The notes under the pieces were generated by a model. It was not told the DNA's origin, searched no databases, and saw only the letters and a list, made by a program, of their open reading frames with translations. From positions 868,001 to 932,000 of the forward strand of contig NZ_CP118631.1 of assembly GCF_028993635.1 (NCBI RefSeq): a stretch of DNA of 64,000 bases, read 5' to 3'. The position numbers and the translations under genes were made by a program. This DNA is from Mucilaginibacter sp. SJ. GTDB lineage: Bacteria; Bacteroidota; Bacteroidia; Sphingobacteriales; Sphingobacteriaceae. Positions 1 through 64,000 of the stretch are shown one piece after another; the first letter of the stretch is position 1, and each line of letters opens with the position of its first letter.

Positions 1-1
1 A

Positions 2-844
2 ATGTACGATATGTATCAAAGCGGCGCTAAAGCTTTTACAGACGGCAACCGGCCCGTACAGGATGCCGGTTTAATGGAAAGGGCCTTACTGTATGCACAG
101 GGCTTTGATGCTTTGGTTTTCTCTTACCCGGAAGATACAGCAATAGCTGGTAAAGCAAAAGTTAATGAGGGCGAGATCAGTACGCTACTGGGTATGAAGG
201 GAATTCCATCTCTCGCCGAAGAACTGATGGTTGCGCGCGATCTTTATCTTGCGGAGTACACTGTATCACGCATCCATTTTACAACCATATCAACGGCCCG
301 TTCGGTCGAGCTGATCCGTGAAGCTAAACGCAAAGGTATTGAAGTTACCTGCGATGTTGCCGCACACCATTTGGTGCTAACCGATGAAGCCCTTTTAGGC
401 TTCGACAGCTTATATAAAGTTAAACCACCACTGCGCACAGCCGACGATGTTGCCGCGTTGGTAAAAGGTTTAAAAGATGGCACGATCGATGCCATAGTAT
501 CACAGCATACCCCGCACGAAATTGAATTTAAAGATGTGGAGTTTGAGGTTGCCGAATATGGCATGGTGGGCTTGCAAACGGCCTTTGCGCTGGCTTTAAA
601 GGCGGGCTTACCGGTTGAACTGATAATTGAAAAACTGGCCATCAATCCACGTGAAATATTAGGCGTGGAATTGCCGGTTATTGCTGAGGGAGAAAATGCT
701 AACCTCGTAATTTTCGATACAGATACTGAATGGGAATATACCGCAGCTAATAATAAATCTAAATCTGCAAACTCGCCTTATATCGGGCAGCGTTTAAAAG
801 GTAAAGTACTGTTAACTTACAACAATCAACAAATCTTTAAATAA
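2..844 (+). CDS. dihydroorotase-family amidohydrolase (5' end missing)
   Basis: The 3' part of a cyclic amidohydrolase of the dihydroorotase family, which closes carbamoyl aspartate to dihydroorotate in pyrimidine synthesis. The visible 280 residues are the C-terminal two thirds of the barrel; the HxH metal motif would lie upstream of the window. The His-His-Leu element is kept near residues 122-124. The usual Asp-His-Ala-Pro-His motif reads Ser-Gln-His-Thr-Pro-His (167-172), so the catalytic Asp is Gln168. The usual second metal His in the His-Xaa-Xaa-His-Val-Ser-Thr element is Thr (around residues 92-98). By family knowledge these changes suggest a non-catalytic or altered homologue, as in the inactive DHOase partners of some aspartate transcarbamoylases. 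The Met at position 2 is probably internal. Confidence 0.8.
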   Translation: MYDMYQSGAKAFTDGNRPVQDAGLMERALLYAQGFDALVFSYPEDTAIAGKAKVNEGEISTLLGMKGIPSLAEELMVARDLYLAEYTVSRIHFTTISTARSVELIREAKRKGIEVTCDVAAHHLVLTDEALLGFDSLYKVKPPLRTADDVAALVKGLKDGTIDAIVSQHTPHEIEFKDVEFEVAEYGMVGLQTAFALALKAGLPVELIIEKLAINPREILGVELPVIAEGENANLVIFDTDTEWEYTAANNKSKSANSPYIGQRLKGKVLLTYNNQQIFK

Positions 845-851
845 CATACCT

Positions 852-1520
852 ATGATCGATCCAAAAATAGAAACCGCCTTTATAGCAGCGCTTGAGGCCT
901 TCTCCAAATACAATAGTTTTGATGCAACCGAGTTAACCGACGAGTTTGCTGATGTATTTGCATCCGACGAAGATTTTTTATCTAAAGTAGATGAACTTGA
1001 CGCGGTTTTTGATGAGAACCCGGAAGTTGAAGAACTTCGTGAAATCTTCTTCGACCTATTGATGATCAACTTCTTTAGTGCCGATGTTAAAAAGCTGGAA
1101 GAAGATTATCTTGATACACCGGAGTGGGAAAGTATCGAAGAAGAAACCCTTGACCGTGGTACCGAGCTCCTAAATCTTTTACTTTACCTTAACGAGTGCG
1201 AAGACGAAGATATTGAACCAGAGCTTGAAGACTACCTAAAGGAGTTTTTACTGGTTGATGAGGATGAGTTTCAGGACGAGTATCGCATTTACGAGCCTGT
1301 TATAGCCAATCAAATACTGATTGAAAGCCCGGTGTCCGAAATCAACAAGGTGGCAACGACGCTCCCCGAAGATTCAGAGCTTAAAGAGCTGTTTTACCCG
1401 ATGATGTGCTTTTTCCAGAACATCGATCCATCTAATGAAGAGAAAAAAGAGATTGCCGATAATGCCATCAACAAAGAATTTGATATGGCAGTTTTAGAAA
1501 TCCTGGTAAATTTTCAATAA
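852..1520 (+). CDS. acidic hypothetical protein
   Basis: I do not recognise a family. The 222-residue product is very rich in Glu and Asp, with predicted helices and no signal peptide or membrane segment, so it is probably a soluble cytoplasmic helical protein. It starts 7 bases after the dihydroorotase-like stop codon, which suggests one transcript. The following DUF4199 gene begins 37 bases later. The acidic composition could point to a protein-binding role, but nothing visible identifies a partner. Confidence 0.75.
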   Translation: MIDPKIETAFIAALEAFSKYNSFDATELTDEFADVFASDEDFLSKVDELDAVFDENPEVEELREIFFDLLMINFFSADVKKLEEDYLDTPEWESIEEETLDRGTELLNLLLYLNECEDEDIEPELEDYLKEFLLVDEDEFQDEYRIYEPVIANQILIESPVSEINKVATTLPEDSELKELFYPMMCFFQNIDPSNEEKKEIADNAINKEFDMAVLEILVNFQ

Positions 1521-1557
1521 CCCAAATTGCATTTAGTAAGTAAACAAAAGTCGCCAA

Positions 1558-2139
1558 ATGAGTGAAGAGACAGATAAAAAGATAAAGAAACAAGGATTGA
1601 TCAAAGGAGTATTCTTAGGGCTGGTAATTTCAGCTATAAGCATTATTTACTTTTACTTTATGATTTCGTTAGCTAAATCGGCAGTGGTAATTACTTTTGG
1701 CTCAATAGTGTTTTCATACCTGCTCCCTTTGAGTGCCGCAGCTTTATTTTCACTGAGCCTGCGAACCAAAATAGGAGGCTTATGGACCATGCGGCAGGCT
1801 GGCACCGGGATTTTTATTATGTTCTTTATATCGTATCTAATGGTTTTTGTTATTAAAGATCAGCTGTTTGCGAAAGTGATTGAGCCCAACATGGTTCAAA
1901 AAACGGAGGCGGCCATGGTTAACGCGCTTAACAAACTGAAGGAAGAAACCACAAAGCCGGAGGAAAAGAAAGAAGCTGACGCAAAAATAGTGGAAATGAA
2001 AAAAGCTTTTGATGCCGAAGGGACGGTTACCATCGGTCAGCAAATTCAGTCGTTAGGGATAAGCATTATATTTTTGTTTGTTTTATCGATAATTTTTGCA
2101 GCTTTCTTTAAGCGGGAACCAGCGGGAGCTGTTTCCTGA
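1558..2139 (+). CDS. DUF4199 family membrane protein
   Basis: A 193-residue protein resembling the DUF4199 family of Bacteroidota, whose function is unknown. Four hydrophobic segments are visible at about 16-40, 43-68, 82-100 and 162-184. A charged Lys/Glu-rich helix (about 115-150) lies between the third and fourth, probably outside the membrane. It is the last gene of the run from the dihydroorotase-like gene and is followed by a clear terminator. A second, diverged DUF4199 gene lies 460 bases downstream, so the two are probably ancient paralogues. Confidence 0.75.
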   Translation: MSEETDKKIKKQGLIKGVFLGLVISAISIIYFYFMISLAKSAVVITFGSIVFSYLLPLSAAALFSLSLRTKIGGLWTMRQAGTGIFIMFFISYLMVFVIKDQLFAKVIEPNMVQKTEAAMVNALNKLKEETTKPEEKKEADAKIVEMKKAFDAEGTVTIGQQIQSLGISIIFLFVLSIIFAAFFKREPAGAVS

Positions 2140-2157
2140 ATAGAAGATTAACCGCAT

Positions 2158-2199
2158 AAAAAAACAGGTCTTTCAAATTTTGGAGGCCTGTTTTTTTAT
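2158..2199 (+). terminator. rho-independent terminator
   Basis: An inverted repeat (ACAGGTCT ... AGGCCTGT, with G-U pairs) flanked by an A-run and a T-run lies 18 bases after the DUF4199 stop codon. It ends the first plus-strand transcript. Confidence 0.8.
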
Positions 2200-2600
2200 A
2201 GCAAGTATGCAGAGTAACAACCAGGTTAAACGCATCTAAACAGGGTTAACATGGGTTAACACATTTTAAATATATAGATTTAAGTGTCTTATAATCAGCA
2301 TGCTGTGTTTTTACCGGGTTAACACTACTGATATTTTTCAGCAATTAAGCACATCCGAATGTTTGCACCTGTTATTTGCAAATACAGGGGCAGGGGTGTT
2401 TAACCTTTATCAGATCGATCCATAGAACAACTATCATTTGGTGCTAATAGCTCACCTACATTATAACCTTTTTCCGTAGTTATATTAATAAAAGGTATCG
2501 ACGCTGATATTCAAAATGCGTTTGCCTGTGTAAAAAAATAAACATATACATGATATAAGATAATTAGTTAATTTTAACCAAACACTAAATAACCTATATC
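2200..2600. promoter_or_regulatory. 400-base gap with three GGGTTAACA repeats and a hairpin
   Basis: No gene is visible here. GGGTTAAC occurs at 2243-2250, 2253-2260 and 2316-2323, so the copies are 10 and 63 bases apart, close to whole helical turns. An imperfect hairpin (CACCTG ... CAGGGG) lies at about 2366-2398. The gap is directly upstream of the second DUF4199 gene, so it should hold that gene's promoter. Operator function for the repeats is inference. Confidence 0.4.
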
Positions 2601-3167
2601 ATGGAAGTAAAAAAAGCGAGCCCGTCGCAACCAGCCCTGAAATGGGCGTTAATAAACCTGGTAACTTCAATAGTTATAACTTACGCATTTCAGTTTCTGG
2701 ATCTTGACCCCAACTCATCCCTTAAATACCTGAGCTTTTTGCCCTTTATCGCTTTTTTGCTGTTAACGCAAAAAGAATACAAAGATCAACTGGGCGGATA
2801 TATTACTTATGGGGAAGGCTTTTTATCCGGTTTTTTATATGCGATTTTTACAGGAGTTTTCGTTGCGGTATTCACTTATGTGTATTATGCGATATTAAGT
2901 CCGGAAATGGTTAATAAAGCCCTAACTGCCTCTCGAGCGCAAATGGAAGCAAAAGGAAACCTGTCGCAAGACCAAATAGACAACGCCTTAAGTATGGTGA
3001 GTAAATATTTTGCGGTTATCGCCACAGTAAGTGTAATGTTTATATACGCTATTTTCGGCGCTATAGTGAGCCTGATCTCGGCAGCGGTATTCAAAAATGA
3101 AAGATCACCCTTTGACACCGCTTCCGATAATTACGAAGGCCCGAAACCAACTGATCCGGCGGTATAA
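2601..3167 (+). CDS. DUF4199 family membrane protein
   Basis: A 188-residue membrane protein of the same DUF4199 type as the gene at 1558, with no known function. Hydrophobic segments lie at about 14-33, 43-57, 72-97 and 135-165. A polar Gln/Lys stretch (105-130) corresponds to the charged loop of the paralogue, and the C-terminal tail is Pro- and Asp-rich. It is a single-gene unit: 400 bases of non-coding DNA precede it, and a repeat arm plus a terminator follow before the convergent rseP gene. Confidence 0.75.
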   Translation: MEVKKASPSQPALKWALINLVTSIVITYAFQFLDLDPNSSLKYLSFLPFIAFLLLTQKEYKDQLGGYITYGEGFLSGFLYAIFTGVFVAVFTYVYYAILSPEMVNKALTASRAQMEAKGNLSQDQIDNALSMVSKYFAVIATVSVMFIYAIFGAIVSLISAAVFKNERSPFDTASDNYEGPKPTDPAV

Positions 3168-3172
3168 AAACA

Positions 3173-3204
3173 AGCTGAAAGCTGAATGCTCAAAGCTTAA
3201 AGCT
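3173..3204. repeat. single repeat arm of AGCTGAAA-type units
   Basis: A 32-base block of degenerate 8-base units (AGCTGAAA, GCTGAATG, CTCAAAGC, TTAAAGCT) starts 5 bases after the DUF4199 stop. The same word family recurs at 43593-43665 and 55591-55750. No opposing arm is obvious here, so it may be a half element. Confidence 0.55.
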
Positions 3205-3251
3205 AATTCTAATTTGTACAGCTATTCAATTGATTGATAAATTCATATAAT

Positions 3252-3290
3252 ACAAGAAAGCCTTTCAGTGGTTGAAAGGCCTTCTTATTT
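3252..3290. terminator. bidirectional terminator hairpin
   Basis: GCCTTTCA-GTGG-TTGAAAGGC forms a strong stem, extended by AAGAA and TTCTT flanks. It lies between the convergent DUF4199 gene (+) and rseP (-) and could serve both. Confidence 0.75.
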
Positions 3291-3307
3291 CATATGCTTG
3301 GGAGGCA

Positions 3308-3346
3308 ACTAATCTCTAACCTCCCATCACTAATCTCTAAATCACT
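3308..3346. repeat. short-period repeat of ACTAATCTCTAA units
   Basis: ACTAATCTCTAA occurs twice, separated by CCTCCCATC and followed by ATCACT. The repeat runs into the 3' end of rseP, whose stop codon is at 3342. The similar word AATCACTAATT fills the gap at 23416-23450. It has the size and position of the other intergenic repeat arms of this window. Confidence 0.45.
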
Positions 3347-4676
3347 TCTTCATTACCAGCTTCACGATATCGTTACCAAAAACAAATACCATCAGGGTAA
3401 CTAAAATTACAAAGCCTACAATCTGGGCGCGTTCAAGGAACTTATCGCTCAATGGTTTGCCTTTAATCATTTCAATGATCAGGAATACCGCGTGGCCGCC
3501 GTCAAGCGCCGGGATAGGCAACAGGTTCATCAACGCCAATACCATTGAAAGGAAGCCTACCAATGTCCAAAAGTGAACCCAATCAACAGTACCGCCAAAC
3601 AGGTTCGCTATGGCAACCGGTCCGCTTACCGCTTTGCCCGGGTTAACATCGCCCCTGAATATTTTACCAATACCTTTTGCGTTGTCCCTGAAAGTTCCCC
3701 AGGCTCTTTGCGCTCCAATCGGGAAGGCTTCAAAAAAGCCATACTTTATTGTTTTGATATCCGGGAAATCAGTTTTTGCACGGTAAAAGCCCAGTTTGCC
3801 CTCGGGTGTAACCTGGACCTTCAAAGTAACCAGTTCATGATTACGTCTTATACCAAGTTCAACCTGTTTACCTTTATTGGCTGACAGCTGGGCCTGTAAT
3901 TCGTCCCAAAATACAATCGGATGGTTGTTGGCCATTACAATGCTGTCGCCCTTTTTTAAACCTGCTTTCACAGCATTGCTTCCCGGGTCCAATGAATCTA
4001 CCATAAATTTGGCACGTGGCAGGCGGCTGATAAAACCTTCTATATCGTGGTCGTTCAGATCGTTCAGGATAGTGCGGGGGATGCTGATCTGCAAAGTTTG
4101 AGTGCCGCGTAATACGGTGAATACAGTGTTATCCAATAGCACCTGCGGGCTTGTAAGGTCATCAAAGCGCTCAAAGGGCTTACCATTGATGGCAACTACC
4201 TTATCGCCAATTTGAAGCCCTATCTTTTTACCAACTTCGCCTGGTACAATACCATATTTGGCAGCCGAATTAGGGATATAGCTATCACCAAAACGCATCG
4301 TTAACACCCAGAATATTAAAATACCCAATATGATATTCACTGTAACCCCACCAAGCATCACAATAAGACGTTGCCAGGCTGGTTTTGAACGAAATTCCCA
4401 TGGTTGCGGCGGACCAGCCATTTGCTCGGTATCCATCGACTCATCAATCATACCGGCTATTTTAACGTAGCCACCAAGCGGTAACCAGCCAATGCCATAT
4501 TCAACACCTTTATATGTAAATTTAAACAGGCTCACGTTCCAGGCATCAAAAAACAGGTAGAATTTTTCTACCTTAATGCCAAAGGCGCGCGCTGCCAGGA
4601 AATGCCCCAGTTCATGCAGAATTATTAAAATTGAAAGGCCCAGTATAAGCTGGCCCACCATGATCACTATACTCAT
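3342..4676 (-). CDS. rseP: site-2 protease RseP, RIP metalloprotease
   Basis: An inner-membrane zinc protease that cuts transmembrane anchors, such as anti-sigma factors, within the membrane. The 444-residue length fits the family. The zinc motif His-Glu-Leu-Gly-His is at residues 21-25 in the first membrane helix, two PDZ regions fill about 125-300, and the second active-site element Leu-Asp-Gly-Gly-His lies near 395 in a C-terminal membrane helix. It starts 19 bases downstream of dxr; close dxr-rseP linkage is common in bacteria. It is the last gene of the minus-strand operon that begins at 10114. Its substrate here is unknown. Confidence 0.95.
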   Translation of the reverse strand: MSIVIMVGQLILGLSILIILHELGHFLAARAFGIKVEKFYLFFDAWNVSLFKFTYKGVEYGIGWLPLGGYVKIAGMIDESMDTEQMAGPPQPWEFRSKPAWQRLIVMLGGVTVNIILGILIFWVLTMRFGDSYIPNSAAKYGIVPGEVGKKIGLQIGDKVVAINGKPFERFDDLTSPQVLLDNTVFTVLRGTQTLQISIPRTILNDLNDHDIEGFISRLPRAKFMVDSLDPGSNAVKAGLKKGDSIVMANNHPIVFWDELQAQLSANKGKQVELGIRRNHELVTLKVQVTPEGKLGFYRAKTDFPDIKTIKYGFFEAFPIGAQRAWGTFRDNAKGIGKIFRGDVNPGKAVSGPVAIANLFGGTVDWVHFWTLVGFLSMVLALMNLLPIPALDGGHAVFLIIEMIKGKPLSDKFLERAQIVGFVILVTLMVFVFGNDIVKLVMKK

Positions 4677-4695
4677 TATCTATATTTATGTAATA

Positions 4696-5883
4696 TTAAA
4701 ATTGTAATGCCTTTGAGGGCAATTGCTGTATATAATTTTGCGCAAAGATGCGTGTTTCTTTGTCAGTATTCAAATAGTCGGTTAGGGTAGGATTTGCAAT
4801 GAAATTTATTTTCTGCATGCACTCCTCAATGATGTTGCTCATGGTTAAAAAGCCAATTTTTCGATCGAGGAACCCTGCAACTGCTATTTCATTTGCCGCG
4901 TTAATAATGCAGGGCATATTACCTCCCTGTTTTAAAGCACCGTACGCCAGGTTTAGATTACGGAAAGTTTTCAGGTCCGGTTTTTCAAAAGTGAGGTTAG
5001 CGTAGTCGGTAAAGCTGAAGCGCTTGAAATCGGTTTGTACCCGTTCAGGATAGGTAAGGGCATACTGTATCGGCAGTTTCATATCCGGCAAGCCTAATTG
5101 CGCCTTAATTGATCCATCTCTGAACTGCACCAGCGAATGGATAATAGATTGAGGGTGAACTACCACTTCAATCTGATCTGCCTCAACATCAAACAGCCAT
5201 TTGGCTTCAATAACCTCAAGCCCCTTGTTCATTAATGATGCCGAGTCGATCGTGATTTTGGCACCCATTACCCAGTTGGGATGTTTGAGCGCGTCTTCGC
5301 GTGTAACGTTGGCTAAAAAGTCGAGGCTACGGCCGCGAAACGGTCCGCCTGAAGCGGTAATGATCAGTTTTTCAACAGCGTTGTTATCTTCCCCAACCAG
5401 GCATTGAAAAATAGCCGAATGTTCGGAATCAACAGGTAATATTTTAATGTCGTGCTGTTTAGCCAGTGCCGTTACAATGTCTCCCGCAACAACCAGTGTT
5501 TCTTTGTTGGCCAGGGCAATGTCTTTATCTGCTTTAATAGCCGCTATGGTAGGTTCTAAGCCGGCAAAGCCCACCATGGCGGTCAGTACAACCTCAATTT
5601 CGGGATGAGTTACTGTGTCAATGATGGCCTGGTGACCGGCAAGTACCTGTATAGGCAGATGCGCTAAGGCGTTCTTGACTTCCTGGTATTTGCCTTGATC
5701 GCATATAATAACATATTCAGGAACAAACTCGATAGCCTGGCTAATGAGCAATTCGGCATTAGAGTGTGCGGTGAGCAAAAATGCCCTGAATAAATTGCTG
5801 TTCCACCTTATAACATCAAGTGTTTGTGTGCCGATGCTGCCTGTTGAGCCAAGGATGGCAATATTTTTTATTTGGTTACTCAA
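4696..5883 (-). CDS. dxr: 1-deoxy-D-xylulose 5-phosphate reductoisomerase
   Basis: Converts DXP to MEP with NADPH, the committed step of the non-mevalonate isoprenoid pathway in the cytosol. The 395 residues match the family. The nucleotide loop Gly-Ser-Thr-Gly-Ser-Ile-Gly is at 12-18. The metal and substrate elements Asp-Ser-Glu-His-Ser near 152, Ser-Gly-Gly-Pro-Phe-Arg-Gly near 178 and Met-Asn-Lys-Gly-Leu-Glu near 218 are intact. The start lies 6 bases after the GH3-family stop, and rseP follows after 19 bases, so these genes are very probably cotranscribed. Confidence 0.97.
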   Translation of the reverse strand: MSNQIKNIAILGSTGSIGTQTLDVIRWNSNLFRAFLLTAHSNAELLISQAIEFVPEYVIICDQGKYQEVKNALAHLPIQVLAGHQAIIDTVTHPEIEVVLTAMVGFAGLEPTIAAIKADKDIALANKETLVVAGDIVTALAKQHDIKILPVDSEHSAIFQCLVGEDNNAVEKLIITASGGPFRGRSLDFLANVTREDALKHPNWVMGAKITIDSASLMNKGLEVIEAKWLFDVEADQIEVVVHPQSIIHSLVQFRDGSIKAQLGLPDMKLPIQYALTYPERVQTDFKRFSFTDYANLTFEKPDLKTFRNLNLAYGALKQGGNMPCIINAANEIAVAGFLDRKIGFLTMSNIIEECMQKINFIANPTLTDYLNTDKETRIFAQNYIQQLPSKALQF

Positions 5884-5889
5884 GTATCT

Positions 5890-7389
5890 TTATTTTATAA
5901 AACTCTTTAATCCTTCGGCAATCTTCCTGTCGTTTGATAGCCGTGGTACTTTGTTTTGGCCGCCAAGTTTACCTTCGGCTCTCATGTAATTGATAAAGGC
6001 ATCTTTTTGCAGGCTTTGGATTACCAAAGGTTGCAAAATGTTACCTTCAATCAGGTCAAAATAGTAAATATTTTTATTCTGCAGTGCCTTATCTACTTTT
6101 ATGGCGAAAGCCTGAAGATTGGCCGGCTCTGTGCCGAACTCAACAAACCACTCATGATAAGGCAATTGTCCTGCCGGAGGGTTTACCTGAGGAGCAACTG
6201 TAAACTCAACTACGTCAATGCCTTCTTCTTTAGCCACGCTCATCAAGGCATGCTCCACTTCTTCACCTATAACATGTTCGCCGAAAGCAGATATGTAATG
6301 TTTGATACGGCCGGTTACGACAATACGATACGGATCTTTTGAAACAAATTTAACAGTATCGCCTATGCTATAGCCCCATAAACCAGCGCTGGTATTCATG
6401 ATGAGCGCGTAGTTTTTATTCAGCTCTACATCTTTAATATTGATGCGGGTTGGGTTTTCATTAAAATACTCGTCGGAAGGAATAAATTCGTAGAAGATCC
6501 CCGAATCGACCAATAATAAGAGACCTTTTTCTTTTTGTGAATCCTGGAACGCAATGAAGCCTTCGGATGCGGGGTAGGTTTCTATCGAATCGATCTTGAA
6601 ACCGATACTTTCTTCTATCCGGGCGCGGTAAGGTTCGTAGTTAACCCCGCCGTAAACATAAAGCTTAAAGTTTGGGAAAATCTCTTTTATCTTTTTACCG
6701 GCTGCTTTGGCCGAAAGCCTGTCGAAATACATTTGGCACCAAGGAGGGATCCCGCTGATGAGGCGCATATCTTCGTTAAAAGTTTCGTCTACAATGGCAT
6801 CAACCTTTTGTTCCCAGTCCTCTACGCAGTTGGTTTCGTAGCTGGGCAGGCGATTTTTTTGCAGGTAAGCCGGAACATGATGTGCAACTATACCCGAAAG
6901 CCTGCCCGTTGAAATGCCATGCTTTTCGGCTAAAATGGGGCTGCCCTGCAGGAAAATCAATTTCCCATCTACAAAATCGGCATTACCGGTTTCGTGGATA
7001 TAGCTCAACAAAGCATTTCGCGCAGCCTTGATATGCTCAGGCATGCTTTCTTTGGAGATAGGGATATATTTTACGCCAGATGTAGTACCTGATGTTTTGG
7101 CAAGATAAGCAGGCTTGCCTGGCCATAGTACATCTTCCTCACCATTTACTACCCGGTCAATATAGGGGCGGAGGTCTTCATAATCATGTACAGGCACTAA
7201 TCGTTTAAAGTCCTCGTAGTTGCTGATCTTTTCAAACTGATGATCTTTGCCGAAACTGGTGTTTTTAGCAGCATGTACCAGGTCAGTAAACGCCTTTTGT
7301 TGAAATGAAACCGCGTTTTTACGAACCTTATTTAATTCCCGATTAACAAAGGCAGCAAATACTTTACTTAATGCAGATTTAAATCCCAT
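5890..7389 (-). CDS. GH3 auxin-responsive promoter family protein
   Basis: A 499-residue member of the GH3 family of acyl-adenylate-forming enzymes. Plant members join amino acids to jasmonate or auxin; the substrate of the bacterial members is not known to me. Visible features are the ATP-binding Thr-Ser-Gly-Thr-Thr-Ser-Gly near 100-106, a Tyr-Xaa-Ala-Ser-Glu-Gly element near 275-280, and a Gly-Asp hinge in Ser-Ile-Gly-Asp-Thr-Val near 345. The gene is tightly packed between a small membrane protein (2-base gap) and dxr (6-base gap). The operon also makes an isoprenoid enzyme and two glycosyltransferases, so a carboxylic acid linked to envelope or lipid metabolism is a possible substrate (inference). 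Confidence 0.88.
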   Translation of the reverse strand: MGFKSALSKVFAAFVNRELNKVRKNAVSFQQKAFTDLVHAAKNTSFGKDHQFEKISNYEDFKRLVPVHDYEDLRPYIDRVVNGEEDVLWPGKPAYLAKTSGTTSGVKYIPISKESMPEHIKAARNALLSYIHETGNADFVDGKLIFLQGSPILAEKHGISTGRLSGIVAHHVPAYLQKNRLPSYETNCVEDWEQKVDAIVDETFNEDMRLISGIPPWCQMYFDRLSAKAAGKKIKEIFPNFKLYVYGGVNYEPYRARIEESIGFKIDSIETYPASEGFIAFQDSQKEKGLLLLVDSGIFYEFIPSDEYFNENPTRINIKDVELNKNYALIMNTSAGLWGYSIGDTVKFVSKDPYRIVVTGRIKHYISAFGEHVIGEEVEHALMSVAKEEGIDVVEFTVAPQVNPPAGQLPYHEWFVEFGTEPANLQAFAIKVDKALQNKNIYYFDLIEGNILQPLVIQSLQKDAFINYMRAEGKLGGQNKVPRLSNDRKIAEGLKSFIK

Positions 7390-7391
7390 TT

Positions 7392-8093
7392 TTAATTGGT
7401 TTCAGATAGGTCATCATCCACATCAAGGTGGCTATAAACCAGTTTGCGATAGGCTGCCATCAAAATTATGTTAGCAAATGGAATAGCTATTATTAACCCT
7501 ACAACGGTGATTGCTGCAACCAGCATCAATATTTCGATTATAATGAAGATCAAGAAATATTTTAAAAAATTCCCCTTTATCAAATAAAAGCTTTGTTGTA
7601 CTGATTCTATCGGCCCCGACGCGTCATCAACAATGAAACAGGTGCAAATAGGAAAATAGAACAGAAAAAAGAACTGAACGACAAGTCCGATAATAAATTT
7701 GAAAAAATCCTGGGCAAAACCTTCTTTTAAACCTTCAACCAGGTGGGTTGCAAAAACAGCTAATGTACTCACCAGTACCAATAACGTAAGATAGCTTACC
7801 AGCATCCTGATTTTAGGAATGATCTCGCTAAAATCAAAATCATAGTATTCCTTATCCATTAACCTGAATACCAGTTTTATAAATGCAAGAAATATGAAAG
7901 TTATTTCAACCAGTAATACAACAAAGCCAATAGAACTCACCATTGCATTATCATCAAAATAAAATACGGCAAAGCCTGATATGAATACAAGTATCATGGC
8001 AACTACCGAATAGACCGAGATAATGGCAAAATTCTTCTTTAAAATATTCCATGCGGTTTTAATGGTCTCCGCTACAGAAAATGGGTGGTACAT
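7392..8093 (-). CDS. polytopic membrane protein of unknown function
   Basis: A 233-residue protein with six clear hydrophobic segments (about 20-43, 52-75, 96-112, 132-150, 172-200 and 203-220). The N-terminus (Phe-Ser-Val-Ala-Glu-Thr-Ile-Lys-Thr-Ala-Trp) and the duplicated three-helix layout resemble glycerophosphoryl diester phosphodiesterase membrane-domain or DUF975-like proteins, but I cannot assign a function. It sits between a glycosyltransferase (5-base gap) and the GH3-family gene (2-base gap) in the dxr-rseP operon. Confidence 0.75.
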   Translation of the reverse strand: MYHPFSVAETIKTAWNILKKNFAIISVYSVVAMILVFISGFAVFYFDDNAMVSSIGFVVLLVEITFIFLAFIKLVFRLMDKEYYDFDFSEIIPKIRMLVSYLTLLVLVSTLAVFATHLVEGLKEGFAQDFFKFIIGLVVQFFFLFYFPICTCFIVDDASGPIESVQQSFYLIKGNFLKYFLIFIIIEILMLVAAITVVGLIIAIPFANIILMAAYRKLVYSHLDVDDDLSETN

Positions 8094-8098
8094 ATTGC

Positions 8099-9067
8099 TT
8101 ATGATCTACTTAAAACTTTCCGCTTCCAAAAATCCTGTATAAATCCTAACCCGTAGGCAATAAGTTGTGTGAAGGCAGCTATAATGCTCAAAAATGCGAT
8201 TTTTAACGATTTATTTTTCCACCAGGCATGGAAAAATATTAACAAAGTGAAAATCAAGAGTATAAAATTACCTACAGGTGCTAATACAGAGCCAAATAGG
8301 TTTAGAATAATAGTAAGGATAACACCTACTGTAAAAGCAGCCGGAAAAAAATGAACCAGCTTTAATTCCTGCGGAAAAAACTTAGATATATTGATACGAG
8401 CCCTGCCAAAAAAGTGCAGTTGCTTATAAAACTGGTAAAAATTAGTACGCCGTTTATGGTAAACAATAGCGTCGGGAATCAACCCAATTTTAAAGCCCAG
8501 CGAATGGATCCTGATGCTGTATTCAATGTCTTCGCCAAGACGGGTAATGATAAAACCACCTGCTTTTTCCCAGGCTTGCCTCGAAACTCCCATATTAAAG
8601 CTACGCGGATGAAACTGGCCAATACCCTTTTTATTACCACGAATGCCTCCGGTAGTAAAAGGAGAGGTCATGGAATAACTGATGGCTATTTGCGTAGGTG
8701 TAAAAGATTCATGTGCATCATCGGGGCCACCGTAGGCATCAAGGTAATTTGTCACTAACGAATCATTAACAATTTGCAGGTAAGCGGGAGGGATCAGGCA
8801 GTCCGAATCAAAAATTACAAAATAATCGCCTTTAGCACGCTCAAAACCAAAATTACGGGTAAAGCCCTGACCTTCATTCTGTTTTTTGAAATAGCGCAAG
8901 TTAAGTCTATCGGTAAATGTATTTACTATGGCTTCGGCATCATTTACAGAACCATCTTCAATAACCAAAACCTCAAAATTGCTGTAGGTTTGCAATGTGA
9001 GACTTTCCAGCAGTTCTTTAATCTCCTGCGGGCGGTTATATAAAGGAATGATGATGGAAAAAAACAT
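8099..9067 (-). CDS. glycosyltransferase family 2 with C-terminal membrane helices
   Basis: A membrane-bound GT-A fold glycosyltransferase of 322 residues. It begins with the family-2 signature Ile-Ile-Pro-Leu-Tyr-Asn. Asp-Ser-Asp (about 88-90) is the metal-binding motif, and an Arg-Leu-Gly-Glu-Asp element lies near 178. Two or three hydrophobic helices close the protein (about 240-310). The frame stays open to 9136, but the extra 23 codons lie in the inverted repeat at 9079-9161, so I take the ATG at 9067. It is the second gene of the operon. The acceptor is unknown; a role in envelope glycan or glycolipid assembly is likely. Confidence 0.88.
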   Translation of the reverse strand: MFFSIIIPLYNRPQEIKELLESLTLQTYSNFEVLVIEDGSVNDAEAIVNTFTDRLNLRYFKKQNEGQGFTRNFGFERAKGDYFVIFDSDCLIPPAYLQIVNDSLVTNYLDAYGGPDDAHESFTPTQIAISYSMTSPFTTGGIRGNKKGIGQFHPRSFNMGVSRQAWEKAGGFIITRLGEDIEYSIRIHSLGFKIGLIPDAIVYHKRRTNFYQFYKQLHFFGRARINISKFFPQELKLVHFFPAAFTVGVILTIILNLFGSVLAPVGNFILLIFTLLIFFHAWWKNKSLKIAFLSIIAAFTQLIAYGLGFIQDFWKRKVLSRS

Positions 9068-9078
9068 GTTTTTAGAAT

Positions 9079-9161
9079 AGATGTGAGATTTGAGATATGA
9101 GATGTGAGACAGAGGCAAGCATTCAAAAAGTCTCAAATCTCAGATCTAACATCTCAAATCT
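9079..9161. repeat. intergenic inverted element, GAGATTTGAGAT units
   Basis: Two 32-base arms (9079-9110 and 9130-9161) are complementary at about 27 of 32 positions around a 19-base loop. Each arm is a degenerate tandem of GAGATNTG units. The element fills the space between two glycosyltransferase genes of one operon and ends 3 bases from a stop codon. It has no T-run, so it looks like an mRNA hairpin rather than a terminator. It shares architecture but not sequence with the elements at 10217, 43593, 54097, 58767 and 60694. Confidence 0.75.
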
Positions 9162-9163
9162 AA

Positions 9164-10114
9164 TTATATTGTTTCTTCAATTTGGTAATGGTTGCGCTCG
9201 GTTGCGCTACGTGATACTAATTCGGCAACGAAGCCGGTTAAAAACAATTGTGATCCTAATATAATAGCAACTAAGGCTATATAAAACAACGGATTATCGG
9301 TAGGCTGCCGTACAGTCAGGCCATGCGCCAGGTTGTACAGTTTTTCGCCAATGATCCAAACGGTTATAAAAAAGCCGGCAAAAAAGCTCAATGTGCCCAT
9401 CGTACCGAAAAAGTGCATAGGGCGCTTACCAAACTTGCCTACAAAAAATATCGAAAGCAGATCGAGAAAGCCATTGATGAACCTGCTTAATCCAAACTTG
9501 GTTTTGCCATATTTACGGGGGCGGTGCTCAACAACCTGTTCGCCAATTTTGGTAAAACCTGCCCACTTGGCCAGCACCGGGATATAACGGTGCATTTCGC
9601 CATAAATTTCAATATTTTTAACTACCACGTCGCGGTAAGCCTTTAAGCCGCAATTAAAATCATGCAGATTATTGATTCCACTCATTTTGCGGGTGGCAGC
9701 GTTGAATAGTTTGGTAGGTATAGTTTTGCTCAGCGGGTCGTGCCTTTTTGCTTTCCAACCCGAAACAAGGTCATATTTCTCTTCAATTATCCGGCGGTAA
9801 AGTTCCGGGATCTCATCCGGACTATCCTGCAAATCGGCATCCATGGTAATCACCACATTGCCTTTGGCAGCAATAAAACCGGTGTTAAGGGCTGCGGATT
9901 TACCATAATTACGCCTGAATTTAATGCCTTTGATAAAAGGATTACCGGTTTGCAGCTTCCTGATCATTTCCCATGATCCGTCCTTGCTGCCATCGTCAAC
10001 CAAAATTATCTCGTAAGTAAAACGGTTTTCATCCATCACCCGGCTAATCCATGAGGTTAATTCGGGTAATGATTCTACTTCATCGTAAAGAGGTACTACA
10101 ACTGATATATTCAT
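9164..10114 (-). CDS. glycosyltransferase family 2, DPM1/GtrB-like
   Basis: A 316-residue transferase of the dolichol-phosphate mannosyltransferase or GtrB/ArnC type. These enzymes move a sugar from a nucleotide donor to undecaprenyl phosphate on the cytoplasmic face. The N-terminus carries Val-Val-Pro-Leu-Tyr-Asp-Glu, with Asp-Asp-Gly-Ser near 41-44 and the metal motif Asp-Ala-Asp-Leu-Gln-Asp near 93-98. Two C-terminal membrane helices lie at about 234-258 and 272-298. It is the first gene of the operon ending in rseP. The sugar cannot be read from the sequence. Confidence 0.9.
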   Translation of the reverse strand: MNISVVVPLYDEVESLPELTSWISRVMDENRFTYEIILVDDGSKDGSWEMIRKLQTGNPFIKGIKFRRNYGKSAALNTGFIAAKGNVVITMDADLQDSPDEIPELYRRIIEEKYDLVSGWKAKRHDPLSKTIPTKLFNAATRKMSGINNLHDFNCGLKAYRDVVVKNIEIYGEMHRYIPVLAKWAGFTKIGEQVVEHRPRKYGKTKFGLSRFINGFLDLLSIFFVGKFGKRPMHFFGTMGTLSFFAGFFITVWIIGEKLYNLAHGLTVRQPTDNPLFYIALVAIILGSQLFLTGFVAELVSRSATERNHYQIEETI

Positions 10115-10216
10115 TTATAGGGCTGTGATAAACGGCTGTATATGCCGCAAATCATCCGCAAAAATATAAAAAATAGGGAATGGTTTGCAACAATGAGGCA
10201 AATCAAAATTGCCGCC

Positions 10217-10290
10217 GGCCCCACCCAAACCTCCCCCGGAAGGGAGGGTCTTAACAAGTCTCCTCTTCCGGGGGAGATTTAGAGGGGGCT
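10217..10290. repeat. GC-rich inverted element, CCTCCCCCGGAAG type
   Basis: Arms 10217-10248 and 10258-10290 (32 and 33 bases) are largely complementary around a 9-base loop, with a core of CTCCCCCGGAAG. The element lies in the divergent gap between the glycosyltransferase operon (-) and the M1 peptidase gene (+), far more GC-rich than its AT-rich surroundings. From general experience, similar blocks are scattered in Sphingobacteriaceae genomes. Confidence 0.7.
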
Positions 10291-10385
10291 ATTATTAAAA
10301 GCACGTTTGATACTACGTAACCAAGCAATTACGTTTCAAGTCAAATATATTTTAATATCTTTCCCTCACAATTAAAACACAATTA

Positions 10386-12989
10386 ATGAAATTCTACAAA
10401 GCCGCGTTGTTATTGGTTTTAGGCATTTATGCCGGTGAAGTAAAAGCGCAAAATGCAGATCAGGCAGCACCTAAGTATGATCAGCACAAAGTATTTAACC
10501 CTATATTTTACCCCGAAAGGGGCGGTGAGTTCAGGTCGGCCAGTGGGGCACCCGGCTCCAAATACTGGCAAAACCGGGCCGACTACAAGCTTGATATTAC
10601 GCTCGATACCGCTAAACACCGGATAGAAGGCAGCACTTTAATTACTTACACCAATAACAGCCCGGATGCGCTGGGCTTTTTGTGGCTCCAGGTAGATCAG
10701 AATATTTACAAGGATGATTCGCGTGCCGAAGCCACCAGCAATGTTTCGGGAGGAAGGTTCGCAAATAAATCATATACAAAAGGTGCCGAAATAAAATCGG
10801 TTTATATCGTCAACAAAGGCAAAACGCTGAAAGCGGATTACCTGATCACTGATACCCGCATGCAGATCAAGCTTAAAGATTCATTACGCGCAGCCGGGAG
10901 CAAATTGCAGATCAAGATTGAATACGGTTTCGATATACCCGAATATGGTACCGACAGAATGGGCCGCCAGCACACCAAAAATGGCTGGATCTATGAAATT
11001 GCGCAGTGGTACCCACGCATGGAAGTTTATGATGACGTAACCGGATGGAACACCATACCATATCTTGGTGCGAGCGAGTTTTACCTGGAGTACGGTAACT
11101 TTGATTATACCATTACCGCGCCTGCAAATTTGGTTGTAGCAGGATCTGGCGAACTTATTAATCCTACAGAAGTGCTATCTGCAACCACAATCACCCGGTT
11201 AGTCGAAGCCCGTAAAAGCGATAAAACAGTTACCATTAAAGATTCGACTGATATTTTACGCAATAACGATTATCCTAAAAAGCCAACGCTTACCTGGCAT
11301 TTTGTGTGTAAAAATGCGCGCGACGTAGCCTGGGCAGCTTCAAAAGCATTTATCTGGGATGCCGCGCGCATCAATTTGCCAAGCGGTAAAAAAGCGCTTG
11401 CACAATCCGTTTACCCGGTGGAAGCTAAAGGAAATAACTCATATGGGCGCTCAACCGAATATGTTAAAGCTGCAATTGAGCTATACAGCGATAAATGGTT
11501 TGAATATACCTATCCTGTAGCTACCAATGTGGCCGGCATAGTAGGAGGGATGGAGTACCCGGGTATAGTATTTTGTGGCTCAAATAATCAAAACGGAGGT
11601 TTGTGGGAAGTTACCAATCATGAGTTTGGCCACAATTGGTTCCCGATGATTGTTGGCTCAAATGAGCGTAAATATGCCTGGATGGACGAGGGTTTTAACA
11701 CCTTTTTAAATAATGTTGATACCAAGGTATTTAACAAGGGTGAATACTATGAAAAACCCGATCAGCAAAAAAGTGCCGGCTTTTTATTCAGCCCCGGTGC
11801 CGAGGCCATTATGAATGTGCCTGATGTAATACAGGAAGATTTTTTAGCAGTTGCCGCTTATGAAAAACCGGCATTAGGCCTGACTATTTTACGTGAGCAG
11901 ATTTTAGGCGAAGAACGTTTTGATTTTGCCTTTAAAACCTATATCAAACGCTGGGCTTTTAAACACCCAACCCCGTGGGATTTTTTCCATACGATGGATA
12001 ATGCGGCAGGTGAGGACCTGAGCTGGTTTTGGAACGAATGGTTTTTCACCACCTGGAAAGTTGATCAGGGTATAAAGGATATTTCATATCCTGATAATGA
12101 TGCCACCAAAGGTGCTATGATCACCATTGTAAACCTGGAAGAAATGGCATTGCCGGTTACCATATCAATTAAAGAAGAGAACGGAAAAACCGGCATTGTA
12201 AAACTTCCGGCAGAGATCTGGCAGCGCGGCGATACCTGGACCTTCCCGTACAAATCGACCTCAAAAATTGCTTATGCAACCATCGATCCTGATCATAATT
12301 TACCTGATGTTAACCCCGAAAATAACTCATATAGCGGGCTGCCGATTCCACAAGGCACAACTGCAAGTACTGTGATCAAGGCTTATTTAGATGCCATTGG
12401 CGGTGCTGACAAACTCAAAAATATTCGCGATCTGCAAACATCGGCAGTTGGTAATATACAAGGTGCCGATGTTCAATTGGTAACCCGGTATAAAATGCCT
12501 GATAAGTACTACCAGGAAGCAATAGTACCCTCATATAACAACCTCGTTGTGTCGCATATAACACTTAATGGCGATAGCATAAAAGCAAGGCAGGTTAACA
12601 GGGACGTACAGCTTGATGATGCAGCAAAGAAAATGATCAAACTTAAAAGCCGCCCGTTTCCTGAACTTGATTATGAACGGATAAACCAAAATATAACACT
12701 GCAGCCTATTTTAAGAGTGGTAAATAACGAACTTGCCTACGAGGTTGATATTAACATAGGCACTGAAATTCATATTCATAATTATTACAGCCAAAAAACA
12801 GGATTGAAGCTTAAACAAACCATTGAAGGGGCAAATGACCTGACTGTTGAGTTTGGCAACTACGAAGGAATAAACGGAGGTATTAAAATTCCGTTCTCTG
12901 TAAAGGCCATCCTGGTTGGGCAACCAATTGAATTTAAGGTTAAAGAGACATCTGTTAATTCCAATCCGTCGAACGAGGCTTTTAAATAG
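10386..12989 (+). CDS. M1 family metallopeptidase, secreted
   Basis: An 867-residue zinc aminopeptidase-type protein. A signal peptide is visible (Lys-rich start, hydrophobic core to about residue 21), so it acts outside the cytoplasm. The zinc site is exact: His-Glu-Phe-Gly-His at about 412-416, then 18 residues, then Glu in Asp-Glu-Gly-Phe-Asn. The exopeptidase motif reads Gly-Gly-Met-Glu-Tyr in place of Gly-Ala-Met-Glu-Asn, a variant I associate with a bacterial subgroup. A C-terminal extension (about 640-867) resembles the outer-membrane lipoprotein-like domains attached to other Bacteroidota peptidases. It is a single-gene unit followed by a strong terminator. Confidence 0.9.
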
Positions 12990-13019
12990 GTTCAACAAAA
13001 TAGGTTCAGCACCTTAAAC

Positions 13020-13071
13020 CAATGGGGCATCTTAATTTTCAATTTATATGAAAATTAAGATGCCCCATTTT
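13020..13071 (+). terminator. strong terminator hairpin with 21-base stem
   Basis: AATGGGGCATCTTAATTTTC pairs perfectly with its complement from 13049, followed by a T-run. It lies 30 bases after the M1 peptidase stop codon. Confidence 0.85.
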
Positions 13072-13120
13072 TCTATGCTACGAGCCTGCCCCTCCCCATC
13101 AAACAAAAAATTGAAACTGC

Positions 13121-13155
13121 TTTGATGTTAAATGCTATTTAAAATTCTATTTTTG
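13121..13155 (+). promoter_or_regulatory. candidate Bacteroidota promoter of thrS
   Basis: TTTG at 13121-13124 and TATTTTTG at 13148-13155 match the -33 and -7 consensus (TTTG, TAnnTTTG) with 23 bases between them, at the upper end of the usual spacing. The predicted leader to thrS is about 70 bases and includes GGTCACTTTGTAGGTGACC, a short hairpin at about 13170-13188. Confidence 0.5.
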
Positions 13156-13230
13156 TACCCACAAAATGAGGGTCACTTTGTAGGTGACCGTTTATACGTA
13201 ATTTTATAAAACTTTAAATCATAGTTGTAG

Positions 13231-15156
13231 ATGATTAACATTACACTTCCCGATGGATCCGTTCGTCAGTATGACAAAGGGATCTCTTCCATGCAAATCG
13301 CCCAGTCGATTTCTGAAGGCTTAGCACGTAACGTATTAGCAGCCGAAGTTGACGGCCAGGTTTGGGACGCAAGCCGCCCTATTGAGCAGGATGCACACGT
13401 TAAATTATTAACCTGGAACGATGCTGATGGCAAGTCGACTTTCTGGCATTCATCGGCCCACTTAATGGCCGAGGCTTTAGAAGCGCTTTATCCGGGCACC
13501 AAATTTGGTATCGGTCCGGCTATTGAAACCGGTTTTTATTATGATGTTGATTTTGGCGACAAGGTTTTATCTTCTGACGAGTTTAAGCAGATAGAGGATA
13601 AAATGATTGAGCTTGCCAAAACCAAAGAGGAATACATCCGCAAACCGGTAAGTAAGGCTGACGCTATTGAGTATTTTACTGAAAAAGGCGATGAGTATAA
13701 GCTCGATCTCATTAAAGATTTGCCCGATGGAGCTATTACTTTTTATTCACAAGGTAATTTTACAGATTTGTGCCGTGGGCCTCACATCCCTAACACAGGC
13801 TTTATAAAAGCGGTTAAGTTGATGAGCCTTGCCGGTGCATACTGGCGTGGTGACGAAACCCGTAAGCAGTTAACCCGTATTTATGGTGTTACTTTCCCTA
13901 AAGCCAGCGAGCTTACCGAATATCTGCACATGATCGAAGAAGCCAAAAAGCGCGATCACCGCAAATTGGGTAAGGAGCTCGAGCTGTTTGCCTTTTCAGA
14001 AAAAGTAGGGATGGGATTGCCATTGTGGTTACCTAAAGGAACTGCACTACGTGAACGCCTGGTAAACTTTTTGCAAAAAGCGCAGGTAAAAGCAGGTTAC
14101 GAGCAGGTAATCACGCCGCATATTGGTCATAAAAACCTTTATGTAACATCAGGACACTACGAAAAATATGGTGCTGACTCGTTTCAGCCAATAAAGACCC
14201 CGCAAGAAGGAGAGGAGTTTTTCCTTAAACCGATGAACTGCCCGCATCATTGCGAGATCTATAAAACAAAACCGCGTTCATACAAAGACCTGCCGGTTCG
14301 TTTTGCTGAGTTTGGTACTGTGTACCGTTACGAGCAGAGCGGCGAGTTGCACGGTTTAACCCGTGTTCGTGGTTTTACTCAGGATGATGCCCACTTATTT
14401 TGCCGTCCGGACCAGGTAAAGGATGAGTTTAAAAAAGTAATTGACCTTGTATTGTATGTGTTTAAAGCTTTGGGCTTTGATAACTACATTGCACAGGTAT
14501 CATTGCGCGATCCTGAAAACCGTGCTAAATATATCGGTAGTGACGAAAACTGGGCATTAGCCGAGAATGCTATCATTGAGGCAGCAGCCGAAAAAGGCTT
14601 GCCTACCGTTGTTGAATACGGCGAGGCTGCGTTTTATGGCCCTAAGCTTGATTTTATGGTGAAAGACGCGCTTGGCCGTAAATGGCAATTGGGTACTATC
14701 CAGGTTGACTATAACCTGCCTGAGCGTTTTGAACTGGAATACACCGGAAGCGACAACCAAAAGCACCGCCCGGTAATGATTCACAGGGCTCCGTTTGGCT
14801 CGATGGAACGCTTTATAGCGGTATTAATTGAGCATTGCGCCGGTAATTTCCCGCTGTGGTTATCGCCAGAGCAGTTCATTATACTCCCCATATCAGAAAA
14901 ATATGAAGAATATGCAAAAAAAGTTTCTGATATATTAAAAGATTCCGATATTTGCGGGCTAATCGACTTCAGGGACGAGAAAATAGGCAGAAAGATACGA
15001 GATGCTGAAGTCAAAAAAATCCCTTACATGCTGGTTGTGGGCGAAAAAGAAGCTGCCGAAGGCTTGGTTTCTGTACGTAAACACGGTACCGGTGATTTGG
15101 GAAGTATGAGCATAGAAGATTTTAAAGAACAAATAACTAAAGAAATAACAGTATAA
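13231..15156 (+). CDS. thrS: threonyl-tRNA synthetase
   Basis: Charges tRNA-Thr in the cytosol. The 641 residues carry the full bacterial set: an N-terminal TGS domain (1-62), an editing domain with His-Ser-Ser-Ala-His near 74-78, a class II catalytic core with the zinc-ligand segment Met-Asn-Cys-Pro-His-His near 335, motif 2 around Arg-Tyr-Glu-Gln-Ser-Gly, and a C-terminal anticodon-binding domain. It leads the thrS-infC-rpmI-rplT cluster, an order common in bacteria. infC starts one base after its stop codon, so translation is probably coupled. Confidence 0.98.
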
Positions 15157-15157
15157 C

Positions 15158-15724
15158 TTGGCATTAAACAAACCTTTCAATAGAGGACCAAGGCTTCCTT
15201 TTAAGAAAAAAGAAGCCGAACATAACATAAACCAATTCATTAGGGCTCAGGAAGTTCGCCTTGTAGGTGACAACGTTGAGCAGGGAGTTTACTCATTAAG
15301 AGATGCCCTTGCAATAGCGCAGGAGCAGGAACTGGATTTGGTTGAAATATCTCCTAACGCCGTACCGCCGGTTTGTAAAGTAACGGACTATAACAAGTTC
15401 ATTTACGAACAAAAGAAAAAGCTTAAAGAGATAAAAAGCAATGCCAAGCAAACGGTTATTAAGGAGATCCGTTTCGGACCGAATACTGATGACCATGACT
15501 TTGAGTTTAAATTAAAGCATGCCATTAAGTTTTTGGAATCTGGCGAAAAGGTAAGGGCTTACGTACACTTTAAAGGTCGTGCCATTGTTTACAAAGAACA
15601 AGGCGAGATCTTACTACTTCGTTTTGCCCAGGCATTGGAAGAAGTAGGCAAAGTGGAGCAGTTGCCAAAGCTTGAAGGAAAAAGGATGTTTTTAACCCTT
15701 GCACCTAAGGCAGCTAAAAAGTAA
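15158..15724 (+). CDS. infC: translation initiation factor IF-3 (TTG start)
   Basis: Binds the 30S subunit and proofreads start codon and initiator tRNA selection. The 188 residues cover both IF-3 domains with the Lys-rich linker (about 84-95). The only plausible start is TTG at 15158, as no ATG occurs in the N-terminal part and conserved sequence begins at once. Rare start codons are typical for infC and let IF-3 repress its own translation (known from E. coli, which uses AUU). It begins 1 base after thrS. Confidence 0.95.
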
Positions 15725-15805
15725 TTAAATAACCTCGGTCTCAGGATCGGGGTTTGAAAATAAAACGTTGAGAAACGTTAATATCTAACACAAATAAATA
15801 GAGTT
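15725..15805 (+). promoter_or_regulatory. possible ribosomal protein leader before rpmI
   Basis: The 81-base gap can form two hairpins: AACCTCG ... CGGGGTT (about 15731-15755) and AACGTT-GAGA-AACGTT with a GNRA-type loop (about 15764-15780). L20 represses rpmI-rplT through leader RNA in other phyla, so an analogous structure is plausible, but this is inference. Confidence 0.35.
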
Positions 15806-16006
15806 ATGCCAAAAATGAAAACCAATTCCAGTGCTAAAAAGCGCTTCAAGCTTACTGGAACAGGTAAAATCGCAAGAAAAAACGCATACAAAAGCCACAT
15901 CTTAACCAAGATGTCGACAAAACGTAAGCGTGCCCTTGGTCAAACCAGCTTAGTATCTGATGCCGACATGGGTAACGTAAAACGTATGCTTTGTATCGGA
16001 AAGTAA
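15806..16006 (+). CDS. rpmI: 50S ribosomal protein L35
   Basis: A small, very basic 66-residue protein of the large subunit. It has the family start Met-Pro-Lys-Met-Lys-Thr and the conserved Ala-Lys-Lys-Arg-Phe and Lys-Arg-Lys-Arg segments. The gene lies between infC and rplT in the usual order. A gap of 81 bases on each side leaves room for control structures. Confidence 0.97.
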
Positions 16007-16087
16007 TTCACAAATTTTAAAACCAGGTATTAGAGTTTTAAGTTCGGCACACGAGATGCAGGCACTCACTACCAAAAAACACACAAG

Positions 16088-16432
16088 ATGCCACGTTCAG
16101 TTAACGCAGTAGCGTCGAGAAGACGCAGGAAAAGGATCATGAACCTCGCCAAAGGTTATTGGGGTTCACGTAGCAAGGTATACACTATTGCAAAAAACAC
16201 AGTTGAAAAAGGTTTACAATATGCCTACCGCGACCGTAAAACCAAAAAGAGAGAATTCAGGGCTTTATGGATCCAACGTATCAACGCTGGTGCCCGTCAG
16301 CACGGAATTTCTTACTCTCAGTTAATGGGTAAATTAGCCGCTAAAGAAATCGGTTTAAACCGTAAAGTATTAGCTGACTTAGCTATGAACAACCCAGATG
16401 CTTTCAAAGCAGTTGTTGATGCAGTAAAATAA
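16088..16432 (+). CDS. rplT: 50S ribosomal protein L20
   Basis: An early assembly protein of the large subunit that binds 23S rRNA. The 114 residues include the basic N-terminal extension ([14 protein letters not shown]) and the family element Gly-Tyr-Trp-Gly-Ser-Arg. In several phyla L20 also represses its own operon. A terminator follows 20 bases after the stop codon. Confidence 0.98.
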
Positions 16433-16452
16433 TATCGCATTATAAATGCATG

Positions 16453-16484
16453 AAAAAGGCCGCAATTTGCGGCCTTTTTTGTTT
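16453..16484 (+). terminator. terminator of the thrS-rplT operon
   Basis: AAAAAGGCCGCA-ATT-TGCGGCCTTTTTT is a textbook rho-independent terminator, 20 bases after the rplT stop. An ATG at 16450 in frame with the next gene lies just before it and is not a believable start. Confidence 0.92.
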
Positions 16485-16512
16485 TATTTGTTTGAGTGGC
16501 TATTTTTATGGT

Positions 16513-17586
16513 ATGACTTCAAACAAGGAGGGGCAGCCTGCCTTATCTAATTTATTGCGCAGCAATTATTATAACTCCTTAAACGGATTTCGAGGCATTT
16601 CAATTATCATTGTTATATTTTATCACCTTCAATTATCTGATAATTATTTTTATATCACCATATTTAACGGAGGGTTAGGCGTAAACATTTTCTTTGTCAT
16701 CAGTGGCTTTTTAATCACAAGCCTATGCCTAAAAGAAAAGGAAGCCACCGGTGGCCTATCGTTAAAAAGGTTTTATATAAGGCGCTTTTTAAGGATATTT
16801 CCCCTGGCCTATTTATATATCGGGGTGGTGTTTTTATTAAACCATTTCTACAGTTTAAACATTTCCTGGATTCAATTTTTTGCATCTGCATTATATCTAA
16901 TGAATTTTAGCTATTTCCGCAGCCATGATTTCACTTATTACTTCAGTCATTATTGGTCTTTATCGGTTGAAGAACAATTTTATCTCCTTTTTCCTTTTAT
17001 TTTAAAAATCAACAGAACTGCATTTTATTATATCATTATCAGCATTGTATTCGCATTGCCGCTATTGTGTACAGTGCAACAGTTTGTTCCGGTTTTGAAT
17101 CGTGGCATTATTTACGGTTTTACTCACTATTTTATAAAGTTTCAATCAATTGGTGTCGGCTGTTTTTTTGCGTTGATGGCGTCCAAAGAAACTTTGAATG
17201 TAATTTGGCTCAAACAAACAAAGGCAGCCGGCAATATTTTGGCTATAATATTGATGTTTGGATTGCGCTTTGACGAATTTTATACCTTAAAATCACTGTA
17301 CGTAAACCTGGCGATTTCAGTAATTACCGGCTATTTAATTTTAAGCAATATCATACCCGCAAACGATTGGATTTTTAAGGTGTTAAACAATAAATTTCTA
17401 TCATTTATTGGTATTCTATCTTATGGTATATACATATGGCAACAGTTATTTACCGGCCGGGATAGTAAAATGCTATTAAGCATATTTCCTAACAATGTAT
17501 TGGGTTTGATTACTGTCCCTTTATTATCGTATTATCTTTATGAACGGCGTTTTCTAAAACTCAAATCAAAATTCACCCATAAATGA
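16513..17586 (+). CDS. acyltransferase family 3 membrane protein, OafA/YrhL-like
   Basis: An integral membrane O-acyltransferase of 357 residues, a family that acetylates sugars on surface glycans. Visible are the N-terminal Leu-Asn-Gly-Phe-Arg-Gly element, the catalytic-type His in Phe-Tyr-His-Leu, Phe-Phe-Val-Ile-Ser-Gly-Phe-Leu, Arg-Arg-Phe-Leu-Arg-Ile-Phe-Pro, and Trp-Ser-Leu-Ser-Val-Glu-Glu-Gln-Phe-Tyr, with about ten hydrophobic segments. The frame is open back to 16450, but that part encodes the rplT terminator, so I choose the ATG at 16513. Base composition is more AT-rich than in neighbours, which may indicate later acquisition. Confidence 0.88.
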   Translation: MTSNKEGQPALSNLLRSNYYNSLNGFRGISIIIVIFYHLQLSDNYFYITIFNGGLGVNIFFVISGFLITSLCLKEKEATGGLSLKRFYIRRFLRIFPLAYLYIGVVFLLNHFYSLNISWIQFFASALYLMNFSYFRSHDFTYYFSHYWSLSVEEQFYLLFPFILKINRTAFYYIIISIVFALPLLCTVQQFVPVLNRGIIYGFTHYFIKFQSIGVGCFFALMASKETLNVIWLKQTKAAGNILAIILMFGLRFDEFYTLKSLYVNLAISVITGYLILSNIIPANDWIFKVLNNKFLSFIGILSYGIYIWQQLFTGRDSKMLLSIFPNNVLGLITVPLLSYYLYERRFLKLKSKFTHK

Positions 17587-17606
17587 TGCTATTGTTGTAA
17601 GATATA

Positions 17607-17633
17607 AAGGCGCTCGCATTACCTGAGCGCCCT
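17607..17633. terminator. hairpin between convergent genes
   Basis: GGCGCTC-GCATTACCT-GAGCGCC pairs perfectly and is extended by AA/TT flanks. It lies between the convergent acyltransferase (+) and SRPBCC (-) genes and can serve either side. Confidence 0.6.
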
Positions 17634-17653
17634 TGGATAAAGGTGTTATTTTT

Positions 17654-18388
17654 TTATTTGACGACAATTACTTCAACAAACTCATCCGGATCGTTATTGA
17701 TATCCATATATTGTTTAAAGTTCTGAATATCCTTATCAACCATATTTTTGAATACCGGGTTTAGTATTTTGGCTATGCCTGCGCCTACACCGCCTGCCGG
17801 GGGCTGATAACTGATCACCACATCAACAATGGTACCCTGCCCGTCAACCGTATCCTGAAAACGAATTTTACCGGCATTGTTGATCATTGAATCAGACAGG
17901 GAGCTCCAGCCGATCACTTCATTAGGTTCGTCATGGACAATTTCGGCATGCCAGCTGATTGTAGCTACATTTTTGGGAAGCTTCAAAACCCAGTGTGAAT
18001 ATTTAGAGTCGATGACCTCCACACTTTCCAGGTGTTTCATAAAAAGGGGCAGGTTATCAAGCTTGCGCCAAAATTCATAAACCTTTTGCCGGGGTTTATT
18101 TACAATAAACGACGAACGAATATTTACATTTATGGGATTGGTGGATAGTTTACCAATACGTTTGTAAAGCTCACAATGCCCTGTGATGCCCCTGTTTAAC
18201 AAATAGCCACCGGCACCTATTTTTACGATACTTGCAAACGGGTTTTTAAAAATATTTTTAAAACCTGAGAAACCGAGCTTCATACCACCTGCGATGGACG
18301 TAAAGCGTTCGGGCCAATTCAGGTTTATGCGGTCATCTCCATAAAGCACAGGGAAGTTGTCGGTATATTTTACTATTGTAGTTGCCAT
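17654..18388 (-). CDS. SRPBCC family protein with DUF2892-like N-terminus
   Basis: A 244-residue protein. Residues about 30-75 resemble the DUF2892 (YgaP-like) membrane segment, with Gly-rich hydrophobic turns. Residues about 90-230 form an SRPBCC (START-like) ligand-binding domain of the polyketide cyclase/dehydrase group, recognised by the Ser-Phe-Ile-Val-Asn-Lys-Pro-Arg-Gln-Lys-Val-Tyr-Glu-Phe-Trp start and the Val-Ile-Gly-Trp-Ser-Ser-Leu strand. The ligand is unknown. It appears to be a single-gene unit. Confidence 0.82.
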   Translation of the reverse strand: MATTIVKYTDNFPVLYGDDRINLNWPERFTSIAGGMKLGFSGFKNIFKNPFASIVKIGAGGYLLNRGITGHCELYKRIGKLSTNPINVNIRSSFIVNKPRQKVYEFWRKLDNLPLFMKHLESVEVIDSKYSHWVLKLPKNVATISWHAEIVHDEPNEVIGWSSLSDSMINNAGKIRFQDTVDGQGTIVDVVISYQPPAGGVGAGIAKILNPVFKNMVDKDIQNFKQYMDINNDPDEFVEVIVVK

Positions 18389-18453
18389 AGGTTTTTAAAT
18401 AGTTATCGTTTTTAAAACACCTTTAGGGCTACTAAGTTTTCCAGAAGTGAATT

Positions 18454-19710
18454 TTATTGCTTTTTGCTATAAGTAAATTTAAATTTAGTTAAATGGGGCA
18501 GGTGTTTTTTAGGGCGCTTGAGTTCATATTGGTATATCACCTGGCCAAGGTTTTTCAGGAAAGGCAGGCATACCGTTGTGTACTCGTATTTATTATCGTT
18601 CAGTATCCCATCTTCATTTGATTGCACGACGGCACTGAGCATGAACTCAACATTGTTTTTAAAATCTACGATATATGCATTATCAATATCATAACCATAA
18701 CTATCACCAACTTTATTAAAGATCCTGATGTCAGGGTTAATAACTGCTGTACTGTCTCCGCCATAGAACAAAAACTTGCAATAAGCCGGGAAATATTCGG
18801 GGCGGCGATAGGTGGGTTTGGTGTTTTCGGTGGGGAAGGTACTCATATAACGGTAAATGAAGCGATAGTCATCTATCGTTAAATTAAAGCGTTGCTTTTT
18901 AGGGAAAGTTTCAGGAAACAACAACCTTTTAAGCACCATTTGCTGATCGGCGAGAGAGTAAACATTCTTTTCAGAAAAGTCAAGAGGCTTGTTAACCAAC
19001 CGTTCGCTGCTATCTAAATAAGCTTTACCCTGCAGCATGTTTTCCAGGTGCATGGGATAATTTGACGCATCATATAGCGCCGGTTTCTGATAAATTAGCT
19101 TATTATCATTGTAAAAATCAATAGGGTTGGTGTGCTTTGTGCTTTCGCCTGCATCACCTATGGCTAACCTGCCCACAATACGGGTATTGTTAAGATGATA
19201 CTTCTTTAGCTTTTGATTGATCTCTGCACGGCCGACAAATTCATAGAGCCGGTTATATGCATCATTATCGCTTACCAGCAAGATCTTTTTAATATAATTT
19301 TCGATGCTCGCCAAACCCGTTGAGGATGATGTATCTATTTTAACTTTAGTCTGGCCGGCAAATGCACTGTCGGTAATCATGACCGATTTGCTGCTTAAGC
19401 CTTTTATTTTTAACTCGTTAAGTTTCTCAAGCGCAAAAATGGCCGTCGGAAGCTTTACAGTGCTCGCCGGGTAAAAATAATGATGCGCATTAAGATGATA
19501 GCTGTATGAAGTAAAGTGCGGAACATTGTCTTTATCCCTGTCGATCCGGGTATATAGGATCTGTATTTCGTTTTGTGCAGGATGGTTCAAAATGCCTGAA
19601 AATAGTTCGGGATGGCTATATAGTAAACCTTTCAGAAAAACGGTATCGGGTTGCTGGGCAAAACTGCCAAACGAGCTCATGATCAGCAATAAAATACAGA
19701 AACATTTCAT
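18454..19710 (-). CDS. serine hydrolase, class A beta-lactamase fold, secreted
   Basis: A 418-residue protein with a signal peptide ending near residue 18 (Ser-Phe-Ala-Gln). It carries the active-site triad of the DD-peptidase/beta-lactamase superfamily: Ser83-Thr-Val-Lys86, Ser147-Asp-Asn149, and Lys-Val-Gly in place of Lys-Thr-Gly near residue 330. It is longer than true class A beta-lactamases (about 290), with an insert between the SDN and KTG boxes. I therefore prefer a periplasmic serine hydrolase of unknown substrate; resistance to beta-lactams cannot be concluded. It is divergent from the cobalamin riboswitch. Confidence 0.82.
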   Translation of the reverse strand: MKCFCILLLIMSSFGSFAQQPDTVFLKGLLYSHPELFSGILNHPAQNEIQILYTRIDRDKDNVPHFTSYSYHLNAHHYFYPASTVKLPTAIFALEKLNELKIKGLSSKSVMITDSAFAGQTKVKIDTSSSTGLASIENYIKKILLVSDNDAYNRLYEFVGRAEINQKLKKYHLNNTRIVGRLAIGDAGESTKHTNPIDFYNDNKLIYQKPALYDASNYPMHLENMLQGKAYLDSSERLVNKPLDFSEKNVYSLADQQMVLKRLLFPETFPKKQRFNLTIDDYRFIYRYMSTFPTENTKPTYRRPEYFPAYCKFLFYGGDSTAVINPDIRIFNKVGDSYGYDIDNAYIVDFKNNVEFMLSAVVQSNEDGILNDNKYEYTTVCLPFLKNLGQVIYQYELKRPKKHLPHLTKFKFTYSKKQ

Positions 19711-19733
19711 CGTGATAAATATAGCTAATGTAA

Positions 19734-19765
19734 TTTGAGGTTAACGGATACTTATTGTATTTTTG
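19734..19765 (+). promoter_or_regulatory. promoter of the cobalamin-riboswitch transcript
   Basis: TTTG at 19734-19737, 20 bases, then TATTTTTG at 19758-19765, an exact match to the Bacteroidota -33/-7 consensus. The predicted transcript start (about 19772) is just upstream of the riboswitch fold. Confidence 0.7.
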
Positions 19766-19771
19766 CGGCGC

Positions 19772-19940
19772 TTTAGGTTTCATTATTTGTTTAATGAATT
19801 AAAAGGGAATACGGTGTAAATCCGTAACTGTCCCGCAGCTGTAAGCTCCGTAACCGTTGCCAAATCTATATAGCCACTTTCTGTAAACAGGAGGGAAGGC
19901 CAGGCAAAATGGGGAGCAAGTCAGAAGACCTGCCAAGGCG
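19772..19940 (+). ncRNA. cobalamin riboswitch
   Basis: An RNA switch that binds adenosyl- or methylcobalamin and lowers expression of the genes below it. Recognisable elements in order are AGGGAATACGGTGTAAATCC (19803-19822), the CTGTCCCGCAGCTGTAAG core, GCCACTTTCTG, GGGAAGGCCAGGC, and the B12 box AGTCAGAAGACCTGCC at 19919-19934. It sits 130 bases upstream of the BtuB start, so the receptor and probably the following membrane protein respond to B12. Confidence 0.95.
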
Positions 19941-20071
19941 TTATATGTTATTCATAGCTTTCGGGGATTGAAGCTTGGATGTGAATGCTCTTCGTTTGGC
20001 GTGTTTTCATTTTATTCATTTCCGTGTATGCTATTAAGGCTGCATTATTATTTTATACATATCAATCATAC

Positions 20072-22021
20072 ATGGAAAAAAAGTACACTAAAATTACTTT
20101 GGGATTCGGTTTGTTAGCTATTGGTTTATCTACCTCAGCAGCATATGCACAGGATACCACACGCACACTTAATACGGTAGTAGTAACTGCAAGCCGTTCG
20201 CCTAAAAAACTGTCAGACATCGGCCGCGTTGTTACCATCATTTCTGCCGATGAGATCAATAAATCGCAGGGTAAATCATTACCTCAATTATTAAATACGG
20301 TTGCCGGGATAACTTTTTCAGGTGCAAATAATGCCCCCGGTATCAGCACATCGGTTTTCCTGCGCGGAGCTTCATCTGGCAATACCCTTATCCTGGTTGA
20401 TGGTTTTCCGGTAAACAATGCATCGGGCATTGATGGCAGCTATGACCTTAATGCTTTTTCGCTGGATCTGATAGATCATATCGAGATTTTGAAAGGAAGT
20501 GGTTCAACGCTTTATGGTTCTGATGCTGTAGCAGGCGTTATTAATATCATCACAAAAAATGCTAAACAACAGGGATTGACCGGTGGTTTGCAGTTAACAG
20601 GCGGCAGCTATAATACGTTTAAAGAGTCGGCCTCATTAATTGGACAGGTGAAAAATACAGGCATAGCCATTAACCTGTCAAATACCGATTCAAAAGGTTT
20701 TGCAGCAGCTACAGATACTACGGGCAAAGGCGGTTTTAAGAAAGATGGTTTTCACCAACGTTCTGCCAGTGTGAACCTGAGCCAAAATGTCTCATCTAAA
20801 TTTATTCTTAATGGAAACCTGCAGGTAAGCCGCAATACTGGTGATCTGCCTTACGGTGCTTTTATAAACGACAATGATTACACTTATAAAAACACATTTT
20901 TATTTGGTGGCGTAGGTGCAAAATTGATTTTGCCAAAAGGTAACCTCAACGTGAACCTGTCGCAAAATACGGTTCAAAATGATTTCACCAACCTTCCCTC
21001 TGACAATGGCGGAACCCACCAGGTTACAAAAAATACAGGGCGTATAACCAATGCCGAAGCTGTGTTTAATTATGAACTGAATAAGTATTTGGACATTACC
21101 AGCGGTGCAGGTTTTAAATACAGCAATACAAGCCAGTATAGTCTGTATGAGTCAACAGCTTACCAGGCACCAGCAAGTATTATCAAAGCCGGTGATGCTG
21201 CTAATAACATATTCAGCGCATATACATCGTTATTCTTTAAGTACGATATCTTCCACATGGAACTGGGTGGCAGGTATAATAATCACAGCAAATACGGTGA
21301 CAAGTTTACCTACACCATCAACCCATCATTATTCCTTGCCGATCAGTTTAAGATCTTTGGTACCATAGCTTCGGCCTTCAAATCACCTTCGCTATATCAG
21401 TTGTTTTCGCAATATGGTAATCCCAAATTAAACCCCGAAATCACCACATCATATGAAGCTGGTTTTGACTGGGAGATTGTTAAGAATACCCTTTCATTTA
21501 ATACCCAGTTTTTCAAGCGCAATACCAAAGATGTTATCTATTTTAAAAACCTGTCTGGCCCTCCTTATAGTCAATATGCAAACGGGCAACAGCAAAAAGA
21601 TAAAGGCTTTGAAACCGAATTAAAATATCACGATAATAAAATTCATGCATCTGCATATTACGCTTATGTAACAGGTAAACTAACCGACGAAGCCGGTACA
21701 CAAACCGGCAACCTTTACCGCAGGCCTAAAAGTACCTTAGGTGCCAACATCAGTTATGATATTTTAAACGATTTTCAGGTTGGCGTTAACTACAAATATA
21801 CAGGCAACCGTACAGATCTGGCTTTTATAAACTTTCAATCAACTCCAATTACATTGAAGCATTACAATCTGGTTGATTTGCATTTGGAATATAAAGCAAC
21901 CAAAAGTTTAAATGTTTTTGGCGACCTAAACAACGTTTTGGATACTAAGTACGTAGATTGGTTAGGATATAACACCCGCGGTATCAACTTCATGCTTGGT
22001 GCCAGGTATCAATTTAAATAG
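20072..22021 (+). CDS. btuB: TonB-dependent outer-membrane cobalamin receptor
   Basis: An outer-membrane gated beta-barrel that imports cobalamin with TonB energy. The protein from the ATG at 20072 has 649 residues. It has a signal peptide ending at Ala-Tyr-Ala-Gln, a TonB-box-like Thr-Val-Val-Val-Thr-Ala, and a plug domain with Leu-Arg-Gly-Ala, Ile-Glu-Ile-Leu-Lys-Gly and Gly-Ser-Asp-Ala-Val-Ala-Gly-Val-Ile-Asn-Ile. The barrel ends in an aromatic residue (Tyr-Gln-Phe-Lys). An in-frame start at 19985 would put 29 residues of an unrelated hydrophobic sequence before the signal peptide. The cobalamin riboswitch above supports the substrate. Confidence 0.93.
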   Translation: MEKKYTKITLGFGLLAIGLSTSAAYAQDTTRTLNTVVVTASRSPKKLSDIGRVVTIISADEINKSQGKSLPQLLNTVAGITFSGANNAPGISTSVFLRGASSGNTLILVDGFPVNNASGIDGSYDLNAFSLDLIDHIEILKGSGSTLYGSDAVAGVINIITKNAKQQGLTGGLQLTGGSYNTFKESASLIGQVKNTGIAINLSNTDSKGFAAATDTTGKGGFKKDGFHQRSASVNLSQNVSSKFILNGNLQVSRNTGDLPYGAFINDNDYTYKNTFLFGGVGAKLILPKGNLNVNLSQNTVQNDFTNLPSDNGGTHQVTKNTGRITNAEAVFNYELNKYLDITSGAGFKYSNTSQYSLYESTAYQAPASIIKAGDAANNIFSAYTSLFFKYDIFHMELGGRYNNHSKYGDKFTYTINPSLFLADQFKIFGTIASAFKSPSLYQLFSQYGNPKLNPEITTSYEAGFDWEIVKNTLSFNTQFFKRNTKDVIYFKNLSGPPYSQYANGQQQKDKGFETELKYHDNKIHASAYYAYVTGKLTDEAGTQTGNLYRRPKSTLGANISYDILNDFQVGVNYKYTGNRTDLAFINFQSTPITLKHYNLVDLHLEYKATKSLNVFGDLNNVLDTKYVDWLGYNTRGINFMLGARYQFK

Positions 22022-22072
22022 CGTTTGCTTATTGTTCGGATTATTAAGTAATTTTACGCCATATATAAAATC

Positions 22073-22645
22073 ATGACCGCAAAAGATAATACCAACCGCA
22101 ACCTGTTTTTGATCCTGATGATCCTGGTTGCTGCCGCATTCAGGCTTTTAGCTTTTAAGTATAAAGAATTAAGTAATTTCAACCCGGTAGGTGCTATTGC
22201 ATTATTTGGAGGTGCTTATTTTACATCAAAATGGAAGGGGTATGCTACGGTATTGCTTACACTGTTCACAACAGATATCGTGATTAATTATCTGTATACT
22301 TCAAAGTTAACTTTATGGTATAGCGGAGCAGAGTGGGTTTATTTATGCTTTGCCTTAATGGTACTTGTTGGCAATTTGCTTGAGAGGGTAAATGTTGTCA
22401 ATGTGCTTTTAGGCTCAATCGCTACGGTTTTGATCCACTGGTTAATTACCGATCTGCCATGGTTATATGGTACAGCTTATCCGCATACGTTGGCTGGATA
22501 TGGCGAATCATTGGTTAAGGCTATTCCGTTTGAGAAAAATATGGCATTGGGTACCCTGGTATTTAGTGCAATACTTTTTGGTGGTTTTGAGTTAGCTAAG
22601 AATAAGTACACTTTTTTGCAGGATAAAAAGCAATTGGCTTTATAA
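22073..22645 (+). CDS. DUF6580-like membrane protein under B12 control
   Basis: A 190-residue polytopic membrane protein with about five helices. The N-terminal pattern (Ala-Phe-Arg-Leu-Leu then Asn-Phe-Asn-Pro-Val-Gly-Ala-Ile-Ala-Leu-Phe-Gly-Gly) is that of DUF6580 proteins, small putative transporters with resemblance to ECF S components. It starts 51 bases after btuB with no terminator between, and a strong terminator follows it, so the riboswitch should govern it. A role in inner-membrane movement of cobalamin or a precursor is inference from this linkage. Confidence 0.8.
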   Translation: MTAKDNTNRNLFLILMILVAAAFRLLAFKYKELSNFNPVGAIALFGGAYFTSKWKGYATVLLTLFTTDIVINYLYTSKLTLWYSGAEWVYLCFALMVLVGNLLERVNVVNVLLGSIATVLIHWLITDLPWLYGTAYPHTLAGYGESLVKAIPFEKNMALGTLVFSAILFGGFELAKNKYTFLQDKKQLAL

Positions 22646-22663
22646 GATAAATGAACTTAAATT

Positions 22664-22698
22664 TAAAGCGGATTGTTGAAAGGCAGTCCGCTTTTTTT
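22664..22698 (+). terminator. terminator of the btuB transcript
   Basis: AAAGCGGATT ... AGTCCGCTTTTTTT forms a near-perfect stem followed by a T-run. It closes the riboswitch-btuB-membrane protein unit before the sirtuin gene. Confidence 0.85.
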
Positions 22699-22729
22699 AT
22701 GGCCTAATCAATTATCTACATAAAACAAT

Positions 22730-23416
22730 ATGAAAAATATAGTAATACTAACCGGCGCCGGGATCAGTGCCGAAAGCGGCTTAAAAACATTCAGGGACAG
22801 CGATGGGCTTTGGGAGGGGTACAATATTGAAGATGTAGCTACTCCGCAAGCCTGGGAATGGAACCCCGTTATGGTTCAACAATTTTATAACGAGCGCCGC
22901 AAATCTGTATTGGAGGCGACTCCTAATGCTGCCCATTATGCGCTTGCCGCGCTCGAAGAAAAATATAAAGTAACCATCATTACTCAAAATATTGACGACC
23001 TGCATGAACGGGCAGGTTCAACCAATGTGGTGCATTTACATGGCATTATCACCCGTTCACAATCAAGTATAAAGCCCGAGCTTACTTATCCGATTGAGGG
23101 CTGGGAGATTAAAATGGGCGAGCTCTGCGAATTAGGCTCACAATTGCGTGCTCATGTAGTGTGGTTTGGCGAGCCTGTGCCAATGATAGAACACGCAGCC
23201 GCGATATGCGTAGGGGCAGATATATTTATGCTTATAGGTTCATCTCTTGCTGTTTACCCGGCCGCAGGGCTTATCGGTTATGTTGACCGCGAGGTGCCAA
23301 AGTATATTATCGATCCTAATATTCCTTCGGTAAATGTTAAAGGGCCTGTAATTAAAGTCCAGGAAAAAGCTACAGTTGGCGTACCTACATTGGTGAATCA
23401 ATTATTGAAAGATTAA
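22730..23416 (+). CDS. cobB: NAD-dependent protein deacylase (sirtuin, class III-like)
   Basis: Removes acyl groups from lysines using NAD. The 228 residues include Gly-Ala-Gly-Ile-Ser-Ala-Glu-Ser-Gly (9-17), Thr-Gln-Asn-Ile-Asp-Asp (85-90), the catalytic His104 in His-Leu-His-Gly, and Val-Val-Trp-Phe-Gly-Glu (143-148). Tyr53 and Arg56 form the Tyr-Xaa-Xaa-Arg pair that marks SIRT5-type enzymes preferring acidic acyl groups such as succinyl. The zinc module is degenerate: of the usual four cysteines only Cys133 is left. Recognition of the family is firm; the acyl preference is inference. Confidence 0.93.
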   Translation: MKNIVILTGAGISAESGLKTFRDSDGLWEGYNIEDVATPQAWEWNPVMVQQFYNERRKSVLEATPNAAHYALAALEEKYKVTIITQNIDDLHERAGSTNVVHLHGIITRSQSSIKPELTYPIEGWEIKMGELCELGSQLRAHVVWFGEPVPMIEHAAAICVGADIFMLIGSSLAVYPAAGLIGYVDREVPKYIIDPNIPSVNVKGPVIKVQEKATVGVPTLVNQLLKD

Positions 23417-23450
23417 ATCACTAATTCGCCAACTCACTAAATCACTAATT
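23416..23450 (+). repeat. short-period repeat AATCACTAATT between two genes
   Basis: The 38-base gap between the sirtuin and PP-loop ATPase genes is almost wholly a degenerate repeat: AATCACTAATT at each end and ACTCACTA inside. It resembles the block at 3308-3346 and is single-armed. Confidence 0.45.
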
Positions 23451-23454
23451 AAAT

Positions 23455-24168
23455 ATGAAGTGCATCTTCAACTGGAGCGGCGGTAAAGACAGCGCGCTCG
23501 CCTTATACTATTGCCTGCAAAATCCGGATCTTGAAATTGTTTATCTCGTAACCACTATTAATGATGCGGCCGATAGGATCTCAATGCATGGCGTAAGGAC
23601 TGAACTACTGATCAAACAGGCCGAAGCCATCGGCATTCCATTATATCAGATCCGCCTGCCCGAAATGTCTGGCATGAAGGAGTATGATGATATGATGCGC
23701 TACCATTTAACCCGCCTCAAAAACGAAGGCATAACCCATTCCATTTTTGGCGATATTTTTTTGGAGGATTTAAAAGATTATCGTGATGCACGGCTAAGTG
23801 AGATTGGTCTTAAAGGTATTTACCCCTTATGGAAAAGGGATACGACTGAACTCATCAATGAGTTTTTACATCTCGGTTTCGGAACAGTGATAGCCTGTAC
23901 CCAGCAACGTTTGGAGCGGATTGTTGGTAAAGAGATCAGCAGAGAAGTGATTGACGCTTTACCTGATGATGTTGATGTATGCGGCGAGAACGGAGAGTTC
24001 CACACTTTCACTTTTAAAGGGCCGATTTTTGCTCACGAAATAAAATATAAAACCGGTGTGAAAATTTTCAAGGAATATGCAGCACCTAAAAATGCTGATG
24101 ATTCATGTGTCTCCGCCGCAGACTCAACACCTTCCGGCTTTTGGTATTGCGACTTGTTACCACTTTAA
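23455..24168 (+). CDS. PP-loop ATPase, diphthine-ammonia ligase-like
   Basis: A 237-residue adenine-nucleotide alpha-hydrolase with the PP-loop Ser-Gly-Gly-Lys-Asp-Ser at residues 8-13, His-Gly-Val-Arg near 44, and Phe-Gly-Asp-Ile near 98. The family includes eukaryotic and archaeal Dph6, which amidates diphthine on EF-2. Bacteria lack diphthamide, so the bacterial substrate is unknown and the common database name would mislead. It follows the sirtuin by 38 bases. The btuB unit lies just upstream but is closed by a terminator. Confidence 0.85.
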   Translation: MKCIFNWSGGKDSALALYYCLQNPDLEIVYLVTTINDAADRISMHGVRTELLIKQAEAIGIPLYQIRLPEMSGMKEYDDMMRYHLTRLKNEGITHSIFGDIFLEDLKDYRDARLSEIGLKGIYPLWKRDTTELINEFLHLGFGTVIACTQQRLERIVGKEISREVIDALPDDVDVCGENGEFHTFTFKGPIFAHEIKYKTGVKIFKEYAAPKNADDSCVSAADSTPSGFWYCDLLPL

Positions 24169-24194
24169 CCTTCTTTTTGTTTGGCTAAATGCTA

Positions 24195-24338
24195 TTCCAA
24201 ATTAAATTTTGCTTCTATATGCATAATCCTATATATCAATAAATTAACATAAAAATATATTAAGTTTTCATTTAGCTTAATGATAAGCTAAGAAGCATTA
24301 CTACTCAAAAGGTGCCTAACTTGCCAAATTAAATTTTG
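24195..24338. repeat. AT-rich convergent gap with a 15-base direct repeat
   Basis: CCAAATTAAATTTTG occurs at 24195-24209 and again at 24324-24338, flanking very AT-rich DNA with a hairpin (TTAGCTTA-ATGA-TAAGCTAA, about 24272-24291). The region lies between the convergent PP-loop ATPase and an 82-residue gene. No coding sequence is visible. Confidence 0.5.
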
Positions 24339-24395
24339 TTTCGAATAGAGTAAATTCATAAACACCTAATTATCAGTATAATTATATAGATTAAC

Positions 24396-24644
24396 TCAAT
24401 AATTATACCTAAAATAGGCGTCTTTATAGTCAGTACGCATATCATTAAACCGGATTGCTACTTTCTTTAAAAACTCTTCGTCGAGTAACTCAAAAACGCT
24501 GTTAACGCCATCGGTTAAATCCATCTCGGGGATCTTATAACTTTGCTCAAGGGAGCCCTGCTCTATCTTTACAATAAATTTATTGTTCATATTGAGGATA
24601 GAGATTTTAAAATCCGGGTGCGGGAGTTCTGCAATAATTCTCAT
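24396..24644 (-). CDS. small hypothetical protein
   Basis: An 82-residue soluble protein without signal peptide, rich in Asp, Glu and Phe. Its stop is at 24396 and its start overlaps the CrtA-like gene's stop by 4 bases (ATGA type), so the two are translationally linked. I recognise no motif or family. Confidence 0.7.
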   Translation of the reverse strand: MRIIAELPHPDFKISILNMNNKFIVKIEQGSLEQSYKIPEMDLTDGVNSVFELLDEEFLKKVAIRFNDMRTDYKDAYFRYNY

Positions 24645-25354
24645 GTCTTTTTTATTTTATTAAACAAACCGTTAAGCGGGTCTTTACCATTAATGGTACC
24701 AAAGCTTGCAACTGGTTTAAACCGGGCGAAAAGCTCTTCGCTATACCAGCCTTCGCTTCTTGTCTTTTTTATTACTTCGGCATGTTCGGGGCTTTTATAT
24801 GCAAAAGCTTTCACGTGTTCCAGGCTTTCCCAAACAGAAAATGTTGCCTGTCTGTATACAGGCGCTTCGCCGATGCCAAACGAATTGATATATCCCGGAG
24901 CGGATTTCATCATATCTGCCACCGCGTCGACATTAGCCCAAAAATTTTTTAACCTGCTAAGTTTGATGGTTGCACGCGTGAGTACAGCAACCGGGCCATT
25001 AACATCATTTACCTCCGGTTTGCCAAAAGGCTCTTTACTATCCCAGCTTCCATGGCTTTGTATTGGAGTACACAGTATTGTCCAGTTTTCAGCGCCTAAT
25101 GTTTTCCACCACGAACTTACAAGCGATTTACCATAAAACTCATCGAAATCTTCCCGACTATCCCAGCAAGCCAATAAGCCCCATTGTTGCCAGTCGGGTT
25201 CAAGGTCAAAAGTTCCGTTTTTGCCAGAACCAAGAAGTTTATAAAAAGTGCATCCTTTTTGCATCAACAAGGGCAGGCGATGAATAGCCATAGCCAGCAG
25301 GGCAAAAGGAATAAACAGTTTGCGGTAGCGGATTATAGTGAGGCTAACAATCAT
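24641..25354 (-). CDS. CrtA-like (spheroidene monooxygenase-type) protein
   Basis: A 237-residue protein from the ATG at 25354, resembling spheroidene monooxygenase-like proteins. Visible are Phe-Tyr-Lys-Leu-Leu-Gly-Ser-Gly-Lys (about 38-46), Trp-Gly-Leu-Leu-Ala-Cys-Trp-Asp near 57, and Phe-Gly-Ile-Gly-Glu-Ala-Pro-Val-Tyr-Arg-Gln-Ala-Thr-Phe-Ser-Val-Trp near 163. True CrtA adds oxygen to carotenoids in phototrophs, but many heterotrophic Bacteroidota carry homologues of unknown function. The frame is open to 25447, overlapping the divergent fRMsr gene, so the longer start is unlikely. No carotenoid gene is nearby. Confidence 0.75.
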   Translation of the reverse strand: MIVSLTIIRYRKLFIPFALLAMAIHRLPLLMQKGCTFYKLLGSGKNGTFDLEPDWQQWGLLACWDSREDFDEFYGKSLVSSWWKTLGAENWTILCTPIQSHGSWDSKEPFGKPEVNDVNGPVAVLTRATIKLSRLKNFWANVDAVADMMKSAPGYINSFGIGEAPVYRQATFSVWESLEHVKAFAYKSPEHAEVIKKTRSEGWYSEELFARFKPVASFGTINGKDPLNGLFNKIKKT

Positions 25355-25416
25355 GCAAATGCTAAATAAAAGATTAAATATGATATTTGCCTTATTTACT
25401 TTCAATACCACATCCT

Positions 25417-25424
25417 TACTTTTG
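25417..25424 (+). promoter_or_regulatory. -7 promoter element close to a start codon
   Basis: TACTTTTG matches TAnnTTTG and ends only 4 bases before the ATG at 25429, so transcription would start at or within a few bases of the start codon (leaderless or nearly so). A TTTG at 25386 is 27 bases upstream, longer than usual, so the -33 element is uncertain. Confidence 0.4.
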
Positions 25425-25428
25425 TACC

Positions 25429-25905
25429 ATGGCAGAGGATTTAACAATTACCGCATCAACCGATAAAATCGAACAGTATACCACGCTTATCCCGCAAATC
25501 GAGGCGTTACTTTATGGTGAGTCCGATTTAGTCGCCAATATGGCAAACGTCGCGGCGGCTTTAAAAGAGCAATTTAAGTGGTTTTGGGTAGGCTTTTACG
25601 TGGTTAAAGAAAATGAGCTGGTTTTAGGCCCGTTTCAGGGACCTGTCGCTTGTACCCGTATTGGTTTGGGCAAAGGCGTTTGCGGGGCGGCATGGCAGCA
25701 GGCTAAAACTTTGGTGGTGCCTGATGTTGATGCATTTCCCGGCCATATAGCCTGTAGCTCGCTTTCCCGGTCGGAGATTGTAGTTCCTGTATTTAAAGAT
25801 AACGAAGTAGTAGCCGTGCTTGATGTAGACAGCGAGTTACTTGATCAGTTCAATGAAACAGATGCGCAATACCTTGACCAAATAGTAAAGCTTATTAATT
25901 TTTAA
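25429..25905 (+). CDS. free methionine-(R)-sulfoxide reductase, GAF domain
   Basis: Reduces free Met-R-sulfoxide using thioredoxin, part of oxidative repair in the cytosol. The 158-residue protein is a single GAF domain, the usual size for fRMsr. The three family cysteines are present: Cys75 (Cys-Thr-Arg-Ile), Cys85 (Gly-Val-Cys-Gly) and Cys109 (His-Ile-Ala-Cys). A longer frame from 25387 would overlap the divergent gene and adds no conserved sequence, so I use the ATG at 25429. The next gene starts in its stop codon (TAATG), so this opens a six-gene run. Confidence 0.9.
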   Translation: MAEDLTITASTDKIEQYTTLIPQIEALLYGESDLVANMANVAAALKEQFKWFWVGFYVVKENELVLGPFQGPVACTRIGLGKGVCGAAWQQAKTLVVPDVDAFPGHIACSSLSRSEIVVPVFKDNEVVAVLDVDSELLDQFNETDAQYLDQIVKLINF

Positions 25906-26555
25906 TGAGCAGGATCTATTTGATTGCAGGCCTTGGTGCCGACACCCGTGTGTATAACAATATCAACCTCAATGACGAGCACGAGGTAATTACCGTAGAT
26001 TGGATCGAGCCAGATTTAATCGATACTTTAATTATCTATGCCCAAAGTCTTATTTATCAATATGATATCAAGCCAAATTCGGTATTGATTGGCAATTCTT
26101 TAGGTGGGATAATTGTAGTTGAAATGTCTAAACTTATCCCCGTCGAAAAAGTCATCCTGATCTCCAGTATTAAAACCAGTGATGAGGCGCCACGGTATTT
26201 TAGCCTTTTTCGCGCCTTGCCTGTTTACAAGCTTATTCCGGGTAAGGTTTTTAATTCGATGGGTTTTATGATTAAACCTTTATTTGGACATATGAACCAG
26301 GAGGACGCATGGTTATTTAGCGATATGCTCAAAAAATCGTCGCCGGTATTTATGAAATGGGCCATGTATGCTATCCTGCACTGGAAAAACGATATTATTC
26401 CACCGAACCTCTACCATATTACCGGCGATAAAGACCTTGTGTTTAATTACAAAAGAATAAAAGATGCTACCATTGTTAAGGGCGGTACGCATATCATGAT
26501 CTTTGACAAGGCAAAAGAGATCAATAAATTATTGAAGGGGATCCTGAAAAAATGA
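25905..26555 (+). CDS. alpha/beta hydrolase
   Basis: A 216-residue hydrolase-fold protein. The nucleophile elbow is Gly-Asn-Ser-Leu-Gly-Gly near 62-67, and the likely catalytic His is in Gly-Gly-Thr-His-Ile-Met near 196, with an Asp in Gly-Asp-Lys-Asp near 173. It is short for the superfamily and has a small cap. Start and stop overlap both neighbours (TAATG before, ATGA after), so it is translated with the fRMsr and glycosylase genes. Substrate unknown. Confidence 0.82.
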   Translation: MSRIYLIAGLGADTRVYNNINLNDEHEVITVDWIEPDLIDTLIIYAQSLIYQYDIKPNSVLIGNSLGGIIVVEMSKLIPVEKVILISSIKTSDEAPRYFSLFRALPVYKLIPGKVFNSMGFMIKPLFGHMNQEDAWLFSDMLKKSSPVFMKWAMYAILHWKNDIIPPNLYHITGDKDLVFNYKRIKDATIVKGGTHIMIFDKAKEINKLLKGILKK

Positions 26556-27154
26556 AAATACCTGAAAGTTATTACCTGGACAATGATGTTGTAAGTATCA
26601 GTAAAGATTTGTTGGGCAAGTATTTATTTACTTGTATTGATGGCGTAACTACAGGTGGGTATATTGTTGAAACAGAAGCTTATAATGGTGTTATAGATAA
26701 AGCTTCGCACGCTTTTGGCAATCGACTGACACCACGGACTAAAACCATGTTCATGCGGGGCGGCATTGCTTATGTTTACCTATGTTATGGCATTCATGAA
26801 ATGTTCAATATCGTTACTTCTGTTGAAGGGCATCCACAGGCTATACTTATCAGGGCCATCCAACCTACTGAAGGGATTGAGGCTATGCAGGTGCGCCGCA
26901 ATATGCCGGTGCTTAAGCCTAATATCACGGCAGGACCCGGTTCGGTAGCTAAGGCTTTAGGGATTTCGCGCAGGATCAATGCATTTAGTTTGCAGGGCGA
27001 TGCTATTTGGCTCGAAGATCGTGGCTTAATCTTTCCGGATGAACAAATAAAAGCCGGCCCGCGAATAGGGGTGGCTTATGCTGCCGAAGATGCGTTGCTG
27101 CCCTATCGTTTCTATGTAAAAGGCAATATTTACGTAAGCAAGTCTAATAAATAA
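26552..27154 (+). CDS. DNA-3-methyladenine glycosylase, AAG/MPG family
   Basis: Cuts alkylated and deaminated purines out of DNA to start base-excision repair. The 200-residue protein matches the AAG (type II) family: Gly-Lys-Tyr-Leu near 21, Glu-Thr-Glu-Ala-Tyr near 40 with the catalytic Glu, Tyr-Val-Tyr-Leu-Cys-Tyr-Gly-Ile-His near 72, Arg-Ala-Ile-Gln-Pro near 100, and Gly-Pro-Gly near 128. Its start overlaps the hydrolase stop. Confidence 0.93.
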   Translation: MKIPESYYLDNDVVSISKDLLGKYLFTCIDGVTTGGYIVETEAYNGVIDKASHAFGNRLTPRTKTMFMRGGIAYVYLCYGIHEMFNIVTSVEGHPQAILIRAIQPTEGIEAMQVRRNMPVLKPNITAGPGSVAKALGISRRINAFSLQGDAIWLEDRGLIFPDEQIKAGPRIGVAYAAEDALLPYRFYVKGNIYVSKSNK

Positions 27155-27179
27155 GCTTCCTATTTTGTAATATTGGCGA

Positions 27180-28463
27180 ATGAACTATCAAAATGATCTG
27201 GCGTTTGCCCGGCAGCAGGATGAGCAGGATACATTAAAAAATTTCCGAAGTCGTTTTTTAATTCCTCAACACAACGGTGAAGATGCGGTTTATCTTTGCG
27301 GTAATTCGCTCGGCTTGCAGCCTGTATCGGCGCAGCAATATCTTGCAGATCAATTAGACACCTGGAAAAGCCTTGCTGTTGAAGGCTGGTTTCACGGAGA
27401 TAACCCCTGGCTTGATTATCACAAATCAATTACCGGTTCAATTGCCGGCATTGTAGGCGCGCAAGAAAATGAAGTTGCCATAATGAATTCACTTACAGTA
27501 AATCTTCACTTATTGATGGTAAGTTTTTATAATCCAGATAATAAACGATTTAAAATTATTATGGAAGGAGGAGCTTTTCCTTCCGATCAATATGCAGTAG
27601 AAAGTCAGGTAAAGTTCCATCGGCTTGATCCTAAAGAGGCAATAATTGAGATTTTCCCCCGGAAAGGCGAGGTTACTTTACGAACTGAAGATATTATCCA
27701 AGTCATCGATCAAAACAAAAATGAACTTGCCTTAGTGCTGTTCGGCGGAATCAATTACTATACCGGACAGTTTTTTGATCTGAAAGCAATTACGGATGCG
27801 GCTCATGCAGCAGGTGCTTATGCAGGCTTTGATCTGGCTCATGCTGCGGGAAATGTCCCCTTGCAGTTGCACAATTGGGGAGCCGATTTCGCTTGCTGGT
27901 GTTCGTATAAATACATGAACTCCGGGCCGGGCGGCATAAGCGGCATTTTTGTACACGAAAAATACTTCACTGATAAGGAACTGAACAGGTTTGCCGGCTG
28001 GTGGGGCTATCGCTGCGACAAGCAGTTTCTGATGGCGCCGGGCTTCGATCCTGAGATGGGCGCAGCCGGCTGGCAGGTGAGCACAAGTCCAATATTGCTT
28101 CTCGCTTTGTTTAAAGCCTCTATGGTTATCTTTGATGACGCGGGCGAGTTAGATATCCTTCGAGAAAAAAGCATTCATTTAACGGGATATTTAGAGTTTT
28201 TGATTCAGGACATTAATAAACAGCAGGGCGAAGAGGTGTACAGGATTATTACGCCAGCTGATCCGGCTGCCCGCGGCTGCCAGCTTTCAATAGTTTGCAA
28301 ACGAAATGCCAGGGCTATTTTCAACTATCTTGCACAAAACGGTGTTATAGGCGATTGGCGCGAACCTGATGTGATCCGCCTGAGCCCTGTGCCACTTTAC
28401 AATACATTTGAGGATGTTTACAAAACATCCAGATTGATGGCTGATGCGCTAAAAGCTGTTTAA
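27180..28463 (+). CDS. kynU: kynureninase
   Basis: A PLP enzyme that splits kynurenine or 3-hydroxykynurenine into (hydroxy)anthranilate and alanine. The 427 residues show the family elements Leu-Cys-Gly-Asn-Ser-Leu-Gly near 37, Phe-Pro-Ser-Asp-Gln-Tyr near 137, Asp-Leu-Ala-His-Ala-Ala-Gly near 218, and the PLP lysine in Ser-Tyr-Lys-Tyr-Met-Asn near 245. No other kynurenine-pathway gene is in the window. It lies 25 bases after the glycosylase gene in the same run. Confidence 0.95.
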   Translation: MNYQNDLAFARQQDEQDTLKNFRSRFLIPQHNGEDAVYLCGNSLGLQPVSAQQYLADQLDTWKSLAVEGWFHGDNPWLDYHKSITGSIAGIVGAQENEVAIMNSLTVNLHLLMVSFYNPDNKRFKIIMEGGAFPSDQYAVESQVKFHRLDPKEAIIEIFPRKGEVTLRTEDIIQVIDQNKNELALVLFGGINYYTGQFFDLKAITDAAHAAGAYAGFDLAHAAGNVPLQLHNWGADFACWCSYKYMNSGPGGISGIFVHEKYFTDKELNRFAGWWGYRCDKQFLMAPGFDPEMGAAGWQVSTSPILLLALFKASMVIFDDAGELDILREKSIHLTGYLEFLIQDINKQQGEEVYRIITPADPAARGCQLSIVCKRNARAIFNYLAQNGVIGDWREPDVIRLSPVPLYNTFEDVYKTSRLMADALKAV

Positions 28464-28478
28464 ATTTTTCAGAGATAT

Positions 28479-29333
28479 ATGGTTTATTACAATCCCAAAG
28501 AATGGTTTTCATTCATCTTTAAAATAAATAAAGCCGAAACACTTCGCGAGCTGTTTCCGCTGATGCTTGCAGTAGGTGCATATGCCGGCGTGGTTACTTA
28601 TTTTCTTATCGATTTTTGGCAGCTGCCCGATACAAGCATACTCAGGAAAGTAATTTTTATTCATCAAACTATCGGTTTTGTATTTTCATTACTGTTGGCC
28701 TTTCGTATCAATTCGGCTTATGACCGCTGGTGGGAGGGGCGTAAGATATGGGGAAGCCTGGTTAACAATAGCCGCAATCTTGCTATTAAACTAAAACACC
28801 TGATTAACGAAGATGAATTGGCTTTTTTTAACTATGCTATTCCCCGTTACGCGAGGGCTCTGAGAGATCATTTGCGGGATGAATATGTCCCGGAAGAGCA
28901 ACCGTTTATCAGTGTTGATGCGCAAAAACATGTACCCAACCAGGTAGCTTCAGACATGATTAAAAACATTTACAGGTTAAATAAAGAAGGTGCTATCAAC
29001 CCGGAGCAATTGTTTAGCATAACAGCTGAAATTACTTCTTTTACAGATATTTGCGGTGCATGTGAACGAATTAAGAAAACACCTATTCCGTTTTCGTACA
29101 ATGTATTTATTAAGAAATTTATCTTTACCTACATCATGACCCTGCCGTTTACCTGGGCCTTTGATCTCAAATATTTTATTATCCCGATAATCTGCTTTGT
29201 ACTTTTTGTTTTTGCGAGTATTGAGTTATTAGCCGAAGAAATCGAGGATCCGTTTGGTCGTGATGCCAATGATTTACCATTGGATAGCATTTGCGAAAAC
29301 ATCCAAAAACATGTAGGGGAGTTGATAGGATAG
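28479..29333 (+). CDS. bestrophin family ion channel
   Basis: A 284-residue inner-membrane protein of the bestrophin (UPF0187) family, which forms pentameric channels. The signature Asn-Ser-Ala-Tyr-Asp-Arg-Trp-Trp-Glu-Gly-Arg lies near 78-88, and the second helix pair is near 205-255, followed by Ile-Glu-Asp-Pro-Phe-Gly. Studied bacterial members conduct cations, whereas animal ones conduct chloride, so selectivity is open. It starts 15 bases after kynU. Confidence 0.9.
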   Translation: MVYYNPKEWFSFIFKINKAETLRELFPLMLAVGAYAGVVTYFLIDFWQLPDTSILRKVIFIHQTIGFVFSLLLAFRINSAYDRWWEGRKIWGSLVNNSRNLAIKLKHLINEDELAFFNYAIPRYARALRDHLRDEYVPEEQPFISVDAQKHVPNQVASDMIKNIYRLNKEGAINPEQLFSITAEITSFTDICGACERIKKTPIPFSYNVFIKKFIFTYIMTLPFTWAFDLKYFIIPIICFVLFVFASIELLAEEIEDPFGRDANDLPLDSICENIQKHVGELIG

Positions 29334-29338
29334 AAGGT

Positions 29339-30241
29339 ATGCTCAAAATAGCTTACGATCCGATATATGCCCATCCGTTGCCCGAAGGGCACCGCTTTCC
29401 GATGCTGAAGTATGAACTGATCCCGGCCCAGTTATTACATGAAGGTGTGATAAGCAAGGATAACCTTTTTTCGCCGGCGCTGTTGGAAGAAGATATCATT
29501 ATCCGTACCCACGATGAAAATTACTGGCGCCAACTTCGCGATCTCACGCTTCCACCGAAGGAACAACGCCGCACAGGATTCCCTTTATCGGCGCGATTGG
29601 TTGAACGGGAGATCAGGATAGCAAAAGGCACAATTGATGGCTGCCAGTACGCTTTTGACGATGGTGTTGCGTTCAATGTTGCAGGTGGTACCCACCATGC
29701 GGGTAGTAACTGGGGCGAAGGATTTTGCTTATTAAACGACCAGGCAATTGCAGCTAATTATTTATTAAATAATAAATTAGCTGAATCTATCTTAATAATT
29801 GATTTAGATGTACATCAGGGTGACGGCACAGCCGAGATCTTTGAAAATGAACCCAGGGTATTTACTTTCTCAATGCATGGGGCCAACAATTTCCCATACA
29901 GAAAAGAGCAATCTGATCTGGATATCCCTTTACCTGATGGCGTAAGTGATGATGAGTTTCTCGAAATACTTAAAACAACGCTGCCGCGATTGATTGAACA
30001 ACATAAGCCCGACTTTGTCTTTTACCTTTCGGGTGTTGATATTTTGGCTACTGATAAACTGGGTAAACTTGCATTAAGTAAAGAAGCATGTAAAGCCCGG
30101 GACCGATTTGTTTTTGAACAATGCATCAAACATAATGTTCCGGTGCAGGTAAGCATGGGAGGAGGCTATTCACCACAAATTAAAGATATTGTAGAGGCGC
30201 ACTGTAATACTTTTAAAGCTGCCTTTGACCTCTATTTTTAA
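29339..30241 (+). CDS. histone deacetylase-family amidohydrolase
   Basis: A 300-residue zinc amidohydrolase of the arginase/deacetylase fold. Bacterial members deacetylate acetylpolyamines, acetoin-related substrates or other small amides. The active-site elements are present: Gly-Gly-Thr-His-His-Ala near 116-121, Asp-Leu-Asp-Val-His-Gln-Gly-Asp-Gly near 158-166, and Ser-Gly-Val-Asp near 236. The frame is open back to 29291, inside the bestrophin gene; the ATG at 29339, 5 bases after that gene's stop, gives the usual N-terminus. Its stop overlaps the convergent MATE gene's stop by 4 bases. Confidence 0.9.
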   Translation: MLKIAYDPIYAHPLPEGHRFPMLKYELIPAQLLHEGVISKDNLFSPALLEEDIIIRTHDENYWRQLRDLTLPPKEQRRTGFPLSARLVEREIRIAKGTIDGCQYAFDDGVAFNVAGGTHHAGSNWGEGFCLLNDQAIAANYLLNNKLAESILIIDLDVHQGDGTAEIFENEPRVFTFSMHGANNFPYRKEQSDLDIPLPDGVSDDEFLEILKTTLPRLIEQHKPDFVFYLSGVDILATDKLGKLALSKEACKARDRFVFEQCIKHNVPVQVSMGGGYSPQIKDIVEAHCNTFKAAFDLYF

Positions 30242-31620
30242 TCTTTTGCCATTATTGGTATTACCGGTTTTAGCTTGTGACTTTTGCTGAGCAGGTTAAA
30301 CCGTACAAATAAAAGTACCGATGCGGTTCCCAGGCCCAGCACAAGGCCATACCAAACCCCATAAACCCCAAGATTAAATGTAATGCCAAGCAGATAACCA
30401 ACAGGCAAACCAATTACCCAGTAAGCCAGAAAAGTAATGGCAGTTGGGATATTTACATCGCCCATACCTCTTAATACTCCAAGCCCGACAACTTGTGCGC
30501 CATCAAATAACTGAAAAAATGCTGCAATGATAAGTAGTTGTGATGCAATAGTTATTACCTCTTTATCCGAAGTAATTATCCATGGTAAAAGATGCCTGCC
30601 TAAAGCAAATACTACTGCAGTAAAGGTCATGAACACCAATACAATGTGATAGTTGGAGATAGCCGCAAGCCTTAAATTACGATGATCACTTACACCAAAA
30701 TAGTTACCCGATTTAATTGCTGCAGCCGCACCGATGCCGCTGGCCATCATATAGGTCATGGATGCCATGGTTATGGTTACCTGGTGTGCGGCCTGCGCAA
30801 CCACGCCGATGGTGCCAACCAATAATGCGGCGCCGCCAAATGCGCTGATCTCAAATGTATATTGCATTGCCACAGGCGCCCCGATTTTCATGATCTGGAG
30901 ACCCCGAAACCTATCGATATTCTTAAGGGCAAAACCTGTTAAATAAGTTTTAAAGTTTTTTGACCGGAAAACATAGATACCCATAACAGTGGCCATTAAG
31001 CAACGATCAATCAGTGTACTGTAGCCAACACCTCTAATACCCATTGGTTGGATGCCAAACAGGCCCTTAACAAAAATTATCCCAAACAAAATATTAATAA
31101 GGTTACCCCATATCGATATCATCATGGCTTGTTTAGTAAAACCCAAACCTTCGGCAAATTGCTTAAACGTATTAAAAATGAGCAGGGGGATCAGGGACAA
31201 GCTGAGCAAAAATAAATATGGCTTAGCTTCCTTTACAACCTCGGGCGACTGGTCAAGGTGGCCTATAAGTAGCATGGTACCAAAGTAAATTCCGCAAAAC
31301 AGGATGATCCCGCTCAGGATATTCAGGAATAAACTATTGGATAATAACAGGCCGCATTCTTTGTGATTTTTGCGGCCATTATTTTGGGCGATAAGTGGCG
31401 TTAAACCATAAGAAATCCCCATACCAATCACCAGGGGAACCATGAACAGACTGTTTACGGTTGATACAGCAGCCAAAGAAACAGTACCGGCAAAATGACC
31501 AACAATGATCGTATCAGACATTTGAACGAGCGTATGTCCTACGTTTGATATAATTACGGGGATAGCCAATTTAAGGCTTTCAAGATAATAAGGTTTGTAT
31601 GTTTGGTAAACGGCTCTCAT
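30238..31620 (-). CDS. MATE family multidrug efflux transporter
   Basis: A 460-residue inner-membrane antiporter of the MATE (NorM-like) family, which exports cationic compounds against sodium or protons. Twelve hydrophobic segments in two similar halves are visible. The N-terminal Pro-Val-Ile-Ile-Ser-Asn and Met-Ser-Asp-Thr-Ile-Ile-Val-Gly-His elements and the second-half Gly-Ile-Gly-Ala-Ala-Ala-Ala-Ile-Lys-Ser-Gly are family patterns. It is a single gene convergent with the HDAC-like gene. The substrate cannot be predicted. Confidence 0.93.
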   Translation of the reverse strand: MRAVYQTYKPYYLESLKLAIPVIISNVGHTLVQMSDTIIVGHFAGTVSLAAVSTVNSLFMVPLVIGMGISYGLTPLIAQNNGRKNHKECGLLLSNSLFLNILSGIILFCGIYFGTMLLIGHLDQSPEVVKEAKPYLFLLSLSLIPLLIFNTFKQFAEGLGFTKQAMMISIWGNLINILFGIIFVKGLFGIQPMGIRGVGYSTLIDRCLMATVMGIYVFRSKNFKTYLTGFALKNIDRFRGLQIMKIGAPVAMQYTFEISAFGGAALLVGTIGVVAQAAHQVTITMASMTYMMASGIGAAAAIKSGNYFGVSDHRNLRLAAISNYHIVLVFMTFTAVVFALGRHLLPWIITSDKEVITIASQLLIIAAFFQLFDGAQVVGLGVLRGMGDVNIPTAITFLAYWVIGLPVGYLLGITFNLGVYGVWYGLVLGLGTASVLLFVRFNLLSKSHKLKPVIPIMAKD

Positions 31621-31672
31621 AATTACTCAGGCGACAGGAGCGCAAAAGTAACAATTCGGGCAAACAGAAAAG

Positions 31673-32305
31673 TCAGCAGGCTGTATAATATTCTTCCTTT
31701 TCGGTTGTGTTGATCTTGATCAGGCCTGATAATATCAGGTCAACAAGTACGTTTTGCGCTCGTCTGCGCCCAACTTTAAGCAGTTCGCTGCACTCTTTTA
31801 TGGTAATGCGGCCTGCCTTTTCCAAATGGCCAAGCAGGGTGCTTTCATTTTCAGAATACTCAATTAAAACACCCTGATCATTTGATGAGCGTTTTAAAAC
31901 CTCCAGCACAATTTTACTGGCCAGTACACTTTTATCTTTTACACGTACATAAGCCCACCATTTACCATCTTCGGCGAGAGCATAATGAGGTTTTAGCTCG
32001 CTTGAGACGATTTCTACAACGAGTACCAATTTATCATCAAAATACACCTCTTCAAAAATAGGTTCAAGTGCTGGCCTCGAAAACAAATGAGCTGCCTTTG
32101 TTATCATGTACCTTTCTTCGTCGTCAGATTTTACACCTTTTATCGTTCCGTCATCAGTAACCCCAATAAGTAATTTGCCGCCTTTGTTGTTAGCAAATGA
32201 TACCATCGTCCGGGCTATTTTTTCGCAGCTGGTTATCGTTTTTTTAAAATCGACAGTAACGCCTTCACCTTCAAAAATCAGCTTCTTAACGTTTGTTTTG
32301 TTCAT
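31673..32305 (-). CDS. AlbA_2 (Schlafen-type) ATP-binding domain protein
   Basis: A 210-residue protein with an AlbA_2 domain: Glu-Gly-Val-Thr-Val-Asp-Phe-Lys-Lys near 14 and Phe-Ala-Asn-Asn-Lys-Gly-Gly-Lys-Leu-Leu-Ile-Gly-Val near 37. A C-terminal winged-helix region (about 155-205) suggests DNA binding, so a transcription regulator is likely. The longest frame starts at 32413 inside the GNAT gene; the ATG at 32305 starts 14 bases after that gene and matches the family. It is the last of three minus-strand genes. I see no defence partner beside it. Confidence 0.82.
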   Translation of the reverse strand: MNKTNVKKLIFEGEGVTVDFKKTITSCEKIARTMVSFANNKGGKLLIGVTDDGTIKGVKSDDEERYMITKAAHLFSRPALEPIFEEVYFDDKLVLVVEIVSSELKPHYALAEDGKWWAYVRVKDKSVLASKIVLEVLKRSSNDQGVLIEYSENESTLLGHLEKAGRITIKECSELLKVGRRRAQNVLVDLILSGLIKINTTEKEEYYTAC

Positions 32306-32318
32306 AGCCTTTTGATTA

Positions 32319-32783
32319 TTATTGGGGCTTAATATATGGTGTAAAAATTTCCATCCAGTTTTCGGGACGGGAGAGTGGCGAAAAACCAAATTGATTATAC
32401 AAGTTATGCGCATCCAATGTAGCTAACGACCATCTTCTTAAACCTTTCAAATCCGGATGCTTAACAATTGTTTGTATCAACCATTTAGAAAGGCCTTTAC
32501 CACGATAAACAGGCAGGACAAATACATCGCAGATATAGGCAAACGTAGCATTATCAGAAACCACGCGCGCAAAGCCAACCTGTTCATGGTTTAGATAAAT
32601 ACCAAAACACATGGAGTTTTCGATGGCTTTTGCCATTTTTTGCCGGGGAATGCCTTTTGCCCAGTATGATTCATTATTCAGGTAATCATAAATAACATCA
32701 ACGTTAAGCAGGTTTTTATCGGTTGAGATTTTAAAGCCTTTTTTTTCAAAAGCTTCGTCATTCATAATTACAGTCATCAGCAT
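32319..32783 (-). CDS. GNAT family N-acetyltransferase
   Basis: A 154-residue acetyl-CoA-dependent acetyltransferase. The CoA-binding element reads Val-Tyr-Arg-Gly-Lys-Gly-Leu-Ser near 92-99, after the strand Cys-Asp-Val-Phe-Val-Leu-Pro, and the C-terminus has the common Tyr-Asn-Gln-Phe-Gly-Phe. Substrate unknown. Starts at 32783 or 32765 (both ATG) are possible. It lies 3 bases after the DUF4442 gene. Confidence 0.85.
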   Translation of the reverse strand: MLMTVIMNDEAFEKKGFKISTDKNLLNVDVIYDYLNNESYWAKGIPRQKMAKAIENSMCFGIYLNHEQVGFARVVSDNATFAYICDVFVLPVYRGKGLSKWLIQTIVKHPDLKGLRRWSLATLDAHNLYNQFGFSPLSRPENWMEIFTPYIKPQ

Positions 32784-32786
32784 AAA

Positions 32787-33263
32787 TTATTTAGTAGCGT
32801 CAATAAAGTTTAAGTTTCGTACATAAACCTCTATCATGAGGGATACGCATATTTCGCCATCTTTATTGTAAATGTCAATAGGGAAGAAGCGAATAAATTT
32901 ACCAGTGGTATTTAAAATATGTTCGGCATTAGCTATGTCGCTATCAGTCAGCTTAATATGAAAAAATAAATTTGATGCTGCCGGCTTTGCATATTTTACC
33001 GTTGCTGATTTTGACCAAACCATTAGTTTATAGCCTTTGTGACTAAATATTTGATAAAAGAGTATAGGATAAAAAGGATCGGCAGCCGAAAAAAGTGTAC
33101 CGCCGAAAATCGAGTTATTATAGTTTTTATTAAGGAAACTTTTCCTGATCCTTACTTCAACGCCGCGGTACCCTTTGTTGAATTTAACTACCCAAACGCG
33201 CTGGAAAAGGAGGGGAGGGTAGAAACGCATTACCCACTTTAATAATCCTTCGGATACTACCAT
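32787..33263 (-). CDS. DUF4442 family, hotdog-fold thioesterase-like
   Basis: A 158-residue protein resembling DUF4442, a hotdog-fold family related to PaaI-type thioesterases. The start Met-Val-Val-Ser-Glu-Gly-Leu-Leu-Lys-Trp-Val-Met-Arg-Phe-Tyr-Pro-Pro and Ile-Phe-Gly-Gly-Thr-Leu-Phe-Ser-Ala near 52 are family features. The frame is open to 33410, but that would add 49 hydrophobic residues unlike the family, so I choose the ATG at 33263. The catalytic residue is not evident. It heads the DUF4442-GNAT-AlbA_2 run. Confidence 0.78.
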   Translation of the reverse strand: MVVSEGLLKWVMRFYPPLLFQRVWVVKFNKGYRGVEVRIRKSFLNKNYNNSIFGGTLFSAADPFYPILFYQIFSHKGYKLMVWSKSATVKYAKPAASNLFFHIKLTDSDIANAEHILNTTGKFIRFFPIDIYNKDGEICVSLMIEVYVRNLNFIDATK

Positions 33264-33436
33264 AGCGCTTAAATATCGGAAAAAATTAAACAATGGACAG
33301 TAAATGTGGATCAAATGAGGCCATGTTAAAAAATAAAAAGATGATACAATTCCCGCTAACCGGTAAACAATAAACCCAAAGTTTGGTTTATAGTATGGTT
33401 CAACATACATTGATCATTTAATCAAAAGCAATAACT

Positions 33437-33631
33437 ATGAAAAAGCAATTTTTAAGTTTCGCCCTTGTCGCGGCAATGATCGGCGCCATTGCTACCAGCT
33501 GCAGCTCTGAAAAAAAAGCAAGCGATGGATCTGATAGTACAAAGATGGATTCGACAAGTGCACCGGCGCCGGCAGCTGCAGACACGGCTAAAACCGATAC
33601 GGCCAAAAAAGATACTACCAAGAACTTGTAA
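33437..33631 (+). CDS. small lipoprotein
   Basis: A 64-residue lipoprotein. The signal peptide ends in the lipobox Ala-Thr-Ser-Cys (Cys22). The mature part has only about 43 residues and low complexity: Ser/Asp/Lys, then an Ala-Pro stretch and repeated Asp-Thr-Ala-Lys units. It is probably a membrane-tethered, unstructured peptide. A strong terminator follows directly. No function can be assigned. Confidence 0.75.
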   Translation: MKKQFLSFALVAAMIGAIATSCSSEKKASDGSDSTKMDSTSAPAPAAADTAKTDTAKKDTTKNL

Positions 33632-33640
33632 TTTAGTAAA

Positions 33641-33690
33641 GCATAAAAAATCCCGGTTTGGGTATTTCACCAAACCGGGATTTTTTATGC
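33641..33690. terminator. bidirectional terminator with 21-base perfect arms
   Basis: GCATAAAAAATCCCGGTTTGG (33641-33661) pairs exactly with 33670-33690 around an 8-base loop. It sits between the small lipoprotein (+) and the SDR gene (-) and can stop both transcripts. Confidence 0.9.
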
Positions 33691-33706
33691 TTTTTTCTTT
33701 TAAATT

Positions 33707-34501
33707 TTAGAATGCCGTTTTTATGACACCGCCATCGGCCCGTAAAGTTGCGCCGTTGGTTGCTGCCGACAACGGACTCGCAATATAAGTAACCATACTT
33801 GCAATTTCATCTGTTGTAATAAAACGCTTTATTAACGATGTGCCGCGCATATTGGTAAAAAATTCTTTTTCTACCTCTGTATTAGTTAAGCCCTGCTCTT
33901 TGGCCAAAGCCCCTATAAAGTCGCCAACACCTTCAGATAAAGTTGGCCCCGGTAAAACAGTATTAACCGTAACACCGGTACTTTTAGTAAGTTCGGCCAG
34001 GCCGCGTGCTACTGCAATTTGAGCCGTTTTAGTCGTGCCATAATGGATCATTTCTTCGGGGATCTGATATGCCGATTCGCTGGATATAAAAATGATACGT
34101 CCCCAATTTTTACTGATCATTTTGTCAAAATAGGCCCTCGACAAACGTACCCCGCTTAACACATTAACTTCAAAAAAATTCAGCCAGTCGGCATCAGTAA
34201 TTTCAGCAAATGGCCTGGGCTCAAAAATACCAACATTGTTTACCAGGATATCAACTTCAGGCAGTTGGGTTATGAGCGCTTCAATTTGCCGGACATTTGA
34301 AAAGTCAGCAGCAAGGCCGTAAATTTTATTATTGCCGGTTTCTGCGGTCAATTTTTTTACAACCTCATCAACTTTGGCTTGGTTACGGCCGTTTAGGTAT
34401 ACCGTAGTGCCCTCGTTGGCTAATGCTTTTGCAATAGCATGGCCAATGCCGGCTGTTGATCCGGTTACAAGCGCTGTTTTATCATTAAGTTTAAGGTCCA
34501 T
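33707..34501 (-). CDS. short-chain dehydrogenase/reductase
   Basis: A 264-residue NAD(P)-dependent oxidoreductase of the classical SDR family. Seen are the cofactor loop Thr-Gly-Ser-Thr-Ala-Gly-Ile-Gly (14-21), Asn-Asn-Val-Gly near 88, a catalytic Ser in Ile-Ser-Ser-Glu-Ser, and the Tyr-Gly-Thr-Thr-Lys pair near 154-158. Asn-Gly-Arg-Asn at the end of the second strand is typical of NADP preference. Substrate unknown; it is a single gene. Confidence 0.88.
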   Translation of the reverse strand: MDLKLNDKTALVTGSTAGIGHAIAKALANEGTTVYLNGRNQAKVDEVVKKLTAETGNNKIYGLAADFSNVRQIEALITQLPEVDILVNNVGIFEPRPFAEITDADWLNFFEVNVLSGVRLSRAYFDKMISKNWGRIIFISSESAYQIPEEMIHYGTTKTAQIAVARGLAELTKSTGVTVNTVLPGPTLSEGVGDFIGALAKEQGLTNTEVEKEFFTNMRGTSLIKRFITTDEIASMVTYIASPLSAATNGATLRADGGVIKTAF

Positions 34502-34609
34502 GATTTTAATTTTTGCTTTAATAACACAAGTGTAATACTGTTGTTAGCTTAAAGCAGATTTTAAAATCAAAGATTAAACAGCATTGACAATAGATGCCAA
34601 ATTTCGAAT

Positions 34610-35413
34610 TTAACCCTGGCCTGGCTGGTACATTCTTTTTTCAACGGGTTGATAATATTCGTTTAAGTTTTCCGGTACCCGGGATTTATAACCCAAAACT
34701 TGCCTTAGGTCATCACTTAGCCCTTCGCCAAATTCATATCCCAAAAATCTTGGATAATCGAGCTGTTGTTTAAAAAAGGGCTTAGTAAATGCCATGGTTA
34801 ATGTCCGCCTTGTTGCATCAGTGTAATTTTTACCAGCCGCATGCCACAAATTGGAGTCAAATAAGATAATGCTGCCTCTTTTTGTATTGGCGCGATCTGC
34901 ATTTTTGTAAAAAAAATCACTCTCTGGTTTTTCCTCACTTTTATGCGAACCTGACAAAAAATAAGTTGAGCCGTTTTCAAGAGTAAAATCATCCAATGTT
35001 ATCATCATCTGGATCATTACTTTAAAATCGCCGGTAAAACTTCTTATATCGCGATGGATATTTTGAACATAGGGCTTTTCATCTTTTAAGTTGATGACCG
35101 CGCCCAGGGAGTTTATAATATAATTTCCTTTTAAAAAATGCGTTATCTGATCTGTACAATATTTTCGTTCAAGAAACTTCAGTGAAAATCTTTCCCGTTC
35201 AACAAGATGGTGCAGCGTTCCATTCATGTTATCGCCTATGCCATTTGCAATTTGAATTTTACGCCTGACATCGTACGCGGGTAACAATGAATCTGTTATT
35301 TCGTTAATGAAGGCATCATCCAGAGCATTTTCGTATATAATCCATCCATATTCATCCATTACCCGGTCAAATATGGCAAGGTCAGCATCAGGATAGTTAA
35401 ACTTGTTGTTCAT
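34610..35413 (-). CDS. phytanoyl-CoA dioxygenase (PhyH) family protein
   Basis: A 267-residue Fe(II)/2-oxoglutarate-dependent oxygenase. The iron site is visible as His-Arg-Asp near 117-119 (HxD) and a distal His in Leu-Trp-His-Ala-Ala-Gly near 190, with the 2-oxoglutarate Arg in Arg-Arg-Thr-Leu near 201. Bacterial PhyH proteins hydroxylate small molecules or natural products, so the substrate is open. It starts 8 bases after the FemAB-like gene, so the two form a unit. Confidence 0.82.
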   Translation of the reverse strand: MNNKFNYPDADLAIFDRVMDEYGWIIYENALDDAFINEITDSLLPAYDVRRKIQIANGIGDNMNGTLHHLVERERFSLKFLERKYCTDQITHFLKGNYIINSLGAVINLKDEKPYVQNIHRDIRSFTGDFKVMIQMMITLDDFTLENGSTYFLSGSHKSEEKPESDFFYKNADRANTKRGSIILFDSNLWHAAGKNYTDATRRTLTMAFTKPFFKQQLDYPRFLGYEFGEGLSDDLRQVLGYKSRVPENLNEYYQPVEKRMYQPGQG

Positions 35414-35421
35414 TTTTGTAA

Positions 35422-36510
35422 TTAATTAAGGTTTTCAATTGTGGTGGTTTCTGGTTCAGAGGTAGCTGCCTGGTTTTTTTTGTTGGGATGACGATATAAA
35501 GGGAAGAATTTAATTTCAGGGTTAGGATCCATACCTGATTTTAAAACAAGCTCGTTATATGCAGATTCATCATTGATATAGCACCAGATCCGGTCTTTTA
35601 TCTGTAAGTTGGAGAAAAGCTTTTTGAAATTGAAAAGCGAGTCTTCCTTTCCGCCAACGCCGCCTCCAAGGTGAAAGATCTTTTTTCCTAATCTTCTGCC
35701 TATCATGCTTATTTCATCCGTTAATAATTTACTCGGAGAGATGTTCAGGTAATCTGGTGATGTAGCCGAAAGATGATTCCGGACAATGTTATCAGACAAT
35801 AAAATGAGCGCTCCACACATGAGGTTGGGCCCATCGTATATTAAAATGAGTTTGTTTTTCATGTACTCTTCATTAAGAAGATTGAGGAAATACTGGACAT
35901 CAAAATAGTAATTGGATGAAGCTTTCAACCGATCCATATTTTTATAATACATTTCGGCAAAATCTTCAATTTCCTGAACCGTACCTGCCTCCCTGATAAC
36001 GAAGCCCATTTTCCGAAGGCTTCTTATTTGGCGACCAAGCCTTTTATCATACCCGTTTTGCTGGTCTTCCACAGATATAGAGAGGTCAACGTATAATGTT
36101 GTTCCATTATCCTTTATACCGCCAATGTTCTCTAACAAATGATGCTGATTAAGAAATGGGTGCAATCTTGAAAAAATGCAAATGGCCGACTCTTCCTTCA
36201 TGAAATTTATAAATGCATTTTTAAACTGCATGATGGTTGAGACCGACAAATTGGTAAGGTAAATGTTGGATATGGGCCCTGAATAACCATATACACAAGT
36301 CATATCGAAGCATTCGGAGTTTTCGATTTTTCTTTTAATTACCGGTAACGCAATGAAGAGTTCCTTTTCTTCATAAACAAACAAAAGTGGTTCTCCCTCG
36401 GTATTTAAAGAATGATAATACCAGGTGTGAAACCCCTCGTGCGCATATGACCGGCTTATATATTCGTCCCAATCTTTTCTGTTACGTATGGTGACACTTC
36501 GATAATTCAT
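35422..36510 (-). CDS. FemAB/BioF2-like GNAT protein
   Basis: A 362-residue protein with the double-GNAT layout of FemAB-type aminoacyl or acyl transferases. Characteristic pieces are Tyr-Ala-His-Glu-Gly-Phe-His-Thr-Trp-Tyr-Tyr-His near 18-29, Ser-Leu-Arg-Lys-Met-Gly-Phe near 167, and His-Leu-Gly-Gly-Gly-Val-Gly near 284. The conserved His-Leu-Gly-Gly-Gly is typical of the group found in exopolysaccharide or peptidyl-transfer loci. It is paired with the PhyH gene. With the nearby glycosyltransferase it may decorate a surface glycan or small molecule (inference). Confidence 0.72.
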   Translation of the reverse strand: MNYRSVTIRNRKDWDEYISRSYAHEGFHTWYYHSLNTEGEPLLFVYEEKELFIALPVIKRKIENSECFDMTCVYGYSGPISNIYLTNLSVSTIMQFKNAFINFMKEESAICIFSRLHPFLNQHHLLENIGGIKDNGTTLYVDLSISVEDQQNGYDKRLGRQIRSLRKMGFVIREAGTVQEIEDFAEMYYKNMDRLKASSNYYFDVQYFLNLLNEEYMKNKLILIYDGPNLMCGALILLSDNIVRNHLSATSPDYLNISPSKLLTDEISMIGRRLGKKIFHLGGGVGGKEDSLFNFKKLFSNLQIKDRIWCYINDESAYNELVLKSGMDPNPEIKFFPLYRHPNKKNQAATSEPETTTIENLN

Positions 36511-36574
36511 AAGTGAATCTCTTTATTATATACAATGATTATTGACTACATGCCGGGGAGGGCAGGAGATAGAG

Positions 36575-36595
36575 AGCAATCAACAGCAGTTATTG
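36575..36595. repeat. motif shared with 37794-37815
   Basis: AGCAATCAACAGCAGTTATTG lies about 65 bases upstream of the FemAB-like start. A near copy (19 of 22 positions) lies upstream of the GT2 gene at 37794-37815. It may be a binding site for a common regulator. Confidence 0.4.
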
Positions 36596-36681
36596 GCCAG
36601 TTGACACGTTAAAAAAACATTCAAATGCTGTGATAAAAAGCACAAATTAAAGTATTGGGAAGAAGAACCTATAAATTTAGT

Positions 36682-37542
36682 TTAAAGCAGGTATTTTATT
36701 GTATCAAAAGCTTTACGTAACCGAAAACGTCCTAATTCAAATAGTATATATCTTTTAAGATACAACAGCAGCAGCATTTTCTTTTGCATGCCGCGATAAT
36801 GAAAACGCCTGATGATCAGGTTAAAATCACTGATAACCATTTCCATACGAGCTTCATTCCTTATCATGCTCCAAATGCCTCCAACATGATTGCGATAACA
36901 ACTCATTACCTCGGGAATTACATATATTTTACGCCCTGTATTAAAGGTTGCGAAGATCTTAAAAAATTTATCAGCTGCATAACAGCTCATATACCATTGT
37001 TTTTCAAATAATTCGTGTACCTCAGGAATATTATGATAAACAACAGTAGCCGTTTTGGTTTCTACCTGCTTGCCAATCAACAAATCGTGATAAGTATACT
37101 CAAGCGGTACCGGGTTGGGATCGATATTCAGTGTATTGTTATGGATGTCAATTACCCGCGTGTAGTGACAGCAAATAATATATTCCGGGTTATTTTCCAA
37201 AAAATCCACTTGCTTTTGCAGCTTTTTTGGGCTCGTCCAGTAGTCGTCTCCATCACAAAGCGCAATGTATTTTCCTTCACATGCTTTGATAGTATTAATT
37301 GCGTTTAAATGAGCACCACGATTTTTTTCCGGGTAAATTATCTTAATCTTATCCGGGTATTTTTCCTTGTATGATCTCAATATTTCAGTTGTGCCGTCGG
37401 TTGAGCAATCATCACCAATAACAATTTCATATCGAAAGTTAGTTTCCTGCATCAGAAAGCTTTCAATAGTTTGACTGATAAAATCTTTATGGTTATAAGT
37501 AGTACAGCAAACGCTAACCATCAAGTTCTGATCTGTTATCAT
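36682..37542 (-). CDS. glycosyltransferase family 2
   Basis: A 286-residue cytoplasmic glycosyltransferase. The GT2 start Met-Val-Ser-Val-Cys-Cys-Thr-Thr-Tyr-Asn-His is at 8-18, Gly-Asp-Asp-Cys-Ser-Thr-Asp-Gly near 43-50, and the metal motif Cys-Asp-Gly-Asp-Asp-Tyr-Trp near 93-99. The latter resembles enzymes acting on capsule or O-antigen sugars. The frame stays open to 37659, but only the ATG at 37542 gives a normal start. Sugar and acceptor are unknown. It is AT-rich like the FemAB-like gene. Confidence 0.85.
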   Translation of the reverse strand: MITDQNLMVSVCCTTYNHKDFISQTIESFLMQETNFRYEIVIGDDCSTDGTTEILRSYKEKYPDKIKIIYPEKNRGAHLNAINTIKACEGKYIALCDGDDYWTSPKKLQKQVDFLENNPEYIICCHYTRVIDIHNNTLNIDPNPVPLEYTYHDLLIGKQVETKTATVVYHNIPEVHELFEKQWYMSCYAADKFFKIFATFNTGRKIYVIPEVMSCYRNHVGGIWSMIRNEARMEMVISDFNLIIRRFHYRGMQKKMLLLLYLKRYILFELGRFRLRKAFDTIKYLL

Positions 37543-38034
37543 ATAAAAAGTAAATTTATTTATAGGCTTATTAAGTGGTTTCCCGATGAAATGGCATTTG
37601 ATAAATGCCGAACCATGCATACGTTTGGAGATTGTGCAATGCTTCGCCATATGACTCACATTATTTATTTAATCGAAAAAGTCTATTGTGTCAAATAGGT
37701 TTTTTCAGTTGAGTTTCGATCAAAAAATTAAATAATTCCGAGTCGGCTAATACAGCATTTTGCTATGTCAAATATATTTATTCCACATCCAATAGCAGTC
37801 AACAGCACTTTATTGACTCCCAAATTGTAAACTACTTTTTTATTTAGTTTACACTCATGTGAATGGCTGTAAATATCAGGTGTGCATCCGTGCAATCCGG
37901 CATAGGCTCGGGTACTTCAGTGCGTCAAAATTGCCTCAAAAATAATTCCTATAATTAACATTATGTTAAATAATGTTTTAAAAAGAAAGGCCTTTTCAAG
38001 ACCTTCCCTTTTTATATTATTTTATCTTATCTAA
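37543..38034. promoter_or_regulatory. 490-base non-coding gap with hairpins and a terminator
   Basis: No gene is visible. The gap contains the shared motif at 37794-37815, a hairpin GTAAACTA ... TAGTTTAC at about 37826-37852, and, nearest the TPR gene, an imperfect minus-strand terminator (about 37980-38015: GGAAGGTC-TTGAA-AAGGCCTTTC plus a T-run). The promoter of the GT2 gene must lie here, but I could not fix it. Confidence 0.4.
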
Positions 38035-39297
38035 TTATTGATTGGCTGGTAATGCATCAATCTGGGCTTTTAATTTTGAAGCATTCGCATCATCTTTAAC
38101 ACCTAAATAATAGGTTCTTAAATTTTGCAATGCGTCAATTGATTTTGGCTGAAGTTCAACAGCTTTTACCAAATATGGTTTCGCTTGTTCAAACTGAGCT
38201 TTAGCTTTGGCAATAGCAGCATCGTATTCTTTTTGTTTGTTAGCAGGCAATTTATTAGCAGCATTATAAGCGTCAATGGCTGGGTTAAGTATTACATAGC
38301 CATAGTTTAAATTAGCTTCAAAATAATTAGGATCAATTTCTAATGCTTTCTTATACATTTCACCAGCTTTAACATAAGCCTCTGCTTTTGAGGCTTGCAG
38401 TTTCGCTTTTGCAGCAGCATCTTTAGTTGCACCCGCTTCTTTTGCGTAATTATCGGCTGTTTGTGAATAAGTTAGACCTGCATAGTAATACAAAGTTTTG
38501 TTTTTAGGATCATTGGCTAAAGCTGCCTGGATCTTATCGGTAACTTCTTTCTCTTTCCCTGTTTGCAGACTAATTTCAATTTCACGTTTACGCAGCTCGC
38601 TGTTTGCAGGATATTTAGTTACACCCTCAGATACTGCCTTAAGTGCGCCTGCCGTATCTTTACTGGCAAGGTACAAGGATGAAAGATCAAGGTAAACCCC
38701 GGCATTTTTTGAATATTTTGTAGTTACCAGTTTGCTGTAGTTTGAAATTGCAGCCGGATAATTTTTTCCGTTTGCAGCTGCAAGACCGGTGTAATAAATG
38801 GCATTGGTATCTTCTGGTAATACGGTGCGGTAAAAGTCAAATGATTTGTAAGCAAGATCATATTTACCGGACGAATATTCTTTTACACCTTTAGTTAATT
38901 GATATTGAGCCAGATTTAAGTATGCCTCATCAATCATTTTTTTATTTTCACCTTTAGTGTCAGCTTCTTTAGCTTTTTTCAAGGCTTCTTCGGCTGTGGT
39001 AAACAAAGGCAATGAAGTAGCGGGTACAGTATCCTGAACAGCTAACGCTGAATAAATTGAACCTTTTACAGCGTAAGTAAGCGGTAAAGTAGCGGTTTTT
39101 TCATTGGCTGAAGCTTTGTCAATTGATTCTTTTGCAGTAGTGAGGCTTTTGCTTGCCATTGCTGCCATTGCCGGCTGGCCCCTTAAGCCCGAATATTTTT
39201 CATATTCTTCTTTTGCGGTATTTAACTCGCCTTTCTGTGCAAAAGCTGTTGCTGAAACCAAGCCTAACAGGCCCGCCATCAAAAGTTTGATTTTCAT
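38035..39297 (-). CDS. TPR repeat protein, periplasmic
   Basis: A 420-residue protein with a signal peptide ending at Ala-Phe-Ala-Gln (about residue 20). At least five TPR-like helical pairs are visible (for example about 145-180, 195-225, 260-300, 310-345 and 370-405), and the sequence is rich in Ala and Lys. It is likely an envelope scaffold; partners are unknown. It starts 5 bases after a second TPR gene, which follows gyrA by 5 bases. Confidence 0.82.
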   Translation of the reverse strand: MKIKLLMAGLLGLVSATAFAQKGELNTAKEEYEKYSGLRGQPAMAAMASKSLTTAKESIDKASANEKTATLPLTYAVKGSIYSALAVQDTVPATSLPLFTTAEEALKKAKEADTKGENKKMIDEAYLNLAQYQLTKGVKEYSSGKYDLAYKSFDFYRTVLPEDTNAIYYTGLAAANGKNYPAAISNYSKLVTTKYSKNAGVYLDLSSLYLASKDTAGALKAVSEGVTKYPANSELRKREIEISLQTGKEKEVTDKIQAALANDPKNKTLYYYAGLTYSQTADNYAKEAGATKDAAAKAKLQASKAEAYVKAGEMYKKALEIDPNYFEANLNYGYVILNPAIDAYNAANKLPANKQKEYDAAIAKAKAQFEQAKPYLVKAVELQPKSIDALQNLRTYYLGVKDDANASKLKAQIDALPANQ

Positions 39298-39302
39298 GAT
39301 TA

Positions 39303-40421
39303 TTATTGATTGGTTAACTGTTTTAGTTTATTGTTTATTTTGTCTAACTGATCCTGGTTATTGGTTTTTGCGTATGCCAACTGCAAAGCCTGCAGGCTGT
39401 TTACATTATTCGGTGATATTTCATTGGCCTTTTCAAGCCATTGAATAGCCCGCCCCAGGTCCTGAATGCTCCTCTCCCCTTTCGAAGTTGTGCTTTGCTT
39501 TAAATACAATAACCCCAAATTAAATACCGGATCAAAATATGTTCCGCTTAGTTCAATGGCGTGTAAGTAAAGAGATTCTGCCTGATCAAATTTATCTAAA
39601 TGATCGTAGCAATTAGCTGCAACAAATGCAATATCGGCGTTATTTGCATTAATATCAAGCAGGGGGCCAATTAGGGGCTCTAAGGCTTTGTAATTTTTTT
39701 TATTATTATAGATATTGGCTTCATCAAGCAATAAAAATCTGTCATTAGGCAAGATTTTTCTCCCTTTTTGAAGAATCTGTAAAGCCTTGGCCGTATCCCC
39801 CAATGATTTATAGATATTTGATGCTGTTTCAATATATTCAGTACGTGCACTGTCAACCTTGAGCATATTGCTATAATACACAGCGGCATCCTGCAAATTA
39901 CCGGCTTTATTGTTTGCGAAAGCGATATAGGTATTGATCTGATTCATCGCCGGTGCATACTTTTTCGCGTTTTCAAACGAAGTTTTGGCGTTGGCGAAAT
40001 CTGAATTATTTACCGCATCAAACCCCTTTCGGATATAAACGTTTGCCAGGCAGCGCCTGGTATAATCAAGTTCTGACTGGTACTTGAAAATTTTGTTCAT
40101 ACCCGATAGCCGATCAACCAGTTTGGTTGTTTTGTCGAGCATATCTGCAGGCATCCCGAGCTTGTTTAACGAATCAATATACAGGATGCTTGAATTTACA
40201 ATAGCCCGGTAAAGGTTTTTTTCGATATCAGCCGTGTCCGACTTCGTAATGATCAAACTATCTGCAGATTTTTTGGCCGCGGCCAAGTATTTCAGGTCGT
40301 TTTTCTGTTTATAAAAAGCCAGGTTATTTACTACAACTTTCAGCGCTTCTTTTTGTGCGAAGGCAAAAGTTGTAGTAAAGCTTGTAATTAAAACCGATAA
40401 AATGATCTTGCGGTAGTGCAT
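39303..40421 (-). CDS. TPR repeat protein, periplasmic
   Basis: A 372-residue TPR protein with a signal peptide (cleavage near Ala-Phe-Ala-Gln, about residue 23). TPR pairs are readable near 125-160, 195-230 and 265-345, with Ala-Tyr-Ala-Lys and Trp-Leu-Glu-Lys-Ala patterns. It shares the N-terminal layout of the next gene, so the two are probably paralogues. It starts 5 bases after the gyrA stop codon. Confidence 0.82.
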   Translation of the reverse strand: MHYRKIILSVLITSFTTTFAFAQKEALKVVVNNLAFYKQKNDLKYLAAAKKSADSLIITKSDTADIEKNLYRAIVNSSILYIDSLNKLGMPADMLDKTTKLVDRLSGMNKIFKYQSELDYTRRCLANVYIRKGFDAVNNSDFANAKTSFENAKKYAPAMNQINTYIAFANNKAGNLQDAAVYYSNMLKVDSARTEYIETASNIYKSLGDTAKALQILQKGRKILPNDRFLLLDEANIYNNKKNYKALEPLIGPLLDINANNADIAFVAANCYDHLDKFDQAESLYLHAIELSGTYFDPVFNLGLLYLKQSTTSKGERSIQDLGRAIQWLEKANEISPNNVNSLQALQLAYAKTNNQDQLDKINNKLKQLTNQ

Positions 40422-40426
40422 ATTTA

Positions 40427-43018
40427 TTATTCTGTTGTATCGTCAGTTGATGGTTCTGCACCATTTTCAGCTGTATCATCACCGCCTGTATTTTCGGCTG
40501 TGGTATCAGAGCCTTCTGCATTTTCATCACCTTCTTTTACTTCCTCATCCTCATCATGCTCAATTTTGGCTACTGAAGCTATCTCATCGTTGTTTTTAAG
40601 CGTTATCAGCCTTACACCCTGTGTTGCACGGCCCATCACTCTTAATTCGCTTACAGCTATACGGATAATAATACCTGACTTGTTAATGATCATCAGGTCT
40701 TCCTTATCTGTAACACCTTTTATGGCAACAAGGTTTCCGGTTTTTTCAGTAATATTTAATGTTTTTACACCTTTACCACCACGGTTTGTAACACGATAGT
40801 CTTCAATGTCGGTACGTTTACCGTATCCCTTTTCTGATACCACCAATACGGTTGTTTCAGCGTCATCAATTGCTATCATGCCAACTACCTCATCGTTCTC
40901 GTCATCAAGCGTAATACCACGAACACCGGTAGCGGTACGTCCCATAGGCCTTACTGTCGACTCGTTGAAACGGATAGCACGGCCAGATTTAAGTGCCATC
41001 ACAATTTCGCTGCTACCACTTGTTAAGCTTGCTTCAAGTAATGAGTCGCCCTCGTTGATGTTAATAGCATTGATACCGTTTGAGCGCGGACGTGAATAAG
41101 CTTCAAGCGAAGTTTTTTTGATGGTACCTTTCTTGGTACACATGATAATGAAGTTATTTTCAAGGTAGTTCTGATCTTTAAGCGAAATCAGTTTAATGTA
41201 GGCCTTGATATTCTCTTCTTTCGGAATATTGATAATATTTTGGATGGCGCGACCTTTTGAGGTACGGGTACCTTCCGGTATTTCAAATACCCGGAGCCAG
41301 AAACATTGTCCCGACTCGGTAAAGAACAACATGTAATTGTGATTTGAGGCAATAAGTAAGTGCTCTATGAAATCCTCATCACGGCTGTTGCTACCAATAG
41401 CGCCTTTACCTCCCCTGCTTTGCCTGCGGTATTCGGTCAGCGGGGTACGTTTAATGTAACCTTCGCGCGAGATGGTGATTACCACATCCTCATCCTCAAT
41501 AAAGTCTTCGGTTTGCATTTCTGCAGATGAGTGAACCATTTCGGTACGGCGCTCATCACCATATTTCTCCTTAACTTCCAATAACTCATCCTTAATGATC
41601 TGCATCCTTAAGCCTTCGTCGCTCAGGATATTTTTTAAGTGTTCGATGAGTTTCATTAAAGCGGCATATTCGTCTTTGATCTTATCACGTTCAAGTCCTG
41701 TTAGCCTCCTTAAGGTCATGTCAAGAATAGCACGTGCCTGGATATCGGTTAAACCGAAACTGCTCATCAAGCCTTCCCTTGCCTCGTCGGGCGTTTGCGA
41801 AGCACGGATCAGACGGATTACTTCATCAAGGTGATCTAAAGCGATCAGTAAACCTTCAAGGATATGCGCACGCTTTTCGGCTTCATTAAGTTCAAATTTA
41901 GTACGGCGCACAACAACCTCATGACGGTGCTCAACAAAGTGGTGGATCAGGTCTTTTAGGTTAAGCAGCATTGGCCGGCCATTAACCAGCGCAATGTTGT
42001 TTACACTGAACGATGTTTGGAGAGCCGTATATTTAAACAGGTTGTTTAATACAATAGCCGCATTGGCGTCACGTTTGATCTCATAAACGATGCGGATCCC
42101 TTCACGGCTTGATTCGTCACGAATAGCTGAAATGCCTTCCAGTTTCTTTTCGTTAACCAGTTCGGCAGTACGCTCAATCATTAAAGCTTTATTTACCTGG
42201 TAAGGTATTTCGCTAACAACAATACGTTCGCGTTCGCCATTATAGGTTTCAATCTCCGCACGTGCGCGGATCACAACCCGGCCGCGGCCTGTTTCAAGCG
42301 CTTCGCGAGGGCCATCGTAGCCGTAAATAATACCGCCGGTAGGGAAATCAGGGCCTTTTACATATTTCATTAACTCGGCAACCTCTATCTGGCGGTTATC
42401 AATTAATGCCATAGTAGCATCAATAACTTCCGAAAGATTGTGCGGTGCCATATTGGTAGCCATACCTACAGCAATGCCCGAAGCTCCGTTAACCAACAGG
42501 TTAGGGAATTTAGATGGCAATACTGTTGGCTCCTGTAGCGAGTCGTCAAAGTTTAATTGAAAATCAATGGTATCTTTGTTGATATCGGCCAGCATCTCTT
42601 CAGCAAGCTTTTGTAAGCGTGCTTCTGTATAACGCATTGCCGCGGGTTCGTCACCATCAACAGAACCGTAGTTACCCTGGCCTTCAACCAGCAGGTAGCG
42701 TAAGCTCCACTCCTGGGCCATACGTACCATCGTATCATATACCGATTTATCACCGTGAGGGTGATATTTACCCATTACCTCACCCACAATACGGGCAGAC
42801 TTTTTATAGGGTTTGTTGTTGGTTAAACCCAGGTCAAGCATACCGTAAAGTACGCGCCTGTGTACCGGTTTCAGTCCATCGCGGACATCGGGCAGCGCCC
42901 TGGAAACAATCACCGACATTGAATAATCAATGTACGCCGATCGCATTTCCTCATCAATATTTATCGAAATTATCCTGTCTTCTGCGTGTGAATTATCGTT
43001 TTCTGTTCCTTCAGCCAT
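40427..43018 (-). CDS. gyrA: DNA gyrase subunit A
   Basis: The breaking-rejoining subunit of gyrase, which introduces negative supercoils using ATP hydrolysed by GyrB. The 863 residues include the winged-helix domain, the active-site Tyr in Ala-Ala-Met-Arg-Tyr-Thr-Glu near 130, and six C-terminal beta-pinwheel blades with a GyrA-box-like Gln-Ser-Arg-Gly-Gly-Lys-Gly near 533. The C-terminal tail (from about 835) is strongly acidic. The quinolone-determining segment reads Gly-Asp-Lys-Ser-Val-Tyr-Asp, so Lys91 (codon AAA at 42746-42748) stands where E. coli has Ser83, while Asp95 keeps the Asp87 position. Confidence 0.97.
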
Positions 43019-43180
43019 TTTTAATTATTTGTAGAACCTTCTCTTATAATTGCGTGTTAAAATTGATTTTTCAACGACCTGCGAAGTTAAAAAAATACTT
43101 GGGATTGCGCCAACTTAGTAACAATAAACCGGGGGAACATATTGCCCCGGATTTAACAATTTTGTTACTTTAATACGGGG

Positions 43181-43579
43181 TTATTTCACCTTTACCCAGT
43201 AATCTTCAACCTTGTTGCCGTTAGGCAAAACCGAAAGCAGTTTAAGTGTATCGTTACTGATTATGTAGTTGTATTTTATGGTTTTGTTAAGCAGTTTTGA
43301 CTCCTGCATACAATAGGTTTGCGTTTCAAAACAGGTATCCTCTTTTAACTGGTAATCGCCTTTTTCATATACCTGGGTTTTTTCCCCCTCTTCTATTACC
43401 CTCGCTTTGTAGTGCTCGTTGTCATAATCCCGTTGTAGTTTATAAGCTGTGGGGGCAGCATCAAGTTTGCCGTTAATTATTCCGCCGCGATACTCCCAGA
43501 TGCCTTTCAGCGGACTATCATCAAAACGGAAAGCACATAACAGTAAAATACCGATAACCGGCACAATAGATCTTTTCAT
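43181..43579 (-). CDS. hypothetical secreted protein, lipocalin-like
   Basis: A 132-residue protein with an N-terminal hydrophobic stretch (about 5-17), then Leu-Lys-Gly-Ile-Trp-Glu-Tyr, a start seen in small lipocalin-like or DUF4488-type beta proteins. The rest alternates short strands, and two cysteines near 88 and 94 could form a disulfide. It is probably periplasmic. No function can be given. Confidence 0.7.
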   Translation of the reverse strand: MKRSIVPVIGILLLCAFRFDDSPLKGIWEYRGGIINGKLDAAPTAYKLQRDYDNEHYKARVIEEGEKTQVYEKGDYQLKEDTCFETQTYCMQESKLLNKTIKYNYIISNDTLKLLSVLPNGNKVEDYWVKVK

Positions 43580-43592
43580 TGGTGATGTTATT

Positions 43593-43665
43593 AGCTAAAA
43601 GCCTAAAGCTTAACGCTGAAAGCTTTTTCTTCAGGCTTTTAGCTTTCGGCGTTATGCTTTCAGCT
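43593..43665. repeat. intergenic inverted element, AGCTAAAAGCCT units
   Basis: Arms 43593-43624 (32 bases) and 43633-43665 (33 bases), built from AAAGCT/GAAAGC words, are partly complementary around an 8-base loop. The element occupies the 91-base gap between hemF and the lipocalin-like gene. It uses the same word family as 3173 and 55591. Confidence 0.7.
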
Positions 43666-43670
43666 TTTCC

Positions 43671-44585
43671 CTATGCCCAGTTAATGCCTTTTTTTAGTAA
43701 AGATAGTGTTTTTTCCTCTTCACTGCCAGTTACCGGATGATAGTCATAAACCCATTTGGCCGTAGGCGGCAGGCTCATTAATATTGATTCAATCCGGCCA
43801 TTGGTTTCGAGCCCGAATTTGGTGCCGGCATCATAAACCAGGTTAAATTCTGCATAGCGGCTGCGGCGCTGGTATTGGAAAAGCTGTTGCGCTTCGGTAA
43901 ATGATTTATCGCGATTTCGGTTAACCAACTCAGTATATAAGGGTGCAAAAGAGCGGCCAACAGATTTTGAAAACTCAAAGATATCTTCCCAGCTTAACTC
44001 ATCATTAGCGGTAAGCCTGTCGTAAAATATGCCGCCTATTCCACGGGTTTCATTACGGTGTTTGATGAAGAAGTAATCATCAGCCCATTTTTTAAACCGC
44101 GGGTAAAAATCGGCATAGTATTGATCACACACAGCTTTTAGGCCGGCATGAAAAAAACGGGCGTCATCTTCTGTTACATAATGAGGCGTTAGATCTATGC
44201 CCCCGCCAAACCAGCGAACCGGTTTCTGGCTGTCGCCCATGGTTGATGGCATTTCAAAGTAGCGGATATTCATGTGGATGATAGGTACCAGCGGGTGATT
44301 GGGGTGGATCACAATTGATACACCGGTGGCAAAAAAATCATCCTGCTCAACCTGCAGGGCACGCTTCATGGTATCGGGCAAATGACCGTGAACCGCCGAA
44401 AAGTTAACCCCGCCCTTTTCAAGGATGTTGCCGTTCTGGATAACCCGGGTACGCCCCCCGCCTCCGCCCTCGCGCTCCCAGATCTCCTCCTCAAATTTTG
44501 CGGCGCCATCTAATTGCTCAAGTGCGGTGCAGATCTCATTCTGTATTTGTTTATAATCTTCGGCTATTTGTTCTTTGCTGATCAT
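43671..44585 (-). CDS. hemF: oxygen-dependent coproporphyrinogen III oxidase
   Basis: Decarboxylates coproporphyrinogen III to protoporphyrinogen IX with molecular oxygen, a late step of heme synthesis in the cytosol. The 304 residues match the family: Trp-Glu-Arg-Glu-Gly-Gly-Gly-Gly-Gly-Arg-Thr near 36, Val-His-Gly-His-Leu-Pro near 65, Trp-Phe-Gly-Gly-Gly-Ile-Asp-Leu-Thr-Pro near 123, and Arg-Gly-Ile-Gly-Gly-Ile-Phe-Tyr-Asp near 180. The upstream 284 bases hold repeated motifs that may be operators. Confidence 0.97.
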   Translation of the reverse strand: MISKEQIAEDYKQIQNEICTALEQLDGAAKFEEEIWEREGGGGGRTRVIQNGNILEKGGVNFSAVHGHLPDTMKRALQVEQDDFFATGVSIVIHPNHPLVPIIHMNIRYFEMPSTMGDSQKPVRWFGGGIDLTPHYVTEDDARFFHAGLKAVCDQYYADFYPRFKKWADDYFFIKHRNETRGIGGIFYDRLTANDELSWEDIFEFSKSVGRSFAPLYTELVNRNRDKSFTEAQQLFQYQRRSRYAEFNLVYDAGTKFGLETNGRIESILMSLPPTAKWVYDYHPVTGSEEEKTLSLLKKGINWA

Positions 44586-44681
44586 AGGCTGTAAAAGTAA
44601 TGAATTTTGGGAATTGCAGCGGAAGGCCTTTTTTCAACGCGGAAACCCATAGCTACCCGCATTTACAGCCGATAGTGGAAA

Positions 44682-44861
44682 GTGTTCAACTTTTTTAGGT
44701 GTGAACACCCCGTAAAAACAAATCAATTGATAATCAATGATTTAGATGTTCATTATTTTAACACCAAAAACATAAACAACTGATAATCAATGCTTGTGTT
44801 TTTAACATTGGGTTAAACGGAACATTTTTGAACACCTGTTTTTTTTAAAAATTGAACACCT
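44682..44861. promoter_or_regulatory. repeat-rich region upstream of hemF
   Basis: Two direct copies of CAA(T/C)TGATAATCAATG lie 53 bases apart (44724-44739 and 44777-44792). Four GAACAC words occur: inverted at 44682-44690 (GTGTTCAAC), direct at 44701-44709, 44829-44837 and 44853-44861. No coding sequence is visible. The layout suggests binding sites for one or two regulators of hemF, or a decayed repeat. Confidence 0.45.
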
Positions 44862-44869
44862 CGGAGATT

Positions 44870-46102
44870 TTAACTTATCTCTACGTAATTCAAATCTTTG
44901 CTGAAGGTTTCTTTTAACTGACTTAAAGAGAATAGTGCGATCACTGTAAGTATGCCCATCATAATATACCCCCCTGATATCATTCCATGTTTTTTCGCAA
45001 AGAAATCAAATGCAGTATTTATAGGGATAAGTGCCCCACGTACAAAGTTAGGAACGGTAGTGGTTACCGTAGACCGAAGGTTTGTGCCAAATTGCTCGGC
45101 CGCTATAGTAACAAAGGTAGCCCAATAGCCAACTGTGCATCCCATAAAAAAGCTTAGCCATATAAACTGCTCTGAGGTTATTCCTTTTGTGCTCAAATAA
45201 GCACTTACGCTAACTATTGAAAGCAATAAGAATACAAGCATGGTAATCTTTCTTGATTTGGTAACCTGTGCAAGCAAACCTGCAAAAATATCACCAATGG
45301 CTATCCCAATATACGAGTACATGATGCCGGCACCCGCTTTTAATTCCTGCGGGGCACCGAGTGCAGTTCCAAATTCCTTTGCCTGAGTAATAAGCACACC
45401 TACCACATACCATAACGGCGCACCGATCAAAATGCAGTATAAGTATTTCAAAAAGCGTTTACGATCATTAAATAACATCAACACATTACCTTTGGAAACA
45501 TTGCTTTCGGCCACATTTTTATACATTCCTGATTCAAATGTGCCTAACCTTAACAGCAACAGAACTATGCCAAGGCCGCCCCCAACAAAGTAAGCATTTC
45601 GCCAACCTAAATGAGCCACCTGGGCTGCGGCCACCGCGCCAAATAAACCAATTACGGCAACAATCATAGTGCCATAACCGCGTTTCTCTTTGCTTAACGT
45701 TTCACTCACAAGTGTAATTCCTGCACCTAATTCACCCGCAAGACCAATGCCGGCTATAAAACGAACAATGGCGTACGTGTTGATGTCATGTACCAGTCCG
45801 TTTACAAAGTTTGCTATTGAGTATAAAAGTATCGAACCAAATAAAACCCTGATCCTGCCAAATTTATCGCCTATAATTCCCCATATAAGGCCTCCTAACA
45901 GCAACCCAAACATCTGTATGTTAATAACATATACGCCTTGCGGCTTAAGAGCTATTTCTGGAATACCTATTGCCCGGAGACTGTCAACACGTACAATCGA
46001 AAATATAACGAGATCATATATATCAACAAAATAGCCCAGGGAAGCAACAAGTACTAAGAAAACAGCGTTCCTTGTGGCTTTGGCGTTGGTAGCATCGGTC
46101 AT
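44870..46102 (-). CDS. MFS transporter
   Basis: A 410-residue inner-membrane transporter of the major facilitator superfamily with about twelve helices. Visible are Asp-Ile-Tyr-Asp-Leu-Val-Ile-Phe near 28, the loop 2-3 motif Gly-Asp-Lys-Phe-Gly-Arg-Ile-Arg-Val near 77, and Arg-Phe-Ile-Ala-Gly-Ile-Gly-Leu-Ala-Gly-Glu-Leu near 112, typical of the metabolite:H+ or aromatic-acid symporter branch. The frame is open to 46183, across a terminator, so I choose the ATG at 46102. Substrate unknown. Confidence 0.88.
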   Translation of the reverse strand: MTDATNAKATRNAVFLVLVASLGYFVDIYDLVIFSIVRVDSLRAIGIPEIALKPQGVYVINIQMFGLLLGGLIWGIIGDKFGRIRVLFGSILLYSIANFVNGLVHDINTYAIVRFIAGIGLAGELGAGITLVSETLSKEKRGYGTMIVAVIGLFGAVAAAQVAHLGWRNAYFVGGGLGIVLLLLRLGTFESGMYKNVAESNVSKGNVLMLFNDRKRFLKYLYCILIGAPLWYVVGVLITQAKEFGTALGAPQELKAGAGIMYSYIGIAIGDIFAGLLAQVTKSRKITMLVFLLLSIVSVSAYLSTKGITSEQFIWLSFFMGCTVGYWATFVTIAAEQFGTNLRSTVTTTVPNFVRGALIPINTAFDFFAKKHGMISGGYIMMGILTVIALFSLSQLKETFSKDLNYVEIS

Positions 46103-46166
46103 AGCTTGTAAAAATTGGTTGGCTAATGTAGGGGATTTATGATGATAAAAACAAAAAAAACGGCAC

Positions 46167-46197
46167 AAAAAAACCCCTGTCATGACAGAGGTTTTGT
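46167..46197 (-). terminator. terminator of the cold-shock gene
   Basis: Read on the minus strand, AAAACCTCTGTCA-TGACAGGGGTTTTTTT forms a stem with a U-run, 32 bases after the csp stop. Confidence 0.8.
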
Positions 46198-46228
46198 AAG
46201 TAAATCTTGCTCAATAATTTTATATATT

Positions 46229-46426
46229 TTATGCTTTTTTAACGTTTACTGCCTGTAATCCTTTTCTTCCCTCTTCTACATCATACGTGACGCTGTCATT
46301 ATCCTTAATAGCATTTACACCGCCTTGCACGTCTTTAAAGTGTACAAAAAGATCCTTACCTTCTTCGGTAATAATAAAGCCGTAGCCTTTTTGTGTGTTA
46401 AACCATTTTACTTTTCCAGTTTTCAT
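46229..46426 (-). CDS. cold-shock domain protein
   Basis: A 65-residue single-stranded nucleic-acid-binding protein of the CspA family that melts RNA structure. RNP1 (Lys-Gly-Tyr-Gly-Phe-Ile, 13-18) and RNP2 (Leu-Phe-Val-His-Phe, 26-30) are intact, and the start Thr-Gly-Lys-Val-Lys-Trp-Phe-Asn is canonical. The 138-base leader before the peroxiredoxin stop could hold the temperature-responsive 5' region usual for csp genes, but I cannot show a fold. Confidence 0.95.
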   Translation of the reverse strand: MKTGKVKWFNTQKGYGFIITEEGKDLFVHFKDVQGGVNAIKDNDSVTYDVEEGRKGLQAVNVKKA

Positions 46427-46564
46427 AATTATAATAATCGTAATAAAAAATTCGTGTTAAGATCAACTAAAACCAAACTGAAAACAAAATAGGCTATTGG
46501 TTCAGAAGGAATAGATACCCTGCTTCCCTCAAATATATAAAATTATTAAATAAACCAAATAAAA

Positions 46565-47200
46565 TTATTTATTTGGTTGTGGTGTCAGGCGCAAATAGGG
46601 CTTAACTGCTGTAAAACCCTTTGGAAATTTGGCAGGGATATCTTCAGTTTTAATTGCCGGCACTACTACCACGTCCTCCCCTTCTTTCCAGTCGGCTGGT
46701 GTTGCCACGCTGTAATTGGCGGTTAACTGCAATGAGTCAATAACCCTTAAAATTTCCTGGAAGTTACGGCCGGTTGATGCAGGGTAAGTGATGATCAGCT
46801 TAACTGCTTTATCCGGGCCAATAATAAACAATGAGCGCACTGTGGCATTTACCGAAGCATTTGGGTGGATCATATCATAAGCTTCAGAAATTTTGCGGTC
46901 TTCATCGGCAATGATCGGAAAGTTAACTTCAACACCCTGTGTTTCGTTAATGTCCTGGATCCAGCCGTGGTGCGATTCAACCGAGTCAACACTAAGTGCC
47001 AATACTTTAACATTGCGTTTAGTGAATTCATCTTTTAAAGCGGCAGTTTTGCCAAGTTCAGTGGTACATACAGGTGTATAATCGCCAGGGTGCGAGAATA
47101 GCACGCCCCAGCTATCCCCTAAATATTCGTAAAAGTCAATTTCGCCTTCTGATGTTTTTGCTTTGAAGTTTGGCGCTTTATCGCCCAGTCTTAAACTCAT
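46565..47200 (-). CDS. 1-Cys peroxiredoxin (Prx6 type)
   Basis: Reduces hydrogen peroxide and alkyl peroxides. The 211-residue length and the active site Pro-Gly-Asp-Tyr-Thr-Pro-Val-Cys-Thr-Thr-Glu-Leu fit the Prx6 group. A Cys-Pro-type resolving cysteine near the C-terminus is absent, as expected for 1-Cys enzymes. The frame extends to 47248, but the normal Met-Ser-Leu-Arg-Leu-Gly-Asp start is at 47200. It is divergent from the GH15 gene. Confidence 0.93.
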   Translation of the reverse strand: MSLRLGDKAPNFKAKTSEGEIDFYEYLGDSWGVLFSHPGDYTPVCTTELGKTAALKDEFTKRNVKVLALSVDSVESHHGWIQDINETQGVEVNFPIIADEDRKISEAYDMIHPNASVNATVRSLFIIGPDKAVKLIITYPASTGRNFQEILRVIDSLQLTANYSVATPADWKEGEDVVVVPAIKTEDIPAKFPKGFTAVKPYLRLTPQPNK

Positions 47201-47345
47201 GATGATAGATTTTTTATGGTAATTTAATACGACTAAGTTACTATACATTCATAAACAAATGCAAACAAACTTTAAATAATCATATTATTTACGCCAACAT
47301 TACAAAGGCTGTGTTGTTGAAGTTTGAAATTAATAACAGCTATCT

Positions 47346-49130
47346 ATGAGTAAACACACCTATGATACCGGTATAATTGGCAATTGCGCCTTTTTAGCCC
47401 ATATTAATAAAAACACCAATGTCGACTGGCTGTGCTGGCCCCGGTTCGACAGCACCTTTATTTTTGGCGGCTTGCTTGATAAAGATAAGGGCGGCGAATT
47501 CTCGATCCGTCCGGAAGGGGAATACACCACCAACCAACATTACCTGGAAAATACCAATATTTTAATTACTGAAATATGCCCTGCAAGCGGCGGCAAATAC
47601 CGCATAACCGATTTTGCACCAAGATTTTACCAGCATCAGCGTTATTATAAACCATTAATGCTGATCAGGAAAATTGAGGTTATTGAGGGCTCACCGCGCA
47701 TCATTGTTAAATGCGCGCCGGTATCTGAATATGGTGCTGTTAAATTGAGTGTAAACCGTGGCAGCAATCATATCCAATATCTGGGCGGCGAAGAAAGTAT
47801 TCGCCTTACCACCAATATCCCTATAAGTTATGTTTTTGATGGGCAGGCTTTTGTACTCAATGAAACCAAGTATCTGGCCATGACCTACGGCGAACCGCTT
47901 GAAGCGCCGCTCATCAGCACAGCTGATCGGTTTTTGGCCGAAACTGTGCAGTACTGGCGTACATGGATCAAACACTCATCCATTGCCACTTATTTTCAGC
48001 CTTTTGTAATCCGCTCTGCTTTGGCCCTTAAAATACACCAGTATGAAGACACCGGCGCCATTATCGCCGCGAGCACCACAAGCCTGCCCGAATCGCCGGG
48101 AAGCGGCCGCAACTGGGATTATCGTTATTGCTGGCTGCGCGATACTTATTACGTAATAACCGCGCTAAACCACATTGGCCATTTTGAGGAGATGGAAAAG
48201 TATTTCGGTTATGTTACCGATATCACTTTCTCTGAAATGGAACGCTACCAGCCGCTTTATGGCATTACCGGTAAAAAGGACCTTGTGGAGAATATTTTAA
48301 CGGATTTAGCGGGCTACATGGGCAACCAGCCGGTGCGGATTGGCAACCAGGCATCCGAACACATTCAGAATGACATCTACGGCCAGGTATTGATCTCCCT
48401 CCTCCCATTATACACCGATCATCGTTTTGTTTTTTCGGAACGAAAAGATTCGGTTCACTGGATAGCGTTCCTGTTGAGTAAGATAGAGCATACCATTGAT
48501 GAAAAAGATGCCGGCATTTGGGAGTTCAGGAATATGGCCAACATTCATTGTTACAGCAACCTGTTTCAATGGGCAGGCGCATCCGCTGCCGAAAAAATGG
48601 CGCGTACCATCCAAAACCAGGAGATGATTGATAAGGCCATTTCTCTTAAAGAACGTGCGGCCGCGCATATCGAGAGCTGCTATGACCCGGTGCGCAAAGT
48701 TTACACCAACTCGGCCGGGAGCAGTAACCTTGACGCCAGCACTTTGCAATTGATTATGATGAACTATCTTGACCCAAATTCGCAGAAAGCGAAGGATCAT
48801 TTAGTTGCATTAGAAAAAGAGCTAAAGACACCTAACGGATTATTTTACAGGTATTTATATACAGACGATTTTGGTAAGCCTAAAACTACTTTCCTGATCT
48901 GTGCATTTTGGTATGTAGAAGCGCTGGCTGCTGTTGGCCGTTTGGATGATGCCCAGCGCGAGTTTGGCAACCTATTGCAGTACTCCAATCACCTGTTGCT
49001 CTTTAGCGAAGATGTTGATGAGCGCGACGGAAGCCAATGGGGCAATTTCCCCCAGGCTTACAGTCATGTGGGGTTGATGAACGCGGCGTACCGGATTGCC
49101 ATGAAATTGGACAGGCCGATATTTTTGTAG
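47346..49130 (+). CDS. glycoside hydrolase family 15 protein
   Basis: A 594-residue GH15 enzyme (glucoamylase or acid trehalase group). The N-terminal beta-sandwich carries Asp-Trp-Leu-Cys-Trp-Pro-Arg-Phe-Asp near 27-35. The (alpha/alpha)6 domain has the family signature Arg-Asn-Trp-Asp-Tyr-Arg-Tyr-Cys-Trp-Leu-Arg-Asp near 256-267 and a general base Glu in the Phe-Ser-Glu-Asp-Val-Asp segment near 555. No signal peptide is seen, so it acts in the cytosol. The trehalose-phosphate synthase/phosphatase gene is nearby, so trehalose or a small alpha-glucan is a plausible substrate. Confidence 0.9.
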   Translation: MSKHTYDTGIIGNCAFLAHINKNTNVDWLCWPRFDSTFIFGGLLDKDKGGEFSIRPEGEYTTNQHYLENTNILITEICPASGGKYRITDFAPRFYQHQRYYKPLMLIRKIEVIEGSPRIIVKCAPVSEYGAVKLSVNRGSNHIQYLGGEESIRLTTNIPISYVFDGQAFVLNETKYLAMTYGEPLEAPLISTADRFLAETVQYWRTWIKHSSIATYFQPFVIRSALALKIHQYEDTGAIIAASTTSLPESPGSGRNWDYRYCWLRDTYYVITALNHIGHFEEMEKYFGYVTDITFSEMERYQPLYGITGKKDLVENILTDLAGYMGNQPVRIGNQASEHIQNDIYGQVLISLLPLYTDHRFVFSERKDSVHWIAFLLSKIEHTIDEKDAGIWEFRNMANIHCYSNLFQWAGASAAEKMARTIQNQEMIDKAISLKERAAAHIESCYDPVRKVYTNSAGSSNLDASTLQLIMMNYLDPNSQKAKDHLVALEKELKTPNGLFYRYLYTDDFGKPKTTFLICAFWYVEALAAVGRLDDAQREFGNLLQYSNHLLLFSEDVDERDGSQWGNFPQAYSHVGLMNAAYRIAMKLDRPIFL

Positions 49131-49165
49131 GATTAATATTCTCTTGCATAAATTGTTGGCAGATA

Positions 49166-49198
49166 AGACTTACGAAGTTTCTAAAACTTCGTAAGTCT
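49166..49198. repeat. perfect 15-base hairpin AGACTTACGAAGTTT
   Basis: AGACTTACGAAGTTT (49166-49180) pairs perfectly with 49184-49198 over a 3-base loop, in the convergent gap between GH15 and the MBL-fold gene. There is no T-run. From general experience, similar ACTTCGTAAGT palindromes recur in this family of bacteria. Confidence 0.75.
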
Positions 49199-49229
49199 GG
49201 ATTAAGTAATTCGCTATTCACCTAAATAA

Positions 49230-50078
49230 TTACCTGATCTCCACTACTCCATCCGCTACCTTTGGAAAGATCTCAAGCTGCCTGCCATCATGCCCGGGAA
49301 TGATAAATTTAACGTCGCTTGCAAGTGTTTTCATCCGTTTCATTGCCTTAACATAGCCTGGCGGATCAAGCGTGCCACCTTGCGAAGGTGGTACTAAATG
49401 TTCAAGGCTGTAATAGATCCAGATATTATCAGATGCTATTACCACCCTGTTTTTCCCGGTTTGTACCAGCACATATTGCGAATTGTAGGTATGCTTTGAA
49501 CCGGTATAAACTTTTATACCTTTAATGACCTCTTTATCGTCGCCGTCTATCAGCTTGAGCCTGCCTGCCAAGTTTAAATTTACCATGTTAATAACATCAC
49601 GCCTGGCATAACCACCTGCCTCTCCCGCTTTTTGCCATGCTGCGCCTGTAAAAAACTCATAATCCAGCTTTTGCATCCAAACCTTAGCTTTCGGGAAAAG
49701 GCTTAAACCATCTATATGATCCCAATGGGGGTGGCTTAAAATAATATCGGTTATATCCTGGGGCTTTACACCAAGCTTTAAAAGCGCCGAGTCAGGGCGT
49801 TGATAGGTTTTAAGTTTAAATTCTTTAGCATCTTCAATATCGTGCAAAAAGCCGGCATCAACCAAAATATTTTTGCCGTTGCTACCTTTGATAAGCCATG
49901 CCATAAAATCAATTTTAACAGGCTCATTTTTGGGACCATTCAACGCCCAATCGCCCACTTTAAATGGATATCCCGATTCGGCGAATTTTACGGCATAAAT
50001 TTTATAGACCGGGGTTTGCGCATAAATGATATGGCAACTAAGCATTAATGCAAAAACAAGCAGGCTGATTTTTTTCAT
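49230..50078 (-). CDS. MBL-fold hydrolase, N-acyl homoserine lactonase-like, secreted
   Basis: A 282-residue metallo-beta-lactamase-fold enzyme with a signal peptide ending near Ile-Tyr-Ala-Gln (about residue 21). The dinuclear metal motif His-Pro-His-Trp-Asp-His is near 114-119, with further ligands in Gly-Ser-Lys-His-Thr near 190, Ala-Ser-Asp-Asn near 212 and Pro-Gly-His-Asp near 260. This resembles the AiiA-type lactonase subfamily that opens acyl-homoserine lactones, but related enzymes act on other lactones or esters, so substrate is open. Confidence 0.85.
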   Translation of the reverse strand: MKKISLLVFALMLSCHIIYAQTPVYKIYAVKFAESGYPFKVGDWALNGPKNEPVKIDFMAWLIKGSNGKNILVDAGFLHDIEDAKEFKLKTYQRPDSALLKLGVKPQDITDIILSHPHWDHIDGLSLFPKAKVWMQKLDYEFFTGAAWQKAGEAGGYARRDVINMVNLNLAGRLKLIDGDDKEVIKGIKVYTGSKHTYNSQYVLVQTGKNRVVIASDNIWIYYSLEHLVPPSQGGTLDPPGYVKAMKRMKTLASDVKFIIPGHDGRQLEIFPKVADGVVEIR

Positions 50079-50107
50079 AAAAGGTTACATTATCGCGAAC
50101 CGAATAT

Positions 50108-50137
50108 AAAAAATGCCCGCGGCTAAACCGCAGGCAT
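50108..50137 (-). terminator. terminator after the otsAB gene
   Basis: On the minus strand, ATGCCTGCGG-TTTAG-CCGCGGGCATTTTTT forms a GC-rich stem with a U-run. It lies 30 bases after the OtsA-OtsB stop codon. Confidence 0.85.
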
Positions 50138-50166
50138 AAATAATTTTTAAACTAAACTATTCAACC

Positions 50167-52374
50167 CTACTTGTCTGCCGGTTCCTCAACCGGCGTATAC
50201 TTAGCAAAACTGGTAAGTAATTTCCTAACCTCCGATGGGTTTCGCAGGTAAAATTTAGCTGCCGAAAGATTACTGCCAACTTTAATGGTAATAGCACTTT
50301 CGGGCAGGGCTTTAAAGATATCTTCGTCGGTATAATCATCGCCGAAAGCTATAATGAAATCATAATCACGGCCTTCGGTAAGTGTTAAAGCGGCTTTACC
50401 CTTATTAATATCCATATTCTTCACTTCCAGCACCTTATCCCCTGCCAGTAGCTGTAACCCTTTATCGCTTGCAAGATATTTAAGATTGTTCATCAACTCG
50501 TTGGCCCTCAGCTCGCCCAGGCCGGCCTGGGCTTTGCGGTAATGCCAAACCAGCGAGTATGTTTTCTCTTCAATGAACGAGCCCGGTGTACGGTCGACAT
50601 AGGTTTCCAATATCGGATAAATATCATGTTTCCATTGGTCGGTTAGCCCACTTATTTTATGCCATAAAGTGCCGGGTTGCTTAAACCATGAACCATGTTC
50701 GGCAATAAGATAGATGTCGTTCTCCTTAAACCAATCATCGAGGTTTTCATGCTTTCGCCCGCTAATTAAAACCAATTGATTTGCAGGATCTTCCGCGAGT
50801 TTATTGATGACATTGTACAACTCCTTATCGGGAGTGGCCTGATCGATATTTGATTTGAAATTCACCAGTGTGCCGTCATAATCCAAAAATATAATCCGCT
50901 TTTTAGTTTTGATATAACGGTTAATAATGCTTTGTTCGGTAGTGTTGCTTACATGCCTGGCCTGCATGGAGCGCTGCATGAGTTTTACTTCTTTCAGCCT
51001 GTCCATAAAAATTTTAACCCAATGCGATGTATTGAACTTTGCTACAAGCTGCCGCATCGGGATCATGCGCCGGCGCTGTTCTTCAAGCGGCATATTGATA
51101 GCCTGTAAAATGGCCCGGCAAACTTCCCCGGTATTATTAGGGTTAACAATTATAGCGTCTATAAGTTCTTTAGATGATCCTGCCATTTCACTCATAATCA
51201 ACACACCGTCATTATTTATCCGACTGGCGACATACTCTTTACTTACCAGGTTCATGCCGTCGCGCATGGGAGTAACCAAACAAACATCGGCCGAGTAGTA
51301 GAGTGCCGACAGGGTTTCGATGGGGAATGAGCGATAGTAATAGTGCACCGGGCTCCAGTCCATAGTGCGATACAAGGCATTGATCTTCCCTACTTTTTTA
51401 TCTATTTCATCCCGAAGGTGAGCGTATTGCGGTACCGTATCCCGGGATGGAACCACGATCATGTAAAGCGTAATGTGCTCAATACATTCCGGGCATTGTT
51501 CAAGCAGCAGCTCAAAAGCTTCCAGCCTTTGCAGGATCCCCTTGCTGTAATCAAGCCTGTCTATAGAAAGGATTAGCTTTTTGTTCTGGAAATTCTCTTT
51601 AATAAGCTCAATCTGCTGTTTCACATCGTCCTGCAGCGGTAATGATGAATACCTTTTTTCATCGATACCCATCGGGAACGACTCGATAACAACCGAGCGC
51701 TCGCCATTGCTGATGATATTGGCACTGGATGTTACCGGCAGCAGCCGTGTAGCCGCACCTAAAAAGTGGCGCACATCATCAAATGTATGTAAACCGATCA
51801 GATCGGCGCCAAGCATTCCATCCAACAGTTCCGAACGCCACGGGATTAACCTGAACATTTCATTTGACGGGAAAGGAATATGGAGGAAAAAGCCAATAGA
51901 AACATCCGGCAACTCCTGCCTAACCAGGGCGGGTAATAATAGCAACTGGTAATCGTGGATCCAGATCACATCGCCGGGCCCGGCGATGCTCAGGATCATA
52001 TCCCTGAACTTTTTATTTACCGCTTTATAGTAATCCCAGTTTGATTGTTTGTATGCAGCATAAGTTGAAGCGTAGTAATGAAAAACGGGCCATAAAACCT
52101 CGTTGCTGAAACCTTCGTAGTATTGGTTGATCTCTTCCTGATCTAAAAAAACAGGGATCAGGCTTAACTCTTTTAATTCTTTTGTAACCTGGTCTTTATC
52201 TTCCTGCTCTGCAACTTCTATTCCGGGCCAGCCTATCCATACGTTATCGCCCTGTTTATATATTGAACCTAAACCGGTAGCTAATCCTCCCTCGCTTGGT
52301 GATGAATGGTATGCACCATCAGTTTTGGAAATTTTAACAGGCAAACGGTTTGATACAATTATTGTTTTCGACAT
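50167..52374 (-). CDS. bifunctional trehalose-6-phosphate synthase/phosphatase
   Basis: A fused enzyme that makes trehalose in two steps: UDP-glucose plus glucose-6-phosphate to trehalose-6-phosphate, then dephosphorylation. Residues 1 to about 470 are the GT20 synthase (Val-Ser-Asn-Arg-Leu-Pro-Val at 7-13, Trp-Ile-His-Asp-Tyr-Gln-Leu near 130, Arg-Leu-Asp-Tyr-Ser-Lys-Gly near 270). Residues about 490-735 are the HAD phosphatase with Asp-Tyr-Asp-Gly-Thr-Leu near 498 and Gly-Asp-Asp-Tyr-Thr-Asp-Glu near 683. The 735 residues fit an intact two-domain OtsA-OtsB fusion. It converges on the GH15 enzyme. Confidence 0.95.
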   Translation of the reverse strand: MSKTIIVSNRLPVKISKTDGAYHSSPSEGGLATGLGSIYKQGDNVWIGWPGIEVAEQEDKDQVTKELKELSLIPVFLDQEEINQYYEGFSNEVLWPVFHYYASTYAAYKQSNWDYYKAVNKKFRDMILSIAGPGDVIWIHDYQLLLLPALVRQELPDVSIGFFLHIPFPSNEMFRLIPWRSELLDGMLGADLIGLHTFDDVRHFLGAATRLLPVTSSANIISNGERSVVIESFPMGIDEKRYSSLPLQDDVKQQIELIKENFQNKKLILSIDRLDYSKGILQRLEAFELLLEQCPECIEHITLYMIVVPSRDTVPQYAHLRDEIDKKVGKINALYRTMDWSPVHYYYRSFPIETLSALYYSADVCLVTPMRDGMNLVSKEYVASRINNDGVLIMSEMAGSSKELIDAIIVNPNNTGEVCRAILQAINMPLEEQRRRMIPMRQLVAKFNTSHWVKIFMDRLKEVKLMQRSMQARHVSNTTEQSIINRYIKTKKRIIFLDYDGTLVNFKSNIDQATPDKELYNVINKLAEDPANQLVLISGRKHENLDDWFKENDIYLIAEHGSWFKQPGTLWHKISGLTDQWKHDIYPILETYVDRTPGSFIEEKTYSLVWHYRKAQAGLGELRANELMNNLKYLASDKGLQLLAGDKVLEVKNMDINKGKAALTLTEGRDYDFIIAFGDDYTDEDIFKALPESAITIKVGSNLSAAKFYLRNPSEVRKLLTSFAKYTPVEEPADK

Positions 52375-52469
52375 ATGAAGTAAATATTAATTAATATTTA
52401 AAAGACGAAAACACCTTTTTTGTTTTATGAAAAGAGGCTTTATGACATAAAAGTGTGATTTATAATCAT

Positions 52470-52503
52470 AAAAAAAGCCGTCCTGATATTCGGGACGGCT
52501 TTC
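52470..52503 (-). terminator. terminator of the PepSY-like gene
   Basis: AAAGCCGTCC-CGAATATCA-GGACGGCTTT on the minus strand with a U-run, 22 bases after the stop codon at 52525. Confidence 0.85.
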
Positions 52504-52524
52504 CATTGTTATAATTTTTCGGAG

Positions 52525-53001
52525 TTATTTTACTTGTTGGAAAAACTCGATGTTAGCTTGTTGAGTAATCCTTACCAAAACTTCATGTTTGTCGTTTTTC
52601 AAGTCAACAAAATATGAAGTTGGCTCGATAGCGTCATTGATTGAAGTGTTAGCCTGGTAAACGATAACTTCGCCTACTTCGTAACCTTTGTAATCGCTGT
52701 TGATTTGTTTAAGGGCTTTTGCAGGGATAGCTTTGTTGTCAACACGTTGAGTTGTACCTAAAAACTCGCCTTGCAGGTTGTAGAAAGCAGTTTTTTGAAC
52801 GCCATCAACAGTGAAAGTAGCTTTTTGAACGTTTTTGGTTACAGTCCAGTTAACGTTGGTAGCTTCAGCGAAGTCAGCAGTAAAGCCGTGTAATGCTACG
52901 TAAGAAACGTTGGTACCACCATCTGATTTTTTGCCACCATCAGCGAAAGCGTTAACGGTAAATAAGGCTGCAGTTGCTATTGTTAAAAATATCTTTTTCA
53001 T
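52525..53001 (-). CDS. secreted PepSY-like domain protein
   Basis: A 158-residue protein with a signal peptide (cleavage near Ala-Phe-Ala-Asp, about residue 20). The body matches the small periplasmic PepSY-like proteins of Bacteroidota: Asn-Val-Asn-Trp-Thr-Val near 49, Thr-Phe-Thr-Val-Asp-Gly-Val-Gln-Lys-Thr-Ala-Phe-Tyr-Asn near 62-75, and Asp-Tyr-Lys-Gly-Tyr-Glu near 103. Function unknown. It forms a single-gene unit with its own terminators. Confidence 0.75.
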   Translation of the reverse strand: MKKIFLTIATAALFTVNAFADGGKKSDGGTNVSYVALHGFTADFAEATNVNWTVTKNVQKATFTVDGVQKTAFYNLQGEFLGTTQRVDNKAIPAKALKQINSDYKGYEVGEVIVYQANTSINDAIEPTSYFVDLKNDKHEVLVRITQQANIEFFQQVK

Positions 53002-53157
53002 GTTCGTTTAAATTTTAAATCCTGCAACAAAAATACAGTGTACTTATCAATATTTAAAATTTTCTTGAACTTTTATGAATATTTAATAATCATAGCCTTT
53101 TATAGGCACAAAATTTAAATTTTATCAATAACCTTAGTGTATATTTTACAATATCTA

Positions 53158-53192
53158 AAAGAAAAAACGCCAATTAATGGCGTTTTTTCTTT
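53158..53192. terminator. bidirectional terminator
   Basis: AAAGAAAAAACGCC-AATTAAT-GGCGTTTTTTCTTT is a perfect inverted repeat with A- and T-runs, 35 bases from the SDR stop codon and upstream of the PepSY-like gene. Confidence 0.9.
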
Positions 53193-53226
53193 GCTAAACC
53201 GATTTATGCTGTCATTGAATTGTCAT

Positions 53227-54039
53227 TTAGCCATTATCTGCAAAGCCCGGGTACAAAGTCATGCCCCCATCGGCAAAAATTGTAACCCCGGTAATGTAAT
53301 CTGACTCGTCTGAAGCCAGCCAAACTGCCAGTTTTCCGATGTCATCCGGCTGGCCAATCCGGTTGTAAGGGATGAGCGTCAATAATTTATCCAGCGCTTC
53401 CGGGGTTTTCCAGGCTTCCTTATTAATAGGTGTTTGTATAGCGCCTGGCCCTATCCCATTCACCCTGATCTTATGCGGGGCGAGCTCTTGTGCTATACTT
53501 TTCATAAACATCATAATACCGCCTTTGCTGGCCGCATAGTTTACGTGGCCCGCCCAGGGAATTACTTCGTGTACGCTGCTCATACAGATAATTTTGCCCG
53601 CAGCTTTGCTTCCTCCGTCAACAACACCGCGTTTTATAAACTCCCTGGCAGCCTCCCGGGCACAAAGAAACTGACCGGTTAAGTTAATGCTGATCACTTT
53701 ATTCCAGTCGTCGAGCGTCATATCAACAAATCTGGCATCTTTTTGCAGGCCTGCATTATTTACCAAAATGTCAATAGTGCCATATTGCTTAAAGATTTCG
53801 GCAAACATGGCTTTCACCTCTTCCTCATGGCTTACATCGGCCTGAAATGCAAATGCCTCGCCGCCGGTGGCCTTGATCTGGCTTACGACATCGTCGGCAG
53901 CAGCTTTATTGTGTGCGTAGTTAATGAGGAGTTTGGCGCCGGCCGCGGCCATTGCCAAGGCAACACCTTTACCAATGCCGCTATCGGCGCCGGTTACGAG
54001 GGCAGCTTGTCCTTTTAGTAGTTGGGGAGTATTGCTCAT
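53227..54039 (-). CDS. SDR family oxidoreductase, glucose dehydrogenase-like
   Basis: A 270-residue classical SDR. The cofactor loop is Thr-Gly-Ala-Asp-Ser-Gly-Ile-Gly (16-23), Asn-Asn-Ala-Gly is near 93, the Ser lies in Cys-Met-Ser-Ser-Val-His, and the catalytic Tyr-Ala-Ala-Ser-Lys is near 168-172. The Met-Ser-Ser-Val-His-Glu-Val-Ile-Pro-Trp stretch is characteristic of glucose-1-dehydrogenase-like SDRs, which favour NAD(P). Substrate remains open. Confidence 0.88.
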   Translation of the reverse strand: MSNTPQLLKGQAALVTGADSGIGKGVALAMAAAGAKLLINYAHNKAAADDVVSQIKATGGEAFAFQADVSHEEEVKAMFAEIFKQYGTIDILVNNAGLQKDARFVDMTLDDWNKVISINLTGQFLCAREAAREFIKRGVVDGGSKAAGKIICMSSVHEVIPWAGHVNYAASKGGIMMFMKSIAQELAPHKIRVNGIGPGAIQTPINKEAWKTPEALDKLLTLIPYNRIGQPDDIGKLAVWLASDESDYITGVTIFADGGMTLYPGFADNG

Positions 54040-54096
54040 AGATAAACGTTTTTGTGTTTAAGATAAGCAATTGAATTGAGAGGGGAATTGTTTTTA

Positions 54097-54195
54097 TCTG
54101 AACCTGGATTTATAAGATTAAAGGATTCCCGGATTACATATTTAAAACAATTATAATCCGGTAATCCTAAAAATCCACCCAAATCCGGGTTCAGA
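54097..54195. repeat. intergenic inverted element, GGATTAAA/GAACCTGG units
   Basis: Arms of about 41 bases (54097-54138 and 54155-54195) are largely complementary: TCTGAACCTGGATTTAT at one outer end, ATCCGGGTTCAGA at the other. Inside, each arm is a degenerate series of GGATTA/AATCC words. It fills the gap between mqnA and the SDR gene and nearly touches the mqnA stop. Similar AATCCTG-type blocks are, from general experience, frequent in Bacteroidota. Confidence 0.75.
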
Positions 54196-54197
54196 GA

Positions 54198-54941
54198 TTA
54201 CAACGCTTTTATATAATCATGAAACAGATACAACGCTTTCTTTTTATCCGCTGTTAAATCATAATCTATTTTAACCATCAGGTAGTCAATCAGGTCGAAA
54301 TCATCGCGCATGGTTAATTCTTTGAAAAGCTCTTCCCGATGTTCAAGGCCATACTTTAACGATGCGTTAAATTCATCCATAAATTCCTGTGGGATAGGCT
54401 TATTTGCTATCCAGGCTGCAAAAGTGAATGGCAGGCCTGTCATTTTTTGCCATTCTTCGGCAAGATCGTAAACGTATTTGTATTGCTGCTTTTTGCCGAA
54501 GGTGCGGTCGCCTATTTGTACAAAGGCGGTTTGTTCATCTGCAGACCGGGCATAATCCGGCGCATTAATAACTTGCTCCGGATTTACCTGCCAGTGGTTT
54601 TTAAGCAGCACACGGGCAAGATTATTTGATGAACGCGACTGGGGATCAAGCTGGATAGTGGTTACATCCTTAATATCACAATTGCTAAAAATAAAAACGG
54701 AGTTTACCGCGCCTACGGCACCAATGCAGTAATCAGAAACAATTTCCCATTGCGGCAAACTCAGTGCCGCAGCAACCGGGATCAGACCGATATCAACCAC
54801 GTCGTCGATAAGTTTTTGGGCACAATCTGCCGGGATATCAAGGCTCAGGTCGATTTTATTAATAATGTCGGTATGTTGAATGCCGTATAAAAAGGGTTTG
54901 GTATTAGTGTAGCTTACTGCTGATATTCTGATCTTGTTCAC
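54198..54941 (-). CDS. mqnA: chorismate dehydratase MqnA (GTG start)
   Basis: First step of the futalosine route to menaquinone: chorismate to 3-enolpyruvylbenzoate. The protein fits MqnA (periplasmic-binding-protein fold) with Ile-Ser-Ala-Val-Ser-Tyr-Thr-Asn-Thr-Lys-Pro-Phe at the N-terminus, Val-Asp-Ile-Gly-Leu-Ile-Pro near 50, and Asp-Pro-Gln-Ser-Arg-Ser-Ser near 97. The longest frame starts at 55019 and overlaps the phosphatase gene. GTG at 54941, 13 bases after that gene's stop, gives the normal MqnA start and 247 residues. Confidence 0.93.
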   Translation of the reverse strand: MNKIRISAVSYTNTKPFLYGIQHTDIINKIDLSLDIPADCAQKLIDDVVDIGLIPVAAALSLPQWEIVSDYCIGAVGAVNSVFIFSNCDIKDVTTIQLDPQSRSSNNLARVLLKNHWQVNPEQVINAPDYARSADEQTAFVQIGDRTFGKKQQYKYVYDLAEEWQKMTGLPFTFAAWIANKPIPQEFMDEFNASLKYGLEHREELFKELTMRDDFDLIDYLMVKIDYDLTADKKKALYLFHDYIKAL

Positions 54942-54954
54942 AAATTCGCTATTT

Positions 54955-55581
54955 CTATTCTTCGGAATGTTTGAGATGTTCGGCATTGTTAAAGTCGATG
55001 ATTTCGAATCTTTCGCCATTGTACGTTACCTTGTATAATACCAGGTTTTGGTGCGGAAAGGTATCCATTTCGGATAAGGGCTTACCGGTAAGGATACAAA
55101 GCAAAAGGCGCAAAGCACGGCCATGCATACAAATAAGCACCGTTTTTTCTTCGGGGTGGCTCATGATCACCTCCATGGCTTCGCGCTGGCGTACTTCAAC
55201 CTCAAGCGGACTTTCGCCCCCTTCAAATTTACTGTCGAGCTTACCATCCAGCCAATCACGCATAATCTGCAAAAAAGCAGCCTTATTATCAGTAGTTGGC
55301 GACTGGCCTTCGTGAATGCCCCAGGCCAGCTCATCCAGCCCCGGAAGCTTTTCATAAGGAATCCCAAGATCAATAAAAGGCTGAATGCTTTGTTGGGTAC
55401 GTTTTAACGCCGATATGTAAATTTTATCAAACGGAACGGTTTTATAAGCCTCAAAAAACTGACAGGCCTGTTTACGACCTTCGTCATTTAAATCGGTATC
55501 CACACCGCGGCCCTGTATAATACCAAGTTTGTTATACTCAGTTTGGCCGTGGCGTACTATATATAAGGTCTTTTGTATCAT
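54955..55581 (-). CDS. histidine phosphatase family protein
   Basis: A 208-residue member of the phosphoglycerate mutase-like superfamily. The phosphohistidine motif Val-Arg-His-Gly-Gln-Thr-Glu-Tyr-Asn is at 8-16, the second Arg lies in Ser-Ala-Leu-Lys-Arg-Thr, and the catalytic His in Cys-Met-His-Gly-Arg near 153. The substrate is unknown. It is paired with mqnA, and mqnE lies just upstream across a repeat element, so a link to menaquinone synthesis is possible but unproven. Confidence 0.88.
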   Translation of the reverse strand: MIQKTLYIVRHGQTEYNKLGIIQGRGVDTDLNDEGRKQACQFFEAYKTVPFDKIYISALKRTQQSIQPFIDLGIPYEKLPGLDELAWGIHEGQSPTTDNKAAFLQIMRDWLDGKLDSKFEGGESPLEVEVRQREAMEVIMSHPEEKTVLICMHGRALRLLLCILTGKPLSEMDTFPHQNLVLYKVTYNGERFEIIDFNNAEHLKHSEE

Positions 55582-55590
55582 TTTTCTTTA

Positions 55591-55750
55591 AGCTGAAAGT
55601 TGAAAGCGTAAGGCTTAAAGCTTTCTTGCTTGTTGTGATTTTTTGCTTTGAGCTTGAGCCTTCTTTTTTAGCTTAAAATAGAAGGTGCAAGACATAAAGC
55701 TTTTTGTTGCGATTTTTTTGCTTTTAGCTTTCAGCCTTCGGCTTTTGGCT
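55591..55750. repeat. duplicated intergenic element, AAGCTGAAAG units
   Basis: The gap between mqnE and the phosphatase gene is filled by AAAGCTT/TTTAGCTTT words. It is arranged as an imperfect direct duplication of about 79 bases: 55616-55670 resembles 55696-55746, both with an AAAGCTTT(C)TTG core followed by GATTTTTT and GCTTT. The outer ends are inverted (AGCTGAAAG at 55591, CTTTCAGCCTT near 55728). It runs into the mqnE stop codon. Confidence 0.65.
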
Positions 55751-56945
55751 AATTAATAACCGGTAATTTGTAATACTGCGGTTTCGGTTCATCGCCAAAT
55801 ACAAAATTGGTATAATCCGTTACTATATTATATAACGTATCACGTTCAATAGGCTGGCGACCTACGTGTTTGATTAGCTCTACCACTTGTTTGGTGCTCA
55901 TGCCGGGATGCTGCTCTTCGGCGCCGGCCATTGAGTAGATTTTTGTGGTATCATCCAACGTTCCATCAATATCATCCACACCAAAGTTAAGCGAAAGCTG
56001 TGCAGTTGTACGGCTGATCATAGCCCAGTAGGCTTTAATATGATCAAAGTTATCCAGGTAGATACGGGCTACGGCATAGTTTCGCAAGTCTTCAATCACT
56101 GAAACCTCGGGCACGTGCGACATCTGGTTATCCTTGTTGCGGAACTTAAGCGGAATGAATGTTTGGAATCCGCCTGTTTTATCCTGCAACTGGCGTAAAC
56201 GCTCCATATGGTCGACACGGTGTTTATATTGCTCAATGTGCCCGTAAAGCATGGTTGCATTCGAACGGCCGCCAAGCTTGTGCCATTCTTCATGAATAGC
56301 CAGCCACTGATCGGCAGTACATTTATCTTTCGAGATCTGATCTCTTATTTCGGGATCAAAAATTTCGGCACCACCTCCGGGGATGGAATCCAGACCTGCT
56401 TCCTGCATCAGGCGCATGCCTGTGGCGTAATCAATTTTGGCTTTTTTAAAGATGTAGTGATATTCAACCGGGGTTAATGCCTTGATATGAAGTTCCGGGC
56501 GATGGGCGCGGATGCGGGCAAAAAGTTCCTGGTAAAAAGGCACATCATATTGCGGCAGCACACCACCTACAATGTGAACCTCAGTAACCGGTTCGCCATC
56601 ATACTTGGTAACCATGTTGAACATTTCATCCATGGTGTACTCCCACCCTTCCGCCTTTTGCTTCAACAGACGCGAGTATGAACAAAATTTGCAGTCGTAA
56701 ACGCAAAGATTGGTAGGCTCAATATGAAAATTACGGTTGAAATAAGTTTTATCGCCATGGCGTTCCTCGCGGATGTAATTAGCTAAAGTGCCAAGATATC
56801 CAAGTTCGCCCTGCTCGTAAAGCAAAACGCCTTCATCAAAAGTGATGCGTTGTTTGTCAAGAACTTTTTGAGCAATATGCTTTAAATCAGCAGATAAATT
56901 CGGATCGTTAAGTAAAAACTGTAAATTATCTGAATTATGCATCAA
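55749..56945 (-). CDS. mqnE: aminofutalosine synthase MqnE, radical SAM
   Basis: Adds the adenosyl radical to 3-enolpyruvylbenzoate to form aminofutalosine in menaquinone synthesis. The 398-residue protein has the radical SAM cluster Cys-Val-Tyr-Asp-Cys-Lys-Phe-Cys-Ser near 82-90, His-Ile-Val-Gly-Gly-Val near 128, Gly-Gly-Gly-Ala-Glu-Ile-Phe near 194, and Asn-Ala-Thr-Met-Leu-Tyr-Gly-His near 233. The last two features favour MqnE over MqnC. mqnA lies two genes downstream; mqnB, mqnC and mqnD are not in this window. Confidence 0.93.
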   Translation of the reverse strand: MMHNSDNLQFLLNDPNLSADLKHIAQKVLDKQRITFDEGVLLYEQGELGYLGTLANYIREERHGDKTYFNRNFHIEPTNLCVYDCKFCSYSRLLKQKAEGWEYTMDEMFNMVTKYDGEPVTEVHIVGGVLPQYDVPFYQELFARIRAHRPELHIKALTPVEYHYIFKKAKIDYATGMRLMQEAGLDSIPGGGAEIFDPEIRDQISKDKCTADQWLAIHEEWHKLGGRSNATMLYGHIEQYKHRVDHMERLRQLQDKTGGFQTFIPLKFRNKDNQMSHVPEVSVIEDLRNYAVARIYLDNFDHIKAYWAMISRTTAQLSLNFGVDDIDGTLDDTTKIYSMAGAEEQHPGMSTKQVVELIKHVGRQPIERDTLYNIVTDYTNFVFGDEPKPQYYKLPVIN

Positions 56946-57035
56946 TTAAAAATTTGACCAAAGGTACTAAAAAGCTTAAAAGTAATATACGTTACGACAC
57001 ATATCGGCCAAATTTCACAGTAAATTACAATAAAG

Positions 57036-57554
57036 TTACAGTGCTTTGATCTCGCTTATGGAAATCCCTGTTGAGCAATCATCCTGGCAGCCATTGGGCA
57101 CATAACTGGCGTTTGAGATCATGCCGTTGTTGTCGGTTTCAAAATAAATGGTATTCTTTTTCTTATCTGCAGATAGCCATTCGTTCTTTGCTTTCTGGTA
57201 AACCTGGTCGAGGGTTATTGATGCTGCACCTGAACTGTGCTGGCTTAACGAAGTTTTGTCCTCATGCCATTGTTCCCTGATAGTTTTAACAGGGGGCATA
57301 TTAGCAGTTTTATACTCTAAAACATATGATAAAAAATCCCTTGCTACCACAACACCATTTTGAACAGTGATCGTAGTTTCGGAGCCATAGCCGAAAACGG
57401 AACCGGCGTTAACGGTATAAGTATATGAATTTTTGCTTTCGGCCTTAAAGTTTTGCCATGCTTTATAGCTTTTGTCATAAGCGGTATCATTGGCATCTTT
57501 TTTACAGGCAGATAGCCCAATAATAACAAACAGGAAGATAAGGCACTTTTTCAT
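57036..57554 (-). CDS. lipoprotein of unknown function, DUF6174-like
   Basis: A 172-residue lipoprotein with signal peptide and lipobox Leu-Ser-Ala-Cys (Cys17), followed by Lys-Lys-Asp. The mature part begins with a Trp-Xaa-Xaa-Phe helix, then strands with Ser-Tyr-Thr-Tyr-Thr-Val and Ile-Thr-Val-Gln-Asn-Gly-Val-Val, a pattern like DUF6174 proteins. Two cysteines near 156 and 160 may form a disulfide. It starts 99 bases from the divergent metB-like gene. No function can be assigned. Confidence 0.75.
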   Translation of the reverse strand: MKKCLIFLFVIIGLSACKKDANDTAYDKSYKAWQNFKAESKNSYTYTVNAGSVFGYGSETTITVQNGVVVARDFLSYVLEYKTANMPPVKTIREQWHEDKTSLSQHSSGAASITLDQVYQKAKNEWLSADKKKNTIYFETDNNGMISNASYVPNGCQDDCSTGISISEIKAL

Positions 57555-57653
57555 GCGGTTTGGTTTTTAAACCTATTCGGCAAAAAATATAAAAACGCTA
57601 CAGCTAATAACAAATATTCTTGTTTATTTTGGGCGATATCATAATACAATACC

Positions 57654-58772
57654 ATGAAGACTGAAACTATAGCCATACATGCCGGCAACCATGTTGATGA
57701 AGCAACAAGGGCCGTTATACAACCCATTATTATGTCAACCACGTTTGAGCGTGGTGAGGATGGCGGTTTTCCGGCAGGTTATATCTACAGCCGTTCATCG
57801 AACCCCAATCGTCATGCGCTGGAGCATGTGCTTGCTAAGTTAGAGGGTGGTGTTGAAGCGGCTTCCTTTTCATCAGGCAACGCAGCTGGAATGTCGGTTT
57901 TTCAATCGCTTGATCCGGGCACTCATATTATCGCTCCTGATGATATGTATCACGGCCTGCGCAACCAGCTTAAAACCCTTTTTGCCGGCATCCTTACCTT
58001 TGATTTTATCGATGTAAACGACACCGAGCTTTTGCAACAGCATATCAAGCCTGAAACAGGTTTGATCTGGATTGAAACACCATCGAACCCACTTTTAAAA
58101 ATCACAGATATAAAAAAGGTTGTGACAATAGCCAAAGCAAAAGGTATTAAAGTTTTGTGCGATAATACATTTGCCACCCCTATATGCCAGCGGCCACTTG
58201 ACTTGGGCGCGGATATGGTTATGCACTCAGCCACCAAATATTTTGGCGGGCATAGCGATCTGATGGGCGGCGTTTTGATTACTGCAGAGCAGAACGATTG
58301 GTGGACAAAAATCCGCCAGGTGCAGGAAATGGGTGGCGCTATCCCCTCTCCGATGGATTGTTATTATTTAGTGCGCAGTATTAAAACTTTACCATATCGT
58401 GTAAAAGGCCACGTGCAAAACGCACTGTTATTAGCCGAATACCTTGAACAGCATCCCAATGTTGAACAGGTAATGTACCCCGGTTTGCCCGCGCACCCGC
58501 AGCATGAGATAGCTAAAGATCAGATGCTGGCTTTTGGTGGCATGTTATCCTTTACTATTAAAGGCGATGAGAACGACACGCATAACATCATTAACAAACT
58601 GAAACTATTTATCAAAGCTACGAGTCTTGGTGGTGTTGAAAGCCTGATTGAACACCGCGCTACTGTTGAAGGGCCGGATACCAAAACACCACGAAACCTG
58701 CTAAGGGTTTCGGTTGGGTTGGAACATATTGATGATTTGATAGCCGATATGGAGCAAGCTTTGTTGAGGTAA
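57654..58772 (+). CDS. metB: cystathionine gamma-synthase/lyase family PLP enzyme
   Basis: A 372-residue PLP enzyme of the Cys/Met metabolism family. The PLP lysine lies in His-Ser-Ala-Thr-Lys-Tyr-Phe-Gly-Gly-His near 190-199, with Ser-Arg-Ser-Ser-Asn-Pro-Asn-Arg near 45, Glu-Thr-Pro-Ser-Asn-Pro near 138 and Ser-Leu-Gly-Gly-Val-Glu-Ser-Leu near 325. Gamma-synthase (methionine synthesis) and gamma-lyase (cysteine from homocysteine) cannot be separated with certainty from sequence alone. The adjacent SAM-controlled metY-metX operon favours sulfur amino acid synthesis. Confidence 0.88.
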   Translation: MKTETIAIHAGNHVDEATRAVIQPIIMSTTFERGEDGGFPAGYIYSRSSNPNRHALEHVLAKLEGGVEAASFSSGNAAGMSVFQSLDPGTHIIAPDDMYHGLRNQLKTLFAGILTFDFIDVNDTELLQQHIKPETGLIWIETPSNPLLKITDIKKVVTIAKAKGIKVLCDNTFATPICQRPLDLGADMVMHSATKYFGGHSDLMGGVLITAEQNDWWTKIRQVQEMGGAIPSPMDCYYLVRSIKTLPYRVKGHVQNALLLAEYLEQHPNVEQVMYPGLPAHPQHEIAKDQMLAFGGMLSFTIKGDENDTHNIINKLKLFIKATSLGGVESLIEHRATVEGPDTKTPRNLLRVSVGLEHIDDLIADMEQALLR

Positions 58773-58868
58773 AAGGAGAAAGGTTAAAGGCGAAAGGTAG
58801 CTGCAATTTGGGTAGATAAAAAATACTTCCAACAAAACCTTTAACCTTTCGCCTTTGACCTTTAACCT
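58767..58868. repeat. intergenic inverted element, AAAGGTTAAAGG units
   Basis: Two 32-base arms (58767-58798 and 58837-58868) match about 25 of 32 positions as inverse complements, around a 38-base loop. Each arm is a degenerate tandem of AAAGGNNA words. The first arm begins in the last codons of the metB-like gene. The second ends just before the promoter of the SAM-regulated operon. Confidence 0.75.
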
Positions 58869-58884
58869 CATTTCTAAAATAAAA

Positions 58885-58917
58885 TTTGGTATATTACCTC
58901 ACAACCCCTTATATTCG
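58885..58917 (+). promoter_or_regulatory. promoter of the SAM-riboswitch/metY operon
   Basis: TTTG at 58885-58888, 21 bases, then TATATTCG at 58910-58917, a 7 of 8 match to TAnnTTTG apart from the free positions. The predicted start (about 58924) lies about 55 bases before the riboswitch. Confidence 0.6.
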
Positions 58918-58977
58918 CAACATTATTTGGTAGTGATACCAACGTCGATCAATCCTCCGCACATAGTTCGGGTGTTG

Positions 58978-59088
58978 ATTTATAAAGAAGCGGCGAGAGA
59001 TCAGGCTCAATGACCCGCTGGCAACCCTTCAATATTGAAGAAGGTGCCAATTCCTGTCCCGGCAAATAACACCGGGGAATATAAATTT
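58978..59088 (+). ncRNA. SAM riboswitch (SAM-I clan)
   Basis: An mRNA leader that binds S-adenosylmethionine and lowers expression of methionine genes. The S-box pattern is complete: P1 ATTTATA/TATAAAT (58978 and about 59080), P2 AGCGG ... CCGCT enclosing GAGAGATCAGGCTCAATGAC, the GGCAACC core (59020-59026), P3 CTTCAAT-ATTGAAG, GGTGCCAATTCCTG (59043-59056), and P4 TCCCGG-CAAATAACA-CCGGGGA. A 36-codon cysteine-ended ORF follows within 7 bases, then metY. Confidence 0.95.
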
Positions 59089-59094
59089 ATAACC

Positions 59095-59205
59095 ATGAAA
59101 AGTTTAATTAAATTTACCCAACGCAACACTTTTTACACCTTAAACGGTAACGTACAACATATTAGCTCCCCTATTGGCTATATTTGTATGTGTTGCTGCT
59201 GTTGA
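59095..59205 (+). CDS. cysteine-rich leader peptide upstream of metY
   Basis: An ATG-initiated ORF of 36 codons directly after the SAM riboswitch. It begins Met-Lys-Ser-Leu-Ile-Lys-Phe, is normal in composition to residue 30, and ends Cys31-Met-Cys-Cys-Cys-Cys36-TGA. Five of the last six codons are Cys (TGT/TGC) in a region that should be an untranslated leader. This is the pattern of an attenuator peptide that senses charged tRNA-Cys. Downstream (59206-59330) two hairpins are possible: CACGC..TTTTCA-TTCTC-TGAAAA..GCGTG (about 59213-59244) and AACCGGTT-loop-AACCGGCT (about 59251-59273). Translation and mechanism are inference; the Cys-ended ORF is directly seen. Confidence 0.75.
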   Translation: MKSLIKFTQRNTFYTLNGNVQHISSPIGYICMCCCC

Positions 59206-60650
<1,445 letters not shown>

Positions 60651-60693
60651 CAATGTATAGTTTTTTTAAGTGATATAGTAAACGTTACTTGTA

Positions 60694-60781
60694 GTTAAGT
60701 CTTAAGTTCTAAGTATTTAGTCTTAAGCCGAAAAATTGAAGCTTCGACTTAAGACTTTGTACTAAAGACTTTCGACTTAAC
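60694..60781. repeat. intergenic inverted element, TTAAGTCTTAAG units
   Basis: Arms 60694-60729 and 60746-60781 (36 bases) are inverse complements at about 27 positions around a 16-base loop. Both are built from AAGTCTT/TTAAGT words. The element lies inside the operon between metY and metX, just before the metX start. There is no T-run. Confidence 0.7.
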
Positions 60782-60801
60782 ACAATGTGACAAATAACAG
60801 A

Positions 60802-61857
60802 ATGAACGCAGAGATATTTAAATACACTGACACTTTTGAATTTGAATCGGGCCGCACAATTGAAGGTTTAGAAATAGGTTTTCATACTTATGGCCGGTTA
60901 AATAAGGAAAAAAATAACGTTGTTTGGGTTTGCCATGCGCTTACCGCCAATAGCGATGTATTTGACTGGTGGAAAGGGCTTATTGGTGAGGGTTATTTTT
61001 TTAATCCGGAAGAGCATTTTATAGTTTGCGCCAATATTTTGGGTTCGCCTTATGGAACAACAAGTCCGTTGAGCATTAACCCGGTTACCGGCCAGCCTTA
61101 TTATCTTTCATACCCCCAGTTTACTACAAGGGATATGGTTAAAGCACACCAGTTGCTTGCCCAGCATTTAAACATTAATAATATCAGCGTATTAATTGGT
61201 GGTTCATTAGGCGGCCAGCAGGCTATGGAATGGGGTATTATTGAACCAGAACGGATTAAAAACCTTATCCTGATAGCAACCAATGCTAAACACTCGCCAT
61301 GGGGTATCGCTTTTAACGAATCGCAGCGTTTAGCTATCACAGCCGATCGTACTTTTTACAGTAATACGCCCGAAGGCGGTCAGAAAGGCTTAAAAGCCGC
61401 ACGCAGTATTGCGCTTTTAAGTTATCGTACTTATAAAACTTACGGCATTACCCAGCAGGAAGAAGCTGACGATGTGCAGGACAATTTCCGTTCTTCGTCG
61501 TATCAAAACTACCAGGGACAGAAGCTGGTGAACCGCTTTAACGCTTATAGTTATTGGTACCTAACCAAAGTGATGGACTCACACAATGTGGGCCGCGGCC
61601 GTCACGGTGTAGATAAAGCGTTGAGCCTCATCAAGGCAAAAACATTAGTTATCGGCATCTCATCGGATGTTTTGTTCCCTATTGAAGAGCAGCAATACCT
61701 ATTCAGGCATATCCCTAAAGCTGCCTTTGCCGAACTGGATTCGTTTTATGGGCACGATGGATTTTTAATTGAAACAGAAGCATTAACAAACATATTTACA
61801 TCGTTTTTTAAAACTGATGTGAAAGGAAAAATTATAGAACTGCAACGTACAGCGTAA
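60802..61857 (+). CDS. metX: homoserine O-acetyltransferase
   Basis: Activates homoserine with acetyl-CoA for methionine synthesis. The protein has the alpha/beta-hydrolase nucleophile element Gly-Gly-Ser-Leu-Gly-Gly-Gln-Gln-Ala-Met-Glu-Trp near 135-146, His-Ala-Leu-Thr near 45 and a C-terminal Gly-His-Asp-Gly-Phe-Leu with the catalytic His. A GTG at 60787 is in frame, but the ATG at 60802 starts the conserved part and is preferred (351 residues). The stop codon overlaps the hom start (TAATG), so the two are translationally coupled. Confidence 0.95.
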   Translation: MNAEIFKYTDTFEFESGRTIEGLEIGFHTYGRLNKEKNNVVWVCHALTANSDVFDWWKGLIGEGYFFNPEEHFIVCANILGSPYGTTSPLSINPVTGQPYYLSYPQFTTRDMVKAHQLLAQHLNINNISVLIGGSLGGQQAMEWGIIEPERIKNLILIATNAKHSPWGIAFNESQRLAITADRTFYSNTPEGGQKGLKAARSIALLSYRTYKTYGITQQEEADDVQDNFRSSSYQNYQGQKLVNRFNAYSYWYLTKVMDSHNVGRGRHGVDKALSLIKAKTLVIGISSDVLFPIEEQQYLFRHIPKAAFAELDSFYGHDGFLIETEALTNIFTSFFKTDVKGKIIELQRTA

Positions 61858-63092
61858 TGAGTAAAAAGTTAAATATCGGCCTCTTCGGATTTGGAGTTGT
61901 TGGCCAGGGATTATATGATATCATCAAAACAAAGCATTTAAATATCGAGATAGTAAAATTTGCTATTAAGGATCCTAATAAAAAACGTTCTTTACCGGCA
62001 CATTTATTTACTACCGATAAAGAAGAGCTGCTTAACAATCCCGAGATCAATACCATTGTTGAATTGATCAATGATACTGAAGCTGCTTTTGAAATTGTTT
62101 CAAGAGCATTAAAATCTGGCAAAAACGTAGTATCTGCCAGTAAAAAAATGATTGCCCTTCATTTGGATGAACTGATCGAAATTCAGCACCAGTATGGTAC
62201 TTCATTATTATATGAAGGTGCGGTTTGCGGTAGTATCCCTATTATCCGCAATTTGGAAGAGTATTATGATAACGAATTACTGCATTCGATAAGCGGTATT
62301 TTCAACGGTTCATCAAACTATATCCTTTCAAAAGGCTTTATTGAAGGGCTCGATTATGATAGCGCATTGAAACAAGCCCAGGACCTGGGTTTTGCCGAAA
62401 CCGACCCAACAAGTGATGTTGGAGGTTTTGACGCCAAATATAAACTGGTTATTGCCGCTGCACACGCTTATGGCGTAGTTGTACAGCCCGATCAAGTATT
62501 TAACCTGGGCATTCAGAACCTTGCAGCTGCAGATTTGCAATATGCCCGCGAAAAGAACCTCAAAATTAAACTGGTACCTGTAGCCAAAGAACTTGACGAC
62601 CGCAACGTTGCTCTCTTTGTATTACCTAAGTTTGTAAACGACAAAGAGTTTTTATACAACGTTGAGTACGAATATAATGGCGTAACCGTACAGGCCGCCT
62701 TTGCCGATCAGCAATTCTTTTTCGGGAAAGGCGCGGGCGGTCATCCTACCGGTTCGGCAGTATTATCTGATATAGCAGCTTTGCGTTATAACTATCAATA
62801 CGAATACAAAAAAGCTAAAGAGAAAACAGACCTTAATTTTACCAATAACATTGAATTAACCATTTACCTGCGTTATGACGATGAGGAACTGGTTGAAGCG
62901 CTGAATTTTGAACACATCAATGAGCGTTACTATTCAGGTAATTATAAATTTGTTATAGGAAAAATCAATTTGCAAAATCTGATCGCTAATCAACTTCGTA
63001 TATCTGAGAGTAAGGCTTTCGTAGCCTTTGCCGATCAGCTTACGGGGGTCAGCTTAGCATCGGTAACTAAACAAGCGGCCGAAGTGTTTTAA
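61857..63092 (+). CDS. hom: homoserine dehydrogenase, monofunctional
   Basis: Reduces aspartate semialdehyde to homoserine, which feeds metX. The 411 residues carry the nucleotide loop Gly-Phe-Gly-Val-Val-Gly near 11-16, Ser-Ala-Ser-Lys-Lys near 94-98, Gly-Ile-Phe-Asn-Gly-Ser-Ser-Asn-Tyr-Ile-Leu near 147 and Asp-Pro-Thr-Ser-Asp-Val-Gly-Gly near 181. No aspartokinase domain is fused, and the C-terminal 70 residues do not look like a standard ACT domain. The position in the SAM-controlled operon suggests a methionine-dedicated isoform. Confidence 0.94.
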   Translation: MSKKLNIGLFGFGVVGQGLYDIIKTKHLNIEIVKFAIKDPNKKRSLPAHLFTTDKEELLNNPEINTIVELINDTEAAFEIVSRALKSGKNVVSASKKMIALHLDELIEIQHQYGTSLLYEGAVCGSIPIIRNLEEYYDNELLHSISGIFNGSSNYILSKGFIEGLDYDSALKQAQDLGFAETDPTSDVGGFDAKYKLVIAAAHAYGVVVQPDQVFNLGIQNLAAADLQYAREKNLKIKLVPVAKELDDRNVALFVLPKFVNDKEFLYNVEYEYNGVTVQAAFADQQFFFGKGAGGHPTGSAVLSDIAALRYNYQYEYKKAKEKTDLNFTNNIELTIYLRYDDEELVEALNFEHINERYYSGNYKFVIGKINLQNLIANQLRISESKAFVAFADQLTGVSLASVTKQAAEVF

Positions 63093-63164
63093 TAAACCCG
63101 CGGCAGTTATTTATAAAACACAAAAGGCAAAATGACCCGGCTTTCTTCATAACAATTCATATGC

Positions 63165-64000
63165 TTAGTCCAATTCAATTGGTTTCATTTTAGGCACCAG
63201 GAAATGCATAATGAGCCAGGCCAAAATGTAAGCGCTTCCGCAAACAAAAAACATAATGTAATAAGCTATCTCAATCTTACCGATTGACCGATAGTATACA
63301 AACAGGTTTTTTTGCACGGCAAGCGACAGGAATACCCCGCCAATGGAACCGAACATACCACCTAAACCTGTTACCGAGCCAATAGTGCGTTTTGGGAACA
63401 TATCCGAAACTGTGGTGAATATATTAGCGCTCCATGCCTGGTGCGCCGATGCTGCTATACCAATTACTATAACCGCAAGCCACATATTAACACCACCCAA
63501 AATTTGGGCAAATATGATGGGTATTACTGCCAGTGCATAAATAAACATGGATGTTTTACGGGCTTTAAATACCGGCCAGTCCTTTTTAATAAGGTTCATA
63601 GGTAACCATCCGCCGCCAACGCTGCCAAAGGTAGACATGGTATAAACCAACGCAACAGGAATGGCTATTTCTGTGCCTTTTAAATGATACTGGCTTTCTA
63701 AAAAATCGGGGAGCCAGAACAGGTAAAACCACCATATCGGGTCGGTAAGGAATTTACCTATAACAAAGGCCCAGGTTTGCTTAAACGAAAGCAGCTTGCC
63801 CCATGATATTTTCTTTTGCTCAACTGGCTGTAAGGCTTCAGTTTGACTGTCATGATCACTGTTGATGTAATCAAGTTCGGCTTTTGATACCTTGCTATGC
63901 TTTGAAGGTGCGCGATAAATAACCTGCCAAAGCACCAGCCATATAAAACCAATGGAACCTGTAATAATAAAGGCCCATCGCCATCCCCAGGCCGCCGCTA
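63165..64000 (-). CDS. MFS transporter, ExuT-like (5' end missing)
   Basis: The C-terminal part of a major facilitator transporter of the anion:cation symporter (hexuronate, ExuT-like) branch. The reading frame runs without a stop to the window edge; before the in-frame GTG at 63935 it reads Trp-Gly-Trp-Arg-Trp-Ala-Phe-Ile-Ile-Thr-Gly, so the true start is outside. About seven helices are visible, with a polar loop (about 63790-63910) in the middle and Gly-Leu-Gly-Gly-Met-Phe-Gly-Ser near 63365. The likely substrate is a sugar acid. Confidence 0.88.
   Translation of the reverse strand, partial: AAAWGWRWAFIITGSIGFIWLVLWQVIYRAPSKHSKVSKAELDYINSDHDSQTEALQPVEQKKISWGKLLSFKQTWAFVIGKFLTDPIWWFYLFWLPDFLESQYHLKGTEIAIPVALVYTMSTFGSVGGGWLPMNLIKKDWPVFKARKTSMFIYALAVIPIIFAQILGGVNMWLAVIVIGIAASAHQAWSANIFTTVSDMFPKRTIGSVTGLGGMFGSIGGVFLSLAVQKNLFVYYRSIGKIEIAYYIMFFVCGSAYILAWLIMHFLVPKMKPIELD

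Follow-up and report, generated by a model that had tools for sequence, protein, structure and literature searches.

A conserved cysteine-run leader ORF behind the SAM-I riboswitch of a Bacteroidota metY operon is a likely cysteine attenuator

Results

A short ORF ending in cysteine codons lies between a SAM-I aptamer and metY

The window, that is, the whole 64,000-nucleotide stretch of Mucilaginibacter sp. SJ DNA that we analysed, contains a sulfur amino acid locus on its forward strand. The locus begins with a SAM-I riboswitch aptamer (RF00162, 58977..59087, +), identified by cmscan (80.8 bits, E 2e-17) and by its fold; as the gathering threshold is 44.4 bits, it is a full member of the SAM-I family. 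The 3′ strand of its P1 helix (TATAAAT) ends just 5′ of the ATG of a short leader ORF (59095..59205, +; ATG...TGA), with 7 bases between the aptamer end (59087) and the ATG. The 36 codons of this ORF encode MKSLIKFTQRNTFYTLNGNVQHISSPIGYICMCCCC and are followed by the stop codon; directly 5′ of this stop are the putative sensor codons TGT ATG TGT TGC TGC TGT (Cys Met Cys Cys Cys Cys; 59185..59202, +). The leader peptide matched no NCBIfam family. Downstream of the leader is the putatively controlled gene, metY, encoding O-acetylhomoserine sulfhydrylase (59331..60650, +; TIGR01326, 678.6 bits, cut-off 495), then a metX-like homoserine O-acetyltransferase gene (60787..61857, +), whose top NCBIfam matches (TIGR01392/PRK00175) stayed under the equivalog cut-off, and a homoserine dehydrogenase gene (61857..63092, +; NF004976, 320 bits). 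The metX-like gene is likely to belong to the metY transcription unit, and we infer that aptamer and leader ATG share one transcript. A sequence-only reading of this stretch had described a 36-codon ATG ORF 7 bases past the SAM riboswitch with five cysteines among its last six codons, which held exactly; its placement 126 bases upstream of metY nearly held, as we measured 125 bases from the leader stop to the metY ATG (59331).

The source of the window is close to M. gossypii: the region is ∼89–94% identical to a named M. gossypii locus from our genome scan. A plasmid DNA similarity search gave no match. Elsewhere, the window also carries a cobalamin riboswitch (RF00174, 112.3 bits; 19757-19951, +).

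The leader frame is conserved and its cysteine tail is under amino-acid-level selection

In the metY loci of the same genus that were first examined, the leader ORF was present in 30/30, the window's own included. In these 30 genomes, it is an ATG ORF of ∼30–45 codons at the same site behind the aptamer, and its cysteine-run end is mostly CMCCCC or CMCCCCC. To widen the sample of metY upstream regions, we added sixty more genomes from the family and forty from the class, and counted a leader wherever an ORF of ≥15 codons with ≥3 cysteines in its last ten residues started no more than 130 bases from the aptamer core. By this count, 71 of 91 SAM-metY regions of Bacteroidia had such a leader, and 0.42 were expected from dinucleotide shuffles. 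The 91 regions are those in which a text search found the aptamer core and represent a lower bound, as several regions scored as free of an aptamer do contain RF00162; moreover, the counts come from related genomes and are not independent events. The leader ORF is thus real and far from chance. Cysteines cluster at its very end: at least two of the last four residues are cysteine in 67 of the 71 leaders, and the median distance from the last cysteine to the stop is 0 codons. Outside the family the layout recurs with unrelated sequences, such as RMRMCCWCPCCC (L114), CCMCICCPCC (L118), MMMPMCCCCCSSC (L121), TMCMCCCCMC (L136) and TCCCCCC (L129).

Substitutions within the genus differed between the two parts of the ORF. 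Across 42 related pairs, non-independent and with sequences in common, pS was 0.31 and pN 0.19 in the first part (pN/pS 0.62), compared with pS 0.39 and pN 0.03 (pN/pS 0.07) in the last seven codons. TGT and TGC are freely swapped in the tail while the cysteine stays. These values favour selection on codon meaning in the cysteine tail, at the amino-acid rather than the nucleotide level. Translation of this conserved frame is itself inferred, in the absence of ribosome data.

Genus g16, in the same family, is an exception that the cysteine model leaves unexplained. Its metY leaders (L079, L084, L087, L088, L090, L092, L094) also stand behind a SAM riboswitch, end Arg-Met-Arg-stop (CGAATGCGNTAG) without a cysteine run, and are followed after the stop by GTCGTC...GACGAC. 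A nucleotide core, YGNAUGYG, is common to these and the CMC leaders and remains unexplained. It could suggest that what is conserved is an RNA element, YGNAUGYG plus a hairpin, in which the reading frame is incidental: g16 would read the same core as Arg-Met-Arg ahead of GTCGTC...GACGAC, and in genus g14, TGTATG and CATACA could pair across the cysteine run. However, the interchange of TGT and TGC with the amino acid kept, and a frame that stays open over 30–53 variable codons in 71 loci, make this explanation very unlikely.

Another remote possibility is that the peptide itself is functional, either as a Cys/Met-rich mini-protein that binds metal or serves redox chemistry, or as a nascent chain that senses metal. 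Cysteine, methionine and sometimes histidine are metal ligands, and histidine also occurs in some leaders of relatives without a SAM riboswitch (L124, L141). Against this, both length and sequence drift outside the Cys/Met tail, and even the spacing within the tail varies (CMCCCC, CCMCMCCC, YMCCCCMC). The neighbouring genes are those of sulfur amino acid and sulfate metabolism, not metal genes, and the antiterminator geometry in relatives (described below) fits codon sensing. Such weak constraint on all but the tail is what one expects of a leader peptide but not of a functional mini-protein.

Relatives without a SAM riboswitch carry predicted Met/Cys attenuators before metY

Many metY upstream regions of Bacteroidia that lack RF00162 contain one or two leader ORFs dense in methionine and cysteine codons. 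Examples are the two leaders of L125, MNKNYNTMCTCMRLFAEGCCICAC and ...IAMMMCCMRFSDGERC, and the pieces ...HMQMMCMCCYM... (L122), ...MMMCCCM... (L132), ...MMCCCC... (L138) and MNNTVVNKMMMCCKMPMCIPIYCC (L149). At L122, L125, L132, L135, L138, L149, L150 and L151, metY stands behind Met/Cys attenuators that have intrinsic terminators, in most cases as a tandem pair. A terminator with a U-tract was detected after 14 of 15 such leaders examined (−13.9 to −20.7 kcal/mol), and in those 14 the 5′ arm of the terminator can pair with a leader segment past the main Met/Cys cluster (duplex −6.8 to −19.5 kcal/mol), as in L125, where CGCTGAAGGGTG lies against AAAAGCCCTTCAGCA. If the ribosome were held up at the Met/Cys codons, this segment would stay free and the antiterminator could form; if it ran on, the ribosome would cover the segment and the terminator would form. 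These loci therefore read as classical attenuators with starvation as the ON signal, an inference from sequence and folding only.

Internal methionine codons number 1.9 in SAM leaders versus 4.3 in non-SAM leaders, a comparison that is biased because the latter were picked for their Met/Cys clusters.

The window lineage has a C-rich stretch and hairpins but no intrinsic terminator

No intrinsic terminator was found 3′ of the leader in the window, and none that was convincing in its genus. Folding predicts two hairpins without a U-tract, hairpin 1 (59210..59247, +) and hairpin 2 (59253..59271, +), and in the genus the RNA behind the leader folds more stably than its shuffles (mean z −2.07). The combination of a terminator and a mutually exclusive antiterminator, which is met in relatives without the SAM riboswitch, is thus unmet in the window and its genus.

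Two further signs of a conserved switch were considered and rejected. Covariation in hairpin 1 amounted to just five consensus pairs, one of them with double changes. A conserved 1:2 / 2:3 switch, with the cysteine codons pairing with hairpin 1, looked good in single sequences (L022, L027, L033, L120) but lacked overall significance; for the 5′ arm of hairpin 1, shuffling of the downstream arm gave a mean z of about 0 outside the genus and only −0.85 within it, and randomisation of synonymous codons gave a mean z of −0.30 in the genus. We do not claim this pairing.

Just past the leader stop lies a C-rich, G-poor stretch (59206..59245, +), which we infer to be a candidate Rho-loading (rut-like) segment. 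C exceeds G behind the leader stop in 32/33 sequences of the genus and 23/25 other sequences of the family. The difference C minus G is 0.109 over the first 40 nt past the stop and falls to 0.035 over the 40 nt that follow (p 2e-7); compared with other SAM 5′ UTRs (0.067), the leader stretch is only slightly higher (p 0.03).

The main rival to a transcriptional readout has the same leader and the same sensor, with translation of metY as the output: where the ribosome stands on the leader would change access to, or re-initiation at, the metY start. The absence of a U-tract terminator in the window lineage speaks for this possibility, as does the description of mycobacterial polycysteine ORFs as translation attenuators (PMC13236596, PMC9031893). 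However, hairpins 1 and 2 stand 60–120 bases 5′ of the metY ATG and leave it uncovered, and the relatives without the riboswitch rely on transcription terminators. Control of metY translation remains possible. Our preferred reading is a transcriptional one. In riboswitch lineages, the cysteine run abuts the stop, whereas in terminator lineages it is further inside; because of this difference, a tna-like, Rho-dependent readout appears the best candidate for the window lineage. We hold it with moderate confidence, and dependence on Rho is inferred.

Cysteine-run leaders are tied to metY and occur before other sulfur genes

Within Bacteroidia, SAM aptamers that precede metH, metB-type, metE or metF genes are not followed by a terminal cysteine run, which ties the run to metY and not to the aptamer; a Cys leader as a trait of all SAM riboswitches was accordingly rejected. 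Doubtful exceptions are a few SAM leaders with some cysteines before SusC, redox or other genes: L181 (RMCMELCCSS), L192, L194 and L163. In other Bacteroidia, the first gene mostly lies ∼35–200 bases behind the SAM aptamer.

We scanned one genome per species (84,980 species) for ORF ends with exactly Cys-Met-Cys4-stop. The scan returned 117 stretches, and 36 of the 80 examined stand directly 5′ of metY, nearly all of them from named Bacteroidota and one titled only 'bacterium'. By a hand estimate that assumes equal base frequencies, ∼8 chance matches are expected in 257 Gb; bare MCCCC matches without a longer ORF, spread over many phyla, resemble chance. Gene names at the scan loci other than those of metY were read from sequence without a family library, except at L224 and for the redoxin gene described below.

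Beyond metY, plausible cysteine-run leaders precede sulfate assimilation or sulfite reductase genes in Chitinophagales and other Bacteroidota: cysH-cysD-cysN-cobA-cysJ-like-cysI (L224; Pfam matches), the similar cysH-cysD (L230), and cobA-cysJ-cysI-sirC-like genes (L263). Another follows a SAM aptamer and precedes metX-hom (L264). Others lie 5′ of SusCD with a sulfatase (L245, L277) or of other TonB/SusC receptors (L208, L215, L232). In the window's own genome, a redoxin (AhpC-TSA) gene stands behind two tandem short ORFs that end MPMCCCC and YGLCRCC (C1:1474318-1474460, minus strand; L003/L355), and its ortholog in M. pineti (L270) has a similar Cys leader upstream. Within 1.5 kb of Mucilaginibacter sulfate-assimilation genes (loci of 14 genomes), no Cys leader was found, nor did a wider look at the own genome reveal one; this absence counts against the attenuator reading.

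Several further observations stand by themselves. The sulfate-assimilation operon of the own genome lacks a Cys leader, and the gene in front of it (L351:4861-5295) resembles an Rrf2/CymR-type regulator. Adjoining this operon is a SusC-type receptor leader, ...LLTAVCCC (L351:13947-14021, −), and another, ...NMQSMHCCC, lies near C1:2424170 (L163/L353). A promoter-proximal motif resembling CTACTAANTCTATAGAC was seen 5′ of Cys-run leaders and one SAM riboswitch (L354, L355, L356, L357, L208, L215, L218, L245, L270). For the motif CTAYTWANNYTATAGAC, common to these promoters, the four best-looking one-mismatch matches in the own genome comprise three followed by Cys-run leaders and one followed by another SAM riboswitch. 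With two mismatches, the motif was no commoner genome-wide than a control, so only the best matches may be meaningful. The shared promoter-proximal motif could be the operator of a sulfur regulon.

A model for gated cysteine attenuation of metY

Comparison shows the conservation of the ORF, the amino-acid-level selection on its tail, its link to metY and other sulfur genes, and the Met/Cys attenuators of relatives. Built on this, and in the absence of expression or ribosome data, the likely role of the leader is that of a ribosome-mediated cysteine attenuator of the metY operon, with its terminal cysteine codons gauging tRNA-Cys charging. For the window lineage, translation of the leader, its response to tRNA-Cys, the part of Rho and the sign of control are all inferred.

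Because the aptamer P1 ends beside the leader ATG, SAM binding should hinder initiation at the leader, and gating of the leader by the riboswitch is likely, again as an inference. Ribosomes of Bacteroidota mostly ignore Shine-Dalgarno signals. When SAM is plentiful, the P1 helix would close beside the ATG and ribosomes would be kept off the leader; when SAM is low, the leader would be translated. With ample Cys-tRNA, the ribosome would then reach the stop and leave, the C-rich RNA would be exposed, and transcription would tend to end before metY. This premature termination would most likely occur through Rho, which we propose because no U-tract terminator is present. With Cys-tRNA short, the ribosome would stall in the cysteine run beside the stop and either shield the C-rich RNA or alter hairpin 1, and metY-metX-hom would be transcribed.

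The sign could also be the opposite, such that stalling at the cysteine codons turns metY off and spares sulfide for cysteine synthesis. The rationale of the sequence-only reading was that homocysteine synthesis competes with cysteine synthesis for sulfide. MetY does consume sulfide, and translation of the leader through to its stop could open hairpin 1. However, the non-SAM relatives have their antiterminator segment 3′ of the main Met/Cys cluster, which makes stalling an ON signal. The same leader ending is also found in front of cysH and cysI operons, and shutting these off during cysteine starvation would make no sense. We therefore consider this alternative unlikely. The sulfide rationale is unsupported, as in the relatives that can be read, stalling at Met/Cys codons would favour the antiterminator and metY expression, and it is further weakened by the occurrence of the same ending 5′ of cysteine-synthesis operons.

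The remaining claims of that reading fared better. It had taken the cysteine run as a mark of attenuation, which is supported by the conserved frame and tail, the amino-acid constraint and the relatives with full Met/Cys attenuators. It had named a lack of conservation of the frame or of the terminal run as refuting; checked by sequence comparison, both are conserved over genera and families. Sensing of tRNA-Cys charging is likewise supported by comparison, and the output step in the window lineage, which has no intrinsic terminator, is inferred.

Discussion

Bacteroidota are dominant in soil and gut, and the control of their sulfur amino acid genes is poorly known. A bolder reading joins two proposals: that Bacteroidota possess a regulon of cysteine-codon leaders covering metY, sulfate assimilation and sulfur scavenging, and that in many lineages metY swapped the methionine codons of a Met+Cys attenuator for a SAM riboswitch that gates translation of the Cys leader left behind. 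Taken jointly, we would give these about an even chance. If true, one transcript would decide on two inputs, with the aptamer reading SAM and the ribosome reading Cys-tRNA, and the riboswitch would control the sensor ORF, not the gene. Some lineages have Met and Cys codons plus terminators, others a SAM riboswitch plus Cys codons; this contrast suggests that one half of a leader-peptide sensor can be taken over by a riboswitch. A short ORF with a cysteine-run end also offers a simple sequence handle for finding sulfur-limitation genes, SusCD-sulfatase loci included.

Leaders with cysteine codons are already known or predicted elsewhere; within the literature searched, what is new is the proposed Bacteroidota regulon and its proposed coupling to a SAM riboswitch. 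Neither a Met/Cys or Cys leader in Bacteroidota nor a SAM riboswitch coupled to a Cys leader was found in that literature, which left out most subscription papers and supplements. Clues to leader peptides have been noted in general terms in flavobacteria (PMC9723704).

The closest parallels are the polycysteine leader ORFs of mycobacteria and other Actinobacteria (PMC1262725 (2005); Canestrari et al. 2020 as cited in PMC13236596 and PMC9031893). They too are short ORFs with a cysteine run near the stop, lie upstream of cysteine or sulfur genes and lack a terminator hairpin, with candidate Rho sites proposed downstream. However, the mycobacterial ORFs studied are leaderless, with the AUG at the mRNA 5′ end, and to our knowledge no riboswitch precedes actinobacterial polycysteine ORFs, whereas the window leader starts directly behind a SAM-I aptamer, before metY and in Bacteroidota. 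The uORFC-8-2 motif before cysS in Rhodobacterales is also a predicted Cys-codon attenuator (PMC8632094); unlike the window leader, it has two internal cysteine codons and an intrinsic terminator, serves an aminoacyl-tRNA synthetase gene and belongs to Alphaproteobacteria. In Sinorhizobium metA, a SAM-II riboswitch is found with an upstream AUG and a terminator (PMC9373788), similarly a second layer of control after a SAM riboswitch and before a methionine gene. There, the riboswitch is SAM-II, AUG1 is in frame with metA, and the published model does not involve cysteine codons.

As in the trp, his and leu attenuators, the regulatory codons are those of amino acids of the pathway, and the non-SAM Bacteroidia also have terminator and antiterminator in the expected places. 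Unlike in these classical systems, the codons are for both methionine and cysteine, two attenuators often stand in tandem, and the window lineage has no intrinsic terminator. Compared with a typical RF00162 member, the start codon nearest to the window aptamer is that of the Cys-run leader and not that of the gene. Such a riboswitch, with its nearest start codon in an ORF that senses an amino acid, would form a compact natural gate with two inputs.
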